DNA of 64,000 nucleotides from Halovivax ruber XH-70 (GTDB lineage Archaea > Halobacteriota > Halobacteria > Halobacteriales > Natrialbaceae): the NCBI RefSeq assembly GCF_000328525.1, contig NC_019964.1, positions 1-64,000 on the forward strand. The letters run 5' to 3'. How positions within the stretch are numbered: position 1 is the first letter of the stretch; the number at the start of each line of letters is the position of its first letter. The notes below the pieces were generated by a model. That model made no database searches. It was given only the letters and a program-made list of their open reading frames with translations, and was not told where the DNA came from. Of this stretch, positions 1-64,000 are shown in pieces. A program made the position numbers and the translations under genes.

Positions 1-76
1 GGTGACTGGTTTCGAGAAGGATAGATTTAATAGGCAGGTCTTCATCTGGTTCGTCTGCATCAACTGGACCTGCGAG

Positions 77-121
77 GGTATCTCAGGATACCAAAATCGG
101 GTCCACAGGACGAACGTCCTG
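77..121. repeat. Two small perfect inverted repeats upstream of orc1
   Basis: Two perfect 6-bp palindromic arms with 4-base loops stand side by side: GGTATC/GATACC at 77-92 and CAGGAC/GTCCTG at 106-121. They lie between the window edge and the ORB at 147 and may be operator or origin sites. Function is inferred from position only. Confidence 0.5.
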
Positions 122-146
122 CAATTTCGACGAATGCGGCGGATCA

Positions 147-168
147 TCTCCAGTTGAAACAAAGGGGG
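147..168 (+). promoter_or_regulatory. ORB-like origin recognition box, 13 bp before orc1
   Basis: A dyad core TCCAGTTGAAA is followed by a run of five G, the haloarchaeal ORB plus G-string layout bound by Orc1/Cdc6. It ends 13 bp before the orc1 start codon, so Orc1 bound here would also cover its own promoter region. Consensus over the window: TTCCAGTCGAAACNGAGGGG. Confidence 0.75.
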
Positions 169-181
169 ACACGTACGACGG

Positions 182-1936
182 ATGGCTGACGACAACTCGC
201 ACACGAACGACACCGACGGAATCGGCTCCACACCGGGCTTTCGAACCGCGCCCGAGGAGCGATCGCTGACGGACGACGAGTCGAGTCAGGGACTCTTCGA
301 CGATCTGCTCAGTGGTGAACCGATCTTCGAGAACAAGGAAGTTCTCCGCCCGTCGTACACGCCACACGAACTGCCCCACCGATCCGACCAGATCAACAAG
401 ATGGCGACGATCCTCGTGTCCGCACTGCGCGGGGAAACCCCATCCAATATCCTGATCTACGGCAAGACGGGAACGGGAAAGACGGCGAGTGCGAAATTCG
501 TCAGCCAGGAGTTAGAACAGACCTCGTCGAAGTACAGCGTCCCCTGTGAGGTCGAGTACATCAACTGCGAGGTGACCGACACCCAGTACCGCGTCCTCGC
601 CCAGCTCGCGAACAAGTTTATCGAGAAGAACCACGAGTGGATCGACGACCGGTTAGACGAACTGACGGATCTCCACGATCGCGTCGAATCGATCGACGAC
701 GACCGGCGTGAGATGGACGCCACGAAGCCGTCGACGACCGAGGCCGACGAACACCAGTCTCCGCAGTCGGCGGACGAAACGGACGATCTCGATCCACCCG
801 AAACGAACGGGGACGACGGGACCGACGAAGCGCCGTCCACAGCGACGGATTCAGTATCGGAACCGACGGTTCAGTTCCAGGAGGAATCGGTCGTTTCGAG
901 CGACGGAGACGACGATGACGGCGGTGTTGCAGACGAAGCGTCGGGGGTCGACGAATCGACACCCACGCACCCGCTCGCGGACACGCCATTCGACTCGATC
1001 GACGCCGTCACCGAGCGGATCGAAGAGCTCGAGGACGACCGCGACTCGTTCGAAGAAGTGCCGATGACCGGGTGGCCGACCGACCGGGTGTACAGCGTCT
1101 TCTTCGACGCGGTCGACTACTCCGAACGAGTGGTCGTGATCATGTTAGACGAGATCGACAAGCTCGTCGAGAAGAGCGGCGACGATACGCTCTACAACCT
1201 CTCGCGGATGAACTCGGAACTCGAGAACTCGCGCGTCTCGATCATGGGCATCAGTAACGACCTGAAGTTCACTGACTTCCTCGATCCGCGCGTGAAGTCC
1301 TCACTCGGTGAAGAAGAGATCGTCTTCCCACCGTACGACGCGAATCAGCTCCGTGATATTCTCCAGCATCGATCCGACGTCGCGTTCAAAGGCGACGCCC
1401 TCTCACCCGACGTGATCCCGCTCTGTGCGGCGTTCGCCGCGCAGGAACACGGGGACGCCCGTCGCGCGCTCGACTTGCTCCGGACGGCCGGTGAACTCGC
1501 CGAACGATCCCAGACGGACACCATCGTCGAGGATCACGTTCGCCAGGCCCAGGACAAGATCGAACTGGATCGCGTCGTCGAGGTCGTCAGGACCCTCCCG
1601 ACCCAGAGCAAACTCGTCCTCTTTTCGATCATCATGCTCGAACAGAACGGCGTCCACAGCATCAACACCGGCGAGGTGTACAACATTTACAAGCGCCTCT
1701 GTCAGGAACTCGACACGGACGTACTCACGCAGCGTCGCGTCACCGACCTCATCAGCGAACTCGACATGCTGGGAATCGTCAACGCCGTCGTCGTCTCGAA
1801 GGGCCGATACGGCCGGACGAAAGAGATCAGCCTCTCCGTTCCACTCGAAGAGACGGAAGTGGTCCTCCGATCCGACTCCCGACTCTCCGACATCGACGAC
1901 GTCCAGCCCTTCGTACAGGCCCGCTTCGACAACTAA
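182..1936 (+). CDS. orc1: Orc1/Cdc6 replication initiator
   Basis: A 584-aa AAA+ initiator that recognises ORB elements and loads the MCM helicase. Walker A GKTGTGKT is at residues 94-101 and Walker B VIMLDEID at 319-326, followed by a winged-helix C-terminal domain with a basic stretch (about 510-560). An acidic low-complexity insert of roughly 130 residues (about 160-290) separates the Walker motifs, making the protein longer than typical archaeal Orc1 (about 400 aa). ORBs lie just before (147) and just after (1995) the gene. The neighbours sec11 and polD1 match the oriC1 order known from Haloferax, so this is probably the primary-origin initiator. Confidence 0.95.
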   Translation: MADDNSHTNDTDGIGSTPGFRTAPEERSLTDDESSQGLFDDLLSGEPIFENKEVLRPSYTPHELPHRSDQINKMATILVSALRGETPSNILIYGKTGTGKTASAKFVSQELEQTSSKYSVPCEVEYINCEVTDTQYRVLAQLANKFIEKNHEWIDDRLDELTDLHDRVESIDDDRREMDATKPSTTEADEHQSPQSADETDDLDPPETNGDDGTDEAPSTATDSVSEPTVQFQEESVVSSDGDDDDGGVADEASGVDESTPTHPLADTPFDSIDAVTERIEELEDDRDSFEEVPMTGWPTDRVYSVFFDAVDYSERVVVIMLDEIDKLVEKSGDDTLYNLSRMNSELENSRVSIMGISNDLKFTDFLDPRVKSSLGEEEIVFPPYDANQLRDILQHRSDVAFKGDALSPDVIPLCAAFAAQEHGDARRALDLLRTAGELAERSQTDTIVEDHVRQAQDKIELDRVVEVVRTLPTQSKLVLFSIIMLEQNGVHSINTGEVYNIYKRLCQELDTDVLTQRRVTDLISELDMLGIVNAVVVSKGRYGRTKEISLSVPLEETEVVLRSDSRLSDIDDVQPFVQARFDN

Positions 1937-1994
1937 TCGCGAGCAGGCCGCTTTCGCCGGATTCGTTCGAGCGACAGTTCTTCGACCGATACGA

Positions 1995-2016
1995 CCCCCC
2001 ACCTTCAAGTGGAACC
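1995..2016 (-). promoter_or_regulatory. ORB-like element downstream of orc1
   Basis: Read on the minus strand it is a GGTTCCACTTGAA core followed by a run of six G. With the element at 147 it flanks orc1; this G-string points back toward orc1. The rest of the 1937-2206 spacer shows no gene. Confidence 0.7.
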
Positions 2017-2206
2017 AGCAGTTGCTGCCCAGTCGACGTCGTATCACTGAACGCCGGGACCCTCGGTTCGCGATGGCGAACGAGATGGAAAAACGGATCG
2101 ACGTCGACCGTCCGCATCGGGAGGATCGAACGTCCACATCGGACGGGCCAATCTGGCTCTCCGATTGACGAAACCCTCTAACCGACGAGACCGCGACTAG
2201 GACCGG

Positions 2207-3202
2207 TTACGTCACGCGCCGCGAGAGGACCAGTCCGCCGCCGAGGGCGGCGATTGGTGCTGCCTCTTCGGGCGGGATGCCGTTCCCGAGGACGTCGTCG
2301 ACCACGAGTCGGATCTGTCCGAGCCACGGGATCCGATACGCGGCCTTCCCCTCGATCCACTCGGGTTTGACGACCTGTGACCGCTCGGCACCGTAGCCCG
2401 GATGCTGGTCGTACCCCCCGTTCGCATCGCCCTTGGTGACGAACCCGTCGTACGGAGCGGGACAGGTGGCAAGCTCGCTACAGGACGCCCCGTTTAGCGC
2501 GGCAGCGTCGGCCTTCGTCTCGGTCCACCGTTCGCCCTTCTCGACCCAGAACTCGGCCCGGTGAATCACCGGCGTCTCCAGGTTCGAGCCGCCGGGACGG
2601 AAGATGATGACGTCACCCGGATTCCCGAACTGGTCGTGGCCAGTCTCGGTACCGATCGCGCGAGTCACGATCCCCGTGTCACCGATCGCCCCGTCGCCGA
2701 CGAAGCGGTCGTTTTCGACGACGAAGATCATGTCGCCACGCTCCATGTTCGGCTCCATGCTGCCGCTTTCGACGGCCACCATCGGCGGCCAGACACCACT
2801 GACGCCGAACAGAATGAGGGCGATCAGCATGACGAAGCCGACACTCGAGGCGATATCGCGGACGTAGACGACGGCGCCAGAATCCGCTTTGAGGAACCAG
2901 CGAAGGATCCCGTCGTCTTCGATGGAGACCGACCGGTCCTCACTGGTACTCGGTCGGTCTTCCCTGGCACCAGACCCGCCTGATTCGCTCGAATACTCGC
3001 TGATTCTCCCGTTTTCGTCGGGTCCACGCGAGTCCACGTCGTCGTCACCCGACGACTTCGCCGTCTCCGACCCTCGCGGGTGTCGATGTGTCGGTTCGGA
3101 CGTCCGTTCCGATTCGGTCGATGGCCTGGAACTGGGTCCATCGCTTCGGTCGCCGGTACGATCCGACTCGGTCGGTGGCGAGTCGGACCCCCTGTCGGTC
3201 AT
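2207..3202 (-). CDS. sec11: Signal peptidase I, archaeal Sec11 type (S26B)
   Basis: Membrane signal peptidase of about 331 aa that removes Sec signal peptides. The catalytic Ser lies in SGSMEPNMERGDMIFV, near residue 148. As in archaeal and ER enzymes there is a His (motif PVIHRA) where bacteria have Lys, and an Asp in VTKGDANGG. A long hydrophilic, Ser/Asp/Glu-rich N-terminus (about 95 residues) precedes a transmembrane segment (about 120-145) just before the Ser; a second hydrophobic stretch ends the protein. An in-frame GTG at 3217 would add five residues, but ATG at 3202 is preferred. It converges on orc1 and diverges from polD1. Confidence 0.9.
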   Translation of the reverse strand: MTDRGSDSPPTESDRTGDRSDGPSSRPSTESERTSEPTHRHPRGSETAKSSGDDDVDSRGPDENGRISEYSSESGGSGAREDRPSTSEDRSVSIEDDGILRWFLKADSGAVVYVRDIASSVGFVMLIALILFGVSGVWPPMVAVESGSMEPNMERGDMIFVVENDRFVGDGAIGDTGIVTRAIGTETGHDQFGNPGDVIIFRPGGSNLETPVIHRAEFWVEKGERWTETKADAAALNGASCSELATCPAPYDGFVTKGDANGGYDQHPGYGAERSQVVKPEWIEGKAAYRIPWLGQIRLVVDDVLGNGIPPEEAAPIAALGGGLVLSRRVT

Positions 3203-3349
3203 TACAGCCCCGTTCACGCGGGTAGAAAATCAACCTTCTGCTCCCACAGGTGATTTGGTGCGACTCGGTGGGCAGCACAACCCCCGGGTGAGACGCAGTC
3301 GCCGAGTGAGAGTCAATACGTTTTTGGGCGCGGTCGCGAATTCCGTGCT

Positions 3350-4960
3350 GTGCCACTCGAGGGTCCGGCCCGGATCGTCCAGCAACTGACGGCGCACGGA
3401 TACAACGCCGAGCGAGAAGCCGTGACGCTGCTCGCCTCCCGTCCGGATCCGACTCAGGCCCTCGATCGAGTGCTCGAAAACACTCCAGACGAAACGCTGG
3501 TTATTGGCGCGAAAGACGTCGAACGAGTGCTCGACGCAGAGACCGAGAGTACTCGGGAGATAGCGCCTCCATCAGAGTCAAAAGCGGGAACGAGCGACTC
3601 CGCACCAGCCACCGATACCTCCAGAAAGACGGAAATTGACACGGCTGGCCAGGACCCCACCGCTTCACCTGGAGAGCGGACCACGGATTCGCCCGGCGAG
3701 GCGGCCGTGGATGCAGTTGAAACAGGGGGGTTCGAGCGTGCCGGTGATCGGTCACAGCGCGACATCGCCATTCGTGGCGACATGACCGGTGAGAGTACCG
3801 GGACCGGGGAGTATCGCGACTTCATCGCCGTCTTTCGGGATCGACTCGACAAACTCAGTTCGAAGCTGAGCGGCCGGGTCAACCACCGACCGGCGAGTTC
3901 GATCGAGAGTATGCCCGGCGGGAGCGACGTCGCGATGATCGGCTTGGTGAACGACATCCGTTCGACGGCGAGCGGTCACTGGCTGGTCGAACTCGAGGAC
4001 ACGACCGGGACGTTTCCTTTCCTCGTGATGAAAGATCGCGAGTACGTCGACCTCGTCGACGAGTTGCTACGAGACGAGGTGATCGCGATGGAGGGGACGC
4101 TCGCCGACGATTCGGGGATCGCGTTCGTCGATAGCATGTACTCGCCGGACGTCCCGCGAACGCACGAGCCGAAGACCGCCGATCGACACGTCGAGGCCGC
4201 GCTTATCAGCGACGTCCACGTCGGCAGCGATGAGTTCATGGCCGACGCGTGGAACGACTTCGCCGACTGGCTCCACACCGAGGAGGCCCAGCACGTCGAG
4301 TATCTCTGTATCGCCGGGGACATGGTCGAAGGTGTCGGCGTCTACCCCAACCAGGACGAGGAACTCGACATCATCGACATCTACGAACAGTACGAGGCGT
4401 TCAACGAGTATCTCAAACGGGTTCCCGGCGACCTCGACATCGTGATGATCCCCGGTAATCACGACGCCGTTCGGCTGGCCGAACCACAACCGGGCTTCAA
4501 CGAGGAGTTACGATCGATCATGTCCGCCCACGACCCACAGATCGTGAGTAACCCCTCGACCGTGGAGATCGAGGGCGTCTCGATTCTCATGTACCACGGC
4601 GTCTCGCTCGACGAAGTGATCGCGGAGTTGCCATCGGAGAAAGCGAGCTACGACGAACCGCACAAGGCGATGTACCAGCTGCTGAAAAAACGCCACGTCG
4701 CCCCGCAGTTCGGCGGCCACACCAGACTCGCTCCCGAAGAGAAAGATCACCTCGTGATGGAGTCCGTCCCCGACATCTTCCACACGGGACACGTCCACAA
4801 ACTCGGCTTCGGGAAGTATCACGACGTGCTCGCGATCAACTCGGGCTGCTGGCAGGCCCAGACGGACTTCCAGAAGAGCGTCAACATCGACCCCGACTCG
4901 GGCTTCGCCCCGATCGTCGATCTCAGCACGCTCGACGTGACCGTTCGAAAGTTCTCCTGA
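3350..4960 (+). CDS. polD1: DNA polymerase D small subunit DP1 (3'-5' exonuclease)
   Basis: A 536-aa proofreading subunit of archaeal family D polymerase, which works with the large DP2 subunit (not in this window). The N-terminal helical domain (1-50) is followed by a Ser/Thr/Glu-rich linker (about 65-150), an OB-fold (about 190-270) and a calcineurin-like phosphoesterase domain with DVH (288-290), GD (323-324), GNHD (369-372) and TGHVH near the end. It starts with GTG; the opening residues MPLEGPARIV resemble haloarchaeal DP1 starts, which supports this choice. A small inverted repeat (4963-4980) follows the stop codon but lacks a T-tract. Confidence 0.95.
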   Translation: MPLEGPARIVQQLTAHGYNAEREAVTLLASRPDPTQALDRVLENTPDETLVIGAKDVERVLDAETESTREIAPPSESKAGTSDSAPATDTSRKTEIDTAGQDPTASPGERTTDSPGEAAVDAVETGGFERAGDRSQRDIAIRGDMTGESTGTGEYRDFIAVFRDRLDKLSSKLSGRVNHRPASSIESMPGGSDVAMIGLVNDIRSTASGHWLVELEDTTGTFPFLVMKDREYVDLVDELLRDEVIAMEGTLADDSGIAFVDSMYSPDVPRTHEPKTADRHVEAALISDVHVGSDEFMADAWNDFADWLHTEEAQHVEYLCIAGDMVEGVGVYPNQDEELDIIDIYEQYEAFNEYLKRVPGDLDIVMIPGNHDAVRLAEPQPGFNEELRSIMSAHDPQIVSNPSTVEIEGVSILMYHGVSLDEVIAELPSEKASYDEPHKAMYQLLKKRHVAPQFGGHTRLAPEEKDHLVMESVPDIFHTGHVHKLGFGKYHDVLAINSGCWQAQTDFQKSVNIDPDSGFAPIVDLSTLDVTVRKFS

Positions 4961-5307
4961 GAAGAGACCGAATAGTCTCTCCTGGGAAGGGAGTCGATCG
5001 TCCGTGCGGAGCTGCCTGATCACCAGCGATCGGACCGATCGACCAAAACCGAGTGAACACTGTCCACCCGAACCCGTGCCGGGCCTGGTGAACCGTCACT
5101 TCGACCCGTTCTCCGCACCTGGACGAGAGACGACGGCAGGAATCACCTACGCAGAGCGGCCAGCTCGTCCAGATGCTGCTGTCTCGAAGAGGTTGCTGTC
5201 TCGGAGACCGAGAGTCCCCGGAGAGACGAGAGAGGAAATGAGAGAAAGACGGAACAAGTGGCTGGACGTCGCCGAGGCTATTCGAGATGAAACGGTGGAC
5301 CCCCCAT

Positions 5308-5330
5308 CCCCTTCGTTTCGACTGGAACGG
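5308..5330 (-). promoter_or_regulatory. ORB-like element
   Basis: The minus strand reads CCGTTCCAGTCGAAACGAAG followed by GGG. A second C-run (5299-5305) lies just outside the box. The G-string points away from the ORB at 5619. Confidence 0.75.
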
Positions 5331-5618
5331 TGAAACGGCCTACCCTCGACGAGAGGTTATTAATACAGGAACACTTATGATGGTATGGTTGAAACAGTAT
5401 CCGTAAACCAACTAGAGAAGGGTGAGTTGGTGGGTGGAGTTGTTGTGGAGTGTAATCCGCTCCGATCGCTGTTGTTCAATCTTTTATCTAGATCTCACTG
5501 CCAGAATTCGCGGACCGGTCGGAATATCCGACGTAGATCCGCTGTAAACCCAATCCTCCGCTGGGGATCCAATCACGCTAGCTGGCCCACCGCTCATCGA
5601 CCGGTAGGGGTGTTTTCT

Positions 5619-5646
5619 GTTCCACTCGAAACGGTGGGGTGGGGGA
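5619..5646 (+). promoter_or_regulatory. ORB-like element
   Basis: The core GTTCCACTCGAAAC is followed by GGTGGGG and then a second G-run. It is inverted relative to the box at 5308. Confidence 0.75.
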
Positions 5647-6004
5647 TCCTCCCACTGCCGGACGACACCATGTGTCGTGGTGTGAATTACAGTCTTGTCA
5701 ACGCTACGATTGGGATACTGCCGTGATCAAATCTCGACTGTTGGTACCCACCGATCGATCCCTGAGATCGGGCTTCGGGTGTAATTCACGTGGAGCGTTT
5801 CGCCGATCCGGACAACTGAACGGAGCACAGCCCATTCTCCCGAAGCGTTGCGGTGTCATCAATGGAACTCACTCGATCAAACCCGAATTCATCGGTATTG
5901 CGGCTTCTCCTCTCAGTATAGCTCCGATTCTCGTAAGTGAAACAGTCGATGAGACTCGCCAACAGTCGACTCTCTCGGCCGAATTCCGTTCTGTCTGATC
6001 ACGA

Positions 6005-6030
6005 CTCCACGCGAAACTGGGGGGTTGGGG
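6005..6030 (+). promoter_or_regulatory. Degenerate ORB-like element
   Basis: The core CTCCACGCGAAAC departs from the dyad at two positions but is followed by two strong G-runs (6019-6024 and 6027-6030). It is weaker than the others. Confidence 0.5.
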
Positions 6031-6268
6031 AGGACACTGACAACTCCCGAGGATCACAGATCCATCATCGATTCCGGTCACACATCCATCGCCGGCTCCG
6101 ATCCCAATCGAGAGTTCCGCACACCAGCGAATATCCACTCACCCAGGGTTATCGGTCGGAATTCCCTCTCACTCACCGATTCGTGAGACTATCGTCTGAC
6201 GTAGGCTTAAGTGAATGCGAACCTGTCGTTTGGCCAGACGCACCCGCGGGTGCAGGAGGTTGCCATAG

Positions 6269-6907
6269 ATGGGTCTGCTCAAAGGATTGAAAGATAGTAT
6301 CTCTCGGGCCACCGACCGGCTCTTCTCCGACGAAGAGCCCAAGCGCATCGGTATCTACGGTCCACCGAACGCCGGAAAGACGACGCTCGCGAATCGGATC
6401 GCGCGCGACTGGACTGGCGATGCCATCGGAACCGAGAGCCACATTCCACACGAAACGCGTCGCGCGCGACGCAAGGAGAACGTCGAGATCGAACGCAACG
6501 GCAAGACGGTGACGATCGATATCGTCGACACGCCCGGTGTCACGACGAAGGTCGATTACGAGGAGTTCACCGACGAGATGGAGAAGGACGACGCCGTTCG
6601 ACGCTCTCGCGAGGCGACCGAAGGGGTCGCCGAGGCCATGCACTGGCTTCGCGAGGACGTCGACGGCGTCATCTACGTTCTGGATAGCGCGGAGGATCCG
6701 ATCACGCAGGTCAACACGATGCTCATCGGGATCATCGAATCGCGCGACCTGCCCGTCCTGATCTTCGCGAACAAGATCGACCTCGACGACTCGAGCATCA
6801 AGCGGATCGAGGACGCCTTCCCGCAGCACCAGACCGTCCCCCTCTCGGCGAAGGAAGGCGACAACATGGACGAGGTCTACGACAACATCGCGGAGTACTT
6901 CGGGTGA
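6269..6907 (+). CDS. arvA: ArvA-type small GTPase (archaeal vesicle formation)
   Basis: A 212-aa GTPase of the Era/Ras superfamily. G1 is GPPNAGKT (31-38), G3 DTPG (87-90), G4 NKID (168-171) and G5 SAKEG (193-197). The order GTPase, DUF2073 protein, zinc-ribbon protein is the archaeal arvA-arvB-arvC set, reported as driving extracellular vesicle formation in Haloferax (HVO_3014 region, established knowledge); HVO_3014 also lies near that genome's origin, as here. The start is the ATG 3 bases into the clear coding frame. arvB begins 3 bp after the stop, so they form an operon. Confidence 0.88.
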   Translation: MGLLKGLKDSISRATDRLFSDEEPKRIGIYGPPNAGKTTLANRIARDWTGDAIGTESHIPHETRRARRKENVEIERNGKTVTIDIVDTPGVTTKVDYEEFTDEMEKDDAVRRSREATEGVAEAMHWLREDVDGVIYVLDSAEDPITQVNTMLIGIIESRDLPVLIFANKIDLDDSSIKRIEDAFPQHQTVPLSAKEGDNMDEVYDNIAEYFG

Positions 6908-6910
6908 ACC

Positions 6911-7303
6911 ATGCCACAGGCCAAACAACCGGACGACGGCGACGGCGTCCAGATCGACCTCGTGAGCGGTGCACGCATGGATGGGCTGACCAGCATGGAG
7001 AAGATCCGCCTGATCCTGGATGGCGTCCACGACGGCAACATCGTCATCCTGGAAGAGGGACTCTCGCCCGACGAGGAGAGTAAACTCATCGAGGTGACGA
7101 TGGCCGAGATCAGCCCGGACGAGTTCAACGGCATCGAGATCGAGACCTATCCCCGGTCCGATACCCGCGATTCGTCGTTCCTGGGTCGCCTCGTCGGCGG
7201 CGACTCCTCGAACGCCAAACTGACCGCGATCGGCCCGGCGAACCAGATCGAGACACTCCACAAGGACGAAACGCTCATTAGCGCGCTCGTCTCTCGCAAC
7301 TGA
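6911..7303 (+). CDS. arvB: DUF2073 protein ArvB
   Basis: A 130-aa protein with the DUF2073 signature (motifs VSGARMDGL, MEKIRLILDGVHDG and an ANQIETLHKDETLISALV C-terminus). It is the conserved partner of the preceding GTPase and has no catalytic motif. It starts 3 bp after arvA and its TGA overlaps the arvC ATG by one base, indicating translational coupling. Its biochemical role in vesicle formation is not established. Confidence 0.85.
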   Translation: MPQAKQPDDGDGVQIDLVSGARMDGLTSMEKIRLILDGVHDGNIVILEEGLSPDEESKLIEVTMAEISPDEFNGIEIETYPRSDTRDSSFLGRLVGGDSSNAKLTAIGPANQIETLHKDETLISALVSRN

Positions 7304-8052
7304 TGCCACACCAGTGTACGAACTGCGACCGACGCTTTCCCGACGGCTCGAAGGAGATGCTCTCGGGCTGTCCGGACTGCGGTGGCAACAAGTTCCAGTT
7401 CGCGCCCGCCACGAGCGACGCGTCGGACGATGCCTCCAGTGGCGAGGCGACCGCAGCGACGGAATCGGATCAACCGGGCGACGAGACGTCGTCTGCTGAC
7501 CAGGATCCGGCGCCGAACACCGCCACCTCGGGACAGGCCCCTGATCGCGAGTGGCCGGAGACGGCGCGCCGACCGGCCGAGAAGGATGGTCGGCTCGACG
7601 GCTCGTTTGCAGACGAGTCGCCTGCGGAAGCGGGCACGGACGCGATGGCGGACGACTTCGAGTGGGTGAACGGCGAGGAAGACGACGCACAGGCAACCGC
7701 CCGAAGCGACGTCGTCTCGCCCGACGAACTCCCCCGCACCACCACCGACACTGAAACCGTCTCCAGTCGAACCGAGGGGGCGACGACCGACGCGTCCGAC
7801 CATTCCCGAGCAACTGACACACCGGACCGCCCAGACAACGGTCGCGTCGTCAGCGAACCGGAAACCGACCAACCCTCGATCGACCAGCTCAGAGAGGAAC
7901 TCAATCAGCAGTTCGAGAGCATCAAGATCGTCAATCCCGGGCAGTACGAACTCAACCTGATGGAGCTGTACGATCGGGAAGAACACATCGTCTCCCTCCA
8001 GGAAGACGGCCGGTACGTCATCAACGTCCCCGAGAGCTGGCACGACTCTTGA
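7303..8052 (+). CDS. arvC: Zinc-ribbon protein ArvC
   Basis: A 249-aa protein with an N-terminal zinc ribbon (C5, C8, C23, C26), a long acidic low-complexity linker (about 40-185) and a conserved C-terminal segment (about 190-249, including SIDQLREELNQQFESIKIV). This is the third gene of the arvABC set and overlaps arvB by one base. The linker is typical of halophilic proteins and likely unstructured. Confidence 0.85.
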   Translation: MPHQCTNCDRRFPDGSKEMLSGCPDCGGNKFQFAPATSDASDDASSGEATAATESDQPGDETSSADQDPAPNTATSGQAPDREWPETARRPAEKDGRLDGSFADESPAEAGTDAMADDFEWVNGEEDDAQATARSDVVSPDELPRTTTDTETVSSRTEGATTDASDHSRATDTPDRPDNGRVVSEPETDQPSIDQLREELNQQFESIKIVNPGQYELNLMELYDREEHIVSLQEDGRYVINVPESWHDS

Positions 8053-8199
8053 CCCCCGTTCTCCGATCCGTTCGTGTTCTGTACCCGTCGGCACCGTTAC
8101 TCAGACAGTACGGCTCGTCGATCAGTTCCTGCGATCGTCACGTGTCTCTATCATCGATCGACCGTCAGTTCCAGGTACCGGAGCCGACTGATGTCGGAA

Positions 8200-8226
8200 C
8201 CCACCCCTCCATTTCATCTGGAAACA
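8200..8226 (-). promoter_or_regulatory. ORB-like element
   Basis: The minus strand reads TGTTTCCAGATGAAATGGAG followed by GGGTGGG. The dyad is complete and the G-string strong. Confidence 0.65.
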
Positions 8227-8282
8227 GCCCGACGATCGAGCAAAAGATCCACCGTACCCGGCCTGTTGGCGGGTGATCGAAC

Positions 8283-8304
8283 TCTCCAGTCGAAACGGAG
8301 GGGT
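8283..8304 (+). promoter_or_regulatory. ORB-like element identical to that at 46072
   Basis: The 21 bases at 8284-8304 (core TCCAGTCGAAACGGAGGGG) recur exactly on the other strand at 46072-46092. This is the closest match to the window consensus. Confidence 0.8.
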
Positions 8305-8415
8305 CCGTTCGGAGACTGGGGCGGTACCGACGCCTGCAGGGTTCGTCGCCAGCCCGACCCGGTGAACAGCTGGCCAGATCGAACCGATGACTGGCGGGTG
8401 AGCCGGCGAACGGAT

Positions 8416-8425
8416 GGATTTATGC
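8416..8425 (+). promoter_or_regulatory. TATA box for the 8449 operon
   Basis: GGATTTATGC is centred about 28 bases before the ATG at 8449, the spacing expected for a leaderless haloarchaeal transcript. Confidence 0.55.
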
Positions 8426-8448
8426 GACCGGATCGACTCCGTTCAGTC

Positions 8449-8538
8449 ATGAGTCAGGCAACCAAGATCGTTCTCTCGACCGTCGCCGTCGCTGCGGTCG
8501 TCTCGGTCGCACTCGTCGTCCAGCTCGGACTGCTGTGA
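8449..8538 (+). CDS. Overlooked 29-aa single-span membrane peptide
   Basis: A very short gene: MSQATKIVLSTVAVAAVV followed by SVALVVQLGLL and TGA, almost one transmembrane helix. Support comes from the leaderless TATA spacing and from the overlap of its TGA with the ATG of the next gene, which argues for translational coupling. Function unknown; it may be an accessory subunit of, or a translational leader for, the 8538 gene. Confidence 0.6.
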   Translation: MSQATKIVLSTVAVAAVVSVALVVQLGLL

Positions 8539-9320
8539 TGTTCAGCGAGCGAACGCTCTCACCGCCGGTCGAGTCGGCCCGAGAGGCGTACGCACCGGAA
8601 CTGCTCGTCTACGATGCGGCGGGTGATTTCGAGACCCTGCCGCCGGCACAGGCAGAGGAACTCGGTCTCATCGTCGACGCACTCGATCCGAGTCACTACC
8701 CGGCCGAGTGGATCCCGCCGACGGGGCCGGACGTCCTGGAACGGTACGCGAGTACGACGTTTACCATCGGCATGCCCGGCGACGGCAGCGTCGTCTGGAC
8801 GCGACAGACGACCCCGCCGATCGTCCTGGTCAAACCCCGTCTCGAGGGGTCGCCCGAGGGCTTCGTCGACTTTCTGCTGGCGGAAGCGATCGTCGAGTGT
8901 TCACTGGACGTTCCCGAACACTTCCTCGGCTTCTTCGAGTCCGGCTATCGCGACCTCGACGCGGCCGTCGATCTCGGTCCGGCCGGCACCTATCAGATCG
9001 CGGCCGCGCTGTACGACGGCTGGATCGGCCTCCACACGCGTGAAGAGTTTGCTTCATGGGAATCGGATCGATCCGACCTGGCCGGACAGTGGCGCGACGC
9101 TGGCGCTCGACTCGAAGGACGGGTGGAATCGCTCCCCGGCGCTGTCGCACGGGGCGAAACCTCGTTCGCCGACGCCACGGAGCTGGCCTGTAGCGCCATC
9201 AAACACGGGCTCGACCTGCCGAAGCCCTTCGACGCACTGGACACCGACGCCTACCGGGACCACGCCAGTGCGTTCGCGATCGAGTGGGCCGACCGGACGT
9301 TCGCGGCGCTCTCGGACTGA
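8538..9320 (+). CDS. Conserved haloarchaeal hypothetical protein
   Basis: A soluble acidic protein of 260 aa without signal peptide or membrane span. I do not recognise a characterised fold; it may be one of the haloarchaea-restricted DUF families (DUF7089 is my best guess, unverified). Conserved-looking blocks include WTRQTTPPIVLVKPRL near residue 85 and DYDAAVDLGP-like text near 145. The ATG overlaps the stop of the 29-aa membrane peptide. A 21-bp minisatellite begins 10 bp after its stop. Confidence 0.75.
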   Translation: MFSERTLSPPVESAREAYAPELLVYDAAGDFETLPPAQAEELGLIVDALDPSHYPAEWIPPTGPDVLERYASTTFTIGMPGDGSVVWTRQTTPPIVLVKPRLEGSPEGFVDFLLAEAIVECSLDVPEHFLGFFESGYRDLDAAVDLGPAGTYQIAAALYDGWIGLHTREEFASWESDRSDLAGQWRDAGARLEGRVESLPGAVARGETSFADATELACSAIKHGLDLPKPFDALDTDAYRDHASAFAIEWADRTFAALSD

Positions 9321-9329
9321 TAGGACGTA

Positions 9330-9413
9330 CTTTCGACGTGATGCGCCTCACTCCCGACGTGAGACGACACACCCTCGGTGTGGAGGGATTCACTCTCGGC
9401 GTCCGCTGAGGGT
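9330..9413. repeat. Four degenerate 21-bp tandem repeats
   Basis: The units start at 9330, 9351, 9372 and 9393, all exactly 21 bp, consensus about CTCTCGACGTGAGGCGACTCA. They fill the space between two convergent genes. Conservation is partial, so this is an old or selected minisatellite. Confidence 0.6.
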
Positions 9414-9433
9414 CGTCCGCCCGAGTCCGCTGC

Positions 9434-10012
9434 TCAGTACTCCACGCTAGTGGTCCCGTCTTCGTCGAGTTCGATCACGACGTCGAAGAGCGTCGCGAAC
9501 TCGTCTAAGACGTCCTGGTCGTGAACCTCGGCGGAGAGGTGAAAGAGGCCGACGCCGTCGTTGTCTTCGAGGAGTGCGAGGATTCGCTCGGCCGCGGTGA
9601 GCGCCTCGTCCTCGTCGGCGTAGTAGGCGAGCTCGGTGAGCGAGTCGAAGCTGAGCCGGCGTTTCCCGTCGGTCCGTTCGAAGAAGTCGGCGACGCCGGA
9701 GACGATCCCGTCGACGTGGTCGGGTGCCGAGACGTAGGAGACGTGGTCTTTCGAGCGTCGAGAGTAGCCGCGTTCGATGCTCAGGGTGTCGAGAATGTCC
9801 GCACAGCGTTCGTCGACGTCGTAGTGTTCTAGCTTCTGGCTCACCTCGCGGGCGGTCGTTCGGGTCGAGACGACGAGGAAGCGATCGGTGTCTGACTTCA
9901 GAAAGTCGGTGTCGATACGATCCGTTTCACCGGTACTCGGGTGCAACAAGAGAATCCCCGTTCCCCCCGGAACGGTTTCGGGTGCGCCGTCGATGTCGAG
10001 CGCGTACTCCAT
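9434..10012 (-). CDS. RecA/KaiC-like fold protein with degenerate Walker A
   Basis: A 192-aa protein whose strand-helix pattern (LLLHPSTGETDRID, then FLVVSTRTTAREVSQKL, then a late FDVVIELDEDG strand) resembles the RecA/KaiC ATPases of haloarchaea. The expected GKT is replaced by GET, so ATP binding is doubtful. It may be a DUF7090-type protein (unverified). ATG at 10012 is chosen over an upstream start because a TATA box lies 30 bases before it. It converges on the 8538 gene. Confidence 0.7.
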   Translation of the reverse strand: MEYALDIDGAPETVPGGTGILLLHPSTGETDRIDTDFLKSDTDRFLVVSTRTTAREVSQKLEHYDVDERCADILDTLSIERGYSRRSKDHVSYVSAPDHVDGIVSGVADFFERTDGKRRLSFDSLTELAYYADEDEALTAAERILALLEDNDGVGLFHLSAEVHDQDVLDEFATLFDVVIELDEDGTTSVEY

Positions 10013-10038
10013 AGTGCGCGAAAGAGGAACGGGCCGGA

Positions 10039-10047
10039 CCATAAACG
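10039..10047 (-). promoter_or_regulatory. TATA box for the 10012 gene
   Basis: On the minus strand CCGTTTATG lies about 30 bases before the ATG at 10012, supporting the shorter, leaderless start. Confidence 0.5.
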
Positions 10048-10085
10048 GTGTGGATCCGGGGTGACGTGTGGCCTGTCGTGGCTGG

Positions 10086-10127
10086 GTGGTTCCGAACCGC
10101 ACCACAGGTGGTTCCGAACCGCACTAC
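10086..10127. repeat. Two 22-bp direct repeats with palindromic core
   Basis: GTGGTTCCGAACCGCACCAC occurs twice with a 22-bp period (second copy one mismatch). Each has the palindrome GGTTCCGAACC. Equal spacing of two dyads in a divergent promoter region suggests operator sites for a dimeric regulator bound on one face of the helix. Confidence 0.6.
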
Positions 10128-10189
10128 GGGGGTCTCTCCGACGCTCGATTCCCCCTCGAACACATTGCTCGAACCCGACCACTCTGCTC

Positions 10190-10303
10190 GATCTACGTCG
10201 AAACACCGACCGACCAACGGTGCCCAGTCCCTCCGATCCACGTCGACCACTCCTTTCGATTCACGTCGATCACTCCTTCCGATCCATGTCGAACGCATTT
10301 TCA
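10190..10303. repeat. Degenerate 23-bp tandem repeats before the methyltransferase
   Basis: The clearest units begin at 10235, 10258 and 10281 (GATCCACGTCGACCACTCC and variants); a weaker one begins at 10190. The array ends about 24 bp before the methyltransferase ATG, so it overlaps that promoter. Confidence 0.6.
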
Positions 10304-10326
10304 ACGGTCACGCCGACTGTCCCGTC

Positions 10327-11007
10327 ATGAGCGTACGTGCGGAGTTCGACGCGTGGGCGGCCGACGGTCGCGACAGAGGGATGGAAGACCGCCACTGGGC
10401 GACCGCCAAACACGCGCTCGGGCGGATGCCGGTCGAACCCGGCGACGTCGTCCTCGATCTCGGCTGTGGAAGCGGCTACGCCGGACGGGCGATTCGCGAC
10501 ACCTACGACGCCGGAACCGTCTACGGCCTCGACGGGGCGCCGAAGATGGCCGAAAACGCCGCGAGTTACACCGACGATCCGCAGGTCGGCTACGTCGTCG
10601 GCGACTTCGGTTCGCTGCCGTTCGCCACGGACGCGATCGATCACGTCTGGTCGATGGAAGCGTTCTACTACGCCGCCGATCCCCACGAAACCCTCCGAGA
10701 GATCGCCCGCGTGCTCCGTCCGGGCGGCACCTTCTACTGCGGCGTCAACTTCTACGAGGAGAACGTCCACTCACACGAGTGGCAGGATCGTATCTCCGTG
10801 GAGATGACCCGCTGGGACGCCGGGGAGTACCGCGAGGCGTTCCGCGACGCGGGGCTTCACGTCGCCGAGCAGGACACGATCCCCGACCGCGAGGTCGATA
10901 TTCCCGACGAGTCGGCCTTCCCCACCGACGACTGGGAGCGCCGCGAGGACATGGTCGAACGCTATCGCGAGTTCGGGACGCTGCTGACGGTCGGCGTCGC
11001 CGAGTGA
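10327..11007 (+). CDS. Class I SAM-dependent methyltransferase
   Basis: A 226-aa Rossmann-fold methyltransferase. Motif I is VLDLGCGSGYAG (about residues 43-54), motif II acid is in VYGLDGAPKMAENA, and motif III is near LPFATDAIDHVWSMEAFYY, with a UbiE/ArsM-like LREIARVLRPGGTFYCGVNFY segment. The C-terminus lacks added domains, so the substrate is unknown. ATG 10327 is the first Met after the 23-bp repeat array; the upstream extension of the frame is Arg/Ser-rich and non-coding in character. Confidence 0.85.
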   Translation: MSVRAEFDAWAADGRDRGMEDRHWATAKHALGRMPVEPGDVVLDLGCGSGYAGRAIRDTYDAGTVYGLDGAPKMAENAASYTDDPQVGYVVGDFGSLPFATDAIDHVWSMEAFYYAADPHETLREIARVLRPGGTFYCGVNFYEENVHSHEWQDRISVEMTRWDAGEYREAFRDAGLHVAEQDTIPDREVDIPDESAFPTDDWERREDMVERYREFGTLLTVGVAE

Positions 11008-11073
11008 GGGTATCGGTCCGGAACGTCGACTCGGGCGAGCGACCTCGGCGACTGATGGCGATTTACCCGCGAA

Positions 11074-11094
11074 CCCCCTTATTTCACGTGGAAT
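11074..11094 (-). promoter_or_regulatory. ORB-like element
   Basis: The minus strand reads ATTCCACGTGAAATAAGGGG plus one G. The dyad TTCCACGTGAA is perfect. Confidence 0.65.
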
Positions 11095-11238
11095 ATCGGG
11101 ACAGACTGACTCATTTCCCCGAAATCGACGCCCACGACTCCTTCCTCCCCGTCGGTCGTCCGTCTGACACTCCAGTCGAACGGATCGTCGTTACGCGCCG
11201 TCAGCTGGGCGAATTCGACCGAATATCGGCGTACCGAA

Positions 11239-11260
11239 CCCCCTCTCTTCGACTGGAACT
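11239..11260 (-). promoter_or_regulatory. ORB-like element
   Basis: The minus strand reads AGTTCCAGTCGAAGAGAGGG plus GG. It matches the window consensus except in the AAC after the dyad. Confidence 0.7.
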
Positions 11261-11487
11261 ACGACACGGGGACACGAGGGGTGTGTGAACTCGACGCAGG
11301 CACGCTCACTCGGCGTCTGACGCACGGCTGACGTCCACTGGAAATGTGGGTATAGACATCTTTTCAGACAATACAAGAAGGGTCGACAGTTCCCAGCCGC
11401 GTGCGACCACTGTCGCAGGTAGGTGTGAAGGAGACCACTGCATCGAAGGCTACCGCCCCAGTATCGGCGGGACGAACTCACGTCAGT

Positions 11488-12057
11488 TCAGGGCGTCCGC
11501 TCGCCGGCCGGGATCGCGACGTCGAGCCAGTTGGTCTCGGGCGGTTTCGGGCACTCGAACGCCTCCGAGAAGGCACAGAAGGGCGTGTACGCAAGGTTGA
11601 AGTCGACGACGATCTCGTCGCCCGTCTCGAGCGACCGGTCGGCGGCCAGCTCGATGTACCGCCCGCCGTCGTAGGTCTGCTGTCCGGTCGTCTTGTCGCG
11701 GAACGGGACGAACAACGTCTCGTCGGTCGCGCCTTCCTGGCGATACCCATCGATCTCGACGGGAACGTCGTCCCGATCGGGATCTGCGGAGGGGAGCGCC
11801 GTCGACAGCGTCGCGACCGTGAGGTAGCGCATCTCGCCACCCGTCTGCGTGTCCATGTAGGCCACGTCGGGGTCGTCGTGGACGGTCACGTCGGCCGTGA
11901 CACGGTAGGCGGGGTCCGGCTCGAAGTACGCGAGCCCGTCGAACCCGTCGCGTTCGTCCGGCGGGATCGGCGATTGGGGATGGTCGGCGAAGAAATCGTC
12001 CTTCTCCGCGCGCTTTGCGGCGAGTTCGCGTCGCCAGGTGTCGACGGCTTCGTCCAT
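11488..12057 (-). CDS. DUF1684 family protein
   Basis: A 189-aa soluble protein with the DUF1684 pattern: an N-terminal WRRELAAKRAEKDDFFADHP segment, a central beta-rich region, FVPFRDKTTGQQTYDGGRYIEL and a C-terminal FNLAYTPFCAFSEAFECPKPP block. The biochemical role of the family is unknown. ATG 12057 is the first Met of the conserved part; the longer in-frame extension is not protein-like. Confidence 0.85.
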   Translation of the reverse strand: MDEAVDTWRRELAAKRAEKDDFFADHPQSPIPPDERDGFDGLAYFEPDPAYRVTADVTVHDDPDVAYMDTQTGGEMRYLTVATLSTALPSADPDRDDVPVEIDGYRQEGATDETLFVPFRDKTTGQQTYDGGRYIELAADRSLETGDEIVVDFNLAYTPFCAFSEAFECPKPPETNWLDVAIPAGERTP

Positions 12058-12479
12058 AGGTGCCGAAGTCTCTCTGGTCGGGTGTGTGTTGCGGTCTCTG
12101 CTGGCGGTCGTCTCGAGGTGTGGCGACTGCCTCTCACTAGAGGTCGAGCAAGTAACCACAATCGTTATGTCACCCCGGTAGGAAGACTCGTTCAGATGGT
12201 GACGATCGTCTCGTTCGGTACTGCCGCCGCTCGGAGGGAGCGACGGCGCTGCGACGACGTCACGGCCGCGACGAATGCGCCTGCGTGAGCAGGTGCACCT
12301 TCCCATTTTCGTGAGTTCGCCGATCGATCCGACCGTCGTCCAGTCCCGACGGCGTCGGGTATCGGCAGCTCCCACGACAGGTGTCCCGAACCCAACCGGA
12401 CCGCGTGACCGATTCGTGCGACGGTCACGTGCCGACCGGGTGGAGTCGCGAATCCGCCCGCCCAACCGCACGAACACCG
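12058..12479. other. Divergent promoter spacer, no gene seen
   Basis: A 422 bp gap between the DUF1684 gene (minus) and aspS (plus). It contains an A/T-rich patch CAATCGTTATGTC near 12160. Open frames here are shadows without coding character. Confidence 0.5.
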
Positions 12480-13784
12480 ATGCAAGACAGAACGTACATC
12501 GACGACTGCGAACCGACCGAATCGACGACGACCATCGCGGGCCACGTCCACGAGATCCGCGACCTCGGCGGCATCCAGTTCGTCCTGATCAGGGACCGAA
12601 CCGGTCGCTGTCAGGTGGTCGTGAAAGACGACGAGCACCCGGCTCTCACAGATCGGGTCGACGATCTGGGACGGGAGGACGTCGTTCGCGTCACCGGCGA
12701 CCTCGTCGTGGCCGAGCAGGCGCCGGGCGGGGTGGAACTCTTCCCAGACGAACTCGTGGTTCTCGACGCGGCCGCGACCGACCTCCCGCTCGAAATCGCG
12801 AAAGCCGTCGACGCGGATCGCTCGACACGACTGGACCATCGTGCCATCGACGTGCGCAGTCCGGAAACCCGGGCGATCTTTTCGCTGCGGTCGAAAGTGA
12901 TCGTTTCGCTCCGGTCGTGGTTCCGCGACGCGGCGTACGAGGAGGTGGAGACGCCGACGATTACGGCTGCGGGTGCCGAGGGTGGAGCGGAACTGTTCCC
13001 CGTGGTGTACTACGACCGGGAGGCCGTGCTCTCGCAGAGCCCACAGCTCTACAAGCAGGTCCTCGTCGCTGCGGGGTTCGACCGACTCTTCGAGTTCGGC
13101 ACCGCGTTCCGCGCGGAGGCGTTTGCCACGTCCCGCCACGTCTCGGAAATCTCGATGCTCGATGTGGAACTCGGCTACATCGAGGACCATCACGACGTGA
13201 TGGACGTTCAGGAGGCGTCCCTGCGACACGCACTCGATGAGCTCAGGACGCGGGCTGACCGCGAACTGACACGACTGGACGTCGACCTCACCGTCCCCAC
13301 GGACCCGTTCCCCCGGATCACCTTCGAGGAAGCAAGGGAACTCCTCGCGACGGAGTACGATCACGAACCCGAGGACCCGACGGACCTCGACACCCGCGGC
13401 GAACGCCTGCTCGGCGAGTACTTCGCCGAACGCGGTCAGCCGGCCGTGTTCGTGGTTGGGTATCCCGAGGAGAAGTTCTACTATCGCCAGGACGTCCCGG
13501 ATGATGAGATCGCCTCACGAAAGTTCGACCTGCTCTACCGAGGGCTCGAACTCTCCTCGGGCGGCCAGCGCGAACACGACGTCGACCGACTCCGCGAGCG
13601 GATGGTCGAGCGCGGCCTCGAACTCGCGGACTTCGAGTTCTACCTGGAGGGACTCAGCTACGGGACGCCGCCCCACGGCGGCTTCGGACTCGGTATCGAC
13701 CGGCTCGTTCAGCAGATCGCCGACCTGGACCACGTATCGGAGGCGATCCTCTTCCCGCGAGATCCGGGCCGGCTGGCGCCCTGA
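12480..13784 (+). CDS. aspS: Aspartyl-tRNA synthetase, divergent
   Basis: A 434-aa class IIb synthetase that charges tRNA with aspartate. The N-terminal OB-fold anticodon domain (about 1-100, with [12 protein letters not shown]) is followed by the catalytic core: QSPQLYKQ (motif 1 region), [11 protein letters not shown] (motif 2) and GFGLGIDRL (motif 3). The usual archaeal motif 2 text, as I recall it, is RAEEHNT(P/T)RHLNE; here it is [13 protein letters not shown] and the flexible loop [11 protein letters not shown] is also unusual. It may be a paralog or a modified-specificity form. Start: first ATG of the conserved N-terminus. Confidence 0.85.
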
Positions 13785-13874
13785 GTGAGAGTCCCGCTTC
13801 GATCGGGGGTGATCCGGCCATTTATACACGAGGACGCAGCATGTCCACTCCGTCAACCCTATGGCTACCCATCG

Positions 13875-16292
13875 ATGAGTACGGGAGAGATGGAAGCGTG
13901 GCGGGCGCTGTTCGGTCACGACGAGCCCTACGACGAGCAGGTCGACGGCATCGAGACCGCAATCGAGACGGCTCGTGACGGTGGCTACACCGTGATCGAG
14001 GGCGCCTGCGGGACGGGCAAGACGATGCTCTCGCTGTCGGCCGGGCTCTCGCTGGTGCGCGATCCCGACTCGACGTACGAGCGCGTCCTCGTCCTGACGA
14101 GCGTCAAGCAGCAGTTACGCCAGTTCGAGACCGATCTGCGGACGATCAACGAGAACTTGCCCGACGAACACGAGCCGGTCTCAGGGCTCACACTGGTCGG
14201 GAAGGCGGACGTCTGTCCGTACAATCGCGAACACGCCGCCGGCTTCGACGACAGCGTCGTCTACGACCGGTGTGAGACCCTCCGCGACCGCACCCGCGAT
14301 CTGACGGGCGAGGGCGGCTCGACCACGACCGGCGACCTCACCGCCCAGGCGCGGAGCCAGCAGGTCGGCCTCGCCGACAGTGGCCGACGCGATCGCGGCG
14401 TTCGCCTCCTCGAGACGGCCGGCGAGACCGCCCCGTTCGCTCCCGACATGCCCGAGTACGACGACGGGCGCAGCGGCGTCGAGTACTGCCCGTTCTACGC
14501 GCAGTACCTGGACGACCTACCCGCTGAGGGCGAGGGCTCGCCGGCCGAGGCAGTGCCGTTCGATCTGACGAGTGCCGGGATGGTGACCCCGGATGACCTC
14601 GTGGCGAAGTCGGTCCGACACGGCACCTGCCCGCACTCGGTGATGGGCGCGGCACTCGGCGAGGTCGAGGTCGTGATCGGCAACTACTACCACGCATTCG
14701 ATCCGACGACGCTCTCGGCCTTTACGGGCGCACTCGCCAGTGAGGAGACCTTCGTCGTCTGCGACGAGGCGCACATGCTCGAACCGCGTGTTCGCGACCT
14801 CGTGAGCGACGGCGTGGCCGACGCGACGATCCGCGACGCCGTCACGGAACTCTCGCGGGTGATCCGGCCCGTCCGCTACGAGCGCGAGGGCCGGGAGACG
14901 GAAGGCGGGTCGAAGACGGCGGATGCGGAGCTCGTCCGCGCGGAACTGGCCGGCTCAGACGTCTCGTTCGAGGAACTGGAGGCCACCCTCGAGTTCCTGC
15001 AGGACCTGCGCACGGAACTCGATCGTCGGGTCGAGGCCCACCTCGACACCGAATCGCCGGGCTGGCGCTCCGATCTGACGACGCTCTCGGACGACGAAAT
15101 CCCTCTTCGGGACCCGTCAGAGCCGGCCGTCGACGCCCTCTCGGAGTGGGCCGAACGGGCGGGCTACACCGATATCCACTGGGTCCGGTCGGAGTCCGTC
15201 GGGGCCGTCGTCGCTCGCATCCTGAACGAAGCCGAAGACGAAGAGCGGACGAGGGCAGCACCCGCTGTCGGGCGGCTCCTGGGTGAGTGGAATCGACGGG
15301 GCCACACCGACTACTTCCGCGAGATCGAACTCGAACGGACGTGGGACGAGACCGAACCCGACGACTCGTGGCGACGCGCGTACACGGCTCGACTCTCCCT
15401 GCACAACTGCGTCCCGAGCGGTGCCATCGGCGAACGGCTGGCCGCGTTCGGCGGCGGCGTCCTGATGAGCGCGACGCTCGCCCCGATGGACGCCTTCGCG
15501 GAGGTGACGGGACTGCGCTATCTCGAAGACGAGGCGGATCGCCCGATCGTGGAACGCCGCTACGGCCTCCACTTCCCCGAGGAAAACCGCGAGAGCTTCG
15601 CCGTCGCCGCACCCAAGTTCACCTACGACAACCGCGGGTCCCCGGGCGGGGCTGGCGACGAGGCCCACGGCGTCGCGGACGACACGACGCCGACCCGCCG
15701 CGTGTACGCCGACGCCCTGGCCGAAATCGCCGCCCTGCCCGGCAACGTCCTCGTCGGGATGCCGAGCTACGCCGAAGCCGAGTGGGCGGCGGGCAGACTC
15801 GAAGCGAACCTCGACGGCAAACCCGTCCTCCTCGACGTCGCCAGCGACCACGTGGCCACCGAGTCGCTGAAAGACGAGTTCTTCGCGGGTGACGGGAAGG
15901 TGCTGGTCACCAGTCTCCGCGGGACGCTCACCGAGGGCGTGGACTACGGCGGCGACCGACTGAACGCGGCGGTCGTCTGCGGCGTCCCGATCGTCAACAC
16001 GTCGAGTCCGCGCACGCAAGCGGTTCGGCGGGCCTACGACGACGAATTCGGCGCCGGCTTCGAGTACGCGCTGACGGTTCCGGCGGTTCGAAAGGCGAGA
16101 CAGGCGCTCGGACGCGTCATCCGGAGCCCCGAGGATGTCGGCGCTCGAGTCTTTCTCGACGAACGCTACGCGCGCGAATCGTGGGATTCGGTTCGGGGCT
16201 ATCTCCCCAACGCCGACGAGTACCAGCCCGTGAGTCCGGACATGCTCGAACTGGGCCTGGACCGCGTCCGTGCACAACTCGAAACGGAGTGA
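13875..16292 (+). CDS. XPD/Rad3-like Fe-S DNA helicase
   Basis: An 805-aa superfamily 2 helicase of the XPD/DinG type, expected to unwind DNA 5' to 3' in repair. Walker A GACGTGKT is at 43-50 and the DEAH box at 297-300. Four spaced cysteines (about C114, C133, C205, C252) lie between them where XPD carries its 4Fe-4S cluster; the intervals are longer than usual. The C-terminal helicase domain shows LVTSLRGTLTEGVDY and QALGRVIRSPEDVG (motif VI). ATG 13875 is chosen because the upstream extension runs into non-coding text after aspS. Confidence 0.88.
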   Translation: MSTGEMEAWRALFGHDEPYDEQVDGIETAIETARDGGYTVIEGACGTGKTMLSLSAGLSLVRDPDSTYERVLVLTSVKQQLRQFETDLRTINENLPDEHEPVSGLTLVGKADVCPYNREHAAGFDDSVVYDRCETLRDRTRDLTGEGGSTTTGDLTAQARSQQVGLADSGRRDRGVRLLETAGETAPFAPDMPEYDDGRSGVEYCPFYAQYLDDLPAEGEGSPAEAVPFDLTSAGMVTPDDLVAKSVRHGTCPHSVMGAALGEVEVVIGNYYHAFDPTTLSAFTGALASEETFVVCDEAHMLEPRVRDLVSDGVADATIRDAVTELSRVIRPVRYEREGRETEGGSKTADAELVRAELAGSDVSFEELEATLEFLQDLRTELDRRVEAHLDTESPGWRSDLTTLSDDEIPLRDPSEPAVDALSEWAERAGYTDIHWVRSESVGAVVARILNEAEDEERTRAAPAVGRLLGEWNRRGHTDYFREIELERTWDETEPDDSWRRAYTARLSLHNCVPSGAIGERLAAFGGGVLMSATLAPMDAFAEVTGLRYLEDEADRPIVERRYGLHFPEENRESFAVAAPKFTYDNRGSPGGAGDEAHGVADDTTPTRRVYADALAEIAALPGNVLVGMPSYAEAEWAAGRLEANLDGKPVLLDVASDHVATESLKDEFFAGDGKVLVTSLRGTLTEGVDYGGDRLNAAVVCGVPIVNTSSPRTQAVRRAYDDEFGAGFEYALTVPAVRKARQALGRVIRSPEDVGARVFLDERYARESWDSVRGYLPNADEYQPVSPDMLELGLDRVRAQLETE

Positions 16293-16352
16293 GGCAGTTC
16301 GACCTCTCGAGACGGATTCGAATCGGACTATCCTGGAACCCGGACGTGTCCG

Positions 16353-16619
16353 TCACTGAAAGCCGGTCGTATCGTACTGCTCCTGTGGCTCGGCTGGTTC
16401 CGTTTGTCGGCCGAAGGGAATCCCGCCGAGCAGCGCCGCGACGACGAGCAGCGACGCCGCGAGGACGACGAAATCCCCACTTGGCTCGTAGCCGGCCAGC
16501 CACGCGCCGCGCGAGACGACGAATACGGAGACGAAGAAGGCCGCGATCCCCAGTGCGACGAGGACGGCGACGGTGACCACGAGCTGGAGCAACGAACCGG
16601 CGAATCTGGTGAGTGCCAT
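16353..16619 (-). CDS. Small two-span membrane protein
   Basis: 88 aa with two hydrophobic segments (about 8-32 and 48-66) and a polar C-terminus. Family not recognised. ATG 16619 is supported by CCTTATCCCC on the minus strand about 25-30 bases upstream. It converges with the helicase. Confidence 0.6.
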   Translation of the reverse strand: MALTRFAGSLLQLVVTVAVLVALGIAAFFVSVFVVSRGAWLAGYEPSGDFVVLAASLLVVAALLGGIPFGRQTEPAEPQEQYDTTGFQ

Positions 16620-16755
16620 ACGCCGCAGATGCGACGCCACGGGGATAAGGTCGGGTGGTCGTCGTCGGTGCGGAGCCGACGTCTCTCGGCCAACTCGCCC
16701 GGTCACGGATCGCAACCGGCCGAAGAATTATCGTCGCGCGGACCGTCTCTCTGTC

Positions 16756-17184
16756 ATGGAAGTCCGTGAGATAATGTCGTCGCCGGTGGTGACGGTCGGC
16801 GTCGACGCCACGCTCGACGAGGCGGTCGAGACGATGCTCGCCCACCGCGTCGGCAGCGTCCTCGTCGTGGACGACGGCCTCGTGGGAATCGTCACGGAGT
16901 CGGATATCCTGGCCGCGGTATTCGAGGCGGAAGCGACGCTCTCGGAACTCGCCGTCGCCGAGGTGATGAGCAGCGAGTTGGTGACGACAACGTCGACGAC
17001 CAGCGTGAAGGCCGCCATCCGCACGATGGAGGTCGAGGGAGTCAAACGACTCCCGATCCGCGGCGGCACGAAACCCCTCGGCATCGTCACGCTCACCGAC
17101 ATCGCCTGGCATCTCCCCGACCGCTTGCGAGAGCGGCCGGGCCTGTCGACGCGTCGGCAGGGGCAACGCCGTGACGGTCGGTGA
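16756..17184 (+). CDS. CBS-pair domain protein
   Basis: 142 aa consisting of two CBS domains (about 1-58 and 65-125; motifs VREIMSSPVVTVG and VAEVMSSELVTT), which usually bind adenosine nucleotides and sense energy or SAM. There is no fused effector domain, so it probably acts on a partner. The A/T-rich GAAGAATTATCG lies about 30 bases before the ATG. Confidence 0.85.
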   Translation: MEVREIMSSPVVTVGVDATLDEAVETMLAHRVGSVLVVDDGLVGIVTESDILAAVFEAEATLSELAVAEVMSSELVTTTSTTSVKAAIRTMEVEGVKRLPIRGGTKPLGIVTLTDIAWHLPDRLRERPGLSTRRQGQRRDGR

Positions 17185-17281
17185 GTAATTCCGTAGATGG
17201 GTGGCCACGGGCACGCTGCCTCCGGCCGAATTGCACAGCTTGCACCGAAATTGGTATTTCTTTACCTTCGGACATCTTCGT

Positions 17282-17482
17282 ATGACACAGCGACGGCCGA
17301 CAGCAAGTGTCCCACTCGTCCACTTCCTCGTCATCGGGGCGCTCGTCGTCGTGACGACCGTCTACACGCTCTCCGGCACGCCCTCTCTCTTCGGCCCGCC
17401 CGGACTCCTTGCGCTCCTCGCGTACCTGTGCTATCTGGTCTATCGGGGTGTTCGCGCGATCGAGTACGAGGCCTTCGAGTAA
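17282..17482 (+). CDS. Small two-span membrane protein
   Basis: 66 aa with hydrophobic helices at about 10-32 and 38-56 and an acidic C-terminus. Family not recognised. The sequence TGGTATTTCTTTACC lies 25-35 bases before the ATG and may be the promoter. Confidence 0.6.
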   Translation: MTQRRPTASVPLVHFLVIGALVVVTTVYTLSGTPSLFGPPGLLALLAYLCYLVYRGVRAIEYEAFE

Positions 17483-17546
17483 CGAGTGAGACGATTCGAA
17501 CGGAGCGAGCGACTGTGGTGACGAGCGCCGGGTAGGTCGCGTGTGA

Positions 17547-17975
17547 CTATCGCGCGATCGGCGAGTAGCGGTCGGTGAGGGCGACGACGCTGGCCGCCGC
17601 GGCGACGACGTGCATGACCATCAACACTGCCACCGCGCCGACGGTCGCGCCGGGTTCGTTCTGGAGCACCCAGTAATCCGGGCCGAACGACAGGAGGAGG
17701 ACGACCGCGGCGGCGACGATGAACGTCCGATCTGGCTGGTCGGATCGGCGCGTGAGCAGCCCGAAGACGAGCGTGGCGCCGGCCACGCCGAGGACCGTAA
17801 AGAGCGCGACCGGGCCGATGGACAACTGTTGAATCGACGCGACGAGGTCGGCCGCGAGGACGGCGCCGAGCAGGAGGCCGTTGCCGACCAGCGCGAGGAC
17901 GAGGGCGACGACGCCTCTGACGGCGAGCGTCGCGGTCGGGATCGATTCACCGGCGGCGTCGAATTGCGATGCCAT
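17547..17975 (-). CDS. Four-span membrane protein (DUF6069-like)
   Basis: 142 aa with four predicted helices (about 15-45, 52-75, 85-100, 110-130). The arrangement and C-terminal LTDRYSPIAR resemble DUF6069 proteins, a family of unknown function. ATG 17975 is the first Met before helix 1. Confidence 0.65.
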   Translation of the reverse strand: MASQFDAAGESIPTATLAVRGVVALVLALVGNGLLLGAVLAADLVASIQQLSIGPVALFTVLGVAGATLVFGLLTRRSDQPDRTFIVAAAVVLLLSFGPDYWVLQNEPGATVGAVAVLMVMHVVAAAASVVALTDRYSPIAR

Positions 17976-18091
17976 GTGTCTGTCCGGCGAGTTGCACGCA
18001 GGACGGTTAGAGTGTACCCATTTCGGCTCGGCGACAGCAACCTTCGGGACGAACACGGCCGTTGAAATACTCGCCCCGCGAACGACCGACC

Positions 18092-19750
18092 ATGCGCGTG
18101 AGTACTGCGGTCGTCGACCGGCTCGCCGAGAGCGGGATCGAGGCCGTCTTCGGGATCCCGGGGAAGCAGACGTTGCCGTTGAACGAAGCGATCGGCGGGC
18201 GTGACGACGTCCGGTTCGTCATGGCTCGCCACGAGACCGCCGTCTCGCACCAGGCGTGGGGCTACGCCGAGACCAGCGGGAAGACTGCGGCGACGGTCGT
18301 CGTTCCAGGGCCGGGTGACATGAACGCGATGAACGGGCTGAAGAACGCGTACAACGACTGTACGCCGCTGGTCCACATCGCCGTCGAGACGGAACCCGAG
18401 ATCCGCGGCGGCGAGGGTATCCACGAGACGCCGCCGGACACCTACGACAACGTCGTCAAGGAGAACGTCCTCGTCGAACGCCCGGAAGGCGCGGTTGCGG
18501 CGCTCGAGGAGGCCATCGCCATCGCCGAGACGGCCCCGACGGGTCCCGTCCGGGTGGGCATTCCGAAGAACTTCCTCGGAAAGGACGTGGCCGTGGCCGA
18601 GCCGCCCGAATTTTCGCGGGACGGGCCGTCCGGCGCCGCGGAGGGGGACGTCGCGGCCGCCGCGGACCTCCTCGCCGACGCCGACGAACCGGTCGTCATC
18701 GCCGGCGGTGGCGTCCGATCGGCGGACGCGAGCGTCGACCTGGAGGCCGTCGCGACGCGACTCGACGCGCCCGTCGTGACCACCTACAAGGGCAAGGGAA
18801 CGATCCCGGCCGATCACCCGCTCTCGGCCGGCACGCTCTCGGGGAGTGCCCCGCCGGCCCTCCTCTCCTTACTCGCCGAGGCGGACGCTGCACTCGCCGT
18901 CGGAACGAACTTCGACGCGGTCGCGACCCGCGCCTGGTCTGTCGACGTGCCCGACGAGCTGGTCCACGTCACGCTCGACCCGGACGATCTGGGAACGGGC
19001 TACGAACCAGCCGTCAGCCTCCTGGCGGACGCTGCCGATGCGCTCCCGGCCATCGGGGAGGCGCTCGCCGAGCGCGACGTCGCCGGCCCGACCGGCGCCG
19101 ACGAGACGCCAGGTTCCGACCGCGCGGCGGCCGTCCGCGACGACTTCGCCGAACGTATCGCCGAGTTGCAGGTGACCGACATCCCACTCACCTCCGTCGC
19201 TGCACTCGAAACCGTCCGCGACGCCCTCCCCCGCGACACCGTCGTCGCGGCCGACGCCGGCGGCTTCCGCGTCTGGGGGCTCAACGCCTTCCCCGCCTAC
19301 GGCCCGCGATCCTACGTCAACCCCGGCTCCTGGGCGACGATGGGAACCGGCCTCCCGTCGGGGATCGGCGCGCAGGTCGCGAACCCGGACGACGACGTCG
19401 TCGTCCTCACCGGCGACGGCGGGTTCATGATGTGCATCCACGAGATCCACACCGCCGTCGCCGAGGACCTCCCGCTCACGATCGTCGTCTTCCGCAACGA
19501 GGACTACGCGATCATCAGCGAGGAGGCCGAACGCTCCTACGCACTCGCCGAGAGCGCCTACGGCTGGCCCGACGCGCCGATCGACTTCGTCGCGATGGCC
19601 GAGAGCATGGGGATGACTGCGAGGCGGGCTGAGGGCCGCAATGCGGTGGCCGAGGCGGTCACGGAGGCCGTTTCGGCGGACGAACCGGTCCTCGTCGAGG
19701 TGCCCACGGACCCGCACGAACCGCAGGCGAGCGAGTGGCTCGCGGAGTAA
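18092..19750 (+). CDS. ThDP-dependent enzyme, acetolactate-synthase-like
   Basis: A 552-aa three-domain thiamine-diphosphate enzyme. The PYR domain contains the catalytic Glu in MARHETAVSHQAWGYAE (about 52). The central domain (about 180-310) has a Rossmann pattern, and the PP domain holds the ThDP/Mg motif GDGGFMMCIHEI. It resembles large subunits of acetolactate synthase but stands alone without an ilvN, so benzoylformate-decarboxylase-like or other activities are equally possible. The last 78 bases of the gene recur at 21491-21568 beyond an AT-rich insert. Confidence 0.88.
   Translation: MRVSTAVVDRLAESGIEAVFGIPGKQTLPLNEAIGGRDDVRFVMARHETAVSHQAWGYAETSGKTAATVVVPGPGDMNAMNGLKNAYNDCTPLVHIAVETEPEIRGGEGIHETPPDTYDNVVKENVLVERPEGAVAALEEAIAIAETAPTGPVRVGIPKNFLGKDVAVAEPPEFSRDGPSGAAEGDVAAAADLLADADEPVVIAGGGVRSADASVDLEAVATRLDAPVVTTYKGKGTIPADHPLSAGTLSGSAPPALLSLLAEADAALAVGTNFDAVATRAWSVDVPDELVHVTLDPDDLGTGYEPAVSLLADAADALPAIGEALAERDVAGPTGADETPGSDRAAAVRDDFAERIAELQVTDIPLTSVAALETVRDALPRDTVVAADAGGFRVWGLNAFPAYGPRSYVNPGSWATMGTGLPSGIGAQVANPDDDVVVLTGDGGFMMCIHEIHTAVAEDLPLTIVVFRNEDYAIISEEAERSYALAESAYGWPDAPIDFVAMAESMGMTARRAEGRNAVAEAVTEAVSADEPVLVEVPTDPHEPQASEWLAE
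19671..19748 (+). repeat. Left copy of 78-bp flanking repeat (3' end of ThDP gene)
   Basis: Matches 21491-21568 at 73 of 78 positions by eye. The copy is the last codons of the ThDP-enzyme gene (stop TAA). Four of the five mismatches are silent and one changes Asp to Ala. Confidence 0.85.
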
Positions 19751-19927
19751 CTCGAAAATTCTTCCTTCACTAACAAATAAGGTGTCGAGGGGTAAATCGA
19801 TCCAACTAATTTGCTATATCGCTCGATTTTTCTTTATCAAGCATGGTCGTGGAAGGGTGTTCACCCAGAATATAAATTTAGAAACAATAGAAAATTTTAT
19901 AGTAAAATATACATTATGATATGACGC

Positions 19928-20911
19928 ATGAAATCGTTCAACACCCGATATGGAAGGAGGGATTACATAAAAAATGCATTATCTGCTGGATCTGTGATTG
20001 GTGGCTTCACGCTGGCTAACCACGCAGAAGCGCAAAACGTAATCGAAAGCGGAGGTCCGGAAGAGACCTGGGATGTTTACGAAGAGAATTTCCCTATGGA
20101 TGATGAGGATGCAGCAGCAACTGTCGTTTCATCTGTCTTAAACTGGTGGGGAGCAGAAATTGTCCCTCGCCCGGGTGGTGATAAATACGTACAAAACTTC
20201 GACACCTGCTGCCTATTCAGAAATCAAAAAACGGATGGGACGAGGGGATACGCATTTGAGGAACATTCACTATCTGCGTCAATCATTAATGGATGGGCTG
20301 AATTTAATGTTGCACCGAACGGGTCGGATACATTAGGTGCGGCAACTAATGAAACTCCCCTACGCGATGGGATGGAGAATGTTGCAGCGGCAACCGTCGA
20401 ATACGGTCTGAGTCAGATTGCTGGTCCTTTTGACTATTTCTTTAGCGCGTCAGATATTTATGATGCCTATGATGAAACTGACTTTGACACTGGTGATGAT
20501 CGTAAACTGGAATGGAACGACTCCTTTTACACAGGCCGTTCAGATATGACTCACTATTCCTGGATCATTGTGGATCAAGAACCGGGGGAATATCCTGCCG
20601 TTGGTACAATGGACGTTGTCAGCGAGGTAGACGCATCATATTCAATGTGGGACGCAAAAGTCGAGTACCGAGTTAACTATTCTACTCATTCATCCCCATG
20701 GGAATCAACAGAAACGAGCGTCTCCTCAATGGAGGATGAGGAGCTTAAAAGGAGGGGGATAAGTAAAATAAATCCTATGAGAGCTAAAGCGCTATCTGGA
20801 ACAGTTTTACCTCCGATGGTCACCCAACGGGCGATCGAGGAGGAAAGGCCAGTTTACTGGACTACTGACCTTCCAATTGAGGTAACAGTTACAACCCAGT
20901 CTGGTGGCTAG
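19928..20911 (+). CDS. Tat-exported protein of unknown function (island 1)
   Basis: 327 aa. The N-terminus carries a twin-arginine signal (RYGRRDYIKNALSAGS) and a likely cleavage after HAEA (about residue 35), so the folded protein is sent outside. The mature part is polar and Trp/Tyr-rich, with CC at about position 98, and no catalytic motif that I recognise. Codon use is AT-rich, unlike the flanking genes. The lipoprotein gene starts 4 bp after its stop; a similar pair exists at 28854-30190. Confidence 0.7.
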   Translation: MKSFNTRYGRRDYIKNALSAGSVIGGFTLANHAEAQNVIESGGPEETWDVYEENFPMDDEDAAATVVSSVLNWWGAEIVPRPGGDKYVQNFDTCCLFRNQKTDGTRGYAFEEHSLSASIINGWAEFNVAPNGSDTLGAATNETPLRDGMENVAAATVEYGLSQIAGPFDYFFSASDIYDAYDETDFDTGDDRKLEWNDSFYTGRSDMTHYSWIIVDQEPGEYPAVGTMDVVSEVDASYSMWDAKVEYRVNYSTHSSPWESTETSVSSMEDEELKRRGISKINPMRAKALSGTVLPPMVTQRAIEEERPVYWTTDLPIEVTVTTQSGG

Positions 20912-20915
20912 CGTG

Positions 20916-21404
20916 ATGACGAGCAGAAGACGATTCATCGCGTACTTTGGCAGCATGCTTTCCATGACTAGCGCAGGGTGTTTGTCTCGTCTTTCCCGGG
21001 AGGAACCTCGACTCGTCTACGTGGCACTGGAAAACCAGAGTTCTGAGCGAAAGACAGTCGATCTGAAGGTCAACGCCGACGGTGAAACTCGGATAGATAC
21101 GTCGATCACACTCTCGTCGATCGATAAGTCGACTGACCAGCCGGATCCGTCGGACGCCCCGTATCAGTGTTACCTTACTGGCGACTGGCCTGAACGGGGT
21201 ACGTATGAAGTCGTAGCTAGGTTAACCGACATCGACCGTACCTTTCGGTCGACGTCACGTGGTATCGAACCCGGATCGGACTTCGGGTTAATGGGCATGG
21301 TTCACCCTGGCCGCGACGCAATAGGTTGGTTCTCGGAAACGGTTGGCCCCGACGAAATTACGGAGTATGAAAACTGGCTGGAACGATATGGAGAAACGAG
21401 ATAA
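20916..21404 (+). CDS. Tat lipoprotein, partner of the exported protein (island 1)
   Basis: 162 aa. The signal peptide has SRRRFIAYFGS and ends with lipobox SAGC (Cys about 22), so it is probably lipid-anchored on the outer face of the membrane. The following segment (LVYVALENQSSERKTVDLKV) has the alternating pattern of an Ig-like beta sandwich. The ATG at 20916 is preferred to upstream GTGs because it places the RR near the N-terminus. Confidence 0.7.
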   Translation: MTSRRRFIAYFGSMLSMTSAGCLSRLSREEPRLVYVALENQSSERKTVDLKVNADGETRIDTSITLSSIDKSTDQPDPSDAPYQCYLTGDWPERGTYEVVARLTDIDRTFRSTSRGIEPGSDFGLMGMVHPGRDAIGWFSETVGPDEITEYENWLERYGETR

Positions 21405-21490
21405 TAGCGAACTATTAGATATTTAGTCATGGGCTGGCGGGGGGATTAATATGGTTGCTAACATACGGCTCGAATTCCTTTTGATCGTTA

Positions 21491-21568
21491 TTTCGGCGGC
21501 CGAACCCGTCCTCGTCGAGGTCCCGACGGACCCGCACGAACCGCAGGCAAGCGAGTGGCTCGCGGAGT
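21491..21568 (+). repeat. Right copy of 78-bp flanking repeat
   Basis: Second copy of the ThDP-gene 3' end, including an in-frame stop (TGA instead of TAA). It no longer belongs to a complete gene. It sits about 30 bp from the stop of the convergent DMT transporter, which suggests it marks the original gene end. Confidence 0.8.
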
Positions 21569-21600
21569 GACCGCCGAACGGAGATCGCGCACCGGCGAGG

Positions 21601-22569
21601 TTACGGTCTGATTCCCGCTACCACGTCGACGACGTCGACCAGCGCGTTTCGTTTCAGGAGGGCGAACCCGAGCGCGACGAGCGAGAACCCGGCGATTGCG
21701 CCGGGGCCGATCGTCTCGCCCAGGACGAAGACGCCGGCGACCGTCGCGACGACCGGGACGAGGTACGAGACCAGTGCTACCTCGAACGCGCCGTACTTCT
21801 CGAGGATCGCGAAGTAGATCAGGAAGGCGACCGCGGTCGAGAAGACGCCGAGGTAGAGGACGGCGCCGACGGCGGTCGGGGTCGGCCCGCCGACGAGGTG
21901 CTCTCCTGCGACCCCGCTCGCTGCGTGGAGGACGAGTGCGCCGACGGCCATCGACCACCCGGTCAGGGCGACGCGGTCGATCGCGGGGGAAAAGCGCTGC
22001 ACGAGGACGCCGCCGAGGGCGATGCTGCACACCTGTCCGACGACGAGCAGTCGCGCCGCCGTGTCGCCGGCCAGCACCGCGCCCGGATCGGGGGAGATGA
22101 CCAGCCCGACGCCGACGAACCCGATCGCGACGCCGACGACGCCGACTCTCGTCAGGTGTTCGTCGAGCAGTACGATCGCCAGCAGGGCCGTCACGATTGG
22201 AGTTAGTGACTGCAAGATAGCGGCGACGCCGCTCGGCACGGTCTGCTGGGCGACGAACAACAGGCCGTTACCGGCGACCAGAAAACAGCCACCGGCGGCG
22301 ATCGCCGCGAGGTCGTCCCGGCGCGTCGGAACCCACCCGTCGATGCGAATCGCGGCGACGGCGAGCAGGAGGATCGCGGCCACGTCGTAGCGCAATCCCG
22401 CGAAGAAAAGGGGCGGCAGGGAGTCGAGACCCACGCTGATCGCGGGAAACGACAGCCCCCACAGAACCGACAGCACCAGAAAGAGCGAGGCGTCGAGCGA
22501 TCGTGACACGGCGACGAGTTGGGCCGGGAGTTCCAAGGCGCTGGCGGTGGCTGCACGGATCGCCGCCAT
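21601..22569 (-). CDS. EamA-type DMT transporter
   Basis: 322 aa with ten predicted helices in two EamA repeats (about 10-140 and 155-290), typical of drug/metabolite exporters of the RhaT/YdcZ superfamily. The first repeat begins LVLSVLWGLSFPAISVGLD and the second holds FLIYFAILEKYGAFEVALVSYL. The substrate cannot be told. ATG 22569 is chosen because the much longer in-frame extension upstream overlaps rpiA and lacks coding character. Confidence 0.88.
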   Translation of the reverse strand: MAAIRAATASALELPAQLVAVSRSLDASLFLVLSVLWGLSFPAISVGLDSLPPLFFAGLRYDVAAILLLAVAAIRIDGWVPTRRDDLAAIAAGGCFLVAGNGLLFVAQQTVPSGVAAILQSLTPIVTALLAIVLLDEHLTRVGVVGVAIGFVGVGLVISPDPGAVLAGDTAARLLVVGQVCSIALGGVLVQRFSPAIDRVALTGWSMAVGALVLHAASGVAGEHLVGGPTPTAVGAVLYLGVFSTAVAFLIYFAILEKYGAFEVALVSYLVPVVATVAGVFVLGETIGPGAIAGFSLVALGFALLKRNALVDVVDVVAGIRP

Positions 22570-22644
22570 CGACGCCGACCGATCGATCCGGCATCTCGTC
22601 GCGAGACGACTGGTTTTTTGCCGGTCCCCTTCCCCTAGGCGCGT

Positions 22645-23328
22645 ATGAAAGCGGGTGACGGATCGGCCGAGGCGAAGCGCCGGGCGGGGCACGCGGCGGC
22701 CGACGCCGTCGAGGATGGGACGGTCGTCGGCCTCGGGACCGGGAGCACGGCGGCCTACGCCATCGAGGCGATCGGGCGGGCCGTCGAGAACGGCCTGGAC
22801 GTCCACGGCGTCGCGACCTCCGCGGAGTCGGCCCAGTTGGCACGCGAGTCTGGGATCCCACTGACCACGCTGGCGGCCGTCGACGGTGTCGACCTCGCGA
22901 TCGACGGCGCCGACCAGGTGGCCGACGGCGACCTGATCAAGGGCGGCGGGGCGGCCCACACGCGCGAGAAGCTGATCGACGCGGCGGCAGACCGCTTCCT
23001 CGTGGTCGTCGACGACTCGAAGCTGGCCGATCGGCTCGACTGGCCGGTCCCCGTCGCCGTCCTCCAGGGGGCCGAATCGGTCGTTGCCGAGCGCCTCCGG
23101 GGCCTCGGCGGCGAGCCCACGTTGCGCGAGGCCGAGCGAAAGGACGGCCCGGTCGTCACCGACGACGGCCACCTCGTCCTCGACTGTGACTTCGGTGAGA
23201 TTGGAGATCCCGGGACGCTGGCGACGGCCCTGTCCACGATCCCGGGCGTCGTCGAACACGGCCTGTTCGTCGATCTCGCCGACGAGATCTACGTCGGCAG
23301 CGCGGACGGCGTCGACGTGTTGCAGTGA
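22645..23328 (+). CDS. rpiA: Ribose-5-phosphate isomerase A
   Basis: A 227-aa enzyme interconverting ribose 5-phosphate and ribulose 5-phosphate in pentose supply for nucleotides. Signature motifs are VGLGTGSTAAY (about 29-39), DLAIDGADQV (about 85-94) and KGGGAAHTREK (about 101-111), with the catalytic Glu near the last. A T-run TGGTTTTTTG lies about 28 bases before the ATG. It diverges from the DMT transporter. Confidence 0.95.
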   Translation: MKAGDGSAEAKRRAGHAAADAVEDGTVVGLGTGSTAAYAIEAIGRAVENGLDVHGVATSAESAQLARESGIPLTTLAAVDGVDLAIDGADQVADGDLIKGGGAAHTREKLIDAAADRFLVVVDDSKLADRLDWPVPVAVLQGAESVVAERLRGLGGEPTLREAERKDGPVVTDDGHLVLDCDFGEIGDPGTLATALSTIPGVVEHGLFVDLADEIYVGSADGVDVLQ

Positions 23329-23339
23329 GTTCGGGCGTC

Positions 23340-23804
23340 TTACTGTGTGACTCGTTCGACGAGGGTGTCTGCCTGTGCGTCTCGTTCGTCCGCTTCCGTA
23401 TCGCGCTGGGCAGCCAGCGCGACGACGGCGAGGTAGAGCACGCCCAGGGCCCGCGTGGCGGGGACGACCCACGACTTCAGTTTCAGCTCGTGCGGATTCT
23501 CGTAGGCGAAGGACTGACTGAATCGGATCAGCGGCCGCGGTGCGAGCACGGCGAGGAGTCCAGCGCTGGTGAGCGCGCCGCTGGTCATCGGCGTTCGTCG
23601 CCGGCCGCGACGAAGTTCCCAGACGAACAGGGCGCCCTCGAGTCGGGCGAGAGTGAGTGCCTCGGAGCGCAGTCGCCCGTCGCCGGGGTTTTCGAGTCCG
23701 ATCCGTTCACAGGCGTCGATCACCGGCTGCGGGGCGACGATCTCGACGAGACCGAACGCGATCAGCGCCGCGCGGGCCGATCGAGAGAGTGGATGACGAA
23801 CCAT
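23340..23804 (-). CDS. Conserved membrane-associated hypothetical protein
   Basis: 154 aa with hydrophobic stretches at about 10-30, 75-92 and 115-132. Two similar halves are suggested by FGLVEIVAPQPVIDACERIGLENP and LLAVLAPRPLIRFSQSFAYENP, an internal duplication. Family not recognised. It overlaps nothing and converges with rpiA, 11 bp away. Confidence 0.65.
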   Translation of the reverse strand: MVRHPLSRSARAALIAFGLVEIVAPQPVIDACERIGLENPGDGRLRSEALTLARLEGALFVWELRRGRRRTPMTSGALTSAGLLAVLAPRPLIRFSQSFAYENPHELKLKSWVVPATRALGVLYLAVVALAAQRDTEADERDAQADTLVERVTQ

Positions 23805-23965
23805 GGTCGTGGTACCACGACTCGGACGAAATAGCCCGGTCTCCGACCATCGTCTCCAGTACGGATCGGAGATCCCACCGCGGGTTTCGACCTTTTGTTC
23901 GTGAGATCACCGGTTTGGCACCGAAACGAACGGTTTTTGCCGGGTTGTACCGATCGGTGGGCTAG

Positions 23966-25027
23966 ATGCCCGAGACAGCCGATCGAAAGGACGACCACAT
24001 TCGGATCATCGAAGAAGAAGACGTCGAGACGAGCGGGACCGGCTTCGCCGACGTGGAACTGGTTCACGAGGCGCTGCCGGAGATCCACCGCGACGAGATC
24101 GACCAGTCTGTCACGCTGTTCGGGCACGAACTGTCGGCGCCGATCGTCATCGAGAGCATGACGGGCGGCCACCCGAACACGACGAAGCTCAACCGCAACC
24201 TGGCCGCGGCCGCCCAGGAGACGGGAATCGCGATGGGCGTCGGCAGCCAGCGCGCCGGTCTCGAGCTCGACGACCCCGACCTGCTCGAATCCTACACCGT
24301 CGTGCGCGACGTCGCCCCGGATGCCGTTCTCTACGGAAACATCGGCGCCGCCCAGCTCGACGAGTACGGCGTGGCCGAGGTCGAACGCGCCGTCGAGATG
24401 ATCGACGCCGACGCGATGGCGATCCACCTCAACTTCCTCCAGGAGGCCGTCCAGCCGGAGGGTGACGTCGACGCACGTGGCTGTCTCGAGGCGATCGAGC
24501 GGGTCGCCGAGGGGCTCTCCGTGCCCGTCGTCGTCAAAGAGACCGGCAACGGTATCTCGGGGAAGACGGCCGAGCGACTCACCGATGCCGGTGTCGACGC
24601 CATCGACGTCGCCGGGCGGGGCGGCACGACCTGGTCCGGTATCGAGGCCTACCGAGCCCGCGCCGTGGGGGCGGATCGGCAGGCAGCGGTCGGCGAGCGA
24701 TTCCGCCGCTGGGGCCTGCCGACGGCCATCAGCACGATCGAGGCGGCCGACGTCCACGACTGCGTGATCGCCAGCGGCGGCGTCCGCTCCGGCCTCGACA
24801 TCGCGAAGGCGATCGCGCTCGGTGCCCGCGCCGGCGGGCTCGCGAAACCGTTCCTCGGACCGGCAGCCGAGGGGACCGACGCCGTCGTCGACCTGATCGA
24901 GACGCTGCAACTGGAACTCGAGACCGCGATGTTCGTCACCGGCTCGCAGCAGGTGGCAGATCTCCGGACGGCGGAGCACGTCGTGCTCGGTCGAACGAAG
25001 ACGTACCTGTCCGAACGCGCGCCGTGA
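23966..25027 (+). CDS. fni: Type 2 isopentenyl-diphosphate isomerase (FMN)
   Basis: A 353-aa TIM-barrel flavoenzyme that interconverts IPP and DMAPP for isoprenoid membrane lipids and carotenoids. Motifs: RKDDHIRI at the start, ESMTGGHP (about 67-74), [26 protein letters not shown], and the FMN/phosphate site [19 protein letters not shown]. Length is standard. The sequence ACGGTTTTTGCC about 33 bases before the ATG is a likely promoter. The acidic repeat gene at 25282 follows on the same strand after 254 bp. Confidence 0.95.
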
Positions 25028-25243
25028 GCAGGTTGGCTCACCCGTGCGAGCTCACCTCCTGCGTGCGATTTCCCTCCTGTCCAATCTGTCCACCAGAACC
25101 GATCGCCGTCCGCCGATCGACCGGCGGCTCGATCGGGAGTTGACTTCATTCTTCGAAGCGTTGAACCGCTACAGGGACGACTGATCCCGCCTCAATCCCA
25201 CCTTGAACTTGTTATCCGAATACTTTAATATGGATGGTGGGGA

Positions 25244-25252
25244 AAATTTATA
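25244..25252 (+). promoter_or_regulatory. TATA box for the 25282 gene
   Basis: AAATTTATA lies about 33 bases before the ATG at 25282. A second A/T-rich patch TACTTTAATATGG at 25221 could drive a longer start at 25234. Confidence 0.5.
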
Positions 25253-25281
25253 ACCATCAATCCTGTCGTCTCCGCCGGAGC

Positions 25282-26649
25282 ATGGGATCGCGAACCGAGG
25301 GCGACGATGGGCCGATTCGGCGCACCGACTCGCTGGAGGCGTTGCTCCAGGCGACCGATCGGAACACGGAGGAGATCGTCGAGGCGCTCCGCGAGAGCGG
25401 CCCACGACGGCACGTCTCCGAGTCGAGCGTCGACGAGGTCCTCGAGACGGCTTCGCGCCCGCAGGCTGCGGACGACGACGCGTTCGCGCTCTCTGGCGGT
25501 CCCACACGCACGATTTCGACGACCGGTATCGACGAGGTGTTCGAGACACTGGAAGCGGAGGCACCACCGCTCTCGACGGCGTCGCGGGCCGAGGCCGCGT
25601 CACAGCCGGCCGCTGAACCCGATACCTCGACGAGTACGAGTGAGTCCGGATCGACCAGTGAATCGACCGATGCGACTGATGACCTCACTGCTCGCCCGCT
25701 CGCCGAAGTGGACGAAACGCAACGCGCGGAGGCGACGGTCGCGTCGCTCTCCGGTGGCGGCCCACGACGGACGGTCTCCGAGCAGAGCGTCGACGACATC
25801 CTCTCGCTGCTCGACGACGAGGAGCCGGATACGACCGATTCGGACGCGGCAGCCGCCGATCTCAGACCGGACGACGCTGGCGACGCGCTGGCATCGTTAC
25901 TCGCCGACGCCGAGCCACCAGCTGAGTCGATCGAACCGTCGAGCGAGTCCGAGGAACCGGAGCGATCACAGGCGAGGAACGAGGCGTCGGTGAGCGTCGA
26001 ATCGTCGAACACGGTCGACGCTGCGGTCTCGGCCCTCGAAACGCACGGGCCGGACGACAGTGATTCCGCCGAAGCGGCTCGCGGCGCCGACGATTCCCGT
26101 GCGGAAGCGACCGACAGCGCGTTCGAGTGGGGCCCACACGACACGGGGGACGAAGCCGACGTCTCCGACCGGAAGACGGGGCCGGCCATCACCGAACAGC
26201 CACCGACACCCGACGATGCAGGCGCGCTCGTCACCCGCGCCGAACTCGAAGAGATCGCTGCGCTCGTTTCGGAGCCCGAATCGACGCCGACTCGTCCCGC
26301 CTCGGCCGAATCCGCGACGGGTCACTCCACCTCGGTCGAACCGAGAACGGTCGGCCCGACCCCCAGTGGGACAACGGATGGGGTGACGGACGAGGCTACT
26401 GGGGCCCCGTCGAGTCCGTCAACCGTCGTGGTCAGTGTCGATACGGTCCTCGCACCGACGGCCGAGCAGGTCGGTGATCGCCATCCCGTGGTGGCCGACC
26501 GGCACCGTCGACCGACGTCGACCGATTCGACTGCCGGCCCGACGACTGAAGAGCGAGCTACCGAGGACGGTGGACGGGAGCCCGCCAGCACGGGCGGGAC
26601 GGTTCGGTCGCTCTGGCGTCGCCTCCGGAAGTGGTTGAGTCGACGCTAA
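25282..26649 (+). CDS. Acidic repeat protein with basic C-terminal tail
   Basis: 455 aa, mostly low-complexity and rich in Ser, Thr, Asp, Glu and Ala. Three related blocks recur: ESGPRRHVSESSVDEVLE (about 39-55), SGGPTRTISTTGIDEVFE (about 71-88) and SGGGPRRTVSEQSVDDIL (about 157-174). The last residues SLWRRLRKWLSRR form a strongly basic amphipathic helix that could touch membrane, DNA or RNA. No signal peptide. No family recognised; the repeated Arg-Arg-x-Val-Ser sites look like potential phosphorylation or docking motifs. ATG at 25282 fits a leaderless start. Confidence 0.7.
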   Translation: MGSRTEGDDGPIRRTDSLEALLQATDRNTEEIVEALRESGPRRHVSESSVDEVLETASRPQAADDDAFALSGGPTRTISTTGIDEVFETLEAEAPPLSTASRAEAASQPAAEPDTSTSTSESGSTSESTDATDDLTARPLAEVDETQRAEATVASLSGGGPRRTVSEQSVDDILSLLDDEEPDTTDSDAAAADLRPDDAGDALASLLADAEPPAESIEPSSESEEPERSQARNEASVSVESSNTVDAAVSALETHGPDDSDSAEAARGADDSRAEATDSAFEWGPHDTGDEADVSDRKTGPAITEQPPTPDDAGALVTRAELEEIAALVSEPESTPTRPASAESATGHSTSVEPRTVGPTPSGTTDGVTDEATGAPSSPSTVVVSVDTVLAPTAEQVGDRHPVVADRHRRPTSTDSTAGPTTEERATEDGGREPASTGGTVRSLWRRLRKWLSRR

Positions 26650-26790
26650 CTGGTCGAGCGGACCTACCTATTCGAGTAGACGCTAACTGGCCGAGCGGTC
26701 GCTACCTGTTCGAGTGAACGCCCCCTGGCCGAACTGACGCTGTCTGTTCGAGTGGACGCTACCTGGTTGAGCCGAGACTAACCGGGTGAA
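26642..26790. repeat. Eight degenerate 19-bp tandem repeats
   Basis: Consecutive units of 19 bp (one of 18), consensus about GACGCTACCTGKTCGAGTG, begin at the last codons of the acidic repeat gene and run into the spacer before the DUF1931 gene. The alternation of GCTAACTGGYCGAGCG and CTACCTGTTCGAGTG types suggests an earlier 38-bp doublet was amplified. Confidence 0.7.
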
Positions 26791-26850
26791 ATACACGTTC
26801 ACCGCCCGTCGCTCGGGAGTCGGTGAACGGAAAACGCAGTCGAAGTTACC

Positions 26851-27018
26851 TTACAGGTCGCGCGGCTGGACGGTCTTTCGGTCGTTCGCTTCGGCACGTC
26901 GTGCGGCGTCGTCGAGGAGGGCTTCGACTTCCTCGTCGAGCGCGTCGTAGAAGTCCGAGGCGACGTTCTTGTCATCGAGCGCTTCCTTCACAGCGGCCTT
27001 GACGATAAGGTCTGCCAT
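26851..27018 (-). CDS. DUF1931 histone-fold protein, 55 aa
   Basis: Read on the minus strand: MADLIVKAAVKEALDD, then KNVASDFYDALDEEVEALL, then a KTVQPRDL C-terminus. This matches the DUF1931 family of small archaeal histone-fold proteins, helix-strand-helix units ending in a KTVxPRDL-like motif. Likely a DNA-associated or chromatin protein, though function in haloarchaea is not settled. A TATA box 29 bases before the ATG supports leaderless expression. The gene is complete and of normal length. Confidence 0.88.
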   Translation of the reverse strand: MADLIVKAAVKEALDDKNVASDFYDALDEEVEALLDDAARRAEANDRKTVQPRDL

Positions 27019-27042
27019 ACGGTTACCCCGTTCTGCGCAACC

Positions 27043-27051
27043 CCTTATAAG
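27043..27051 (-). promoter_or_regulatory. TATA box for the DUF1931 gene
   Basis: CTTATAAGG (minus strand) centred 29 bases before the start at 27018; one of the best promoter matches in the window. Confidence 0.65.
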
Positions 27052-27307
27052 CGTTCTGTTTAATACACGCTATAGCGCCCCTGAGGATGGCACGAGCGGG
27101 TGTCTGGAGCGCGTTCCCACCGAAACCTATATGATGGATGAGTAATGCGGCCGAGTCCTGGCCCGTCGTGTCGCGTGTCGACCGCTCGCGCGCGCTCTGG
27201 CCCGTGCACCGCCGAGCGAGGGATCGGTGCATCCGTCCACTCGACGAGTCGGGTGGGCTGGCGATTCCGGACGGGAGGCTTTTGTCGATCCGCTCGAACG
27301 CCAGCGT

Positions 27308-27556
27308 ATGTCCCGGCACGTCGTCTACGTCCTCCACTGTGCCGACGGGACGCTCTATACCGGATATACGACGGATCTCGACCGACGCGTCGCCGAGCAC
27401 AACGCCGGCGAGGGGGCGAAGTACACACGCTCGCGAACGCCCGTCGAGGTCGTCCACGTCGAGCGATTCGACTCGCGATCGGCGGCGATGTCCAGAGAGT
27501 ACGAGATCAAACAGTATTCGCGACGCCGAAAGGAGCGCCTCGTCGGTTTCTCGTAG
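27308..27556 (+). CDS. GIY-YIG domain nuclease-like protein
   Basis: 82 aa made only of a GIY-YIG domain: [23 protein letters not shown] carries the paired YVL and YTGYT motifs and the catalytic Arg, and Glu is in the later [14 protein letters not shown] region. Small YhbQ/UPF0213-like proteins of this size are presumed structure-specific nucleases. ATG 27308 begins the conserved fold; upstream in-frame text is non-coding. Confidence 0.88.
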
Positions 27557-27598
27557 CTACGGGAGACGCTCGTCCGCTCGTCGATTCGACGTGCGTCG

Positions 27599-28186
27599 TC
27601 AGTCGTCGGCGGCGGTCGGCTGGACACACTGCTCGTCGATGAACGCGTACTCGACGAGCCGTTCGCCGAGCGTCTCGACGCGTTCTTCGAGCGCCGCGTC
27701 GCGGAACGCACGGCCGTCGATGGCGTCCGGCTCGGCGACGAAGGCGTCGCTCGCGTTCCTGATCCCGACCTGATGCGGCAGGGTCCAGCCGTGGACGTTC
27801 CGAACGGTTGCGCGCATATGTTCGAGCGTCGAGCCGTAACTCCCGCCGCCGGCGGTGGCGAGCAGACCGACGGTGGTGTCTTCGTACTCGTCCCATCCGC
27901 AGTAGTCGTGGAAATTCTTCAGTGCGCCCGAGTACGAGCCGTGATAGACGGGCGTGCCGAGTGCGACGGCGTCGGCGTCGCGGACGAGTCGTTTGACGGT
28001 GGAACTGTCGCCCTGTTCGTTTCGGTCTGGGTCGTAGACGGGAAGGTCGTACTCGCGAAGATCGAGGAGGTGCGTCTCGGCGCCGGCGTCCGCAGCCGCC
28101 TGGAGGACGTATCGGAGGGCGGTTCGCGTGTAGCTGTCCTCGCGAAGACTACCGACGACGGCGAGGACGGTCGGTGGGGACCTCAT
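27599..28186 (-). CDS. NADPH-dependent FMN reductase / flavodoxin-like
   Basis: 195 aa. The N-terminal phosphate-binding loop is VVGSLREDSYTR, followed by PVYDPDRNEQ and the GTPVYHGSYSGALKNFHDY segment of the FMN_red family. GGGSYGSTLEHMRATVRN is the second FMN loop. Such proteins reduce quinones, chromate or azo compounds using NAD(P)H. ATG 28186 precedes the loop by ten residues. It converges with the GIY-YIG gene. Confidence 0.88.
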   Translation of the reverse strand: MRSPPTVLAVVGSLREDSYTRTALRYVLQAAADAGAETHLLDLREYDLPVYDPDRNEQGDSSTVKRLVRDADAVALGTPVYHGSYSGALKNFHDYCGWDEYEDTTVGLLATAGGGSYGSTLEHMRATVRNVHGWTLPHQVGIRNASDAFVAEPDAIDGRAFRDAALEERVETLGERLVEYAFIDEQCVQPTAADD

Positions 28187-28853
28187 TTCGAGGACGATAG
28201 CACGGGCGCTACTAAAGCCCCGTCGGGTTGGCATGCCAGCCTAGCGGATCGTTGTTGATTGACGGGTAAGACTCCATTCAGCTGACCAACGTTTCGACAC
28301 CGATTGAAGTTGATCGTTGATTGAGCAAATCGTATGCGGCATTCGGAACTTAAGAGTGGTTACGTGCTGAGACGAACAGTCATATTGTGCCATCTTATAT
28401 CATCGGCGATATTTTATGACTGTTAGTGTTCATTATGCATAAAATGTTTTATATTCCCATTTATATGGCAACATAAATTATTTATATAAGGCTAAAACTG
28501 GCTGCTTCGGTAATATACTCTGATTAGCTGGATAAAGTTTTCACAAAATACGGCCATGGCTGAAATTGATTGAATATGGTAACTTCGGTACGGTGGGAGA
28601 CGAATGTCCTTGTCTCATATTGTACATACTTTATTGGGGGGCATCCCATATAGTAGGTGATTGGATTGATGCCGTCGATATCGCATTGGGACTTGTAATC
28701 GGCGACCTTGATTTGTTAGACCATTCTATAAATTGAGAAGGAATTATAAAAAATAGCCTATCTGTACTTTAGGCAAACTTAGCGTTTGAATGGTTTATCT
28801 TATATTATAAGTTAGAAATATTCATATATCTGTCTATTATAGAAGTAAATGCA
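28187..28853. other. AT-rich stretch upstream of island 2 genes, no gene seen
   Basis: Composition falls abruptly after about 28250. There are only short stop-rich frames. A partial repeat GATCGTTG(TT)GATTGA occurs near 28239 and 28311. I found no duplicated host sequence at either end, unlike island 1. Confidence 0.45.
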
Positions 28854-29744
28854 ATGTCTAGGAAAGACGTTGGGCGAAGATCTGTATTGGCATCGACAGG
28901 CACAACTCTTTTTGGTTCAATAGCCGCAAATACTGCAATTGCGAGCCGAGGTACCGATCCAAGCAAGCGATTTACTGACGTTATTTTAGAGTCGAATAGA
29001 ATTGCGAAGGAAAAAGGTTTGGAAGAGAGGCAAAAGTATCTTGATGAAAAAGGCGTATCTCATCAGGAAAAGGACCTCCAGGTTTCTTTGAACGGAAATC
29101 GATACGATAACACAACCCAGACCGCTGGCAATGACTCAAATATCTGCGTTGAACCGTTAGAGTGCGACGCTGATATTGATGTTCAATTTTCATTAAGCTA
29201 TGAACCGCGTGCTGACCCAGGCGAATTTCATTATTCATACTTTATGAAATTCAACTATAGTCTTGATTGGGATTTGTCTCCGATTGGGCCGGGAATCACG
29301 TATTACGGGCCTAAAAATCCGGTAGATACATTAGGGCTTACATGGGAAGAGAATCGGGTTGATGTTAAGGACTATAAGGAAGTTCCAGAATCTGTAGTCA
29401 CTGACGATTTCACAGAGTTTGATGGCGGAAGTTATACGGGTTCAGGTCTTGGTGTCCTTGTGGATGGTCGCAAAGCGGCGTGGGAATCGGGCTTAACTGG
29501 TGGAGAATGGGATTGGAGCCAACTAGCTACGGCGGGGGTCTTTCTCGTAGAGGATGTTGATTTCCGGCCCGAAACATCCTTCAGGGGCTTTTATACATAT
29601 GCTTGGGAAGGAGTCAAACCAGATGTCTCTGTTTCCTATCCAGAAACAATTACATTTTCCGCAAATGAGTATGATGAGTCAGAAAAGTTTCAACACACTC
29701 CAGAAGGGGATACCTTCCATCTGAAGGCCAAAGACGTGATGTAA
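28854..29744 (+). CDS. Tat-exported protein of unknown function (island 2)
   Basis: 296 aa with a twin-arginine signal (VGRRSVLASTGTTLFGS) and a likely cleavage near AIAS (about 32). The mature part has a charged helical region (about 40-75) followed by a beta-rich, Tyr/Trp-rich domain with one CVEPLEC cysteine pair (about 97-103). No enzyme motif seen. AT-rich codon use. A lipoprotein gene follows 56 bp downstream, echoing island 1, though the two exported proteins show no clear sequence match. Confidence 0.7.
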   Translation: MSRKDVGRRSVLASTGTTLFGSIAANTAIASRGTDPSKRFTDVILESNRIAKEKGLEERQKYLDEKGVSHQEKDLQVSLNGNRYDNTTQTAGNDSNICVEPLECDADIDVQFSLSYEPRADPGEFHYSYFMKFNYSLDWDLSPIGPGITYYGPKNPVDTLGLTWEENRVDVKDYKEVPESVVTDDFTEFDGGSYTGSGLGVLVDGRKAAWESGLTGGEWDWSQLATAGVFLVEDVDFRPETSFRGFYTYAWEGVKPDVSVSYPETITFSANEYDESEKFQHTPEGDTFHLKAKDVM

Positions 29745-29800
29745 TTTACAACAGGATTTAGAAACATATATAAATCCATATAATCATAAAATTGGTATTT

Positions 29801-30190
29801 ATGATAGGCCGTAGAACTATTTTGGAGACAATATCTGTCGGAGTAGTCGTTTTCTGTGTGGGCTGTTTGGAACGTATTCTCAAAGACGATGATGAAGAGA
29901 CTACTGTCCTTGTCGTAAGTAATCTCTCTGATGAGGACTTATGGTTCAATATTGCCATCAAAGGGTCTGATGGAACGAGTCTGCTCGAGGATCGGTTTTT
30001 CCTCGAAGAGGGAAAGGGATATGCGACGGAACAGTTCGAGGATGTCGCGCGATTCGTCGAGTACGAACTGAGCAGCGATGAAAGTGGAACAACACGTATC
30101 CCGACGGACTTAGAGGCGCCCAGGTCTTGGCCTCGGAAACTATTCGCCGATTACTCGCCCGATGATGGTCTCGTCGTCCACTCACCGTAA
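29801..30190 (+). CDS. Tat lipoprotein, partner gene (island 2)
   Basis: 129 aa with signal IGRRTILETISVGVVV and lipobox FCVGC (Cys about 21). After an acidic linker, VLVVSNLSDEDLWFNIAIKG resembles the VYVALENQSSERKTVDLKV segment of the island 1 lipoprotein, suggesting the same Ig-like fold. ATG 29801 is preferred to an in-frame TTG at 29792 because it centres the RR motif. Confidence 0.68.
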   Translation: MIGRRTILETISVGVVVFCVGCLERILKDDDEETTVLVVSNLSDEDLWFNIAIKGSDGTSLLEDRFFLEEGKGYATEQFEDVARFVEYELSSDESGTTRIPTDLEAPRSWPRKLFADYSPDDGLVVHSP

Positions 30191-30370
30191 CACACCCGCA
30201 CTAGGGTAGCCGCTGTATCGAGGATACAAATCCCTCTGCGTCAGCAACGGCACTCGATCCAGGAGTGGGAGTCCCAGCCGGCGGAGTGAGGGTTGCGGGT
30301 CGAAAGCCCGCTTGTTCTGGGACGTGCGTTGCATCCTCGCGAACGGAGTGAGCGTGGTTTCCGTCGGCGA

Positions 30371-30380
30371 CTTTTTATTA
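30371..30380 (+). promoter_or_regulatory. TATA box for the phosphohexomutase gene
   Basis: CTTTTTATTA is centred about 25 bases before the ATG at 30401. The rest of 30191-30370 holds a GC-rich inverted-repeat region and the common haloarchaeal motif GAACGGAGTGAGCG, but no gene. Confidence 0.55.
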
Positions 30381-30400
30381 CGGGCGGTGGATCGTCGGGT

Positions 30401-31795
30401 ATGGAGCAGATCTCGTTCGGGACCGACGGCTGGCGGGCGACGCTGGAGACGTTCACCGCTCCGCGGGTCCGGATGGTCGGCCAGGCCGTCGCGACGTACC
30501 TGCGTGAGGAAGGCGAGACGGCCCCGGTGGCGATCGGCTACGACGCCCGGGAGACCTCGCGCGGCTTCGCCGAGGAGCTGTCGCGCGTCCTGTGTGCGAA
30601 CGGATTCGACGTGGTGCTCTCGGCACGCGACTGTCCGACGCCGGTGGTCGCCCACACGATCGTCGAGCGCGAGCTGGCCGGGGCGCTCGTCGTCACGGCC
30701 TCGCACAACCCGCCCGAGTACAACGGCGTGAAGTTCATCCCTGGCGATGGCGCCCCCGCACTCCCCGCGGTGATGGATGCCATCGCCGACCGACTCGCCG
30801 AACCCGAGGCGCTGCCCGAGGCCGAGCACGGGACCGTCGAGGCGGTCGATCTTCGCGAGTCACACGCCGCGGCTGCCCGCGACCGACTCGATGCGATCGC
30901 CCCCGGGGCCGTCGATTCGATCGCCGACCTCAGCGTCGCGTACGACGCCATGCACGGCTCCGGGCGCGGATACACGGACCGGCTCCTGTCGGAAGCGGGC
31001 GCGTCCGTCGAGCGTCTGCGGTGTGAACGCGACCCCGACTTCGGTGGGACGCCGCCGGAACCCGCCACGGCAAACCTGCAGGACCTGATCGAGCACGTCC
31101 AGCGTGGTGACGCCGACCTCGGCATCGCCAACGACGGCGACGCGGATCGGCTGGCCGTCGTGACCCCTGACCGCGGGCTTATCGACGAGAACCTCTTCTT
31201 CGCGGCGCTGTACGACTGGCTCCTGACGTTCGATTCGGGGCCGGCCGTTCGGACCGTCTCGACCACGTACCTCGTCGATCGCGTCGCTGCAGCCCACGAC
31301 GAGACCGTCCACGAGGTGCCGGTCGGGTTCAAGTGGGTCGCGCAGGCGATGGCCGACCACGACGCGCTGGTCGGCGGCGAGGAGTCGGGCGGATTCACCG
31401 TCCGCGGGCACGTCCGCGAGAAAGACGGCGTGTTCGTGGCGTTGCTCGCCGCGGCCATGCACGCCGCAGAGCCGATCGACGACCGGGTGAACCGCCTCCT
31501 CGAAGAGCACGGGACGGTGGTCCAGGACAAGCGCAGCGTCGACTGTCCCGACGCGGAGAAGGCGCGAGTCATCGAGGCGCTCGCCGACGAAATCCCCCAG
31601 TCGGTAGCCGGCGAGCCCGTCGAGGACGTCAACACGGCGGACGGGTTCAAACTCCTGCTCACGGACGGTTCGTGGTTGCTCGTGCGCCCCAGCGGGACCG
31701 AACCCGTGTTACGGGTGTACGCCGAGGCGAGCGACGACGAGCGTGTCGACGCCTTGCTCGACGAGGGAACCGACCTGGTCGCCCGACTGGTCTGA
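30401..31795 (+). CDS. Phosphoglucomutase/phosphomannomutase
   Basis: A 464-aa alpha-D-phosphohexomutase that moves phosphate between C1 and C6 of hexoses. The phosphoserine loop is TASHNPPEYNGVKF (about 98-111), the Mg loop GDADRLAVV (about 245), the sugar-binding loop GEESGGFTV (about 325) and the phosphate-binding loop RPSGTEPVLRVY (about 430). Whether glucose, mannose or glucosamine phosphate is preferred cannot be told. ATG 30401 is leaderless relative to the TATA box at 30371. Confidence 0.93.
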   Translation: MEQISFGTDGWRATLETFTAPRVRMVGQAVATYLREEGETAPVAIGYDARETSRGFAEELSRVLCANGFDVVLSARDCPTPVVAHTIVERELAGALVVTASHNPPEYNGVKFIPGDGAPALPAVMDAIADRLAEPEALPEAEHGTVEAVDLRESHAAAARDRLDAIAPGAVDSIADLSVAYDAMHGSGRGYTDRLLSEAGASVERLRCERDPDFGGTPPEPATANLQDLIEHVQRGDADLGIANDGDADRLAVVTPDRGLIDENLFFAALYDWLLTFDSGPAVRTVSTTYLVDRVAAAHDETVHEVPVGFKWVAQAMADHDALVGGEESGGFTVRGHVREKDGVFVALLAAAMHAAEPIDDRVNRLLEEHGTVVQDKRSVDCPDAEKARVIEALADEIPQSVAGEPVEDVNTADGFKLLLTDGSWLLVRPSGTEPVLRVYAEASDDERVDALLDEGTDLVARLV

Positions 31796-31904
31796 GTCAA
31801 CCCCACTGGCCGCTGTCCGCCCGCCAGTCGGACCCCGCCAGTCACCCCCGTTGAACCGCTGTGCCGGCCCGGATTTTACGAGTTACGGCCCCGTCGGACT
31901 CCCT

Positions 31905-32186
31905 ATGTCATCGGACGGCGACGCGGCCAGAATGGAACTGGGAGCCGACGCCTGGCACCAGGACGAGGACGGGAGCTACTACATCGACTGTCCGGAGTGC
32001 GGGTCGGCGGCCACGATCTCGAACGTCGTCACCCACGGCCGGTGCAACGGCTACCTGAACGAACGGGAGTCGGACACGGACCTCGACGAGGCGGCGATGA
32101 GCTGTACGGCCGAACTCTCCCTCGAACTCGTGTACACCTCGGATCCGTCGGCTTCGGGTGCGGACGAGGCCGTCGGCGAGGAGTAG
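31905..32186 (+). CDS. Small zinc-binding haloarchaeal protein
   Basis: 93 aa with CPECG (about 28) and further Cys in THGRCNG and MSCTAEL, a four-Cys pattern likely to bind zinc. Acidic C-terminus. No family recognised. It follows the phosphohexomutase on the same strand after 109 bp. Confidence 0.65.
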   Translation: MSSDGDAARMELGADAWHQDEDGSYYIDCPECGSAATISNVVTHGRCNGYLNERESDTDLDEAAMSCTAELSLELVYTSDPSASGADEAVGEE

Positions 32187-32255
32187 GTCGTCGGGGGAAG
32201 TGAGTCGGTGGCGGGGAGTACCTACTTCACGAGCGGGTGTGAATCGGCGGATCCA

Positions 32256-32792
32256 ATGTCAGTAACGACGGACAGCCGCGACCGCGTTCGGCGGGTGCGC
32301 TCCCGGTTAGGCGAGACGGACGATTTTCGGTGCGTCGAGGTGTCCTGGGACGTGACGGCAGCGACCTACGAACGGGAACGCGAGCGATTCGAGCGGCGAG
32401 CCCTCGGCGGGGCGGGGGTCTGGCTCACGCGAGACGACGGAGCGGTCCTCCTGGCTCGCAACGAGGGCGACGTCGGCTGGGCCAATCCCGGTGGCAAACG
32501 CGAAGCCGGCGAGACGTACGCGGAGGCGGCGAAACGCGAGGTCCGCGAGGAGACGGGCGTCGACTGCCGGCTCACCGGGATCCGGGAGTTCCACGAGGTC
32601 GAACACCACCCACCGGACGACTCGCCACCGATCGTCGAGGCGATCGTGATCTTCGACGGCGAGTACGTCGACGGCACGCCGCGGGCCCGTCCCGGCGAGA
32701 TCGCCGCGGTCGAGTGGTTCACCGCACCGCCCGAGCGAGTTGCCTACGAGCAGGTTCGAACCAGACCGTATCCGGCCGATTCGGAATCGTGA
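32256..32792 (+). CDS. Nudix hydrolase
   Basis: 178 aa. The Nudix box GKREAGETYAEAAKREVREE and following TGV fits G-x5-E-x7-REUxEExGU exactly, so diphosphate hydrolysis with Mg is likely. An N-terminal helical extension of about 60 residues precedes the fold. Substrate unknown. The second Nudix gene starts 49 bp after it. Confidence 0.88.
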   Translation: MSVTTDSRDRVRRVRSRLGETDDFRCVEVSWDVTAATYERERERFERRALGGAGVWLTRDDGAVLLARNEGDVGWANPGGKREAGETYAEAAKREVREETGVDCRLTGIREFHEVEHHPPDDSPPIVEAIVIFDGEYVDGTPRARPGEIAAVEWFTAPPERVAYEQVRTRPYPADSES

Positions 32793-32841
32793 GGCGACGA
32801 ACTACCCATACCACTTTCATCGTCCGACAGCATCGTCACTC

Positions 32842-33276
32842 ATGGACGAGTACGGATACGTTGTGAACGTCGATGGAGCGGTCGTCCGCGAGGACGAGTA
32901 CCTCCTCATCGAACGCGGTGCTGACGAAGAACATGCGGCGGGCGAACTGGCGTTTCCCGGCGGGAAACTCGAGACGCCACCGGGGACCGACGACGCGATC
33001 GCGAAAACGGCCCGCAGGGAACTTCGCGAGGAAGTCGGGATCGAGGTGGGTGCGGTAACGTACGTCTGCAGTTCCACGTTCACGGCCGACGACGGGACTC
33101 AGTGTTTGAACGTCGTCACGCTGTGCGAACATACCGGTGGCGTCGCGCAGGTTTGCGAATCGGCCGAAGTCGAGACGGTCCACTGGCTTTCACCCGAAGA
33201 ACTCCGTAACCGGTCAGACGTACAATCGTACCTCGTCGAGTACGTCGAAGCGGTCGAGTTGGCCAGAGGACAATAA
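32842..33276 (+). CDS. Nudix-fold protein with altered box
   Basis: 144 aa. The fold is clear (GELAFPGGKLE and ARRELREEVGI), but four extra residues are inserted between the GGK and REL parts and the first box Glu position falls on Asp. This may change the metal site or only the loop. Tandem position suggests shared use with the gene at 32256, such as nucleotide sanitation. Confidence 0.82.
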   Translation: MDEYGYVVNVDGAVVREDEYLLIERGADEEHAAGELAFPGGKLETPPGTDDAIAKTARRELREEVGIEVGAVTYVCSSTFTADDGTQCLNVVTLCEHTGGVAQVCESAEVETVHWLSPEELRNRSDVQSYLVEYVEAVELARGQ

Positions 33277-33308
33277 GCGTCCGTCTTGGCACGCGATCAC
33301 GCCGGACG

Positions 33309-33761
33309 TCACCGCTCGCGGACGCCTGCGTACCGATCGTCACCCATCCGAACGATGTCGAATCCGAGCGCCTCGTAGAACGGTCGAACGGCGCCGTCGA
33401 AGTGAGCGGTCAGGCGACCCTCACGTTCGATCGCCGCCTCGACGAGTGCCTCGCCGATTCCCCGGCCACGATGGCTGGTCCTGACCGCGATCGCGTCGAC
33501 GTGGGCGCCGCGTTCACGCGGGTTGGTTGGCACCGAATCCGGCTCTCGGCCCGTGGCGATCGGCTCCGGTTTCAGGACGATCGCCCCGCGGACCGTTCCG
33601 GCGCCGTCGGTCGCGACGAGAACGTCGTCAGCGGCGATTCGCGGGTCGAGGGAGGTGAACTCGAGCATCGCGGCGTCGAGAATCCGTCGAACGGAAAGCG
33701 ACTCGTCGGGTGTGGCTGGCCGAATCGTGGCGGGGACTGACGGCTCGGCCACGCCGATCAC
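33309..33761 (-). CDS. GNAT N-acetyltransferase
   Basis: 150 aa with the acetyl-CoA loop RTSHRGRGIGEAL (about 93-105) and the late GAVRPFYEALGFDIV strand-helix. The GTG start (33761) overlaps the stop of the SAMP2-type gene, so the two are translationally coupled. The substrate could be a protein amine or a small molecule; coupling to a lysine-modifying ubiquitin-like protein is suggestive but unproven. Confidence 0.85.
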   Translation of the reverse strand: MIGVAEPSVPATIRPATPDESLSVRRILDAAMLEFTSLDPRIAADDVLVATDGAGTVRGAIVLKPEPIATGREPDSVPTNPRERGAHVDAIAVRTSHRGRGIGEALVEAAIEREGRLTAHFDGAVRPFYEALGFDIVRMGDDRYAGVRER

Positions 33762-33988
33762 CCGCCCTTGATGAGCCGGAGGACGGTCACCTCGTCGGTC
33801 TCGACGGGCTGGTCCTCGGGGACCGGGTGGCCGTCGACGAGGACGCTCACCTCGTGGGGGCTGTAGTCGATGGCTGCGAGGAGTTCCGCGTACGTCGGGG
33901 GTGACGACCCGGCGGCCGATGTGCCCTCGGCCGTCTCGAGGTCGACCTCGTGCGTCTCCTCGCCCTTGACGTCGACGGTCACGCGCAT
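33758..33988 (-). CDS. samp2: SAMP2-type ubiquitin-like modifier
   Basis: 76 aa with a beta-grasp fold ending in the diglycine RLIKGG needed for activation by the E1-like UbaA. The segment YSPHEVSVLVDGHPVPEDQP is close to Haloferax SAMP2 (recalled from knowledge), which is joined to lysines and also serves tRNA thiolation. Relative to that protein there is an extra Gly/Ser/Ala loop (about residues 20-31). ATG 33988 is chosen because the longer frame upstream is not conserved. Confidence 0.88.
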   Translation of the reverse strand: MRVTVDVKGEETHEVDLETAEGTSAAGSSPPTYAELLAAIDYSPHEVSVLVDGHPVPEDQPVETDEVTVLRLIKGG

Positions 33989-34118
33989 GGCCGGCCGTTC
34001 GGGCCGGAGTGGCTTGAGGGCGTCGTCGAGGGAACGTGACCTGGGGACACCTCCGTTTTCGGCGGACGCGCCGACGTCGTCTCGGTTGTCGCCGCTCGAT
34101 CGTCCCGCTCGCTCCCCC

Positions 34119-35561
34119 TCATCGAAGGACGTCGAGTAGTTCCGGAACGAGATCAAGCTGGGCCGCCGCGCCCATGAGGCCGAAGACGACGACGGCGAGC
34201 AGACTGAGCGCGTAGTAGGCGACCCACGTCCTGGAGGGCTGGAACGCTTCGGGGAGGTTCTTCTTCACGACGTACCAGTTCGCCGGGTAGAAGAGACTCT
34301 CGGTGACCGCCAGGATCGCCGCGACGGTGACGACGAACGTGACCGGGACGTTCCCCAGCGCGAGGACGACGACGCTGCTCGCGACGACGGTCGTGAGGAC
34401 GACAGCCCGGCGGACCGTCTCATTGTCCGGGCTTCGGTCCCCCAGTACCATCGGCGAGATATCGCCGGCGGCCCGCGAGGCCCCATCGAGGAGCGTGATG
34501 ACCGTCGAGTACAGCGCGGCGAAGCCGCCCACGAGCATGGCCCAGAACGACCACTCGCCGAACGAATCCGAGAGCACCTGCCCGAGCTCGTACGCGAAGT
34601 TGGCGTCATCGAGCGGGTTCGGGTAGAGGACGTTCGACGACAGCACGATCATGGCCGCGACCAGCAGGAAGCTGAACGCGTACCCGATGTTGAAATCGCG
34701 TCGACCGGTCCGGATCCACTGGCGGATGTAGTCGTGGTACCGCTCGTCGTCGGGATCGAGGTCCGCGTCGCGGAGCTGATTCGCGCCTTCCCCTTTCGCC
34801 GTACTCCAGCTCCCGATCAACACGCTCGTGCTAAACCCGGTGGGGGCGAATCCCGCGGCCGCGGCGAACAAGCCGACGAAGACGACCGTGCGTTCGCCAC
34901 CGAGATCGGGTGAGATGGCCGTCTCCGCCACGACATCGAGCGAGGGCGGGCCGACGACGGCGCCGAGGACCAGCAGGATACCGAGGACGATCGTGAATCC
35001 GAGGAGGATCTTCTCGAGGAGCGTGTAGCGGGCGAAAATCACGAGTACGCCGGCGATCCCGACGAGGACGACGAACGTCTGAGGGACTGATAGCGGGACC
35101 AACGGGCTCACGAGCGCGGCGCTCGAGAGGCCGACGCCCGCGGTGATCGCAGCGTAGCCGATCACGAAGACACCGAGTGTATACCACTGCATCCAGTTCG
35201 CCGGGCCGGGGAGCTGGTCGTAGGCCTCGACCGGATTCCCGCCGATTCCGTAGTTGTACCGGATACCGAGCTCCCAGGCACCGTACTTGACCAGGTAGAT
35301 GAACGCGAAGACCCAGATCGCGAACAGTCCGAAGGTCGCCCCCATCGTCGGCCCGAGGACGATGTGGCTGCCGCCGATCCCGATCAGCGCCCAGAGCATC
35401 GAGGGTCCGAAGTGATTTCGGAAGAAGCCGGCCCAGTCGTCGCTCGGGTAGTCCAGGTCGACGCCGTCCGCCCCGCCGGTCGCGGTCCCGCCGTCGGGTC
35501 GTCCGTCTCCGTGCGATCGTTCCCCACCGACTGATTTGCCTTCGCCGTTTCCACTGGCCAT
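34119..35561 (-). CDS. Nramp-like divalent metal transporter
   Basis: 480 aa with a 45-residue polar N-terminus and eleven predicted helices in the LeuT-fold order of the Nramp family. In helix 1 the usual metal-binding DPGN is replaced (GIGGSHIVLGPTMGA), as in distant Nramp relatives, so the ion may differ from Mn/Fe. The helix 6 region AAAAGFAPTGFSTS also lacks the typical MPH motif. It ends 131 bp before the SAMP2 gene on the same strand. Confidence 0.8.
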   Translation of the reverse strand: MASGNGEGKSVGGERSHGDGRPDGGTATGGADGVDLDYPSDDWAGFFRNHFGPSMLWALIGIGGSHIVLGPTMGATFGLFAIWVFAFIYLVKYGAWELGIRYNYGIGGNPVEAYDQLPGPANWMQWYTLGVFVIGYAAITAGVGLSSAALVSPLVPLSVPQTFVVLVGIAGVLVIFARYTLLEKILLGFTIVLGILLVLGAVVGPPSLDVVAETAISPDLGGERTVVFVGLFAAAAGFAPTGFSTSVLIGSWSTAKGEGANQLRDADLDPDDERYHDYIRQWIRTGRRDFNIGYAFSFLLVAAMIVLSSNVLYPNPLDDANFAYELGQVLSDSFGEWSFWAMLVGGFAALYSTVITLLDGASRAAGDISPMVLGDRSPDNETVRRAVVLTTVVASSVVVLALGNVPVTFVVTVAAILAVTESLFYPANWYVVKKNLPEAFQPSRTWVAYYALSLLAVVVFGLMGAAAQLDLVPELLDVLR

Positions 35562-35732
35562 ACAGTACGGGTGTTCCGTCCCCTTTTGACAGTTATGTTG
35601 GTGGCGCTGAATTATGAGGTGACTGTGTGCGACCAGATGGGCTCGATTACGGACTCCACTCCGCTTGCGTGTCGCACATCTCTCAGATGTATACCAGCAT
35701 CACCACTGGGACAATTCCAGATACAAACGCCT

Positions 35733-35999
35733 CTACAACTTCTTCTGGATTCCTCGCGTACCATCCTCTTTCCTCTTCCTTCCTGCCAACACCTTCATAT
35801 TGTATAGTAACATAGAAATCAATGTCATAACTAAAACTGAGGCAAGAATAATAGACGTCATTGGGGATAAATCGTTTTTGAAGACATTGTATGCACCCCA
35901 CCACAGGCCTAGACTGGCGCCTACTGCTGGGAGTACCAAAGCTGAAAACTGCAGAAAACCCTTACCAATAGACAGGAGTAGCGATTTCTTGCTTGTCAA
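35733..35999 (-). CDS. AT-rich small two-span membrane protein
   Basis: 88 aa from a TTG start: two hydrophobic helices (about 14-34 and 47-66) and a basic tail with KRKEDG. The sequence TATTTTAAAAG about 25-30 bases upstream (inside the tenA end) could be a leaderless promoter. Composition is more AT-rich than its neighbours, so it may be acquired. Family not recognised. Confidence 0.45.
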   Translation of the reverse strand: MTSKKSLLLSIGKGFLQFSALVLPAVGASLGLWWGAYNVFKNDLSPMTSIILASVLVMTLISMLLYNMKVLAGRKRKEDGTRGIQKKL

Positions 36000-36022
36000 T
36001 GGTAATCAGTACAGTCGTGCTT

Positions 36023-36679
36023 TTAAAATAGTTTTTCCTTTTGATAACACATTTCCCAGAACTCGTGTTCGAGGCGGGCACTCGTCAGGAACGCCTCGCG
36101 CATGGCCTCGCGCTCGCCGGGGTTGCGCTCGGCGCAGTCGTCCACGAGCGTGCGCAGCCAGTCGGCCACTTCGTAAAACTCGTCGCTGGTGTACATCTCG
36201 ATGAACGGCGTGTACCGGTGCTCCTCGTCGGCCAGTTCGGCCATGTGTTCGGCCACGTCGAGGTAGCCCTGTCCGCAGGGGTAGACCGCGGCGGCGATCT
36301 CGGGTAGCGTCCCTTCGTGGGCCGTGCGGACGAGGAAGTTGGTGTAGGCGACGCAGGTCGGTGCTTTTACCGTCGAATCGAGGTCCTCCCGGGGGATACC
36401 GTAGTCCGCTGCGAACTCGCGGTGAAAGTCCATCTCGGTGTGGAGGGTGGTGTGGGCGACGTTCAGCAGGCCGGCCATCCGCTCCTCCTGTCGGGCCTTC
36501 GTCGCCGCGATGGCGAAGGTGCGCGCGTAGTCCAGCAGGTACCGGTAGTCCTGTTCCACCCAGTGACGGAAGGCGTCGGGATCGAGCGTCCCGTCGGCCA
36601 GTTCCGTGACGAACGGGTGCTCGTACTGCGCTTCCCAGATCTCGGCGCCGGCGTCGAGGAGTTCGTCGCTGAAAGCCAT
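36023..36679 (-). CDS. tenA: TenA/thiaminase II family protein
   Basis: 218 aa of a helical heme-oxygenase-like fold. Motifs include FRHWVEQDYRYLLDYAR, YPCGQGYLDVAEHM (with the active-site Cys) and the C-terminal LEHEFWEMCY. TenA hydrolyses aminopyrimidines to salvage the thiamine pyrimidine. No other thiamine genes are adjacent, although a ThDP enzyme is at 18092. ATG 36679 precedes the fold directly. Confidence 0.92.
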   Translation of the reverse strand: MAFSDELLDAGAEIWEAQYEHPFVTELADGTLDPDAFRHWVEQDYRYLLDYARTFAIAATKARQEERMAGLLNVAHTTLHTEMDFHREFAADYGIPREDLDSTVKAPTCVAYTNFLVRTAHEGTLPEIAAAVYPCGQGYLDVAEHMAELADEEHRYTPFIEMYTSDEFYEVADWLRTLVDDCAERNPGEREAMREAFLTSARLEHEFWEMCYQKEKLF

Positions 36680-36810
36680 ACAGGGACGTTGGGCAGCCTG
36701 CGTAATAGGTGGTGGTAGTATCGAGTTGTCGATCGTCAGGCGCCTGATTTCAGCTGAACCGGTCGCCGCTCCTGCTAACCGTTTTAGGTGTCGCGTGAGA
36801 ACGCGAACGT

Positions 36811-37887
36811 ATGTCCACCGACGAATTCGTCGTCCCGCCGGCACTCGAACCCGGTGACAAGGTTGCGATCGTCGCCACCTCCTCCGGTGCGGCGGCGACG
36901 TTCCCGCACGTGTACGAACTGGGACTCGAGCGAATCCGCGAGGCGTTCGACCTCGAACCGATCGAGTACCCGACCGCGACGGCGGATCAGGAGACGCTGT
37001 CCGCCGACCCCGAGATGCGGGCCCGCGACATCGAGGAGGCCTTCCGTGACCCCGAGATATCGGGCGTCATCACGACGCTCGGCGGCGACGACCAGATCCG
37101 CTTCGTCGATCAGCTCGACCCCGACGTCCTCCGCGAGAACCCGACACGGTTCTTCGGCTACAGCGACAACACGATCCTCGCGTCGTACCTCTGGCAACAG
37201 GGAATCGTCTCGTACTACGGCCCGAGCGTCCTGACCGAGTTCGCGATGCAGGGCTCGATGTTCGATCACACCGTCGAGTACAGCCGGCGGGCGCTGTTCG
37301 AGGAGTCGATCGGCGAGATCGGCCCCGCCGAGTTCTTCTCCGATCACGACCTCAACTGGGCCGATCCCGACAACCTCGAGCGACGCCGGGAGACGGAGCC
37401 GTCGGACGGCTGGCGCTGGGCCGGCGGGAGCGACGACGCGACCGGGCCCGTGACCGGGCGCACCTGGGGCGGCTGCCTGACCGTGCTGGATCAGTTACTC
37501 GCCGCCAACGTCGCGGTGCCCGAGCCTGCGGACGTCGACGGCGACATCTTGCTCCTCGAGACGTCGGAAGTGATGCCGGAACCCTGGTACGCTCGACAGT
37601 TCCTCATCGCGATGGGCGAGCGCGGGCTCCTGGAGCGCTTCGACGGCGTGATCGTGGGTCGGGCGAAGGCCCGAAACGCGTTCGAGGAGCCGCCCGCCGA
37701 CGAACGGGTGGCCTATCGGGACGAACTCCGGGAGGCGATCGAAGCGACGATCGCGCTCTACAACCCCGACGTGCCGATCGTCTTCGACGTCGAGTTCGGC
37801 CACTGCGCGCCGACGGTGCCCGTCCCCGTGGGTGCGATGGCGACGATCGATCCCGCCGAAGCGCGTATTTCGTTCGATGGGGCGTGA
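36811..37887 (+). CDS. S66 peptidase, LD-carboxypeptidase/MccF-like
   Basis: 358 aa. The Ser nucleophile is in FFGYSDNTI (about 115), with later Glu and His positions (LLLETSE, EFGHCAPTVP) of the S66 family. The family includes MccF, which cleaves microcin C analogues, and murein LD-carboxypeptidases. Archaea lack murein, so detoxification or peptide recycling is more likely. The sequence GTTTTAGGTG about 27 bases before the ATG is the promoter candidate. Confidence 0.9.
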   Translation: MSTDEFVVPPALEPGDKVAIVATSSGAAATFPHVYELGLERIREAFDLEPIEYPTATADQETLSADPEMRARDIEEAFRDPEISGVITTLGGDDQIRFVDQLDPDVLRENPTRFFGYSDNTILASYLWQQGIVSYYGPSVLTEFAMQGSMFDHTVEYSRRALFEESIGEIGPAEFFSDHDLNWADPDNLERRRETEPSDGWRWAGGSDDATGPVTGRTWGGCLTVLDQLLAANVAVPEPADVDGDILLLETSEVMPEPWYARQFLIAMGERGLLERFDGVIVGRAKARNAFEEPPADERVAYRDELREAIEATIALYNPDVPIVFDVEFGHCAPTVPVPVGAMATIDPAEARISFDGA

Positions 37888-37995
37888 GGGCCGCAGCTCG
37901 AATCCAGCGGACTGTCCTGGGCGACGGCTTGCCACGTCGATCGTGAGGAGAACGGGTGCGGTATCCGACGGCTGGTGGCGGCGTCGGTCGGGTCG

Positions 37996-38202
37996 CTATC
38001 GGAGTTCGCGCTCGTGACCGCCCGGCCCCACGCTGGGGAGGACGGGTCGGCTGGCTGGCTGTCCCGCCCCGTCGTGTGCGCCGACGAGGTGTCTGGCGAG
38101 TTCTTCCTGTGTATGATTCCTGCAGAGGTGATCTTCGAGGGTGCGATCCGGGGCGAGTGTCGTCTCGCAGACCGGACAGTCGACGGCTGGTTCGAATGCC
38201 AT
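37996..38202 (-). CDS. Small zinc-finger protein (tentative)
   Basis: 68 aa beginning [18 protein letters not shown] with later HLCRNH and HLVGAHD, a C2H2-like spacing seen in many small haloarchaeal zinc fingers. It occupies part of the 470 bp space between the S66 peptidase and rfcS. A plus-strand frame overlaps it (37975-38208) but looks less natural. No promoter seen. Confidence 0.5.
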
Positions 38203-38359
38203 TACTGAAATTGCGTTCAGCGGACCCACCGATATGGATGTAGCTTGCATATGCGGCGCCGGTGTCGCGCCCGTCGCGGACGGGAGAGGGCGACACCGGC
38301 GTCCGCCGCCCGAATCGTCCTTCGGTCGTTTTATCTTCGGGCTTCCCCTGTCTCCCGGT

Positions 38360-39349
38360 ATGACCGAGGCCGACGCCGAGACGGAGTCGTCGCCGGATCC
38401 GACCGGCATCTGGATCGAGAAGTACCGGCCGGAGTCGCTGGACGACGTCAAGGGTCACGAGAACATCGTGCCACGTCTGCGCAAGTACGTCGAGCAGGAC
38501 GATCTGCCCCACCTCATGTTCGCGGGCCCGGCCGGCGTCGGAAAGACCGCGAGTGCCGGTGCCATCGCCCGGGAACTCTACGGCGAGGACTGGCGCGAAC
38601 ACTTCCTCGAACTCAACGCGTCCGACGAACGCGGGATCGACGTGGTTCGCGACCGGATCAAGAATTTCGCGCGCTCTTCCTTCGGCGGCGTCAAGTACCG
38701 CATCATCTTCCTGGACGAGGCCGACGCGCTGACCTCAGACGCCCAGTCCGCGCTGCGCCGGACGATGGAGCAGTTCTCGCACAACACCCGCTTCATCCTC
38801 TCGTGTAACTACTCGAGCCAGATCATCGATCCAATCCAGTCGCGGTGTGCCGTCTTTCGCTTCACGGAACTCTCCGACGAGGCCATCGAGGCCCAGACCC
38901 GCGAAATCGCCGAGACGGAGGGCATCTCGCTGACCGACGACGGCGTCGACGCGCTCGTCTACGCCGCCGCGGGCGACATGCGAAAGGCCATCAACGGGTT
39001 GCAGGCGGCCGCCGTCATGGGCGAGGAAGTCGACGAGGCGGCCGTCTTCGCGATCACGTCGACGGCGCGGCCGGAGGAGGTCGAGAAGATGGTCGACCAG
39101 GCGATCGGCGGCGACTTCACCGCCGCGCGGGCGACGCTCGAGGACCTGCTGACCGACCGCGGCCTCGCCGGCGGCGACGTCATCGACCAGCTGCACCGCT
39201 CGGCCTGGGAGTTCGACCTCGGCGAGCACGAGACCGTCCGACTCCTGGAGCGGCTGGGCGAGGTAGACTACCGGATCACCGAGGGCGCGAACGAGCGCCT
39301 GCAGCTAGAGGCCATGCTGGCGCACCTGGCGCTCGCGAGTGACGAGTGA
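38360..39349 (+). CDS. rfcS: Replication factor C small subunit
   Basis: A 329-aa AAA+ clamp loader subunit that loads PCNA. Walker A GPAGVGKT (about 53-60), Walker B LDEAD (about 116-120), sensor 1 FILSCNYSS and the SRC arginine-finger motif (QSRC) are present. No intein interrupts it. ATG 38360 is the first Met before the conserved [12 protein letters not shown]. Confidence 0.95.
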
Positions 39350-39384
39350 GGGAGTTGTTTTTTGCGTCGCGGATCGGGCCGTGT

Positions 39385-41541
39385 TCACGCGCCGAGCTGG
39401 AAGTCGAATCGCGCGCCGCCTGCCTCGCTCTCTTCGGCTGAGACCGACCAGCCGTGGCCCGCGGCGATCTCGCTGACGATCGAGAGGCCGAGGCCGGTGC
39501 CGTCGTGGCTCGTCGTGTAGCCGGAGTCGAACAGCCGATCGAGGTCGACCTCGTCGCCGAAGCCGCAGCCGTCGTCGACCACCGCGAAGCCGTCTGGCGT
39601 GTCCGCGACGGTGATCGTGAGGTCCTGCCCGTCGCCGTCGGGCGTGCCGTGTTCGACGCAGTTGCGAACGAGGTTCTCGAGGAGCTGTCGGAGGCGACTC
39701 CGGTCGGCCTCGACGGTGGCCGTCGTCGACAGGTCGAGCGTCGCCGCGCCGGTGTCGACGTTCGCCCAGGCATCGCTGGCGACGGCGGGGAGGTCGACGG
39801 GTGCCGTCTCCGTGACTTCGCCGCCTTCACGGGCGAGTGTGAGGACGTCCTCGACGATGTCGAACGACCGGTCGATGCCGCGTTCGGCTTCCTCGAGCAG
39901 CGAGAGGTCGTCAGTCTCTCTGGCCTGTTCGATGTAGCCCGCGGCGACGGACAGCGGGTTGCGCAGGTCGTGACTGAGGACGCTCGCGAAGCGGTCGAGG
40001 CGTTCGTTCTGCTCGCGGAGTTCGCGCTCGCGGCGCTTCTGGACGGTGATGTCGGTGTAGATGGCGAATCCCTCGGGGCTGTGTTCGCCGAGCTGGAGGG
40101 GGACCACGTCGATCCTGACGTCTCTGAGGCCCTCGGCCGTCTCCCGCTTGGTCACGTGCTGGACGGTCTCGCCGGCCAGCAGGGCCTCGTTGAGCGCGTT
40201 GCCTTCGTCCTCGAAGCCGGGCGGGACGATGTAGTCGTCGACGCTCTCGCCCATGACGGTCGCGCGGTCGTAGCCGAAGACGCCCTCGAAGGCGTCGTTG
40301 ACGTCGCGGACGACGGGTTCGTCGTCGACGAACTCGAATCTGATGGCGGGATCGGGGACGTTGGCGAACAGCGCGGAGAGGCGGTCGTGTTCCTCGACGA
40401 CGTCCTGTTCGGCACGCAGGCGGGCGAGCGACTCGGCGACGTGGGCGGCGAGTAGTTCGACGAGTTCGAGGTCGCTCTCGTCGTATGTGTCGGGCGTCGT
40501 GGAGACGGCCTGGAGGACGCCGAACTCGTCGATGGGGACGCTGATGCACGCTCTGAAGTCGCCGACCTCGTCGTGGGTGCGGTCGTCGGTGGCCGCGTCG
40601 CCGATCCGGTAGGACTCGCCGGTGCGGTAGGTCTCGCCCATGAGGCCGTACTCGAGCGGGAGTGCGCCGATCTCTTCGCGGATGGGCCAGGAGGGGCGGC
40701 CCTTCGGGACGAATTCGCCGTCCTCGACGATGCCGAGGTAGCAGACGTCGATATCGAGGATGCGTTCGGCGGTGTCGACCGCGTGTTCGAAGAGTTCGGC
40801 TTCGGAGTCGGCGGCGGCGATGCCGAGCGTGCCCTCGTGGAGGCGGGTGACGAGTTCGCGCCGTTCGCGGAGGCGCTCTTCGACCCGGATGCGTCGCAGG
40901 GTTTCGGCGACGTGAGAGGCGAGGATCTCGGCGAGTTCGACGTCGCGGTCGTCGAACCCGGCGTACTCGGTCGAGATCGCCTGGAAGACGCCGTACGAGC
41001 CGCCGATGGGGACGCTGATGGCCGATTTGAAGCGCTCGCTCGCGGGCTGGGCGACGGGATGGCTCTCGGCGTCGTCGACGTGGAAGGTCTCGCCGGTCCG
41101 GAAGGTCTCGCCGGCGAGGCCCGTGGGTCGAAACTCCGTCTCGTAGTCGAGCGGGAAGGTGGAGGTGCCCGCGCGATGGACGAGCCACTCGCCGTCCTCG
41201 CGTTCTTCGTGGATGAGGAACGCGGTGGTGTCGAAGTCGAGGACGCCCTTGGCGGTGTCGACGGCGAGGTCGAACAGCTCGGCTTCCTCGCGACAGGCGA
41301 CGATCTCGGTCGCCATCTCGTGCAAGCGGGCGATCTTCGAGCGGTCGTCCTCCGTGGGGAGGGCCGTGGACCCCTCCGATTCGTCGGCGGTGGCCTCCGC
41401 GTCGGTGTCGCTGGGGCTCCCGTCGGTCGCCTCGTGTTCGGGCGGTGTGACCGGTTCGCCGCCGTCGGTGGTCGCCCCGTCGGTCCCCTCGTCAGGCTCG
41501 GGGCGGGTGATGTCGTCGCCGGGTCCGATGTTCCCTGTCAT
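39385..41541 (-). CDS. GAF-GAF-PAS sensor histidine kinase
   Basis: 718 aa without transmembrane segments, so a cytosolic sensor. An acidic N-terminus (1-65) is followed by two GAF domains (about 75-225 and 235-385), a PAS domain (about 395-510), a HisKA domain with phospho-acceptor LSHDLRNPLSVAAGY (about 530) and a HATPase domain with N box LENLVRNCVEHG, G1 VVDDGCGFG and G2 GTGLGLSI. No response regulator is adjacent. It converges with rfcS. Confidence 0.92.
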   Translation of the reverse strand: MTGNIGPGDDITRPEPDEGTDGATTDGGEPVTPPEHEATDGSPSDTDAEATADESEGSTALPTEDDRSKIARLHEMATEIVACREEAELFDLAVDTAKGVLDFDTTAFLIHEEREDGEWLVHRAGTSTFPLDYETEFRPTGLAGETFRTGETFHVDDAESHPVAQPASERFKSAISVPIGGSYGVFQAISTEYAGFDDRDVELAEILASHVAETLRRIRVEERLRERRELVTRLHEGTLGIAAADSEAELFEHAVDTAERILDIDVCYLGIVEDGEFVPKGRPSWPIREEIGALPLEYGLMGETYRTGESYRIGDAATDDRTHDEVGDFRACISVPIDEFGVLQAVSTTPDTYDESDLELVELLAAHVAESLARLRAEQDVVEEHDRLSALFANVPDPAIRFEFVDDEPVVRDVNDAFEGVFGYDRATVMGESVDDYIVPPGFEDEGNALNEALLAGETVQHVTKRETAEGLRDVRIDVVPLQLGEHSPEGFAIYTDITVQKRRERELREQNERLDRFASVLSHDLRNPLSVAAGYIEQARETDDLSLLEEAERGIDRSFDIVEDVLTLAREGGEVTETAPVDLPAVASDAWANVDTGAATLDLSTTATVEADRSRLRQLLENLVRNCVEHGTPDGDGQDLTITVADTPDGFAVVDDGCGFGDEVDLDRLFDSGYTTSHDGTGLGLSIVSEIAAGHGWSVSAEESEAGGARFDFQLGA

Positions 41542-42181
41542 AGGTTCTGCTCGCTGGTCGAGACCGGGATGGTGTCAGTGGGTACAGAGAACTTGCCCGT
41601 TATGAATGTGCCGAGAAATGCAGCATTTCCTTCGATATCGCCCGTTCCTATGATATTCACCAGCGGCAAAATTATCTGGTACCACTGACGAATATCCGCG
41701 TCTCTCAGTCTGCAGATCCGGTCCCTGCTCGCTATTTTCGACGAGAATCGTGTTAGTCTATCGAACTTGTGGGGTTACTGAGCACTTCTGTTTCGTACGG
41801 CGGTCGAATCGGTAAATAATCGAACTCCGACTCGGGCGCGAACCGGCTTTAGAGCCGCTCTGCAGGGGATATCGGCAATTTGTGACCGCTATAATTGGTG
41901 GCTGCCTTCGATAGTGCACTGGCTCGTTCTCGGTCCAGCTGCGAGTGGCAATGGTTCAGCGGGGTGCTACTCAGGGATATCGAATTCTCTGGTGAAGGCC
42001 ACGTGGGATCGACTTCGCCCGCCGAATTTCCACGCACCAGTAACTATATATTATTTCACACCATACTTCGGAACGGAAGCCACGGACTCCATCGTACGCG
42101 CGGGGACATACGCAGAGGAAATGTCCCGGGTGCTAGAGCCACCCGAGACGTGGTTTCCAAACCCGCGAGGGTTTAGTCACC
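41542..42181. other. 640 bp spacer, no gene seen
   Basis: It holds the kinase promoter region, then mixed-composition DNA with no frame I can support. Composition begins to fall toward the accessory region at 42.5 kb. Confidence 0.45.
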
Positions 42182-42322
42182 ATGCTACGCAATTCACCAT
42201 CGAGACAAAAAGCTCTCGTCCACCTGTGGTATCGCCAGCCGAAGCGCTATTTCGAATTCGTCTGGGATTCGAAACTCGTCGAGGATCTGCTTCTCAGGCT
42301 CGGCAATCTCAAGGTGAACTGA
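42182..42322 (+). CDS. Possible 46-aa protein, overlooked
   Basis: Reads MLRNSPSRQKALVHLWYR, then QPKRYFEFVWDSKLVEDLLL and RLGNLKVN before TGA. It is basic, ends in an amphipathic helix, and stops one base before the ATG of the 42324 gene, suggesting an operon. It may be a fragment of a longer mobile-element gene. Family unknown. Confidence 0.4.
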   Translation: MLRNSPSRQKALVHLWYRQPKRYFEFVWDSKLVEDLLLRLGNLKVN

Positions 42323-42323
42323 G

Positions 42324-42551
42324 ATGGGTCGCTACGAGTACGACGAGCCGAAGCCGGACGATCCGTGTGAGCGTTGCCGGGCAGATCTGGCGCAGACGGA
42401 CTGGGCCAAACTGCGAGCTGTCCACGACGGGCCGTCCGCCAGCGGGTATCGAGACGCGGAGAAGCGGGTCTGCGTTGATTGTCTCGCGGCGCTTGGGATG
42501 CTGGAGTTTGAGATGAATGGTGGATCTGGAGGTGGACAGAGAACGGTGTGA
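42324..42551 (+). CDS. Small four-Cys zinc protein
   Basis: 75 aa with DPCERCRAD (about 13-16) and RVCVDCLAAL (about 49-52), two CxxC pairs forming a probable zinc ribbon, and a short acidic C-terminus. Proteins of this style are common on haloarchaeal plasmids and integrated elements (general knowledge). It marks the left edge of the accessory segment. Confidence 0.65.
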   Translation: MGRYEYDEPKPDDPCERCRADLAQTDWAKLRAVHDGPSASGYRDAEKRVCVDCLAALGMLEFEMNGGSGGGQRTV

Positions 42552-42914
42552 GGACGTGTTGGTAGTAGGGCTGGGAACCTACCTAGTACCGTCTCGCAAA
42601 CCAGTTGGTCGTGATCACGGCGTTTCAATTTTGGTCTTCTTATGTGACTAGCAGGTGGTTTCTTTTAATGTACTGAGCAACTGGCCGTGATTTCGATTTG
42701 ATCTCAGTATAGGTGTCTCACCCTGTTGTCTCTCGCGAACACAAGAATCCCGGCCGCTTGTTCATTTAGTGGATAAAAGGTTTGTTGAGCTACGACCTCT
42801 TGAGTGGAGATAGTGGGATATTTTTGGAATAAGATAGCAGGGGGAGTTCTGAAATAGTCCATATCAGAGTAATTTGGTGGAAAGAGATATGTGTGGAAAG
42901 GAGAAGGAACGAAT
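42552..42914. other. AT-rich lead-in to the three-gene cassette, no gene seen
   Basis: No usable frame in 363 bp. A Shine-Dalgarno-like GGAAAGGAGAAGG (42895-42907) stands before the ATG at 42915, unusual among the mostly leaderless genes of this window. Confidence 0.45.
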
Positions 42915-43397
42915 ATGTCGCCTAATATTCCTGCTTGGTTTTCGATAGCAGCAACTCTCCTTTCAGGCGGGGCAATTGCCTATCTAATACGGCAGGTCTG
43001 GAATAGTTATAAGCTGAAAAGAGCCCTTAAGTGCGAAATCCAGTCCATGGAGGGTCTTGTTAATTGTACCAACTCTATGAATTCGCGTCGTTCGCCGCCC
43101 TCTGATAAGGAATTGGGGCCTTCAGACGTTCCTCCGGGAGGGTCTATCCCTACTAGTATTTACGAAGCAAATCTTCAGCGACTAGGGTTACTTCGCCAAA
43201 AGGATCTTCGGAAGATAGTGGGGTTCTATTCAGATGTATTGAGGTACAAATCAATAATGTCGTCAATTAGGGCAGGTGAGGATATTCCAGATCCCGATCA
43301 GATGGATCTGTACCAGTCCATTGGCGATTTAGAAAACCGTCGGCAATCCCTCTTTGGAGAAAACTGGATATCCGAAGAAGGCGCCGACGAGGAGTAG
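42915..43397 (+). CDS. Single-span membrane protein, cassette gene 1
   Basis: 160 aa. A short N-terminus is followed by one transmembrane helix (about 6-26, FSIAATLLSGGAIAYLIRQV) and a cytoplasmic domain of about 130 residues with charged helices. No family recognised. The ATG is chosen because a strong ribosome-binding sequence lies 8 bases upstream; a GTG at 42891 is possible. AT-rich codon use shared with the next two genes. Confidence 0.68.
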   Translation: MSPNIPAWFSIAATLLSGGAIAYLIRQVWNSYKLKRALKCEIQSMEGLVNCTNSMNSRRSPPSDKELGPSDVPPGGSIPTSIYEANLQRLGLLRQKDLRKIVGFYSDVLRYKSIMSSIRAGEDIPDPDQMDLYQSIGDLENRRQSLFGENWISEEGADEE

Positions 43398-43510
43398 GAG
43401 GTCAAGAGCAACTGGAGTCTACTATCTGGTCGTATATGAACACTTATGATGGTCCGTTTGATTTGGTAGGGCACGCAACAGTCTCGGAACGTACGTCAGG
43501 ATAAGATATT

Positions 43511-44596
43511 ATGAGTGAGCTGGATTTCCTTAAAGTTAAAGACCTCACGTTCTCCTCGGAGGAGGACTTCATTAATTACGTAGATAGTGAGGTAGACTTT
43601 GGCGAAGTGGAGGGGAACGTCAATATAATCGGGTCTGTGAGTGATTATATTACCAAAGAGCAATTCACGAAGGCTCTAGAATACGAATTTGAAACTATTT
43701 GGTCAACTGGAGATCTATATCTTTCAGCTGCTCATACTAACTCATCTGCTATTCCATACTACGTGTACTTTGATGAGGACTTTCCGGTATTCATCACTAC
43801 TGCAAACATCACTGATGAAATGCCACCAACCATTGAGAGGTTTTTGCGGACAGATCCGAACTTAGGCCGGTTTTGGCTCTCAATGGAGCAGATGGAACTC
43901 CTACGAGCAGAAATCTCCAGAAAATACGCTGATATGATTGTTCCGTTCTTTACGGGTAACAGATCGGAATACACAGAAATACCGGCCGAAAAGAGGGATG
44001 AAATTGATCGCACGATTACTTACTGGGGAGACGATGGTCGGCAAGCATATAAAGAAATGCGAACAAAGTATGGTGTCCTCCCAACAAATATTGTCTTCGA
44101 CAGACCAAACCACTTTAAATTTGGAATAAAACAAGAGGGCGTTTTCAAACATCAAGATGGCTCGATAAAAGAAGCGTGGGAATTGTACCGAAGCGAAAGA
44201 ACCCGGAAGAAGAGAGTGAAGAAGGCGATCAACACAGGACAGTTTAACGAACAAACAGAAAGTACACAGATTGCAGAACGGACGATCTCAGGTAGCAAAC
44301 CTTGGGCAGTTGAGATGGACAAAGCAATGACTTCGGAACCGCTTGAGAGCTTTGTTCCGCATCTTAATGAAGAGGAGTTGGAATTTAGCGTCGCAAATTA
44401 CAAGGTTAAACCGGATCGCTCCAGTTTTGATGCTCAATTGGTTGATAATAATAGCTACGGAAGTACCCGTCTTCGCGGCCGGCGAAACGCTATTCGGGTC
44501 TATCCGCATGAAGGGTCAGGTATTGACCAGCACATTCGAATTTACAACTTTGTGCAAGACCATTTTGATCCCTCATGCAGAGCTGTAGAGGTGTAG
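43511..44596 (+). CDS. Unknown protein, cassette gene 2
   Basis: 361 aa, soluble, AT-rich. The N-terminal half is acidic with a compact alpha/beta look (AIPYYVYFDEDFPVFITTAN near 78-97); the C-terminal half includes a basic helix (YRSERTRKKRVKKAIN, about 232-247) and a Lys/Arg-rich segment near 315-330. No catalytic motif is certain. The stop is one base before the ATG of cassette gene 3, so the two are surely co-translated. Confidence 0.75.
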   Translation: MSELDFLKVKDLTFSSEEDFINYVDSEVDFGEVEGNVNIIGSVSDYITKEQFTKALEYEFETIWSTGDLYLSAAHTNSSAIPYYVYFDEDFPVFITTANITDEMPPTIERFLRTDPNLGRFWLSMEQMELLRAEISRKYADMIVPFFTGNRSEYTEIPAEKRDEIDRTITYWGDDGRQAYKEMRTKYGVLPTNIVFDRPNHFKFGIKQEGVFKHQDGSIKEAWELYRSERTRKKRVKKAINTGQFNEQTESTQIAERTISGSKPWAVEMDKAMTSEPLESFVPHLNEEELEFSVANYKVKPDRSSFDAQLVDNNSYGSTRLRGRRNAIRVYPHEGSGIDQHIRIYNFVQDHFDPSCRAVEV

Positions 44597-44597
44597 T

Positions 44598-45749
44598 ATG
44601 ATCTCTCCGGAAGAAGTCGACTCCAATAACTATCTTCGACTTCTCACTGACTATGATGAAAAGAATTTCCGGTCAGAATATGAGAATGCGCATAAGGACC
44701 TCTCTTTAGATGCTGCAAAAGCGGCGGTAGAGGCGCTATTCCAGAATAGATACGAACCGAAATATGAGGTTTTCGAGGCAATTGCCGACGGGTTCCATCC
44801 ATACAATGATGAAGGAATGGAAACCGGGTACGAGTTCGAGCTGACAAATCCTCTATGTGAAATTAGTGAAACTCCTGCAGACGTGCTGTTGACCTCACAT
44901 GACTACCGTGAGGTCCATCTCTGCTTTATTATCTGTGAACCCGCTGGGGAGAACTACATTGAGTGGGCTACTAGGATAAATACTGTGAGTGATCTGTACA
45001 CTGGCCATGAAGAGTACCTCTTAGATCAGATACCAGTCGATGGACTTGAACCTGGTCACGTACAGTTTGTTACTGCAACTCACAAGGACGATTTACCTGA
45101 TATTGACTTTCAGTACCTTATGAATAGCGTTAGCCCTGAAAATTATTCTATATGGGTTGTTGATGACGATTATAACGGCAATGAAGATAGGAACGTAGAA
45201 TTGAGGAAAGAGTATGGACGGATCTCGCACCGGCCGTTACGAAGTGAACTTGAGAAAGGTTTTGATTATGAAAAGGGGGAAAACACTGAGGTAGGATGCA
45301 CTCTGAATAGCAATGAGTTAATAATATTACGCGAGTCCTTTATGGGTTTAATGCTAAGACAGCACGCTTCAGGTAGGGACGAGCCCCGTGAATTCGACCG
45401 AGAGGACTTCATTGAGGAACTAGCTAACCAGACTCAGTATGATGAGCCCCCAGAAGAGAAGCAAGAAGTCATTCAAGAGAGGGCCAATTTAGTATTAGAG
45501 GTAGCAGACGAATCCGACATGGTGTATTCTAAGCCGCGAAGTGAGATCAATACGAATCGGGACTATCGTCTTCGGTATCCAAGTGGGATGCCCACACAAA
45601 TTCCAGAACATATCAAACCAAAGTACATCGATTATCGCGCGCCTATCAAAATGGCTAAAGATGCGTTTCAACAAGCGAAGGAAGAGCACGAACCTAGAGA
45701 TCAATTGATGACCGAAATAGACGATTCTAGTTCTTGGGGGCCAGAATAA
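44598..45749 (+). CDS. Unknown protein, cassette gene 3
   Basis: 383 aa, acidic, soluble. ETPADVLLTSHDYREVHLCF followed by IICEP (about 91-115) has the spacing of a degenerate PD-(D/E)xK-like strand pair (Asp then Glu), but the Lys is missing, so nuclease activity is only a weak idea. The C-terminus is helical and charged. It begins one base after the stop of cassette gene 2, preceded by AGAGGTG. Confidence 0.75.
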   Translation: MISPEEVDSNNYLRLLTDYDEKNFRSEYENAHKDLSLDAAKAAVEALFQNRYEPKYEVFEAIADGFHPYNDEGMETGYEFELTNPLCEISETPADVLLTSHDYREVHLCFIICEPAGENYIEWATRINTVSDLYTGHEEYLLDQIPVDGLEPGHVQFVTATHKDDLPDIDFQYLMNSVSPENYSIWVVDDDYNGNEDRNVELRKEYGRISHRPLRSELEKGFDYEKGENTEVGCTLNSNELIILRESFMGLMLRQHASGRDEPREFDREDFIEELANQTQYDEPPEEKQEVIQERANLVLEVADESDMVYSKPRSEINTNRDYRLRYPSGMPTQIPEHIKPKYIDYRAPIKMAKDAFQQAKEEHEPRDQLMTEIDDSSSWGPE

Positions 45750-46196
45750 ATGTATATAATGCAAAAATCAACGCCTACTCTCAAACTTTTGCTTGACCTT
45801 TCGTTTATGAACTCACATACTGCGTTACGGTAGGTGGAATCTAGTCATCCATACTATGAAGCACTACCACATCTGGGTGGGGGAGTATCGTTTGGACCTC
45901 CAAAATTTCGGGTGCTATCCAGAGGCTCGTTTCAACTACTTCGACTAGAGATCTGGGGTGCAGAATAGGGTAGGTCGGTGGTATTTCATAATTCGGTCAC
46001 CTAGATGATATGAAGTACGATGCTGTTACGGTAGATCTCCGTTATAGCCTACCTTCTTCTCCCCAACCCAAACCCCTCCGTTTCGACTGGAGTAGCCATA
46101 ACCACTCCTCACGTCGAAGCAGGCGTCCCGTTTCTACCTCTTATAATATTGTAAGGCCAGTTATAATATCTGAATCCACCTATCTACAAACCATCC
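45750..46196. other. Spacer with an isolated ORB and strong A/T boxes
   Basis: A gene-free 447 bp. It contains the ORB-like box at 46072 and two A/T-rich boxes (CTTATAATATTG at 46139 and GTTATAATATC at 46160) before the 46197 gene; the second is about 30 bases before its ATG. Confidence 0.5.
46072..46092 (-). promoter_or_regulatory. Isolated ORB-like element
   Basis: The minus strand is CTCCAGTCGAAACGGAGGGG plus T, identical over 21 bases to 8284-8304. It is 35 kb from the origin cluster and borders the AT-rich cassette. Confidence 0.7.
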
Positions 46197-46646
46197 ATGA
46201 CCGAGAATTCGCCTGACCACACCCACGATCCCGCGGCAGACAGCGAGTCACCCTCGACGCTTCGCATCACGTCGAAGCCGTTCGAGGAGCACAGAGAGTC
46301 CGTCCTGGACCGCGCGGAACGCTGGGAGCAGGGCGAAGCGGTGCCACACGTCGTCAACTTTCAGGACGCGAGTCGCCTCCAGCGCATTCTCACGCCGCGC
46401 CGCCTGGAACTCGTGCGAAGTCTGATGGAAGCGCCCGCCGAGAGCATTCGCGATCTCGCCGCTCGCCTCGACCGGGACGTTCGACAGGTCCACGACGATC
46501 TCCACCTCCTGCACGAGTACCGCATCGTCCACTTCACCGAATCGGGCGGTGCCAAGCAGCCGTCGGTTCCCTACGACACGGTGCAGATCGACATCGAACT
46601 CTCGACTCCCTCGGCGGACGCGACCGAATCGCAGGCATCGGCGTAG
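46197..46646 (+). CDS. HVO_A0114-type winged-helix DNA-binding protein
   Basis: 149 aa. The HTH core LTPRRLELVRSLMEAPAESI with RDLAARLDRDVRQVHDDLHL and a wing reading IVHFTESGGAKQPSVPYD match the HVO_A0114-like family, often the antitoxin/regulator half of a toxin-antitoxin pair. The usual TumE-type toxin partner is not beside it. It may instead regulate the toxin gene at 46805, which starts 158 bp downstream. Confidence 0.85.
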   Translation: MTENSPDHTHDPAADSESPSTLRITSKPFEEHRESVLDRAERWEQGEAVPHVVNFQDASRLQRILTPRRLELVRSLMEAPAESIRDLAARLDRDVRQVHDDLHLLHEYRIVHFTESGGAKQPSVPYDTVQIDIELSTPSADATESQASA

Positions 46647-46804
46647 CTGGTTCCTCGGGGTCGAACGTGGGAACCCTCGAACTAACCCACCGACTCTCAT
46701 TTAGGAAACGATTATAGTATACTAAATTGAACACTTCTCTAATGATGGGTTCTCCAATACCCTCAACATCGAAAACCCATACTGTCCCCACGGAGGGCGG
46801 GTAG

Positions 46805-48013
46805 ATGGGCCGGAAGAAGCGCCGGCGGCGCGCCGATCGGGAGCGCGCGACCGAGCGCGACCGTGCCGACGACGAGGCGGAGCGCGACGCAGCGTCGGCC
46901 CTCGGGACCCCGATGGGCATGCCGGACGCGCCGATCCCCGATTCCCCGATGCCCGACGCGCCCATGCCGGACGCGGGCGTCCCAGATATGGGGCTGGGCG
47001 GGGCGGCGATGCCCGGCGCAGCGATGGGCCAGGAACACGGGCGTAGTGCGACCCAGTCGCTGACGATGCGCGGCTACGGCCCAGAGGCCCAGCAGCACAT
47101 CTATCGGGCGACGGAGGAGACGGGAACGGATCCCCACGACGTGCCAGACGCCGTCCTCGACGTGCTCGCGACCGGTGGCGGGCAGTCGCTCGACGCTTCG
47201 ATTCAACGTGCGCTGGAGGAGCGGATGGACGCTGACTTTTCGGACGTGGAGATTCACACCGGCCCGGCGGCGGCGAAAGCCGCCGACGCGATCGACGCCC
47301 GGGCGTTCACCTGCGGGAATGCCATCGTGTTCAACGACGGCGAGTACGATCCCGAGAGTGCGGAGGGGCAGCATCTTCTGGCGCACGAGTTGGCGCATGT
47401 GAAACAACAGACCGGCGCGGCGATCTCGATGATGCCGCAGGCGGACGCCGACCTAGAGATTGATCCGGACCCGCAACTGGAGCGCGAGGCCGATCAGGCG
47501 GCCGAGGATGCACTCTCGGGCGACGAGCCGCTTATCGTGAACCGACTCGGCGCCGACGTGCACATTCAGCGGTGGAAAGACCAGCCACGGGACGCCTATG
47601 GGCGGTTTGATCAGAAAGATCTGGACCAGTACCCTCATAAAAAATGGGGGAGACAAAAACGCCCTCCGTATGCCCGAGGGCAGGTAGAAGAAGTATGGCG
47701 TCGAGCAGATACCGATGCTGAAGCGCTCGACACGGGACAGGTCCCCGACCCACATGAACCCTGGCGTATCCTAACCTGGGATGGTGGCTCTCGAAAAGGG
47801 GCCTGGGAAATGGGACACAAGCAGGGAAGGGAATACAGGTATCTGGTCGAATACTATCTGCAGGACGTAATCTCTGAAGCCGAGTTCCGTCGAGAGTACC
47901 AAAACCCCGATCACTACCACCCACAACATCCAGATACGAACAGAAGTGGCCAATACGACGGTGAAGGAGAGTACTGGGTGAGCAAATGGGGAACGTTGGA
48001 GGACAACCAATGA
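46805..48013 (+). CDS. Polymorphic toxin: DUF4157 domain plus GH-E nuclease
   Basis: 402 aa. A basic N-terminus and a Pro/Met repeat (MPDAPIPDSPMPDAPMPDAG, about 39-60) precede a DUF4157 domain (about 135-205: LDASIQRALEERMDADFSDV, then the HELAH metal motif). The C-terminus (about 270-402) matches the GH-E family of HNH/EndoVII nucleases: WEMGHKQGREYRYL with conserved G-H and E, then FRREYQNPDHYHPQHPDTNR. No signal peptide is present, so export would need a contractile (eCIS) or other apparatus not found here. The stop overlaps the immunity gene (ATGA). Confidence 0.85.
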   Translation: MGRKKRRRRADRERATERDRADDEAERDAASALGTPMGMPDAPIPDSPMPDAPMPDAGVPDMGLGGAAMPGAAMGQEHGRSATQSLTMRGYGPEAQQHIYRATEETGTDPHDVPDAVLDVLATGGGQSLDASIQRALEERMDADFSDVEIHTGPAAAKAADAIDARAFTCGNAIVFNDGEYDPESAEGQHLLAHELAHVKQQTGAAISMMPQADADLEIDPDPQLEREADQAAEDALSGDEPLIVNRLGADVHIQRWKDQPRDAYGRFDQKDLDQYPHKKWGRQKRPPYARGQVEEVWRRADTDAEALDTGQVPDPHEPWRILTWDGGSRKGAWEMGHKQGREYRYLVEYYLQDVISEAEFRREYQNPDHYHPQHPDTNRSGQYDGEGEYWVSKWGTLEDNQ

Positions 48014-48507
48014 CCGAGAACGACGATGACCTGTACTACCATTCGGAGTTAGAAACGGCCGTGATCCAAAACGACGGTGAGCGGTTTGAAGCCCTCGCTG
48101 AAGAAGCGAATCTGCACGGCCGGTCGGACAACGGAAGTACACTGTTGCACAAAGCGGCAAGTGTGGGCGAGACTGAGATGGTACAGCGGTTGATCGATCG
48201 TGGTATCGACACAGATATTCAAAACGAGGGCGGAAAGACTGCGCTTCACGTTGCCGTTGACAACGGCCACACTGAAGCGGGCGAAACTCTCGTCACAAAC
48301 GGAGCGGCTCTCAATATCCAGGATAACAGCGGAGCTGTACCGCTATTTAAGCTAGTCTACCGCAATGATGTGGAACTAGCGCAACTGATGATCGAGAACG
48401 GGGCTGACCCGACAATCGAGAGCAACGGTGGCGTCTCACCGCTCGACATCGCCACGGAAATCGACGCCGATGACATGGTAGAGATATTGCGCCAAAACCC
48501 ATCGTAG
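48010..48507 (+). CDS. Ankyrin-repeat protein, likely immunity protein
   Basis: 165 aa with about four ankyrin repeats (STLLHKAASVGETEMVQRLI, KTALHVAVDNGHTEAGETLV, VPLFKLVYRNDVELAQLMIE and SPLDIATEIDADDMVEIL). Ankyrin proteins commonly neutralise adjacent polymorphic toxins. The ATG overlaps the toxin stop, the coupling typical of toxin-immunity pairs. No signal peptide, so it acts in the cytosol. Confidence 0.85.
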   Translation: MTENDDDLYYHSELETAVIQNDGERFEALAEEANLHGRSDNGSTLLHKAASVGETEMVQRLIDRGIDTDIQNEGGKTALHVAVDNGHTEAGETLVTNGAALNIQDNSGAVPLFKLVYRNDVELAQLMIENGADPTIESNGGVSPLDIATEIDADDMVEILRQNPS

Positions 48508-49038
48508 CGAACAGGACTGTCCGTACACTACGACCGGCGTAGTGGTATTGATCGAAATCATCTGGTCCACACGAATCTCGAAAACTTCGACCGAAGCGGA
48601 ACGTACGCGTGCTTCGACCCATCGAGTGGGACCGGGGACGAATTCCACGAGATCACAGATGAGGCCACGGCCGGGTTTTGTGCTCGCCGGGAAAGTGGTT
48701 GGGTCGCCGTGTATCCTGATCCGGACGAAGACACGCTCGTCGTTCAGATCGATGGAACGACCTGGGATCTATACGGTCCAGAGACGGTTGTTAAATATTA
48801 CCACGAGTACGACGACGCCGAGACACATTTCCGGATCGAAGATGGAGAGGAGCGATTCGAAACATCGTACGAAGCGTGGTGGGCTGATCGGCCTGATTTC
48901 GATCCGAATCCATGGGCAGCAAGTGAAGAAGAAGAGAGCTCAATGTACGACTTCTTCGGCTATATACGGATGCTCTGGCAGCACGAGGCGGATAAAGACA
49001 ATTGGATCGATATGTGGTCTGCAAACCTGACGGCCTGA
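48508..49038 (+). pseudogene. 5'-truncated immunity-like gene in frame with ankyrin gene
   Basis: Directly after the ankyrin TAG the same frame continues as convincing protein (HYDRRSGIDRNHLVHTNLEN, FDPSSGTGDEFHEITDEATA) to the TGA at 49038, but there is no ATG or GTG until 48709. Either translation starts at GTG 48709 (109 aa), or this is the tail of a gene whose 5' part was replaced by the ankyrin gene. Rich in Trp, Asp and Glu like many immunity proteins. Readthrough of the TAG would make a fusion but is not expected. Confidence 0.6.
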
Positions 49039-49161
49039 GAAGCGCTCTGCACCCCTCCCAATGAAACGACTGCAACCGGTGGGGCCCGGAAAGTCGACCA
49101 CAGATTGCGACCGGTATCGCGATCCCGCCGGAACGAGCACGTGTTTTTAGAGAGTCCATCG

Positions 49162-49500
49162 ATGACGAACCTCCACTACGACGATACCGTGTTGACGATC
49201 GACGGCGAATCGGTCACTCTCGAGTACGAAATAACGCAGGTCATGGAAGCGGACGGTGTCGTGCTTGCGGTACTCTACCCTCCGGAGGGTGAACAACACG
49301 ACGGACGAAATGTCGTTGCGTTCGATACGGACGGAAACCAGTTGTGGCGATCCGAACTCCCCGAGGACGATGAGCGCCACTTGTTCGGAAACGTCTATCG
49401 AGAAAACGGTGACATCATCGGCTGGAGCTGGAACTCCAACGAGTACAAGATCGACCTCGAGACGGGCGAACTCGAGAATCTCGGGTACGCCGGAAAATAA
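49162..49500 (+). CDS. Small immunity-like beta-rich protein
   Basis: 112 aa, acidic, alternating strand pattern with VVAFDTDGNQLWRSELPED and IIGWSWNSNEYKIDLETGE, resembling the PQQ/beta-propeller-type blades of small immunity proteins. Family not certain. Its place after the toxin, ankyrin gene and remnant suggests a spare immunity gene. Confidence 0.65.
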   Translation: MTNLHYDDTVLTIDGESVTLEYEITQVMEADGVVLAVLYPPEGEQHDGRNVVAFDTDGNQLWRSELPEDDERHLFGNVYRENGDIIGWSWNSNEYKIDLETGELENLGYAGK

Positions 49501-49599
49501 TCTTCAACGATGAATTGGTACCGATATATGGCCTATACGAGGTGAGTGTTCCGTGCCAGCGGTACTGTCCGACGGGAACGTGCTGACGAGGTACCCGAG

Positions 49600-49974
49600 T
49601 CACCCGAACTGCGAATAGAGTACTACGGCGAGTATTCCCAGGTTGACGACGATGCCGGCGTAGGCGACTCTGTAGTCGAGGACGGTCAAGAGCAGCGAAA
49701 AGACCGTCACCGCGACCACCAACAGCGGCCAGTGCTCCCAGTCCGTGAGAAATGCGCCGGCAGCGGCGACGAACCCGATGGCTGCCACCGCCCAAAGGAC
49801 CCCGAACACGCGAATGCCCGCGTCTCCGACGTTCACCGCGCCGCCGAGGAGCGACGTCTTGTAGGGGAACTCGGCGACATCGGCGAGCTCGAAATAGACG
49901 GCAGTACCGAGGAGATGGACCATCCCGTGTCCGGCGAGAATAATCGTTCCCACGTATGTCAGGAGCCTGTTCAT
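49600..49974 (-). CDS. Four-span membrane protein
   Basis: 124 aa with helices at about 4-28, 52-78, 80-98 and 102-122. GHGMVHLLGTAVYF and the general pattern resemble small DoxX-like or DUF-type haloarchaeal membrane proteins. It diverges from the frameshifted gene at 50000. ATG 49974 is the first Met before helix 1. Confidence 0.65.
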   Translation of the reverse strand: MNRLLTYVGTIILAGHGMVHLLGTAVYFELADVAEFPYKTSLLGGAVNVGDAGIRVFGVLWAVAAIGFVAAAGAFLTDWEHWPLLVVAVTVFSLLLTVLDYRVAYAGIVVNLGILAVVLYSQFG

Positions 49975-49999
49975 ACCCGTAGTTATACAGCGTTCCGAT

Positions 50000-50972
50000 A
50001 TGATGATTCCGATCGATGAACCTTCAGTACGAAGTGCAACGTCCCGTCTCCGCCCACGACGAATGCCTGGCCGGCGTATCGCGACAGCGATCGAAGCAAC
50101 GACGGTGGTGAGCGTGTCCCGAACACCGATTCCCCGTTCGTACCGTCTCGCATCGCTCACGACGCTGGTGTTGACCATCGTCGCCACCGTCGTCGGGCTG
50201 TTCGTCCCGACTTTCTACCGCGACGACCCGGTGTTGCTCCCCCAGATCTACGGACAAGACCTGTTAACGCTCGTGATCGGCGTTCCAGCCCTCGCCGTGT
50301 CGCTGTACTACGCGGACCGCGGGTCGCTACGGGGCTACGTCGTGTGGCTCGGCGTGACCGGCTACCTGCTGTACACGTACGCCTCGTACGCCTTCATGAC
50401 CGCGTTCAACGAACTGTATCTCGTGTATACGACGCTGTTCTGGCTGACGCTGTTCACGTTCGTCGGCGGGATGGTTCGGCTCGACGCGGCGACGTTGAAA
50501 CGGGACCTCGGTGAGGCGTCCGTCCGTCCGTCCCTACGTCGCCTTCCAACTGTTGCTGGCCCTGTTAGTCGCGTTGCTGTGGCTCTCGGAGATTCTGTCG
50601 GCGACCCTCGCGGGAACGACGCCGGCGAGCATCGCCGAGCCGGGACTCCCGACGTCGGTCATCTACTCGCTGGACCTGGGCGTCGTCATCCCAGCATTCG
50701 CCCTGTCAGCCTACTTGCTTCGGAACCGTCGACCCCTGGGATACGCGTTCACCGCCGTCCTGCTCGTGAAGATCGCCACCCTCGGCGGTGCCGTCCTCGC
50801 GATGATCGTCTTCATGATCCGCGACGGGCAGACCGTGCCGCTGCCCCAGCTCCTCATCTTTGGAACGCTGACGGCCGTCAGTCTAGTGCTGATGGGCCGA
50901 TTCCTGCGGGCGGTCGATCCCGAGTCCGACCCGGTCAGGGCGGGAATGCGTTCCGAAAGTCAGGGAGCGTAG
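50000..50972 (+). pseudogene. Membrane protein interrupted at a CGTC repeat
   Basis: The first reading frame (50000 to about 50516) encodes a basic N-terminus and four helices ending in RLDAATLKRDLGEASVRP; the other frame (about 50533-50972) resumes as YVAFQLLLALLVALLWL with four more helices and a polar tail. The switch falls in four CGTC units. Removing one unit joins GEASVRP directly to YVAFQ, giving one continuous membrane protein of about 322 residues. It may be phase-variable, recently broken, or a sequencing error. The exact start is uncertain (ATG 50000, 50003 or 50063). Confidence 0.75.
50517..50532 (+). repeat. Four-unit CGTC tetranucleotide repeat inside a coding gene
   Basis: CGTC x4. 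A one-unit loss or two-unit gain restores the open frame of the surrounding gene; other changes keep it off. Slipped-strand change is the usual way such repeats switch genes. Confidence 0.8.
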
Positions 50973-51347
50973 CGGGCGGCCGAGCGTACGCTCGTACGAC
51001 GACGCAATTCTTCGCTGGTCAGCAGAAGCGGCGCACTCTGCAACGTTCCCGTACGAGCGATGCGCCGTATTCAACAGCCACCGGTGGTACCACCAAAATC
51101 GTCAGAAACGGCCTGCTGCATGCAGCGGATCAGTATCGTACGACGGGATCTCCATCCCGAAGATAGTGGACTGGCTGTTCACGACACGTGATTCCGGAAC
51201 GAGCGCCGGTGCGTGAGCATCCGCGAGAGAAGCGAGGGTTCGCCGCCGGAGGGGGTAAAACCCCACGGCGGCCTTTTTCGATGCCCGAAACCGGCGAAAA
51301 TCTCCCCTGCCCCGTTTGCGATAGGCGCGTAGACCCTACCCGGTGTG
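50973..51347. other. 375 bp spacer with a terminator-like hairpin
   Basis: No gene seen. It contains the hairpin at 51242-51278. The frames in it are continuations of the interrupted gene. Confidence 0.5.
51242..51278 (+). terminator. Strong GC hairpin followed by a T-run
   Basis: A perfect 7-bp stem GCCGCCG/CGGCGGC (51242-51248 and 51266-51272), an inner GGGG/CCCC stem with an A/T loop, and then CTTTTT (51273-51278). It looks like an intrinsic terminator or a structured leader 70 bp before the OYE gene. Its upstream transcript is unclear. Confidence 0.55.
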
Positions 51348-52445
51348 ATGACTGACGACGTGTTCTCGTCGCTCGAGATCCGAGAGACGACGATTCGAAA
51401 CCGGTTCACCCTGTCGCCGATGTGTCAGTACTCCGTCGAGGAACGAAACGGCCTCGCGACCGACTGGCACCGCGTCCACCTCGGCTCTCGCGCCGTCGGC
51501 GGCGCCGGCGTCGTGCTGACCGAAGCCACCGCCGTCGAGGAGCGCGGCCGCATCACCCCGGAAGACCTCGGTATCTGGAGCGACGCCCACCGCGACGCGC
51601 TCGCCCCCGTCGCCGAATTCGTCAGATCCCAGGGCGCGACGCCGGGTATCCAGCTCGCCCACGCCGGCCGAAAGGCGTCGAAGACGCGACCGTGGGATGG
51701 AAGCGAGCCCCTCCAGCCCGACGACGGCGGCTGGGAGACGGTCGCGCCGAGCGCCGTTCCGTATCCGTACGACGACGACCCGCCGGTGACGACGCGGCTC
51801 GACGCGGCCGGGATCGCCGACGTCGTCGACTCGTTCCGGGCGGGGGCGCGCCGCGCTCGCGAAGCCGGCTTCGAGATCGCGGAAATCCACGCCGCTCACG
51901 GCTATCTCCTCCACGAGTTCCTCTCACCGATCACGAACCACCGCGACGACGAGTACGGCGGCAGCTTCCGGAATCGGACCCGGATTCTCCGCGAGATCAC
52001 CGAAGCCGTTCGCGACGAGATGGGCGACAGCCGGCCCGTCTTCGTCCGCATCTCCGCGACCGACTGGGTCGACGACCGCGACTCCTGGGATATCGAGCAG
52101 TCCGTTCGGCTCGCGGACGACCTCTCCGACGCCGGTGCCGATCTCGTCGACGTCTCCTCGGGCGGTATTCACCCGGAGCAGACCGTCGACTGGGTCGGCC
52201 CGAACTACCAGCTCCGGTTCGCCGAACGCATCCGAAACGAGTGCGATACCGACGTGTTGGTCGGCACCGTCGGCGGGATCACGGCCGCCGAACAGGCCGA
52301 CGCAATTATTCGCAACGACCGCGCGGACCTCGCCGTCGTCGGCCGGCGGTTTCTCAACGACCCCCACTTCCCGCTTCACGCGGCCGTCGAACTCGGCCGC
52401 GAGGACGCCGTCGACATTCCCGTCCAGTATCGGCGCGGGTTCTAA
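51348..52445 (+). CDS. OYE-family NADH:flavin oxidoreductase (YqjM-like)
   Basis: 365 aa, an FMN TIM-barrel ene-reductase. Motifs: LSPMCQYS with the YqjM-class Cys (about 25), GIQLAHAGRKA (about 101-111), EIHAAHGYLLHEFLSP with the catalytic His pair (about 178) and the FMN phosphate segment VVGRRFLNDPHFPLHAA. It probably reduces activated alkenes or acts in oxidative stress. ATG 51348 is taken over an overlapping GTG. Confidence 0.92.
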   Translation: MTDDVFSSLEIRETTIRNRFTLSPMCQYSVEERNGLATDWHRVHLGSRAVGGAGVVLTEATAVEERGRITPEDLGIWSDAHRDALAPVAEFVRSQGATPGIQLAHAGRKASKTRPWDGSEPLQPDDGGWETVAPSAVPYPYDDDPPVTTRLDAAGIADVVDSFRAGARRAREAGFEIAEIHAAHGYLLHEFLSPITNHRDDEYGGSFRNRTRILREITEAVRDEMGDSRPVFVRISATDWVDDRDSWDIEQSVRLADDLSDAGADLVDVSSGGIHPEQTVDWVGPNYQLRFAERIRNECDTDVLVGTVGGITAAEQADAIIRNDRADLAVVGRRFLNDPHFPLHAAVELGREDAVDIPVQYRRGF

Positions 52446-52466
52446 TCCCGCCACCGACGCGGTTGC

Positions 52467-52952
52467 CTAGAGCGTCATCTCGGTCCCGCACTCGTTGCAG
52501 GTGAGTCGAAACCGTCCGTCATCGGTGAGATCCGTCGCGTGAATCCGTTCGTCGTCGCAGTCACGACAGTAGACGAGCGATTCGAGCTGTTCCCAGTCGT
52601 GGCTCGCGCTGGGCGCGCCGAGTGCCCAGCCGACCACGCCCTCGCCGTCTTCGACGGCGTACCCCTTCTGGAACTCGCCGGGTTCGAATCTGATGAGTTC
52701 GCCAGCCTCGACCCGGTGTTTCTCGCGCTCCCGTCCGACCTCGAACGCGGCCGTTCCGGTCTCGATGTAGAAGACCTCCTCCTGGTCTAAGTGTCGGTGG
52801 ATGCCGCCCGAAAACGAGTCCCCCGGTTCGAGTTCGAAGTAGTTCATCGCGAAGTGTTCGATTCCGAGGGCGTGCGACACGGGGCGGCGCACGTCGTGTA
52901 CCTGCAACGGATTCACCTGATTGTCGACCTCGTCGATCGTGACTTTCTCCAT
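52467..52952 (-). CDS. Cupin protein with C-terminal zinc ribbon
   Basis: 161 aa. The cupin core (about 35-105) shows motif 1 GGIHRHLDQEEVFYIETG, with metal-binding His and Glu, and motif 2 near IRFEPGEFQKG. The C-terminus adds two CxxC pairs (YCRDC and CNECG), a zinc ribbon. Such fusions may be sensors or oxygenases; the reaction is unknown. It converges with the OYE gene. Confidence 0.88.
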   Translation of the reverse strand: MEKVTIDEVDNQVNPLQVHDVRRPVSHALGIEHFAMNYFELEPGDSFSGGIHRHLDQEEVFYIETGTAAFEVGREREKHRVEAGELIRFEPGEFQKGYAVEDGEGVVGWALGAPSASHDWEQLESLVYCRDCDDERIHATDLTDDGRFRLTCNECGTEMTL

Positions 52953-53324
52953 AGGCGTGCAAGCGGCGGAATCCCAATAGCTCTGTTGACGACGGCGGGC
53001 GCCGGTGACGCGTTGTCCGGCTGCGTCTCATTCAGGGGTTCTGTTGGCCTTGTACAGGCTGTTGTGCATCTGAGGGTTGGTAGTAGCGATACCGTGTGAA
53101 CCGGGGAGCGGCGCGTGCAGCTACGTGCGCGTCGATGGCCGGATTCGCTGGCTGTGCACGTTCCTCCGGACCAAGCGACTCCACCCACCGGACGGATTTC
53201 GGTTTCCGAGTATGGTCGTCCACCGAGTGGCCGTTCCGGAGTGGTGCGTACTGTCCTCCAGTCTTGACACGTAACTTCTGCTGTGACCATCGCTGCTTTT
53301 GGAGCGAGGGGATGTCACTTCCCT
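52953..53324. other. 372 bp spacer, no gene seen
   Basis: Promoter regions for the divergent cupin and DUF2270 genes. Overlapping frames on both strands look non-coding. Confidence 0.45.
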
Positions 53325-54044
53325 ATGGAAGATTCGAGTAGTGACGAATTCGACCCGACAGCACCGGACCAGCGGGAGATCGGCCGCAAAATGGTCGAGG
53401 ACAGTACGGGACTCGGCTCGATGATGGCCCACGCCTATCGCGGAGAGGTAGACCGTGTGGGGACGTGGCGCCAGCGCCTCGACGAGACGACGACGTGGGC
53501 GGTGACGCTGATGGCAGCGATCCTGACGTGGGCGTTTTCGAGTACCGATAACCCACACTATATCCTGCTGATCGGGATCGTCGTCGTCACCATCTTTCTT
53601 GGCATCGAAGCGCGGCGGTACCGGGACTACGACGTCTTTCGCTCTCGTGCTCGAGTCATCCAGGAGAACTTGTTCGCAAACGCCCTCGATCCGTCCCAGG
53701 GCACCGAAAGTCACGACTGGCGAGTGGAACTGAGCAGGGACTATCGCAGGCCGACGCTGAAAGTCTCGTTGTTCGAAGCCCTCGCAAACCGGCTCCGGCG
53801 CGTCTACCTCGCGCTGCTCAGCGTCCTCTTGGGCGCTTGGGTCTTCAGGATTACAGCGTTCGGGCCGCGCCAGGACTGGCTGACGGCCGCTGAAATCGCC
53901 CGTATCCCCGGGATCGCTGTGGTTGCCGTTGTGGGTGCGTTCTACGTCGTCCTGCTGGTCGTCACCTTCTGGCCCCACGAGCGCCATGCCAAGGGTGAGT
54001 TCCGCGAAGGGGAGCCGGGTGACTGGAAGGAGACGGACGGATAA
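53325..54044 (+). CDS. DUF2270 membrane protein
   Basis: 239 aa. The N-terminal cytosolic segment (MMAHAYRGEVDRVGTWRQRL) leads to two close helices (about 58-90), a soluble middle with RRYRDYDVFRSRARVIQENL, and two more helices (about 155-175 and 195-218). This matches DUF2270, predicted integral membrane proteins of unknown function. ATG 53325 opens the acidic N-terminus. Confidence 0.88.
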   Translation: MEDSSSDEFDPTAPDQREIGRKMVEDSTGLGSMMAHAYRGEVDRVGTWRQRLDETTTWAVTLMAAILTWAFSSTDNPHYILLIGIVVVTIFLGIEARRYRDYDVFRSRARVIQENLFANALDPSQGTESHDWRVELSRDYRRPTLKVSLFEALANRLRRVYLALLSVLLGAWVFRITAFGPRQDWLTAAEIARIPGIAVVAVVGAFYVVLLVVTFWPHERHAKGEFREGEPGDWKETDG

Positions 54045-54410
54045 TCTGTATCGACCGATCACGCGGTGAACGGAGTTCGCCCTCGCGCCGTCTCGATCGA
54101 CGGCTCCGCCCGGTCGGCCGGATATCCTCGCGCCGCTATCCCAGCGGTGAACGCACGTACTCGGCCGCTCGGCCGATCCCGATAGCAGGTCCTCCGGCGC
54201 TCTCGAACCGAGGGCGGCTCGTATGCGGCAATTAGAACGGGGTGAACCGTCTGTAACGGACGAACGCGTAGTGGCCACCGAGGGCGCTGCCAATCGAAGG
54301 AGGTGTTCCGATAGCCGTGCGAGAGACGAAGCACCGCTGCTGGTACCGGGCGTCGGGTGTCACCACGGAAGACCGGTAGCCGTTCGCGGACCGCTCACCG
54401 ACCCGTGCGA
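54045..54410. other. 366 bp spacer, no gene seen
   Basis: Between the DUF2270 and NmrA-like genes, which converge. No supported frame, repeat or signal. Confidence 0.45.
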
Positions 54411-55046
54411 TCAGCCGTCCAGCGGCGCCTGCAACGCTTCCTCGATCGACTCGTCGCCGGCCGCGAGTTCGAACGTTTCGCCGTACGTGCTCTCGGCTCC
54501 GAGCGCTGCGACCAGCGTCCGGGCGACGTCCTCGCGAGGGATCTCGACGTCGTCCCTCTCGAGATCGGTGCCGGTTCTGATCCGGCCGGTGCCGTCCTCG
54601 TTCGTCAGCGGCCCCGGCCGGACGATCGTGTGCGTCAGGTCGCTCTCCCGGAGGTCCTCGTCGGCCTCGGCCTTCGCCCGGAGGTACTCCCGCAGCGCTT
54701 CCGGGCTGTTCTCTGGCCGATCGGCGTTGATCGAGCTGAGCATCACGAACCGTTCGATGCCCTCGGCTTCGGCCGCTTCGATGAGGGTGATCGCGCCGTC
54801 GCGGTCGACGCCCCACACGTCCTCGCCGCCCGAACCCGCGGCGAAAATGATCGCGTCGATTCCTTCGACGGCGTGCGAGACGTCCCCGGTTAGATCCGCG
54901 ACGACCGGCTCGGCGCCCAGGTCCGTGATGTCCGGCGACTGCGACTCCGCACGAACCATCCCCCGGGCGCCGTGGTCGCTCTCGGCGAGGATGCGGGTCG
55001 CGTGTCGGCCGACCTGTCCGTGTGAACCGGCGATGAGCACGTTCAT
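54411..55046 (-). CDS. NmrA-like NAD(P)-binding SDR protein
   Basis: 211 aa atypical short-chain dehydrogenase. The glycine motif is AGSHGQVGRHATRIL (about 6-20), AAGSGG follows at about 70 and RFVMLSSINAD at about 95; the classic YxxxK is replaced by a REYLRAKAEAD region (about 117). Likely a redox sensor or epimerase-type enzyme. ATG 55046 is directly before the Rossmann strand. Confidence 0.88.
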   Translation of the reverse strand: MNVLIAGSHGQVGRHATRILAESDHGARGMVRAESQSPDITDLGAEPVVADLTGDVSHAVEGIDAIIFAAGSGGEDVWGVDRDGAITLIEAAEAEGIERFVMLSSINADRPENSPEALREYLRAKAEADEDLRESDLTHTIVRPGPLTNEDGTGRIRTGTDLERDDVEIPREDVARTLVAALGAESTYGETFELAAGDESIEEALQAPLDG

Positions 55047-55214
55047 ACGCTGGAATATATCGGTGGGAAGCGTGAAGAAGGTGGGGCCGATCGGCGGCCG
55101 CAGGGGCGACGCAATAGCGTCCCACCGCTCCAGGTCTGTGGCTTTCGTCCGAGAGACACGGTGCGTATTCAGCAGCCAGTGATCTCTCTGCCCGGAACCT
55201 GTCAAAAGGACCCC

Positions 55215-55901
55215 TCAGCGCGTCGCTCGCTTCCACTCCCGGAGCCCCACGATTTCGCCGTCGAGCTCCTCGGGCGGGCACTCGAGCGCCGCCCAGCGGA
55301 ACAGCTCCGCGACGTCGGCCGGATCGCGCCCCGCCCCGCCGGTGAGATCGGTCGCGACGATGCCCGGGTCGACGATGCCGACCGTCTGGTCGACGTCGAC
55401 GGCGAACCCGCGGGCGAGCGCCTCGGCGGCCGCCTTCGAGGGCGCGTACGCCCCCATTCCCGGTTTCGGGTCACGCGCCACCGCCCCCGACGGGACGAGC
55501 ACGCGGCCGTCGGGGTCCATGAACTGCAAGGCCTCCCGGATCACCGCGAACAGTCCGTACACGTTCGTGTCGAGTACCGCCCGGACGTCCTCGTAGTCTT
55601 CCGCCTGGAGCGGTCGTTCTCCAGGTGCGTGGGGCATCACCGCGGCCGCGGGGAGCAGCACGTCTAGCGTCTCCGGAACCGTCTCGAGGAGCGCGTCGAA
55701 CACCCCGTCTTCGTCGCGGACGTCGACCGGATGAACCACCGGTGTGCCACCCGCCGCCGAGACGGCTTCGGCGGTCGATTCGAGCTCAGCCTCGGATCGG
55801 CCACAGAGAACTGTCCGCCAGCCGTCGCCAGCGAACGCCTCGGCGACGGCCGAGCCGATCCCGCCGCCGGCACCGGTAACGAGAACGGTTTGGTGAGTCA
55901 T
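55215..55901 (-). CDS. Short-chain dehydrogenase/reductase
   Basis: 228 aa classical SDR. Cofactor motif TGAGGGIGSAV (about 9-19), catalytic Ser in VLVPSGAVAR (about 137) and YxxxK in GAYAPSKAAAEAL (about 150). The substrate is unknown. It lies 168 bp upstream of the NmrA-like gene on the same strand. Confidence 0.9.
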   Translation of the reverse strand: MTHQTVLVTGAGGGIGSAVAEAFAGDGWRTVLCGRSEAELESTAEAVSAAGGTPVVHPVDVRDEDGVFDALLETVPETLDVLLPAAAVMPHAPGERPLQAEDYEDVRAVLDTNVYGLFAVIREALQFMDPDGRVLVPSGAVARDPKPGMGAYAPSKAAAEALARGFAVDVDQTVGIVDPGIVATDLTGGAGRDPADVAELFRWAALECPPEELDGEIVGLREWKRATR

Positions 55902-56130
55902 GTCGTATCACGTCTAGCACGACGAGCGAACGGAAAAACGCTGCCGCGACTACGCGTTCGAGCCCCGACGTTCTGCAATCGTCGGCAGACAGTCTCACCG
56001 CCGCGGACGAAACTACGACCCTCCGCCGGCGAGTCGGCGCGGTGGGAGAGCTCGCGGCTGACGACGTGTGTTAGTGACAACGACCGAGGGGGACAGATGT
56101 TTCCTCGTTGCGGTCCCATATGGTGTATCG

Positions 56131-56604
56131 ATGGACCGAATCGAAACCGAGCGGGTACGGGCGTACAAGCGGCGGTTCGACGAACTGGACGTGCGGATCG
56201 CCTCGGCGATGAATCGGTGGAGCATTCCGATACTCCGCGCCTCCCTCGCGGTCGTGTTCGTCTGGTTCGGCGCGTTGAAAGTGTTCGAGATCAGTCCGGC
56301 GGCGGACCTGGTTGCGGCGACTGTCTACGTCGTCCCGCCGGATGTGTTCGTTCCTGTGCTCGGCGTCTGGGAGGTGCTCATCGGCCTCTGTCTCTTGTAC
56401 CGACCGTTGATCCGCGTCGGGATTCTCCTGTTGTTCCTTCAGCTTCCAGGCACCTTTCTCCCGCTCGTTATCCTTCCTGAGGTCGTCTACACGACCGCTC
56501 CGTACGCCCTCACTGTCGAGGGGCAGTACATCGTCAAGAACCTCGTCATCATCGGTGCAGCACTCGCAATCGGCAGTACCGTCAGGAGCGAAGCGGAGCA
56601 CTAG
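56131..56604 (+). CDS. DoxX-like membrane protein
   Basis: 157 aa with four helices (about 32-50, 66-85, 90-110 and 128-146), a WFGALKVFEISPAADLV loop after helix 1 and a VLGVWEVLIGLCLL helix, typical of the DoxX/DUF417 superfamily. These proteins often accompany redox or quinone functions. ATG 56131 is chosen; an earlier in-frame start at 56068 lacks conservation. Confidence 0.78.
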   Translation: MDRIETERVRAYKRRFDELDVRIASAMNRWSIPILRASLAVVFVWFGALKVFEISPAADLVAATVYVVPPDVFVPVLGVWEVLIGLCLLYRPLIRVGILLLFLQLPGTFLPLVILPEVVYTTAPYALTVEGQYIVKNLVIIGAALAIGSTVRSEAEH

Positions 56605-57026
56605 CCCGTTTCTCCCCGTTCGGCCACGTCCAGTTGTTCTCCCGGTCTGAACGCTGAGCCCGGTCGAAAGCGTTCCATCCCCGTACTGAGCGATCGCCAC
56701 CTTCGGAAATCGAGTCGAACTCGTGGGACAGTTGCGCCGGCGACTCGGCAGCGTCCCGTCGAACGACCGAATAGCTGCCCTGGAGTGATGGACCGAAGCG
56801 AGCGGGACGGGGTCGAACCATTTTATGCGCAGGGATGGCAGCGTCCGGCATGCCGACGATCGAATTGACGGGGTGAATCGGACCGTTTCGCTGACGAGGG
56901 ACGTTTCTCGACACCTCGGTCGCGTTCGGTGCGGCTGCAAACGCGGCTCGTCTCGCCGGTCGCCGACGAAACCCCGCAGCCGCCCAGGTCCCGATTATTT
57001 GGTGGTCAACCGCGTGAGGCCACGCT
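56605..57026. other. 422 bp spacer, no gene seen
   Basis: Carries GATTATTTGG about 30 bases before the MFS start, a probable promoter. No supported frame. Confidence 0.45.
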
Positions 57027-58757
57027 ATGGCCTCGGACGTGTCCCCTTCGAACGGGGATACGCCGATCCTCGAGGGCTTCAAGGCGAGGGTACGATACTG
57101 GGCGCCAGCGATCGCCGTGAGCCTGACGACGTTCATCGTGGTCGTCAACGCCTCGCTGATGAACGTGGCGATCCCCACGATGGTGGACGAGTTCGATACC
57201 ACGGTCACCGTGATTCAGGGGGCGGTGTCGCTCTATTCGCTGGTGATCGCCGCCCTGATTCTCCCAGCCGGGACGCTGCCGTCCCGGCACAGTACGAGGC
57301 GCGTACTGGCGGTGGCACTGGTCGCCTATGCCGGCGGGACGCTGGTGGCGGCGATTAGCTGGAACACGACGGTTCTCTATCTCGGTTGGTCGCTCGTCCA
57401 GGGCGCCGCTGCCGCCGTGATATTCCCCCTGACGTTCACCGTCTTGACGGTCAGTTACGAAGACGACGATCGGGCGACGGCGTTCGGGCTGTTGGCCGGC
57501 GTGCACGGGGTTGGATCGACGCTCGGACCGATCATCGGTGGCGCGCTAACCACGTACGCGAGTTGGCGGTGGGGATTTTCGCTCCAGATCGTCGGTGTGG
57601 TGGTGATCCTCTTTTTCGTTCGGTACGTGACGCCGAACCCGCTGTCGGAATCGCGCAGTTCGCTGGATACGGGCGGGACGGCGCTGTCGATCGTCGGTGC
57701 GACGTCGCTCGTCGTCGGATTCCTGCTGAGCGGGAAGTACGGGTGGCTCGTCGAACGGCGGCCGTTCGTCGTCGGCGAGGTGCAGTTCAATCCGTTCGGG
57801 ACGTCGCCGTCGATCTGGTTTCTCGGGGTCGGACTGCTCGCGTTCGCCGCGTTCGTTCAGTACGAACGCCGACTGGAACGCGCCGGGAAGTCGCCGCTCG
57901 TTCCCCTGCACGTCCTGACGAATCGTCCGTTTTTGGCCGGCGTGATAACGTACAACATTCGCTCGATCGTTTCGGCCGGGTTCGTGTTCATCTTCCCGGT
58001 CTATCTGCAGGCGGTGCTCGGATACACCGCCTTCGAAACCGGGCTCGCGCTGTTACCGTATTCGATCGCCTCGATCCTGTTTGCGACGGGTACGACCGGC
58101 TGGCGCAAGCACGTCTCCCCGAAGACGCTCGTCCAGGTCGGCATCGTGTGTATGGGCGTCGGACTGCTGGTGTTGTACGGGCAGACCGGCCCCGATCAGA
58201 CGATCGGCAGGATGATCGTGCCGGTGACGCTCTACGGGGCCGGCGTCGGGCTCATCGTGGCACAGATCGGCAATATGACGATGTCGGCCGTCCCGACCGC
58301 GAACTCCCCCGAGGCGTCCGGCGTCCTGAACGTGAGCAGTTCGATCGGCTTCGCCATGGGGACCGCCGTCCTCGGCTCGTTTTTTCTCGGACGGTTCTAC
58401 GGCAGCGTCGTCGACGGTGTCCTCCGAGCGGAACACGAGACAGTTTCGCCGGCGCAACGAAACGACCTGGTGATCGCGCTCGAAGATGCGGCGGAGACGG
58501 CGACCGAAGCCACGCAGCAACAGTTCCTGGACCAACTCGCCCCAGCCCAGCGGCGGTTGCTCGAGGGGATCTTCGAGGCCGCGATGTTCGACGCCCAGCG
58601 GGCGACGCTGCTCCTCCTCGTCCTGTTCGTGGGGCTCCTGCTCGTCGCATCGACGTTCCTGCCGCGGCAGATTCCGGACGCCGACGACGGAACCGACCAC
58701 TCCGAATCGCCCCGTGGTTCCACGGGCGACCCGTCCGAAACCGGCGACCATCCGTGA
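57027..58757 (+). CDS. DHA2-type MFS exporter, 14 helices
   Basis: 576 aa with about 14 hydrophobic segments, the length and count of DHA2 drug:H+ antiporters. Helix 1 holds FIVVVNASLMNVAIPTM (motif D1) and helix 5 holds GVHGVGSTLGPIIGG (motif C of antiporters). The C-terminus (about 555-576) is acidic and cytosolic. ATG 57027 has an A/T-rich box about 30 bases upstream. Substrate unknown. Confidence 0.9.
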   Translation: MASDVSPSNGDTPILEGFKARVRYWAPAIAVSLTTFIVVVNASLMNVAIPTMVDEFDTTVTVIQGAVSLYSLVIAALILPAGTLPSRHSTRRVLAVALVAYAGGTLVAAISWNTTVLYLGWSLVQGAAAAVIFPLTFTVLTVSYEDDDRATAFGLLAGVHGVGSTLGPIIGGALTTYASWRWGFSLQIVGVVVILFFVRYVTPNPLSESRSSLDTGGTALSIVGATSLVVGFLLSGKYGWLVERRPFVVGEVQFNPFGTSPSIWFLGVGLLAFAAFVQYERRLERAGKSPLVPLHVLTNRPFLAGVITYNIRSIVSAGFVFIFPVYLQAVLGYTAFETGLALLPYSIASILFATGTTGWRKHVSPKTLVQVGIVCMGVGLLVLYGQTGPDQTIGRMIVPVTLYGAGVGLIVAQIGNMTMSAVPTANSPEASGVLNVSSSIGFAMGTAVLGSFFLGRFYGSVVDGVLRAEHETVSPAQRNDLVIALEDAAETATEATQQQFLDQLAPAQRRLLEGIFEAAMFDAQRATLLLLVLFVGLLLVASTFLPRQIPDADDGTDHSESPRGSTGDPSETGDHP

Positions 58758-58890
58758 GGCTCCTATCACGAAATGGTGGGACTGTTTGGGTCGTCAGCCC
58801 GCGTCTCGTTTCTTAGTGGCCGAAACGGCAGGGCCTCACCACGTCACACCGTCCGCACGGCACTCCCAAATCACGGATCGAGTGCGCCAC

Positions 58891-60120
58891 TCACCGCTCG
58901 GACTCGGCTACCCCGAGGGTGCCGGCGATCCGTCTCGCGAAACCCGCTTCGACGACGACCGTGACGAGAATAACGAGAAAGACGGTGCCGAGCAGCAGGT
59001 GCGCGCCCGACGGATCCGACGGCGGCGCCTCCGTCTGCAGCCGGACGGCGAACAGCGTCGCGACCGACGCCGGGATGATCCCCCGCGGACCGACGAAACT
59101 CACGAACAGCCGTTCGCTCGTCGTGAAGCCGACCCCGATCGTCGAGCCGAAGACCGCCAGCGGACGGATCACGACCATCAGCGCCGCGACGACCGTGAGC
59201 CCGGCCGCTCCGAGCGCGAGGAGCTCTGCGAACTCGAGCAACGCCGCCAGCGTGATGAAGACGAACGAGAGGACTAGCACCGTCACGTCCCCCATGAACT
59301 GCAGGATCTCCGCTCGGTAGGGGAGTTCGAGACTCCCGAGGGTGAACCCCGCAGTAGCGGCGGCCACGATCCCGGCCTCCGAGAACACCGAGTCGGCGGC
59401 GGCGAACGCGATGACGGCACCGGCCAGCGCGAGCAGTCGGGCCGTCTTCGGCGCGGTCGCCGATGGCTGTTCGACCTGCGTAAGGAGGTACCAGACGACC
59501 CCGGCGACGACGAATCCGACGATCACCCCCATCGCGAGCCGCTGGACGAAGAGCCACACGTACCCCTTCGGCGCGAGGTGCATGGCCGTCATGGCCTTGA
59601 ACAGGACGACCGCCAGCACCGCGGCAGTCACGTCGTTGACGATCCCTTCGACTTCGAGCGTCGTGGCGACCTCCTCGCGAACGGGAACCACCGCGAGGAT
59701 CGGCGCGATGACCGTCGGCCCGGTGGCGACCAGCAGCGCGCCGATGAGAAACGCGATATCCCAGCTCGCTCCCAGTAGCAGGCGCACGGTCAGCGCCGTC
59801 CCGACGAACGCGATGACCGCGCCGATCGTGATCATCCGGCTGACTGCCTTCGACGCCGTCCGGATGGCCCCGTGCTCGAGCCGAAACGTGCCCTCGAAAA
59901 TGATGATGGCGACGCTCACGCCGACGATGGTCGAGAGCGCGTCGCCGACGACGGCGGGCGTTATCAACCCGAGACCCTCGGGACCGATGGCGACGCCCGT
60001 GAGGATGAGAAACAACACGCTCGGCACTCGGTAGACCGCGGCGAGAAACTGCGCCGCCGTACCGAGGCCGACGATGGCCGCGATGAGGGCGACGGCGTCG
60101 AGACTGACGTGTATGGACAC
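58891..60120 (-). CDS. CPA1-type Na+/H+ antiporter (NhaP-like)
   Basis: 409 aa with about 12 helices. The ion-site motif VEGIVNDVTAAV (Asn-Asp, about 157-168) and GATGPT-like VATGPTVIAPIL in helix 4 fit the CPA1/NhaP family. It starts with GTG at 60120, followed by a short periplasmic-side N-terminus. No C-terminal regulatory domain. With the NhaC at 61100, two Na+ exporters lie within 4 kb, natural for a halophile. Confidence 0.9.
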   Translation of the reverse strand: MSIHVSLDAVALIAAIVGLGTAAQFLAAVYRVPSVLFLILTGVAIGPEGLGLITPAVVGDALSTIVGVSVAIIIFEGTFRLEHGAIRTASKAVSRMITIGAVIAFVGTALTVRLLLGASWDIAFLIGALLVATGPTVIAPILAVVPVREEVATTLEVEGIVNDVTAAVLAVVLFKAMTAMHLAPKGYVWLFVQRLAMGVIVGFVVAGVVWYLLTQVEQPSATAPKTARLLALAGAVIAFAAADSVFSEAGIVAAATAGFTLGSLELPYRAEILQFMGDVTVLVLSFVFITLAALLEFAELLALGAAGLTVVAALMVVIRPLAVFGSTIGVGFTTSERLFVSFVGPRGIIPASVATLFAVRLQTEAPPSDPSGAHLLLGTVFLVILVTVVVEAGFARRIAGTLGVAESER

Positions 60121-60514
60121 CGGTCTATCGACCTCCTGGACGAGAGGTGGGACTATCCGCGTCCCACACGGCCGGCGCGGTACGCCTCACGGGTAGTTCC
60201 CGGCCCGTACGACCGACATGCGGTGGTCTTCCACACCCAGTCACAAATATTCGCAGACTCGGCCACGACCGATCGCTATCGAGTATTGCCGGCGTCGGTT
60301 CGAGAGTCGTTCAACAATCCACGATCCGAAACGGGCGTTCCCCGGATCGAATGCGGGAAATCCGGATTGGCGCCGTTGTACTCGTTCGGAACCGGGAGAA
60401 CGGCCACACCGTAGACGGAGGTGTGTTCAGCGCGACCGGGGGGACACGTCGAGTCGACGGTCGATATTGAGGGATTCGGTCGCCGGAGGCGCTACGACGG
60501 AAATCCGGCCCTCG
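60121..60514. other. 394 bp spacer, no gene seen
   Basis: Only low-quality frames. Lies between the CPA1 antiporter start and the DUF1254-like remnant. Confidence 0.45.
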
Positions 60515-60744
60515 TCACTCGACCGGCTCGGCCTCGGGGAACTGATAGCTCCCGTCGAGAATCGCCTCGCGCGGTTGGTAGAGCCGAACCGTGTAGTTCC
60601 ATCCCTCTGGTGTATAGCGGAAGTTCGGCCGCCACCCAGCGCAAGCATTCCGGCGAGGCCCGCCCCGCGAAGCGCGTTTCGGCGCGTTGCTCGCAGTAGT
60701 TCGGCGTTCGATTCTGGCGTCGCGTGATTCGGTTCTTCGCTTAT
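60515..60744 (-). pseudogene. Internally deleted Tat-exported DUF1254/DUF1214 protein
   Basis: The minus-strand 3' part (60515-60616) reads YTPEGWNYTVRLYQPREAIL then DGSYQFPEAEPVE and stop, the usual end of DUF1254/1214 proteins. In another frame just upstream (60744-60640) lies a Tat signal, TRRNALRGAGLAGMLALGGG. About 400 central residues are absent and the frame changes at the junction near 60637. The expected start codon appears as ATA. A decayed gene. Confidence 0.7.
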
Positions 60745-61099
60745 GGCTCATCCTTCCGAGTGTCCCGCCGGAGCGGTTGGGACCGACTCACGCCCTCCCA
60801 CTCCAGCAGTTCACATAATACGGCGACGATACCAGCGGTGGATTTCACGACGCGGTGAGAGTGACAGGCAGTTGCCGCTCCGCGTTCTCGATCGACCACT
60901 GGTGCCGGTAGTGATCGCGCATACCCGTCAGTCCGTGCTGCATTCGCGCTTCGCGAGGCGCTCGTCGATCGAGCCCGTCGATGAAACGCTGAACTCGGCC
61001 TTCTCAGCCGAGCCGCCGCGGCGGCGAGTCCCCTGTACGGGACCGACCGACGGCCCGTAGGCCCTGCGTACTTTTCTCGTACACCCCGAGACGTGGCGT
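60745..61099. other. 355 bp spacer, no gene seen
   Basis: The last 40 bases (CGTACTTTTCTCG near 61068) probably hold the nhaC promoter, about 25-30 bases before the ATG. Nothing else is supported. Confidence 0.45.
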
Positions 61100-62848
61100 A
61101 TGGCTGAGCACTTCGGGGTCCTCGCGCTGGCGCCGCCGCTGCTGGCGATCGTGCTGGCGATGACGACGCGGCAGGTGCTGGTGTCGCTGTTCGCCGGCGT
61201 CTGGGTCGGCGCGTTGCTCGTCGCCGAGTGGAACCCGATCGCGGCCACGGCGCTGACGATGGACTGGATCGTCGCGGTCGTCCGGGAGCCGTTCGACGCC
61301 AAGTTCATCGTCCTGATCCTCTTCATGGGCGCCGGGGCGGCGTTCATCTACCGTTCGGGCGGGATCCTGGCACTGGAACGCGCGATCGGGGATCGGGTGA
61401 CCACCGCTCGCGATTCTCAGCTGCTCACCTGGGTCATCGGCGTGTTCATCTTCTTCGACTCCTACACGAGTACTGTCGTGACGGGCAACGCGACGCGCGA
61501 ACTCGCCCAGGAGAATCGCTCCTCCCGGGAGATGCACGCGTACGTACTCGACTCGACGACGTCACCTGTGACCACGTTCGGCCCGGTGTCGAACTGGGTC
61601 GGCTTTCAGGTGTCGATGGTCATCGTGGGGTTCGAGGCGGCGGACGTCACCGCCGCCGAGCTAGACGTCACCGCGTTCGGCCTGTTCCTGCAGTCGATTC
61701 CGTGGAACATCTACTGCTTCATGGCCTTCTTCATGGTCGGATTTATCGCGCTCACCCAGCGGTTCTACGGGCCGATGATAGACGCCGAGTGGCGTGCCCG
61801 CTCGACGGGCCGGACGATCCGCGAGGACGCGACGCCGCTGTCTGACGTCTCCACGGACGTCGGCGAGCCGAGCGAGCTGAATCCGAAACTCGCGAACTTC
61901 TTCGTGCCGATCGCCGTCCTGCTCGTCGTCGGCCTCGTCTCGATGTGGTACCTGGGTGGCGGGCATCAGCCCGGCGTCGACGTCGCGACCGCCTTCGAGG
62001 AGACCGACGTCGCGCTCGGACTGCTCTACGGGGCGTTCGCGTTCATGGTCACCGGCTTCGCGGGCTCGCTCGCCTACCGGACGATGGATCTGGACGAGGC
62101 GAGCGACACGATCATCGACGGCTTCAACACCATGATGATCGCCGTCGCGATCATCGTCCTCGCGTGGGCCATCGGCCTGGCGGCAGAGGAGGTCGGCACC
62201 GCCGAGTTCATCGTGGACGTGATGGTCGGCAGCGGTGTCCCCGGCAGCTTCCTCCCGCTGATCGTCTTCCTCGCGGCGATGTTCGTCGCCTTCACCACCG
62301 GGACCTCCTGGGGCACCATGTCCATCCTGACCCCGCTCGCGATCCCGCTCGGCCTCGAACTCGTCGGCCCGTCGGTGCTCCCGGTCGTGATCGGGATGCT
62401 GTTCGGCGGTGCCATCTGGGGCGACCACAGTTCGCCGATCAGCGACACCACGGTGATGTCGTCGATCTTCGCCGGCTCCGACCACATCGACCACGTCAAC
62501 ACGCAGGTCCCGTTCGCGGCGACGGCTGCCGGCGCCACCGTGGTCGTCCTCGTGCTCTACGGCCTCGGACTGCGGAGCCCGCTCGTCGCGCTGCCGCTCG
62601 CGTTCGCGCTGACGATCGTCGCGGTCCTCGTGCTCAACAAGCTCGACGCGCGGCGCAAGGGCCTCCCCGAGGTGATGCCGACGGCAGCGGCCATCGAGTC
62701 GGGTGCGGCCGACGCGGACCCCCTCGAACGCGACGTCGCGGGGGCCGACGACGGGTACGACTACCTCTCGCCGATTCCCGTCATCGCGGTCACCATCACC
62801 GCCGCGTACGTCACGCTGGTGTTCGCGTTCGCGACACTCGGCGGGTGA
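61100..62848 (+). CDS. nhaC: NhaC-family Na+/H+ antiporter
   Basis: 582 aa with about 12-13 helices. Characteristic segments: FFDSYTSTVVTGNATREL (about 128-145), the conserved TTSPVTTFGPVSNWVGF (about 154-170), FTTGTSWGTMSILTPLAIPL (about 398-417) and GDHSSPISDTTVMSS (about 442-456). The C-terminus is extended with an acidic loop (about 530-555) and a last helix. Probably exports Na+; related members exchange malate or lactate. Confidence 0.92.
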   Translation: MAEHFGVLALAPPLLAIVLAMTTRQVLVSLFAGVWVGALLVAEWNPIAATALTMDWIVAVVREPFDAKFIVLILFMGAGAAFIYRSGGILALERAIGDRVTTARDSQLLTWVIGVFIFFDSYTSTVVTGNATRELAQENRSSREMHAYVLDSTTSPVTTFGPVSNWVGFQVSMVIVGFEAADVTAAELDVTAFGLFLQSIPWNIYCFMAFFMVGFIALTQRFYGPMIDAEWRARSTGRTIREDATPLSDVSTDVGEPSELNPKLANFFVPIAVLLVVGLVSMWYLGGGHQPGVDVATAFEETDVALGLLYGAFAFMVTGFAGSLAYRTMDLDEASDTIIDGFNTMMIAVAIIVLAWAIGLAAEEVGTAEFIVDVMVGSGVPGSFLPLIVFLAAMFVAFTTGTSWGTMSILTPLAIPLGLELVGPSVLPVVIGMLFGGAIWGDHSSPISDTTVMSSIFAGSDHIDHVNTQVPFAATAAGATVVVLVLYGLGLRSPLVALPLAFALTIVAVLVLNKLDARRKGLPEVMPTAAAIESGAADADPLERDVAGADDGYDYLSPIPVIAVTITAAYVTLVFAFATLGG

Positions 62849-63193
62849 ACGCCCCGGCCGGGATCGCCGGTAGGGCCACTCCCGTTCGACGTCGATCCCG
62901 CGAAACGCGACCGTTGCCCCCTCTTCGCTCTCGGCGCCGCACGTGCCAGCCGTGGGCCGTGGCGACGCGCCGACCGGGAGCGAACACCTGTCCGGACGAC
63001 GATCGACCCTGTCCCAACGCGGAGCGCGCTACAGCCTCGAATTCGGGACGCGGGGGACTCCAGGCGTGGCGGACGCGACGATCCGGATCTCTGTCGACGA
63101 GGCTGCCCGTCTTGGCGCCCGATCAGCCCGGTTACGGCCAGTCGTTGCGTGAGAGAGGGCAATCGTTTTCGCGTCACCATGTGTACTCTTCTC
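62849..63193. other. 345 bp spacer, no gene seen
   Basis: No supported frame. GGCAATCGTTTTCGCG at 63158 is a possible promoter for the regulator at 63194. Confidence 0.45.
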
Positions 63194-64000
63194 ATGGGCG
63201 GGGATACCGCGAACCACTATCACGGCGATTCGCCGACCGGCGACGTCGCCTACCTGGTCCGTTCCGGCCACCGCGTTCCCGCGCTCGTCGCGATGACAGA
63301 GCGCCCGCGGAGCCGGTCGGAACTCTGCGAGCTGACGGGCGTGTCCGCCTCCACGATGCGGCGGACGATCGCCGCGTTCGAGGCCCGCAGCTGGGTCCAC
63401 AAGGAGGGCTACCAGTACGTTGCGACCCGGCCGGGGGAAGTGATCGCGGCCGAGATGGAGCGGCTGCTGGCCCGGGTCGAAACCGAGCGCTCGGTGCGCG
63501 CCGTCTGGGACTGGCTCCCCGCGGCGATCGGCGACCTCTCGATCGAGACCTGGGGCGAACTGACCGTCACTGCCGCCGAGCCCGACGCCCCGTACCGCCC
63601 GGTAAAGCGGTTCGAAACGCTCCTCGGGCGGACGAGCGCGGTCCGATTCCTGCGACCCGAGGTCGCCCTCATGGAGTTCTGTTTCGACCTGCTTGAGGAC
63701 TTGCTCGACGACGGCGTCGAGCTCACGCTGATCGACCGGCCGGCGTGTCACGCCTACTTCTTCTCGACGTACCCCGAACACGCCGCGGCGATGGTCCGGC
63801 GGGACAATTTCACGGTCCTCGCACACGACGACCTGCCGGCCTACGGCGTCGGGCTGCTCGACGACCGGGTGATCGTCAGCTGCTACGAGGCGGGCAGCGG
63901 GACGGTGCAGGCGCTGATCGACACCGACGACCCGGCGGTCCGCGAGTGGGCCCGGTCGACGGTCGAGCGATACGCGGCCGACGCCCGGGCCGTCGAACCC
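63194..64000 (+). CDS. Winged-helix transcriptional regulator, partial
   Basis: 269 codons are open to the window edge with no stop. The N-terminal HTH (about 28-82: VPALVAMTERPRSRSELCEL, TGVSASTMRRTIAAFEARSW) is ArsR/MarR-like and the rest is a ligand-type domain (about 110-269) including HAYFFSTYPEHAAAMVRRDN, of the sort found in haloarchaeal regulators of the TrmB/MTH1795-like group. Target and effector unknown. It follows nhaC by 345 bp. Confidence 0.82.
   Translation, partial: MGGDTANHYHGDSPTGDVAYLVRSGHRVPALVAMTERPRSRSELCELTGVSASTMRRTIAAFEARSWVHKEGYQYVATRPGEVIAAEMERLLARVETERSVRAVWDWLPAAIGDLSIETWGELTVTAAEPDAPYRPVKRFETLLGRTSAVRFLRPEVALMEFCFDLLEDLLDDGVELTLIDRPACHAYFFSTYPEHAAAMVRRDNFTVLAHDDLPAYGVGLLDDRVIVSCYEAGSGTVQALIDTDDPAVREWARSTVERYAADARAVEP

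Follow-up and report, generated by a model that had tools for sequence, protein, structure and literature searches.

What do three adjoining genes of foreign composition do when the proteins they encode belong to no named family? The question is raised by a short segment in the first 64 kb of a 3.22-Mb single-contig haloarchaeal genome (these 64 kb are called the window below). An earlier note on this DNA had described the segment as an AT-rich, apparently foreign cassette on one strand, and both its composition and its orientation are as claimed. The genes, all on the forward strand, are P1 (positions 42915-43397, 160 aa, ATG start), P2 (43511-44596, 361 aa), and P3 (44598-45749, 383 aa). P1 and P2 are separated by 113 bases, and the P2 stop codon and the P3 ATG by 1 base. 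G+C content at 43-46 kb is 0.44-0.45, compared with 0.60-0.70 across most of the window (about 64%).

A discrete cargo in a variable slot

Comparison by blastn with the corresponding loci of two congeners, in which both flanks align, delimits a segment that has no counterpart in either. Its outer limits are 42797-46014, with no strand assigned. In one congener (locus L180, genome G030) the matches to window positions 42035-42596 and 46015-46135 are only 333 bp apart, where the window holds 3.4 kb. In the other (L179, G029) the corresponding gap measures 1.3 kb and carries a different gene, for a 283-aa multi-TM protein. Because the slot is empty or differently filled in the congeners, the three genes occupy a variable slot, and P1-P2-P3 is a discrete cargo that was inserted as a unit. 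The window's own copy yielded neither an integrase nor an attachment site, and searches of the locus for repeats, promoters, terminators, Rfam families, and tRNAs returned nothing or chance-level matches only.

The cassette's own neighbours in the window are a kinase gene, a helix-turn-helix gene, and a toxin locus. Upstream lies a large gene (39385-41541, reverse strand) whose product, judged by its motifs, is presumably a histidine kinase. Downstream are an HVO_A0114 helix-turn-helix gene at 46197 and a toxin gene (46805-48013) with eCIS_core and GH-E nuclease domains, followed by a gene for an ankyrin protein. The adjoining toxin-immunity genes mentioned in the earlier note are therefore real.

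Pfam, NCBIfam, and PADLOC hold no family for P1-P3 beyond chance-level matches, which agrees with the initial impression that the cassette was undescribed, and a literature search of limited reach found no earlier description. At E<=1, 0 families of PADLOC 2.0 match P1-P3. The same is true of their relatives with two exceptions, namely P3 of locus L039 against GajB (E 0.03) and a pentapeptide-repeat partner protein at locus L003 against the candidate PDC-M07A (E 0.002). Only PHROGs offers relatives, in the form of three unnamed families: phrog_33818 for P1 (E 1.1e-12), phrog_24372 for P2 (E 2.8e-82), and phrog_35712 for P3 (E 9e-41).

Distribution and linkage of P2 and P3

Of the 125 genomes of the family 18 have relatives of P2, as do 58 of the 392 of the order. 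Outside the order such relatives are present in 6 genomes among 294 of the phylum, all in other archaeal classes. Named taxa that carry them include Natrinema, Haloferax, Halorubrum, Halomarina, and Nanohaloarchaea archaeon SG9. P3 directly follows P2 in the same orientation in all 67 full loci, with a spacing of -25 to +6 bp, so the proposal that the second and third genes form one unit holds throughout. Scattered homologs or matches to housekeeping families had been named beforehand as grounds for abandoning the idea of a defence or conflict system; no full-length P2 was found without P3, or P3 without P2, and the idea was not refuted on these grounds.

The cassette also has a viral copy. 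Harhisp1 carries homologs of all three genes in the same order (HarHp1_110/105/100), with identities of 36% for P2, 28% for P3, and 36% for P1, next to a CopG-RelE pair and an Orc1-type rep gene. Harhisp1 is described as a Har. hispanica provirus, and a virus stock of this host was the source of its circular genome (PMC7911831). Harhisp1 is the only one of 50,697 phage records with P1, P2, or P3, and nothing related turned up in IMG/VR when P2 or P1 served as query. We consequently rejected a core function in pleolipoviruses and retained the view that the cassette is a viral passenger.

The same gene order in Harhisp1, the adjacency of P2 and P3 in 67 of 67 loci, and the absence of the segment from a congener together amount to more than chance, and we regard the cassette as almost certainly real and conserved. 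For the comparisons below two of the 67 loci were dropped, which leaves 65. One (L085) was taken to be the Harhisp1 provirus itself, given the same gene lengths and spacing, and the other (L043) is a near-copy within one genome. Also excluded were a second P2-like match in L078, which pairs with a 298-aa protein bearing D-C-K, and an upstream P2 fragment in L099, neither of them with a P3 by profile, as well as four genomes with weak partial P2 matches (L143-L146). In two of these four (L143, L144) there is a distant pair, the second protein of which bears E-V-K or E-I-K, and the other two (L145, L146) contain fragments without P3.

A predicted nuclease fold with a degenerate site

The P3 model (pLDDT 85.3, built from 11 sequences) has the strand order of PD-(D/E)XK proteins at about residues 50-220 and then a winged helix at about 238-344. 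Comparison by VIA matched it to BsmI (Z 9.0, 147 residues, rmsd 3.6), XisH (Z 8.8, 116 residues, rmsd 2.8), AF2093 (Z 8.0), FokI (Z 6.8), and SduA, NucC, and HamAB (5.5), with all nuclease-type matches lying within about 36-223. Residues 238-344 matched winged-helix structures, e.g., those of MukF, E2F-DP, and cullin. A Foldseek search with P3 gave no match at E <0.001, and the basis of the fold call is consequently VIA together with strand order and motif.

That motif is where members of the family differ. D95 lies just before predicted strand 96-101 and the E-x-K position at the end of predicted strand 105-113. Both align across the P3 family, and the core fold is that expected of PD-(D/E)XK. 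In relatives the site reads D-x-L-L, followed after some 10-15 residues by (V/I)-E-(C/A)-K or G-E-A-K. In the window the site, located by alignment with E-x-K-bearing relatives, spans residues 95-114 (44880-44939, forward strand); D95 is retained, and I112-C113-E114 replaces E-x-K, so that the catalytic Glu and Lys are absent. The weak nuclease-like Asp/Glu pair lacking Lys that had been noticed at the outset can thus be refined to a degenerate PD-(D/E)XK site, and we propose that P3 of the window may act as a catalytically dead adaptor.

In its predicted fold and in the placement of D and E-x-K, P3 appears to belong with the PD-(D/E)XK superfamily (BsmI, XisH, FokI, SduA, NucC), and E-C-K or E-A-K is intact in 32 of the 65 loci and in 6 of 6 outgroup loci. 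Unlike these enzymes, P3 has no sequence-family match, is fused to a winged helix, and is tied to P2, and in the window form it is without E and K.

Loss of E-x-K coincides with membrane partners

The 65 haloarchaeal and nanohaloarchaeal loci fall into three sets, with E-x-K kept (32), lost with an upstream P1 (20), or lost without P1 (13). Nine of the last 13 have a pentapeptide-repeat partner. In a tenth (L101) the locus ends at a contig edge, and the same genome has a pentapeptide partner on another contig, 94 bp from its start. The remaining three (L124-L126) read E-x-E and have no membrane partner; E-x-E might still work, by BamHI chemistry. Among the 64 loci with a known flank, 29 have lost E-x-K and have a partner, 3 have lost it and have none, 0 have kept it and have a partner, and 32 have kept it and have none (Fisher p 7e-15, for rows that are related by descent). 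Neither P1 nor a pentapeptide partner occurs anywhere in the stretch fetched for any E-x-K locus, and across all the stretches genes of the P1 and channel-partner families stand only beside the P2 of E-x-K-less loci. Once L101 and L124-L126 are set aside, the match between loss and partner holds in every one of the remaining 61 loci.

P1 had been described as a small membrane-anchored protein, and a single TM helix is indeed predicted. One hydrophobic helix near the N-terminus (19-residue hydropathy peak 1.65) is followed by a K/R-rich stretch, which by the positive-inside rule places the C-terminus in the cytosol. The cytosolic domain has the conserved motif SIPT-x-(V/I)YE ... FYS ... K. Homologs of P1 lie 33-134 bp 5' of P2 in all 20 P1-bearing loci among the 65 (the duplicate L085 omitted); the top hydropathy peak lies at another place near the N-terminus in 3 of the 20 and is <1.6 in 3 of the 20. 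The wider family reaches 97 of 392 genomes of the order at E<=1e-3, with orphan genes among the weaker matches, and the 18 strongest matches (E <1e-40) all come from P2-bearing genomes. An orphan, chromosomal P1-like gene has a match in 5 of 5 genomes of the window's genus; by that evidence P1-like proteins are not toxic in themselves. The earlier picture of a small membrane protein with two cytosolic partners stands as to layout, but P1 as an obligatory effector was rejected, since it is present in only 20 of the 65 loci and its wider family is partly orphan. We propose that P1 is a membrane effector of the form seen in the window.

The second partner characterizes a separate E-x-K-less clade of 10 loci, including L101 with its partner on another contig. 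In the nine other loci this divergent protein (486-511 aa, two TM helices) stands 42-246 bp from P2. Its C-terminal 2-TM domain is widespread as a family, with matches at E<=1e-5 in 132 of 382 genomes, and the six best matches of the order search (E<1e-66) come from six genomes of this clade. Members of the wider family carry Ion_trans_2 and the filter T-x-G-Y-G-D, and the partner domain aligns with an Ion_trans_2-bearing protein (hhalign 99.3%). The filter, though present in the wider family, is absent from the partner in these loci, which makes ion conduction doubtful and leaves an altered pore or a mere anchor; for the same reason we do not claim a working K+ channel. Harhisp1, which has P1, encodes nearby a pentapeptide protein that is shorter and lacks the channel domain.

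Polarity of the loss and selection on P3

All six loci outside the order have the two-gene P2-P3 form with E-C-K intact, and two of them stand beside what we take to be type I restriction genes (an HsdM-like protein by sequence features). In a rooted tree of P2 plus P3 the P1 clade (SH-aLRT 96) and the pentapeptide-partner clade (100) are both nested within E-x-K lineages. Together with the intact outgroups, this nesting makes the active nuclease the ancestral form. The tree was built by a quick search with no bootstrap from 66 rows with the motif columns removed; it omits L085, L043, L105, L026, L095, and L031, outgroup L140 was not entered, and one outgroup row falls on the opposite side of the root. 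In a tree of P2 only, the monophyly of the P1 clade is weak (58/48). As read from these sequences, E-x-K is lost twice, each time in a lineage that gained a membrane neighbour. The P2 tree has three losses of E-x-K and two partner gains, too few pairs for significance in an independent-pairs test.

Two origins of each trait would also suit a reading in which E-x-K loss and membrane partners have nothing to do with each other and coincide, as lineage traits, through common descent. P3 might then cut with unusual residues, and P1 might be a regulator or an anchor. D95 is often retained, and the window has Glu at the Lys position, as such a reading would allow. However, the coincidence occurs twice, with unrelated membrane partners and no exception in the 61 loci. 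Members of the P1 clade, moreover, have I, V, C, S, A, F, or Y where the Glu would stand, and in several of them D95 is itself Glu. We consider this reading unlikely.

Loss of the motif did not release P3 from constraint. Among E-x-K-less pairs dS could be measured in six, and P3 has dN/dS values there of 0.14, 0.07, 0.05, 0.10, 0.06, and 0.13, compared with 0.08 and 0.06 in two E-x-K pairs; dS was saturated in four further pairs. P3 is thus under purifying selection after E-x-K loss. Like gene order, linkage, the match of motif loss with partners, its polarity, and insertion as a unit, this constraint is a direct reading of the sequences.

P2, a candidate sensor

The P2 model (pLDDT 81.9) gives VIA matches of middling strength in two regions. 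Residues of about 240-361 match CENP-N (Z 8.8, 98 residues), KA1, TBP, and RnlA, and residues 23-242 match CENP-L and RdgC (Z 6.7-7.9). P2 therefore models as TBP/RdgC/RnlA-like and CENP-L/N-like domains, for which Z values of 6-9 indicate a fold class rather than a function. We propose that P2 is a sensor of nucleic acid or of an invader. The functions of its structural matches differ from one another.

The earlier note had also pointed to a basic, DNA-binding-like helix, and this was not borne out as a family trait. Helix 220-242 has a net charge of +6 in the window, at the extreme of a family range of -7 to +6. The basic charge is confined to the window's own small clade, other members having -7 to +3, and on this spread a DNA-binding feature common to the family was rejected.

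Since RdgC has the highest Foldseek probability among the P2 matches listed (0.96, TMq 0.26) and P3 is nuclease-like, the pair might be an accessory of nucleic-acid repair or recombination. The patchy occurrence in 58 of 392 genomes of the order does not suit such a role, nor do the membrane partners, which it would not lead one to expect. Among the 25 commonest neighbour families the only repair genes are UvrD-like helicases (2 of 123). These observations make a repair function very improbable.

Genomic setting

Among 123 immediate neighbours of the module, Pfam families with at least two members include pentapeptide (8), Eco57I (4), integrase (3), N6_Mtase (3), McrBC (3), PDDEXK_1 (3), and Mrr_cat (2). 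Flank proteins >1400 aa were kept out of the tally, as were two of 52-53 aa among 125. Controls were taken from random stretches of the same genomes (123 of 140 genes, the last 17 omitted to equalise size). None of these families is among the control families with at least two members; the control list covers the top 25 families, and single genes could be hidden from it. PADLOC families matched number 197 in neighbours versus 52 in controls, the leading ones being type IIG, DrmMI, and PglX-like methylases. This apparent enrichment of restriction genes around the module favours a defence setting but falls short of proof. The distribution is patchy and mobile, and integrases are among the neighbours as well.

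Mobility can be read in another way. The module might be a maintenance or addiction device that stabilises viruses, plasmids, or islands, as a toxin-antitoxin pair or through superinfection immunity, rather than a defence of the cell. One copy lies in an induced pleolipovirus beside CopG-RelE and Orc1-type rep genes, and three plasmids carry a P2 relative whose neighbour on the same strand matches the P3 profile; on two of these plasmids Cdc6 or CopG genes lie some kb from the module. In addition, P2 resembles RnlA (Foldseek probability 0.82, 6y2q), the T4-restricting RNase toxin. As with RdgC, TBP, and CENP-L/N, however, the likeness concerns predicted folds of parts of P2 and the matches are middling and local. 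P2 has no HEPN or RnlA Pfam match, no RnlB-like antitoxin was seen, and the structure list barely covers the other parts. Most copies are on chromosomal contigs, restriction enzymes are among the neighbours, no small antitoxin-like partner recurs there, and the two-gene form has no cognate third gene. Addiction is accordingly an improbable explanation, and a conflict or defence role for the cassette, as we infer it, is probable.

A model of effector exchange

The explanation we favour is a mobile archaeal sensor-nuclease conflict system in which a membrane effector has twice replaced the nuclease, most likely for antiviral or anti-plasmid use; we give it an even chance. In the ancestral two-gene form, P2 would recognise invader-derived nucleic acid or nucleoprotein and thereby license P3, with its PD-(D/E)XK and winged-helix domains, to cut DNA. 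In the window lineage, P3 without the catalytic Glu and Lys would persist as a binding adaptor, and a P2-P3 complex would relay the signal to P1. The cytosolic domain of the signalled P1 might then drive its assembly and disturb the membrane, so that the infected cell is stopped. A sister lineage would have made the same exchange independently by recruiting the pentapeptide-repeat protein with its two-TM channel-like domain. The effector would accordingly be P3 in E-x-K forms, P1 in the window form, and the channel-like protein in the sister form. These fold-based roles, the formation of a complex, sensing, membrane damage, and antiviral benefit are what we infer, and for the exchange of a nuclease for a membrane effector as the mechanism the balance is level. 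Somewhat more tentative is the complete picture of an archaeal immune system that combines a TBP-like sensor with a PD-(D/E)XK/winged-helix partner, whose nuclease twice became a dead adaptor as P1 or the pentapeptide channel-like protein joined, and that is found also in a virus and in a DPANN symbiont lineage.

Modular sensors with interchangeable effectors are already known as a general scheme; the protein families are new. Archaeal defence genes are mostly unrecognised, and modular effector exchange is usually inferred from domain fusions. Here nuclease-competent forms share a single family tree with two separate kinds of dead nuclease, and the membrane partner differs between these two. 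If the model is correct, this is a natural experiment in effector exchange, and the paired sequences, several of them from named strains, let sensing, cutting, and membrane effects be separated.

Known systems offer partial parallels. Catalytically inactive prokaryotic Argonautes rely on auxiliary effectors (PMC11442185). They share with the cassette a component deprived of catalysis that works with an associated effector, but the module has no Argonaute, and catalysis is lost here in the presumed effector subunit. Cam1, Csx23, and related type III CRISPR membrane effectors are likewise small membrane proteins with a cytosolic domain, for which membrane disturbance upon signalling is proposed. 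Cam1 reportedly acts by depolarisation. In contrast to these effectors, the module has no CARF family match and no CRISPR, and activation would proceed through a protein complex. The closest counterpart is the homologous, equally unnamed three-gene cassette of Harhisp1, which differs in lying on a pleolipovirus beside rep and CopG-RelE genes. Because this homolog of the whole cassette resides in a provirus of Haloarcula hispanica, a tractable host, the question that the locus raises is directly testable.

Relatives of the cassette genes

Two-gene pairs that distantly resemble P2 and P3, the second and third genes of the window cassette, occur at fetched loci L078 (6906-8944), L143 (4653-6885) and L144 (3556-5648), and their second proteins carry D-C-K, E-V-K or E-I-K. 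In Halorubrum aquaticum, one such distant pair and a P1-P2-P3 cassette are arranged head to head. The form of the module that retains the E-x-K nuclease motif is also present, without P1, in Nanohaloarchaea archaeon SG9 (L084; CP012986.1). Because this organism belongs to a DPANN lineage, the finding points to transfer of the module between haloarchaea and nanohaloarchaea. At another locus (L131; G182:C19), where P2 is missing, two fragments of a P3 gene are the remains of a decayed module copy.

Each of the five genomes in the window's genus carries a chromosomal orphan gene for a P1-like single-TM protein (e.g., G000:C1:2782098-2782367, corresponding to L127 4997-5479), with similar surroundings in the four fetched loci (L127-L130). 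Additionally, 132 of 382 genomes encode members of a widespread haloarchaeal family whose proteins combine pentapeptide or long repeats with a C-terminal 2-TM pore domain (e.g., L183-L192). These are K+-channel-like proteins with large repeat domains. Many members contain T-x-G-Y-G-D, and some reach ~1000 aa.

Neighboring genes and alternative cargo

Adjoining the cassette slot is a polymorphic toxin locus, represented by an eCIS_core-carrying toxin-like protein in the window (46805-48013) and a related protein in a congener (L179 16140-17099). The two share an N-terminus, whereas their C-terminal parts differ, and immunity-like genes lie behind the locus. In the same congener, the slot holds a minus-strand gene (L179 14640-15491) for a 283-aa multi-TM protein with no Pfam match, which is a further cargo of this hotspot.

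Elsewhere in the window, there are two AT-rich gene pairs (19928-21404 and 28854-30190). In each, the first gene encodes a secreted-looking protein of ~300 aa and the second a lipobox-like protein of 130-170 aa; they may act as secreted toxins or adhesins.

What the first reader, a model, noticed from the sequence alone, without database searches (positions are those of the whole stretch)
46805..48507. Archaeal polymorphic toxin with GH-E nuclease and ankyrin immunity
A DUF4157 (HELAH) domain joined to a GH-E nuclease, overlapping an ankyrin gene by ATGA, is the full layout of a bacterial-type polymorphic toxin in an archaeon. It lacks a signal peptide, so how it leaves the cell is open; an eCIS or vesicle route (arvABC is present) are options.
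Basis: partly seen in the sequence, partly recalled or inferred. Interest (0 to 1): 0.7.

Follow-up and report, generated by a model that had tools for sequence, protein, structure and literature searches.

The report
Archaeal injected nuclease with ankyrin antidote
A salt-loving archaeon carries a gene for a DNA-cutting toxin, almost certainly injected into neighbouring cells by its phage-tail-like spear, next to the gene for its antidote; the class is already known, but this locus shows how such toxins swap their warheads and leave old antidote genes behind.

Summary
ORF 46805-48013 (402 aa) joins a DUF4157/eCIS_core domain (PF13699, 110 bits; HELAH intact) to a GH-E nuclease (PF14410, 91 bits). 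Its stop overlaps an ankyrin gene (48010-48507) by ATGA. All 13 GH-E modules found in 391 Halobacteria-class genomes are followed directly by a related ankyrin gene, and the two proteins' divergences correlate (Mantel r 0.80). The export question is largely answered: the genome encodes a contractile injection system, split between 128.9-139.5 kb and 2.714-2.718 Mb, plus about 12 further DUF4157 proteins with different tips. The class is known. Zhang 2012 tabulates GH-E + PVC-metallopeptidase + Imm-ank, including euryarchaeota. A 2024 study shows CIS-dependent secretion of DUF4157 proteins, and toxin-immunity rescue, in Halogeometricum. New here is a visible tip swap. A congeneric genome has the same locus with a colicin-D tip; this window has GH-E + ankyrin there and keeps the old immunity gene. 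The module ends at a conserved Gln-Arg, after which DNA similarity to paralogues collapses. Nuclease activity, immunity and delivery of this pair are inferred, not shown.

The parts
46197..46646 (+). HVO_A0114-type winged-helix regulator upstream; 93.5% identical DNA and syntenic in congener G043
   Evidence: Pfam PF25212 109 bits; synteny
46805..48013 (+). Polymorphic toxin: leader + DUF4157/eCIS_core + GH-E nuclease tip
46805..46999 (+). Leader aa 1-65: basic helix and disordered Pro-rich MPDAP repeats; also carried by two effectors without DUF4157 in H. asiaticus; probable CIS loading signal (inference)
47189..47419 (+). eCIS_core domain (aa 129-205) with HELAH (aa 194-198)
47567..47572 (+). 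Conserved Gln-Arg (aa 255-256) at the end of the N-module; DNA identity to own-genome paralogues falls from about 0.8 to about 0.25-0.35 right after it
47573..48010 (+). GH-E (HNH/EndoVII) nuclease tip, GC3 0.54 against 0.84 in the N-module
48010..48507 (+). Ankyrin-repeat immunity protein (Imm-ank type), ATGA overlap
48517..49038 (+). Orphan immunity-like ORF 1 (no clear start, may be N-truncated); relatives directly follow DUF4157 toxins in two genus-g43 genomes (one is Haloferax elongans)
49165..49500 (+). Orphan immunity gene 2; relatives follow other DUF4157 toxins, including tandem copies behind a colicin-D tip at the orthologous locus in G043

Best explanation
This is an effector-immunity pair of the haloarchaeal contractile injection system. 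The disordered leader and the DUF4157 module load the protein onto the CIS (probably its spike). Firing puts it into a neighbouring cell, most likely another haloarchaeon. The GH-E domain, an HNH/EndoVII-type metal nuclease, then cuts nucleic acid, most likely DNA. The ankyrin protein, translationally coupled by ATGA, binds the tip and protects the producer and its siblings. The tip arrived as a cassette together with its ankyrin gene, replacing or displacing another tip. Shown here by sequence: domains, operon, pairing, cassette junction, CIS genes, orphan immunity genes, tip difference at the orthologous locus. Inferred: loading, delivery, nuclease activity, immunity, direction of the swap.
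For: Domains far above cut-off. 13/13 GH-E modules followed by a homologous ankyrin gene, in tandem copies at several loci. Toxin and adjacent ankyrin divergence correlate, r 0.80, p 5e-5, 11 pairs. CIS genes in the same genome. In 391 genomes, sheath and eCIS_core co-occur (45 both, 5 and 6 alone, 335 neither; Fisher p 1e-46). Shared N-module with different tips in ten own-genome paralogues. DNA identity breaks at Gln-Arg in five paralogues and shows the reverse pattern against Haloferax elongans; GC3 drops 0.84 to 0.54. Same locus with a colicin-D tip in congener G043. Literature: CIS-dependent secretion of five DUF4157 proteins and four verified toxin-immunity pairs in Halogeometricum borinquense (PMC11566945).
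Against: No activity, immunity or secretion data for this pair. The CIS cluster is split in two places; expression and completeness (AAA+ ATPase, cap, tape measure, membrane anchor) were not tested. One GH-E genome (G173) shows no sheath hit. The structure model of the full toxin had low pTM (0.42) and no significant PDB fold match.
Confidence: 0.86

Rival explanations
1. A resident intracellular toxin-antitoxin or suicide module: the GH-E protein acts in its own cell when the ankyrin protein is lost, and is not delivered.
For: Operon overlap and order also fit toxin-antitoxin pairs; the ankyrin protein hits a PADLOC candidate model (PDC-M72A), though ankyrin repeats match many models.
Against: The same N-module occurs with many different tips and tracks CIS genes across genomes; DUF4157 proteins are secreted CIS-dependently in a relative.
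Confidence: 0.06
2. A decayed or silent cassette: intact reading frames but no longer expressed or loaded, kept by linkage in a variable island.
For: Orphan immunity relics and low-GC surroundings show recent turnover; one relative has its GH-E split by a transposase-like insertion (L046).
Against: Reading frames, GH/E and HELAH motifs are intact and close to consensus.
Confidence: 0.06
3. Export in membrane vesicles or another non-CIS route.
Against: It is 40 kb away with no link to DUF4157; a CIS is encoded and DUF4157 tracks the CIS sheath.
Confidence: 0.02

Closest known systems
DUF4157 toxin-immunity pairs of the Halogeometricum borinquense CIS/T6SS (e.g. Hbor_02990, Hbor_38740, Hbor_38900 with downstream partners; PMC11566945)
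   Same: Haloarchaeal, DUF4157 protein with closely linked downstream immunity gene, CIS genes in the genome, some pairs far from the CIS cluster
   Different: Neither nuclease nor ankyrin is mentioned in that paper's main text; here the tip is GH-E, the immunity is ankyrin, and the CIS genes are split between two chromosomal places
Tox-GH-E with PVC-metallopeptidase and Imm-ank (Zhang et al. 2012, PMC3482391, table of toxin domains)
   Same: Same nuclease family, same processing/trafficking domain, same immunity type, archaeal representatives listed
   Different: Catalogue entry only; no locus history, pairing statistics or genome CIS context for this organism
eCIS-associated toxins with N-terminal DUF4157 (Geller et al. 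2021, PMC8213781; also PMC11297309)
   Same: DUF4157 N-terminal, toxin C-terminal
   Different: Many of those lack immunity genes; here there is cognate immunity plus orphan immunity genes
PAAR-type GH-E protein with ankyrin neighbour in Pedobacter sp. AJM (L098)
   Same: GH-E tip directly followed by an ankyrin gene
   Different: Different N-terminal delivery part and bacterial host

Membership tests
Polymorphic toxin (PVC/CIS-delivered) | Conserved N-terminal trafficking module with variable C-terminal toxin tips | tested here: met
   Own-genome paralogues share about 250 aa (62-78% identity to the window for the five measured), tips unrelated
Polymorphic toxin (PVC/CIS-delivered) | Immunity gene immediately downstream | tested here: met
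   ATGA overlap; 13/13 GH-E modules paired with ankyrin
Polymorphic toxin (PVC/CIS-delivered) | Cassette exchange: orphan tips and orphan immunity genes | tested here: met
   (L041 second GH-E/ANK cassette)
Polymorphic toxin (PVC/CIS-delivered) | Toxicity and rescue by immunity protein | not testable with these tools
   Needs expression in Haloferax volcanii
GH-E nuclease (PF14410, HNH/EndoVII) | Profile match above cut-off with conserved GH, E, N, E residues | tested here: met
   91 bits vs 25; alignment A3 keeps W, MGH and the following E-Y; N and a C-terminal E present in the window
GH-E nuclease (PF14410, HNH/EndoVII) | Fold similarity to solved HNH nucleases | tested here: inconclusive
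   Full-length model search gave no significant match; domain alone not searched
DUF4157/eCIS_core | PF13699 match with HExxH | tested here: met
   110 bits; HELAH
Archaeal CIS/T6SS cargo | CIS sheath, tube and baseplate genes in the same genome | tested here: met
Archaeal CIS/T6SS cargo | CIS-dependent secretion | not testable with these tools
   Needs sheath mutant secretome
Imm-ank immunity proteins | Ankyrin-repeat protein, directly downstream of toxin, co-diverging with it | tested here: met

The most novel reading that the evidence does not exclude
The conserved Gln-Arg at the exact end of the N-module is a processing or hinge site, cut by the DUF4157 metallopeptidase to free the tip in the target cell. 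The short leader, rather than DUF4157, is the true CIS loading signal, since H. asiaticus has effectors with only leader-IQR-tip, one of them at the syntenic locus.
Probability: 0.2. Interest if true: 0.65.

Novelty: new member of a known kind. Interest (0 to 1): 0.42.

Why it matters
It gives a clear natural case of warhead exchange in an archaeal injection system: one locus in three Halovivax genomes with a nuclease tip, a colicin-D tip and a tip without DUF4157, with immunity genes retained after the swap. It offers a testable nuclease-ankyrin pair and a sharply defined module border for dissecting how archaeal CIS cargo is loaded. It does not add a new kind of system.

Tried and rejected
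Full-toxin structure: leader disordered, pTM 0.42; Foldseek against PDB gave nothing below E 5, and coordinates are not exposed, so whether Gln-Arg sits in the HELAH cleft could not be measured. Sequence search of the PDB: nothing relevant. A tblastn of the N-module in plasmid records did not list H. borinquense among the rows shown, so the verified Hbor proteins could not be aligned directly. The vesicle route was considered and set aside. PADLOC: no defence system for the flanking low-GC genes. The mBio 2019 paper on the archaeal armoury is not held. One paper search was malformed and one for DUF4157 with autoproteolysis found none.

Full report
What is there. ORF 46805-48013 encodes 402 aa with a DUF4157/eCIS_core domain (aa 129-205, 110 bits) and a GH-E nuclease domain (aa 310-385, 91 bits); ORF 48010-48507 encodes a 165-aa ankyrin protein, the two sharing ATGA. 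HELAH and the GH motif are intact, and no Sec-type hydrophobic segment exists. The N-terminus is instead a basic helix followed by a segment of very low model confidence, presumably disordered; N-terminal hydrophobicity and disorder are the features that a published classifier used to recognise CIS cargo (PMC11297309).

The pair is conserved. GH-E is rare in the class: 8 of 391 genomes. In all 13 GH-E modules, window included, an ankyrin ORF homologous to the window's follows directly on the same strand; several loci have two to four tandem copies, one has a second orphan GH-E/ankyrin cassette, and one has its GH-E split by a transposase-like insertion. Distances among tips and among adjacent ankyrin proteins correlate (Mantel r 0.80, p 5e-5, 11 pairs); shared ancestry of the loci contributes to this. 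Even a PAAR-type GH-E protein of Pedobacter sp. AJM is followed by an ankyrin protein.

The genome context supplies the delivery machine. The genome (one 3,223,876-base contig) has a sheath and two tube genes plus DUF6760 at 2.714-2.718 Mb and a baseplate cluster at 128.9-139.5 kb with CIS_tube/LysM, GPD hub, PAAR, gp25, two Baseplate_J and Tail_P2_I. It has 14 eCIS_core matches (about 13 proteins). Across 391 genomes, sheath and eCIS_core (taken at E below 1e-6) co-occur far beyond chance (45/5/6/335, Fisher p 1e-46); the genomes are related, so the p-value is optimistic.

Cassette structure. Five own-genome paralogues match the window N-module DNA at roughly 0.73-0.92 over the 360 bases before the codon after Arg256, then drop to 0.13-0.37 at once; against Haloferax elongans (G210; named) the pattern is reversed, mostly unmatched before and 0.63-0.82 after. 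GC at third positions falls from 0.84 to 0.54 at the border. In a sample of haloarchaeal DUF4157 proteins, a Gln-Arg lies about 59-64 residues after HExxH (later where the module carries an insertion) in the complete copies of the short type and marks the border; the long type lacks it, and two genus-g43 proteins have Gln-Trp there with a Gln-Arg about 20 residues later. The alignment was itself chosen by this motif, so its 100% is not an independent figure.

A tip swap at one locus. In a congeneric genome (G043) the left flank, the regulator (93.5% identity) and most of the N-module (85%) are syntenic with the window; the tip there is colicin D (PF11429, 68 bits), followed by four copies of the immunity family that in the window survives as ORF 49165-49500, where similarity resumes. 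In H. asiaticus (G071) the locus, syntenic on both sides, holds the same leader, then IQR and a different tip with no DUF4157, then the same immunity family; a second locus there has the same make-up. The other orphan ORF (48517-49038) has relatives only in two genomes of genus g43 (one is Haloferax elongans), directly behind DUF4157 toxins. The simplest reading is that GH-E + ankyrin (perhaps with orphan 1) entered between the N-module and an older immunity gene; the direction is inferred.

Against what is known. Zhang et al. 2012 list Tox-GH-E with PVC delivery, PVC-metallopeptidase, Imm-ank and euryarchaeota, and mention several variable-tip PVC toxins in H. borinquense. The 2024 study of that organism showed CIS-dependent secretion of five DUF4157 proteins and four toxin-immunity pairs verified in Haloferax volcanii, with a membrane-bound CIS. 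So this is a new member of a known kind. Whether the present CIS is membrane-bound or released could not be tested.

Organism.

Noticed in passing
L012-L019, e.g. L018:8233-9186, L013:9648-10589; 29 of 43 partners in the wider sample: A roughly 240-350 aa protein family with no Pfam match directly follows ten other DUF4157 toxins of this genome and 29 of 43 other sampled toxins, including ones with gly-zipper (possibly membrane-acting) tips. Its model (pLDDT 80) has no significant PDB fold match. One undescribed family serving many different tips may be general immunity or a shared adaptor/chaperone.
   Followed up: partly
L123:7140-8430 and L122 (G071, Halovivax asiaticus): Effectors with the same leader joined through IQR to another tip without any DUF4157 domain, suggesting the leader alone may suffice for loading.
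   Followed up: partly
G000 128.9-139.5 kb and 2.714-2.718 Mb: CIS genes are split: baseplate/spike genes and sheath/tube genes lie about 640 kb apart on the (presumed circular) chromosome.
   Followed up: partly
window 42600-46000: Low-GC (0.44) island with two adjacent unknown ORFs (43511-44596, 44598-45749), absent from the syntenic stretches of two relatives; no significant Pfam or PADLOC match.
   Followed up: partly
   Followed up: no
L085, L070, L118: Other haloarchaeal DUF4157 tips: deaminase (39 bits) and colicin D (65-68 bits).
   Followed up: partly
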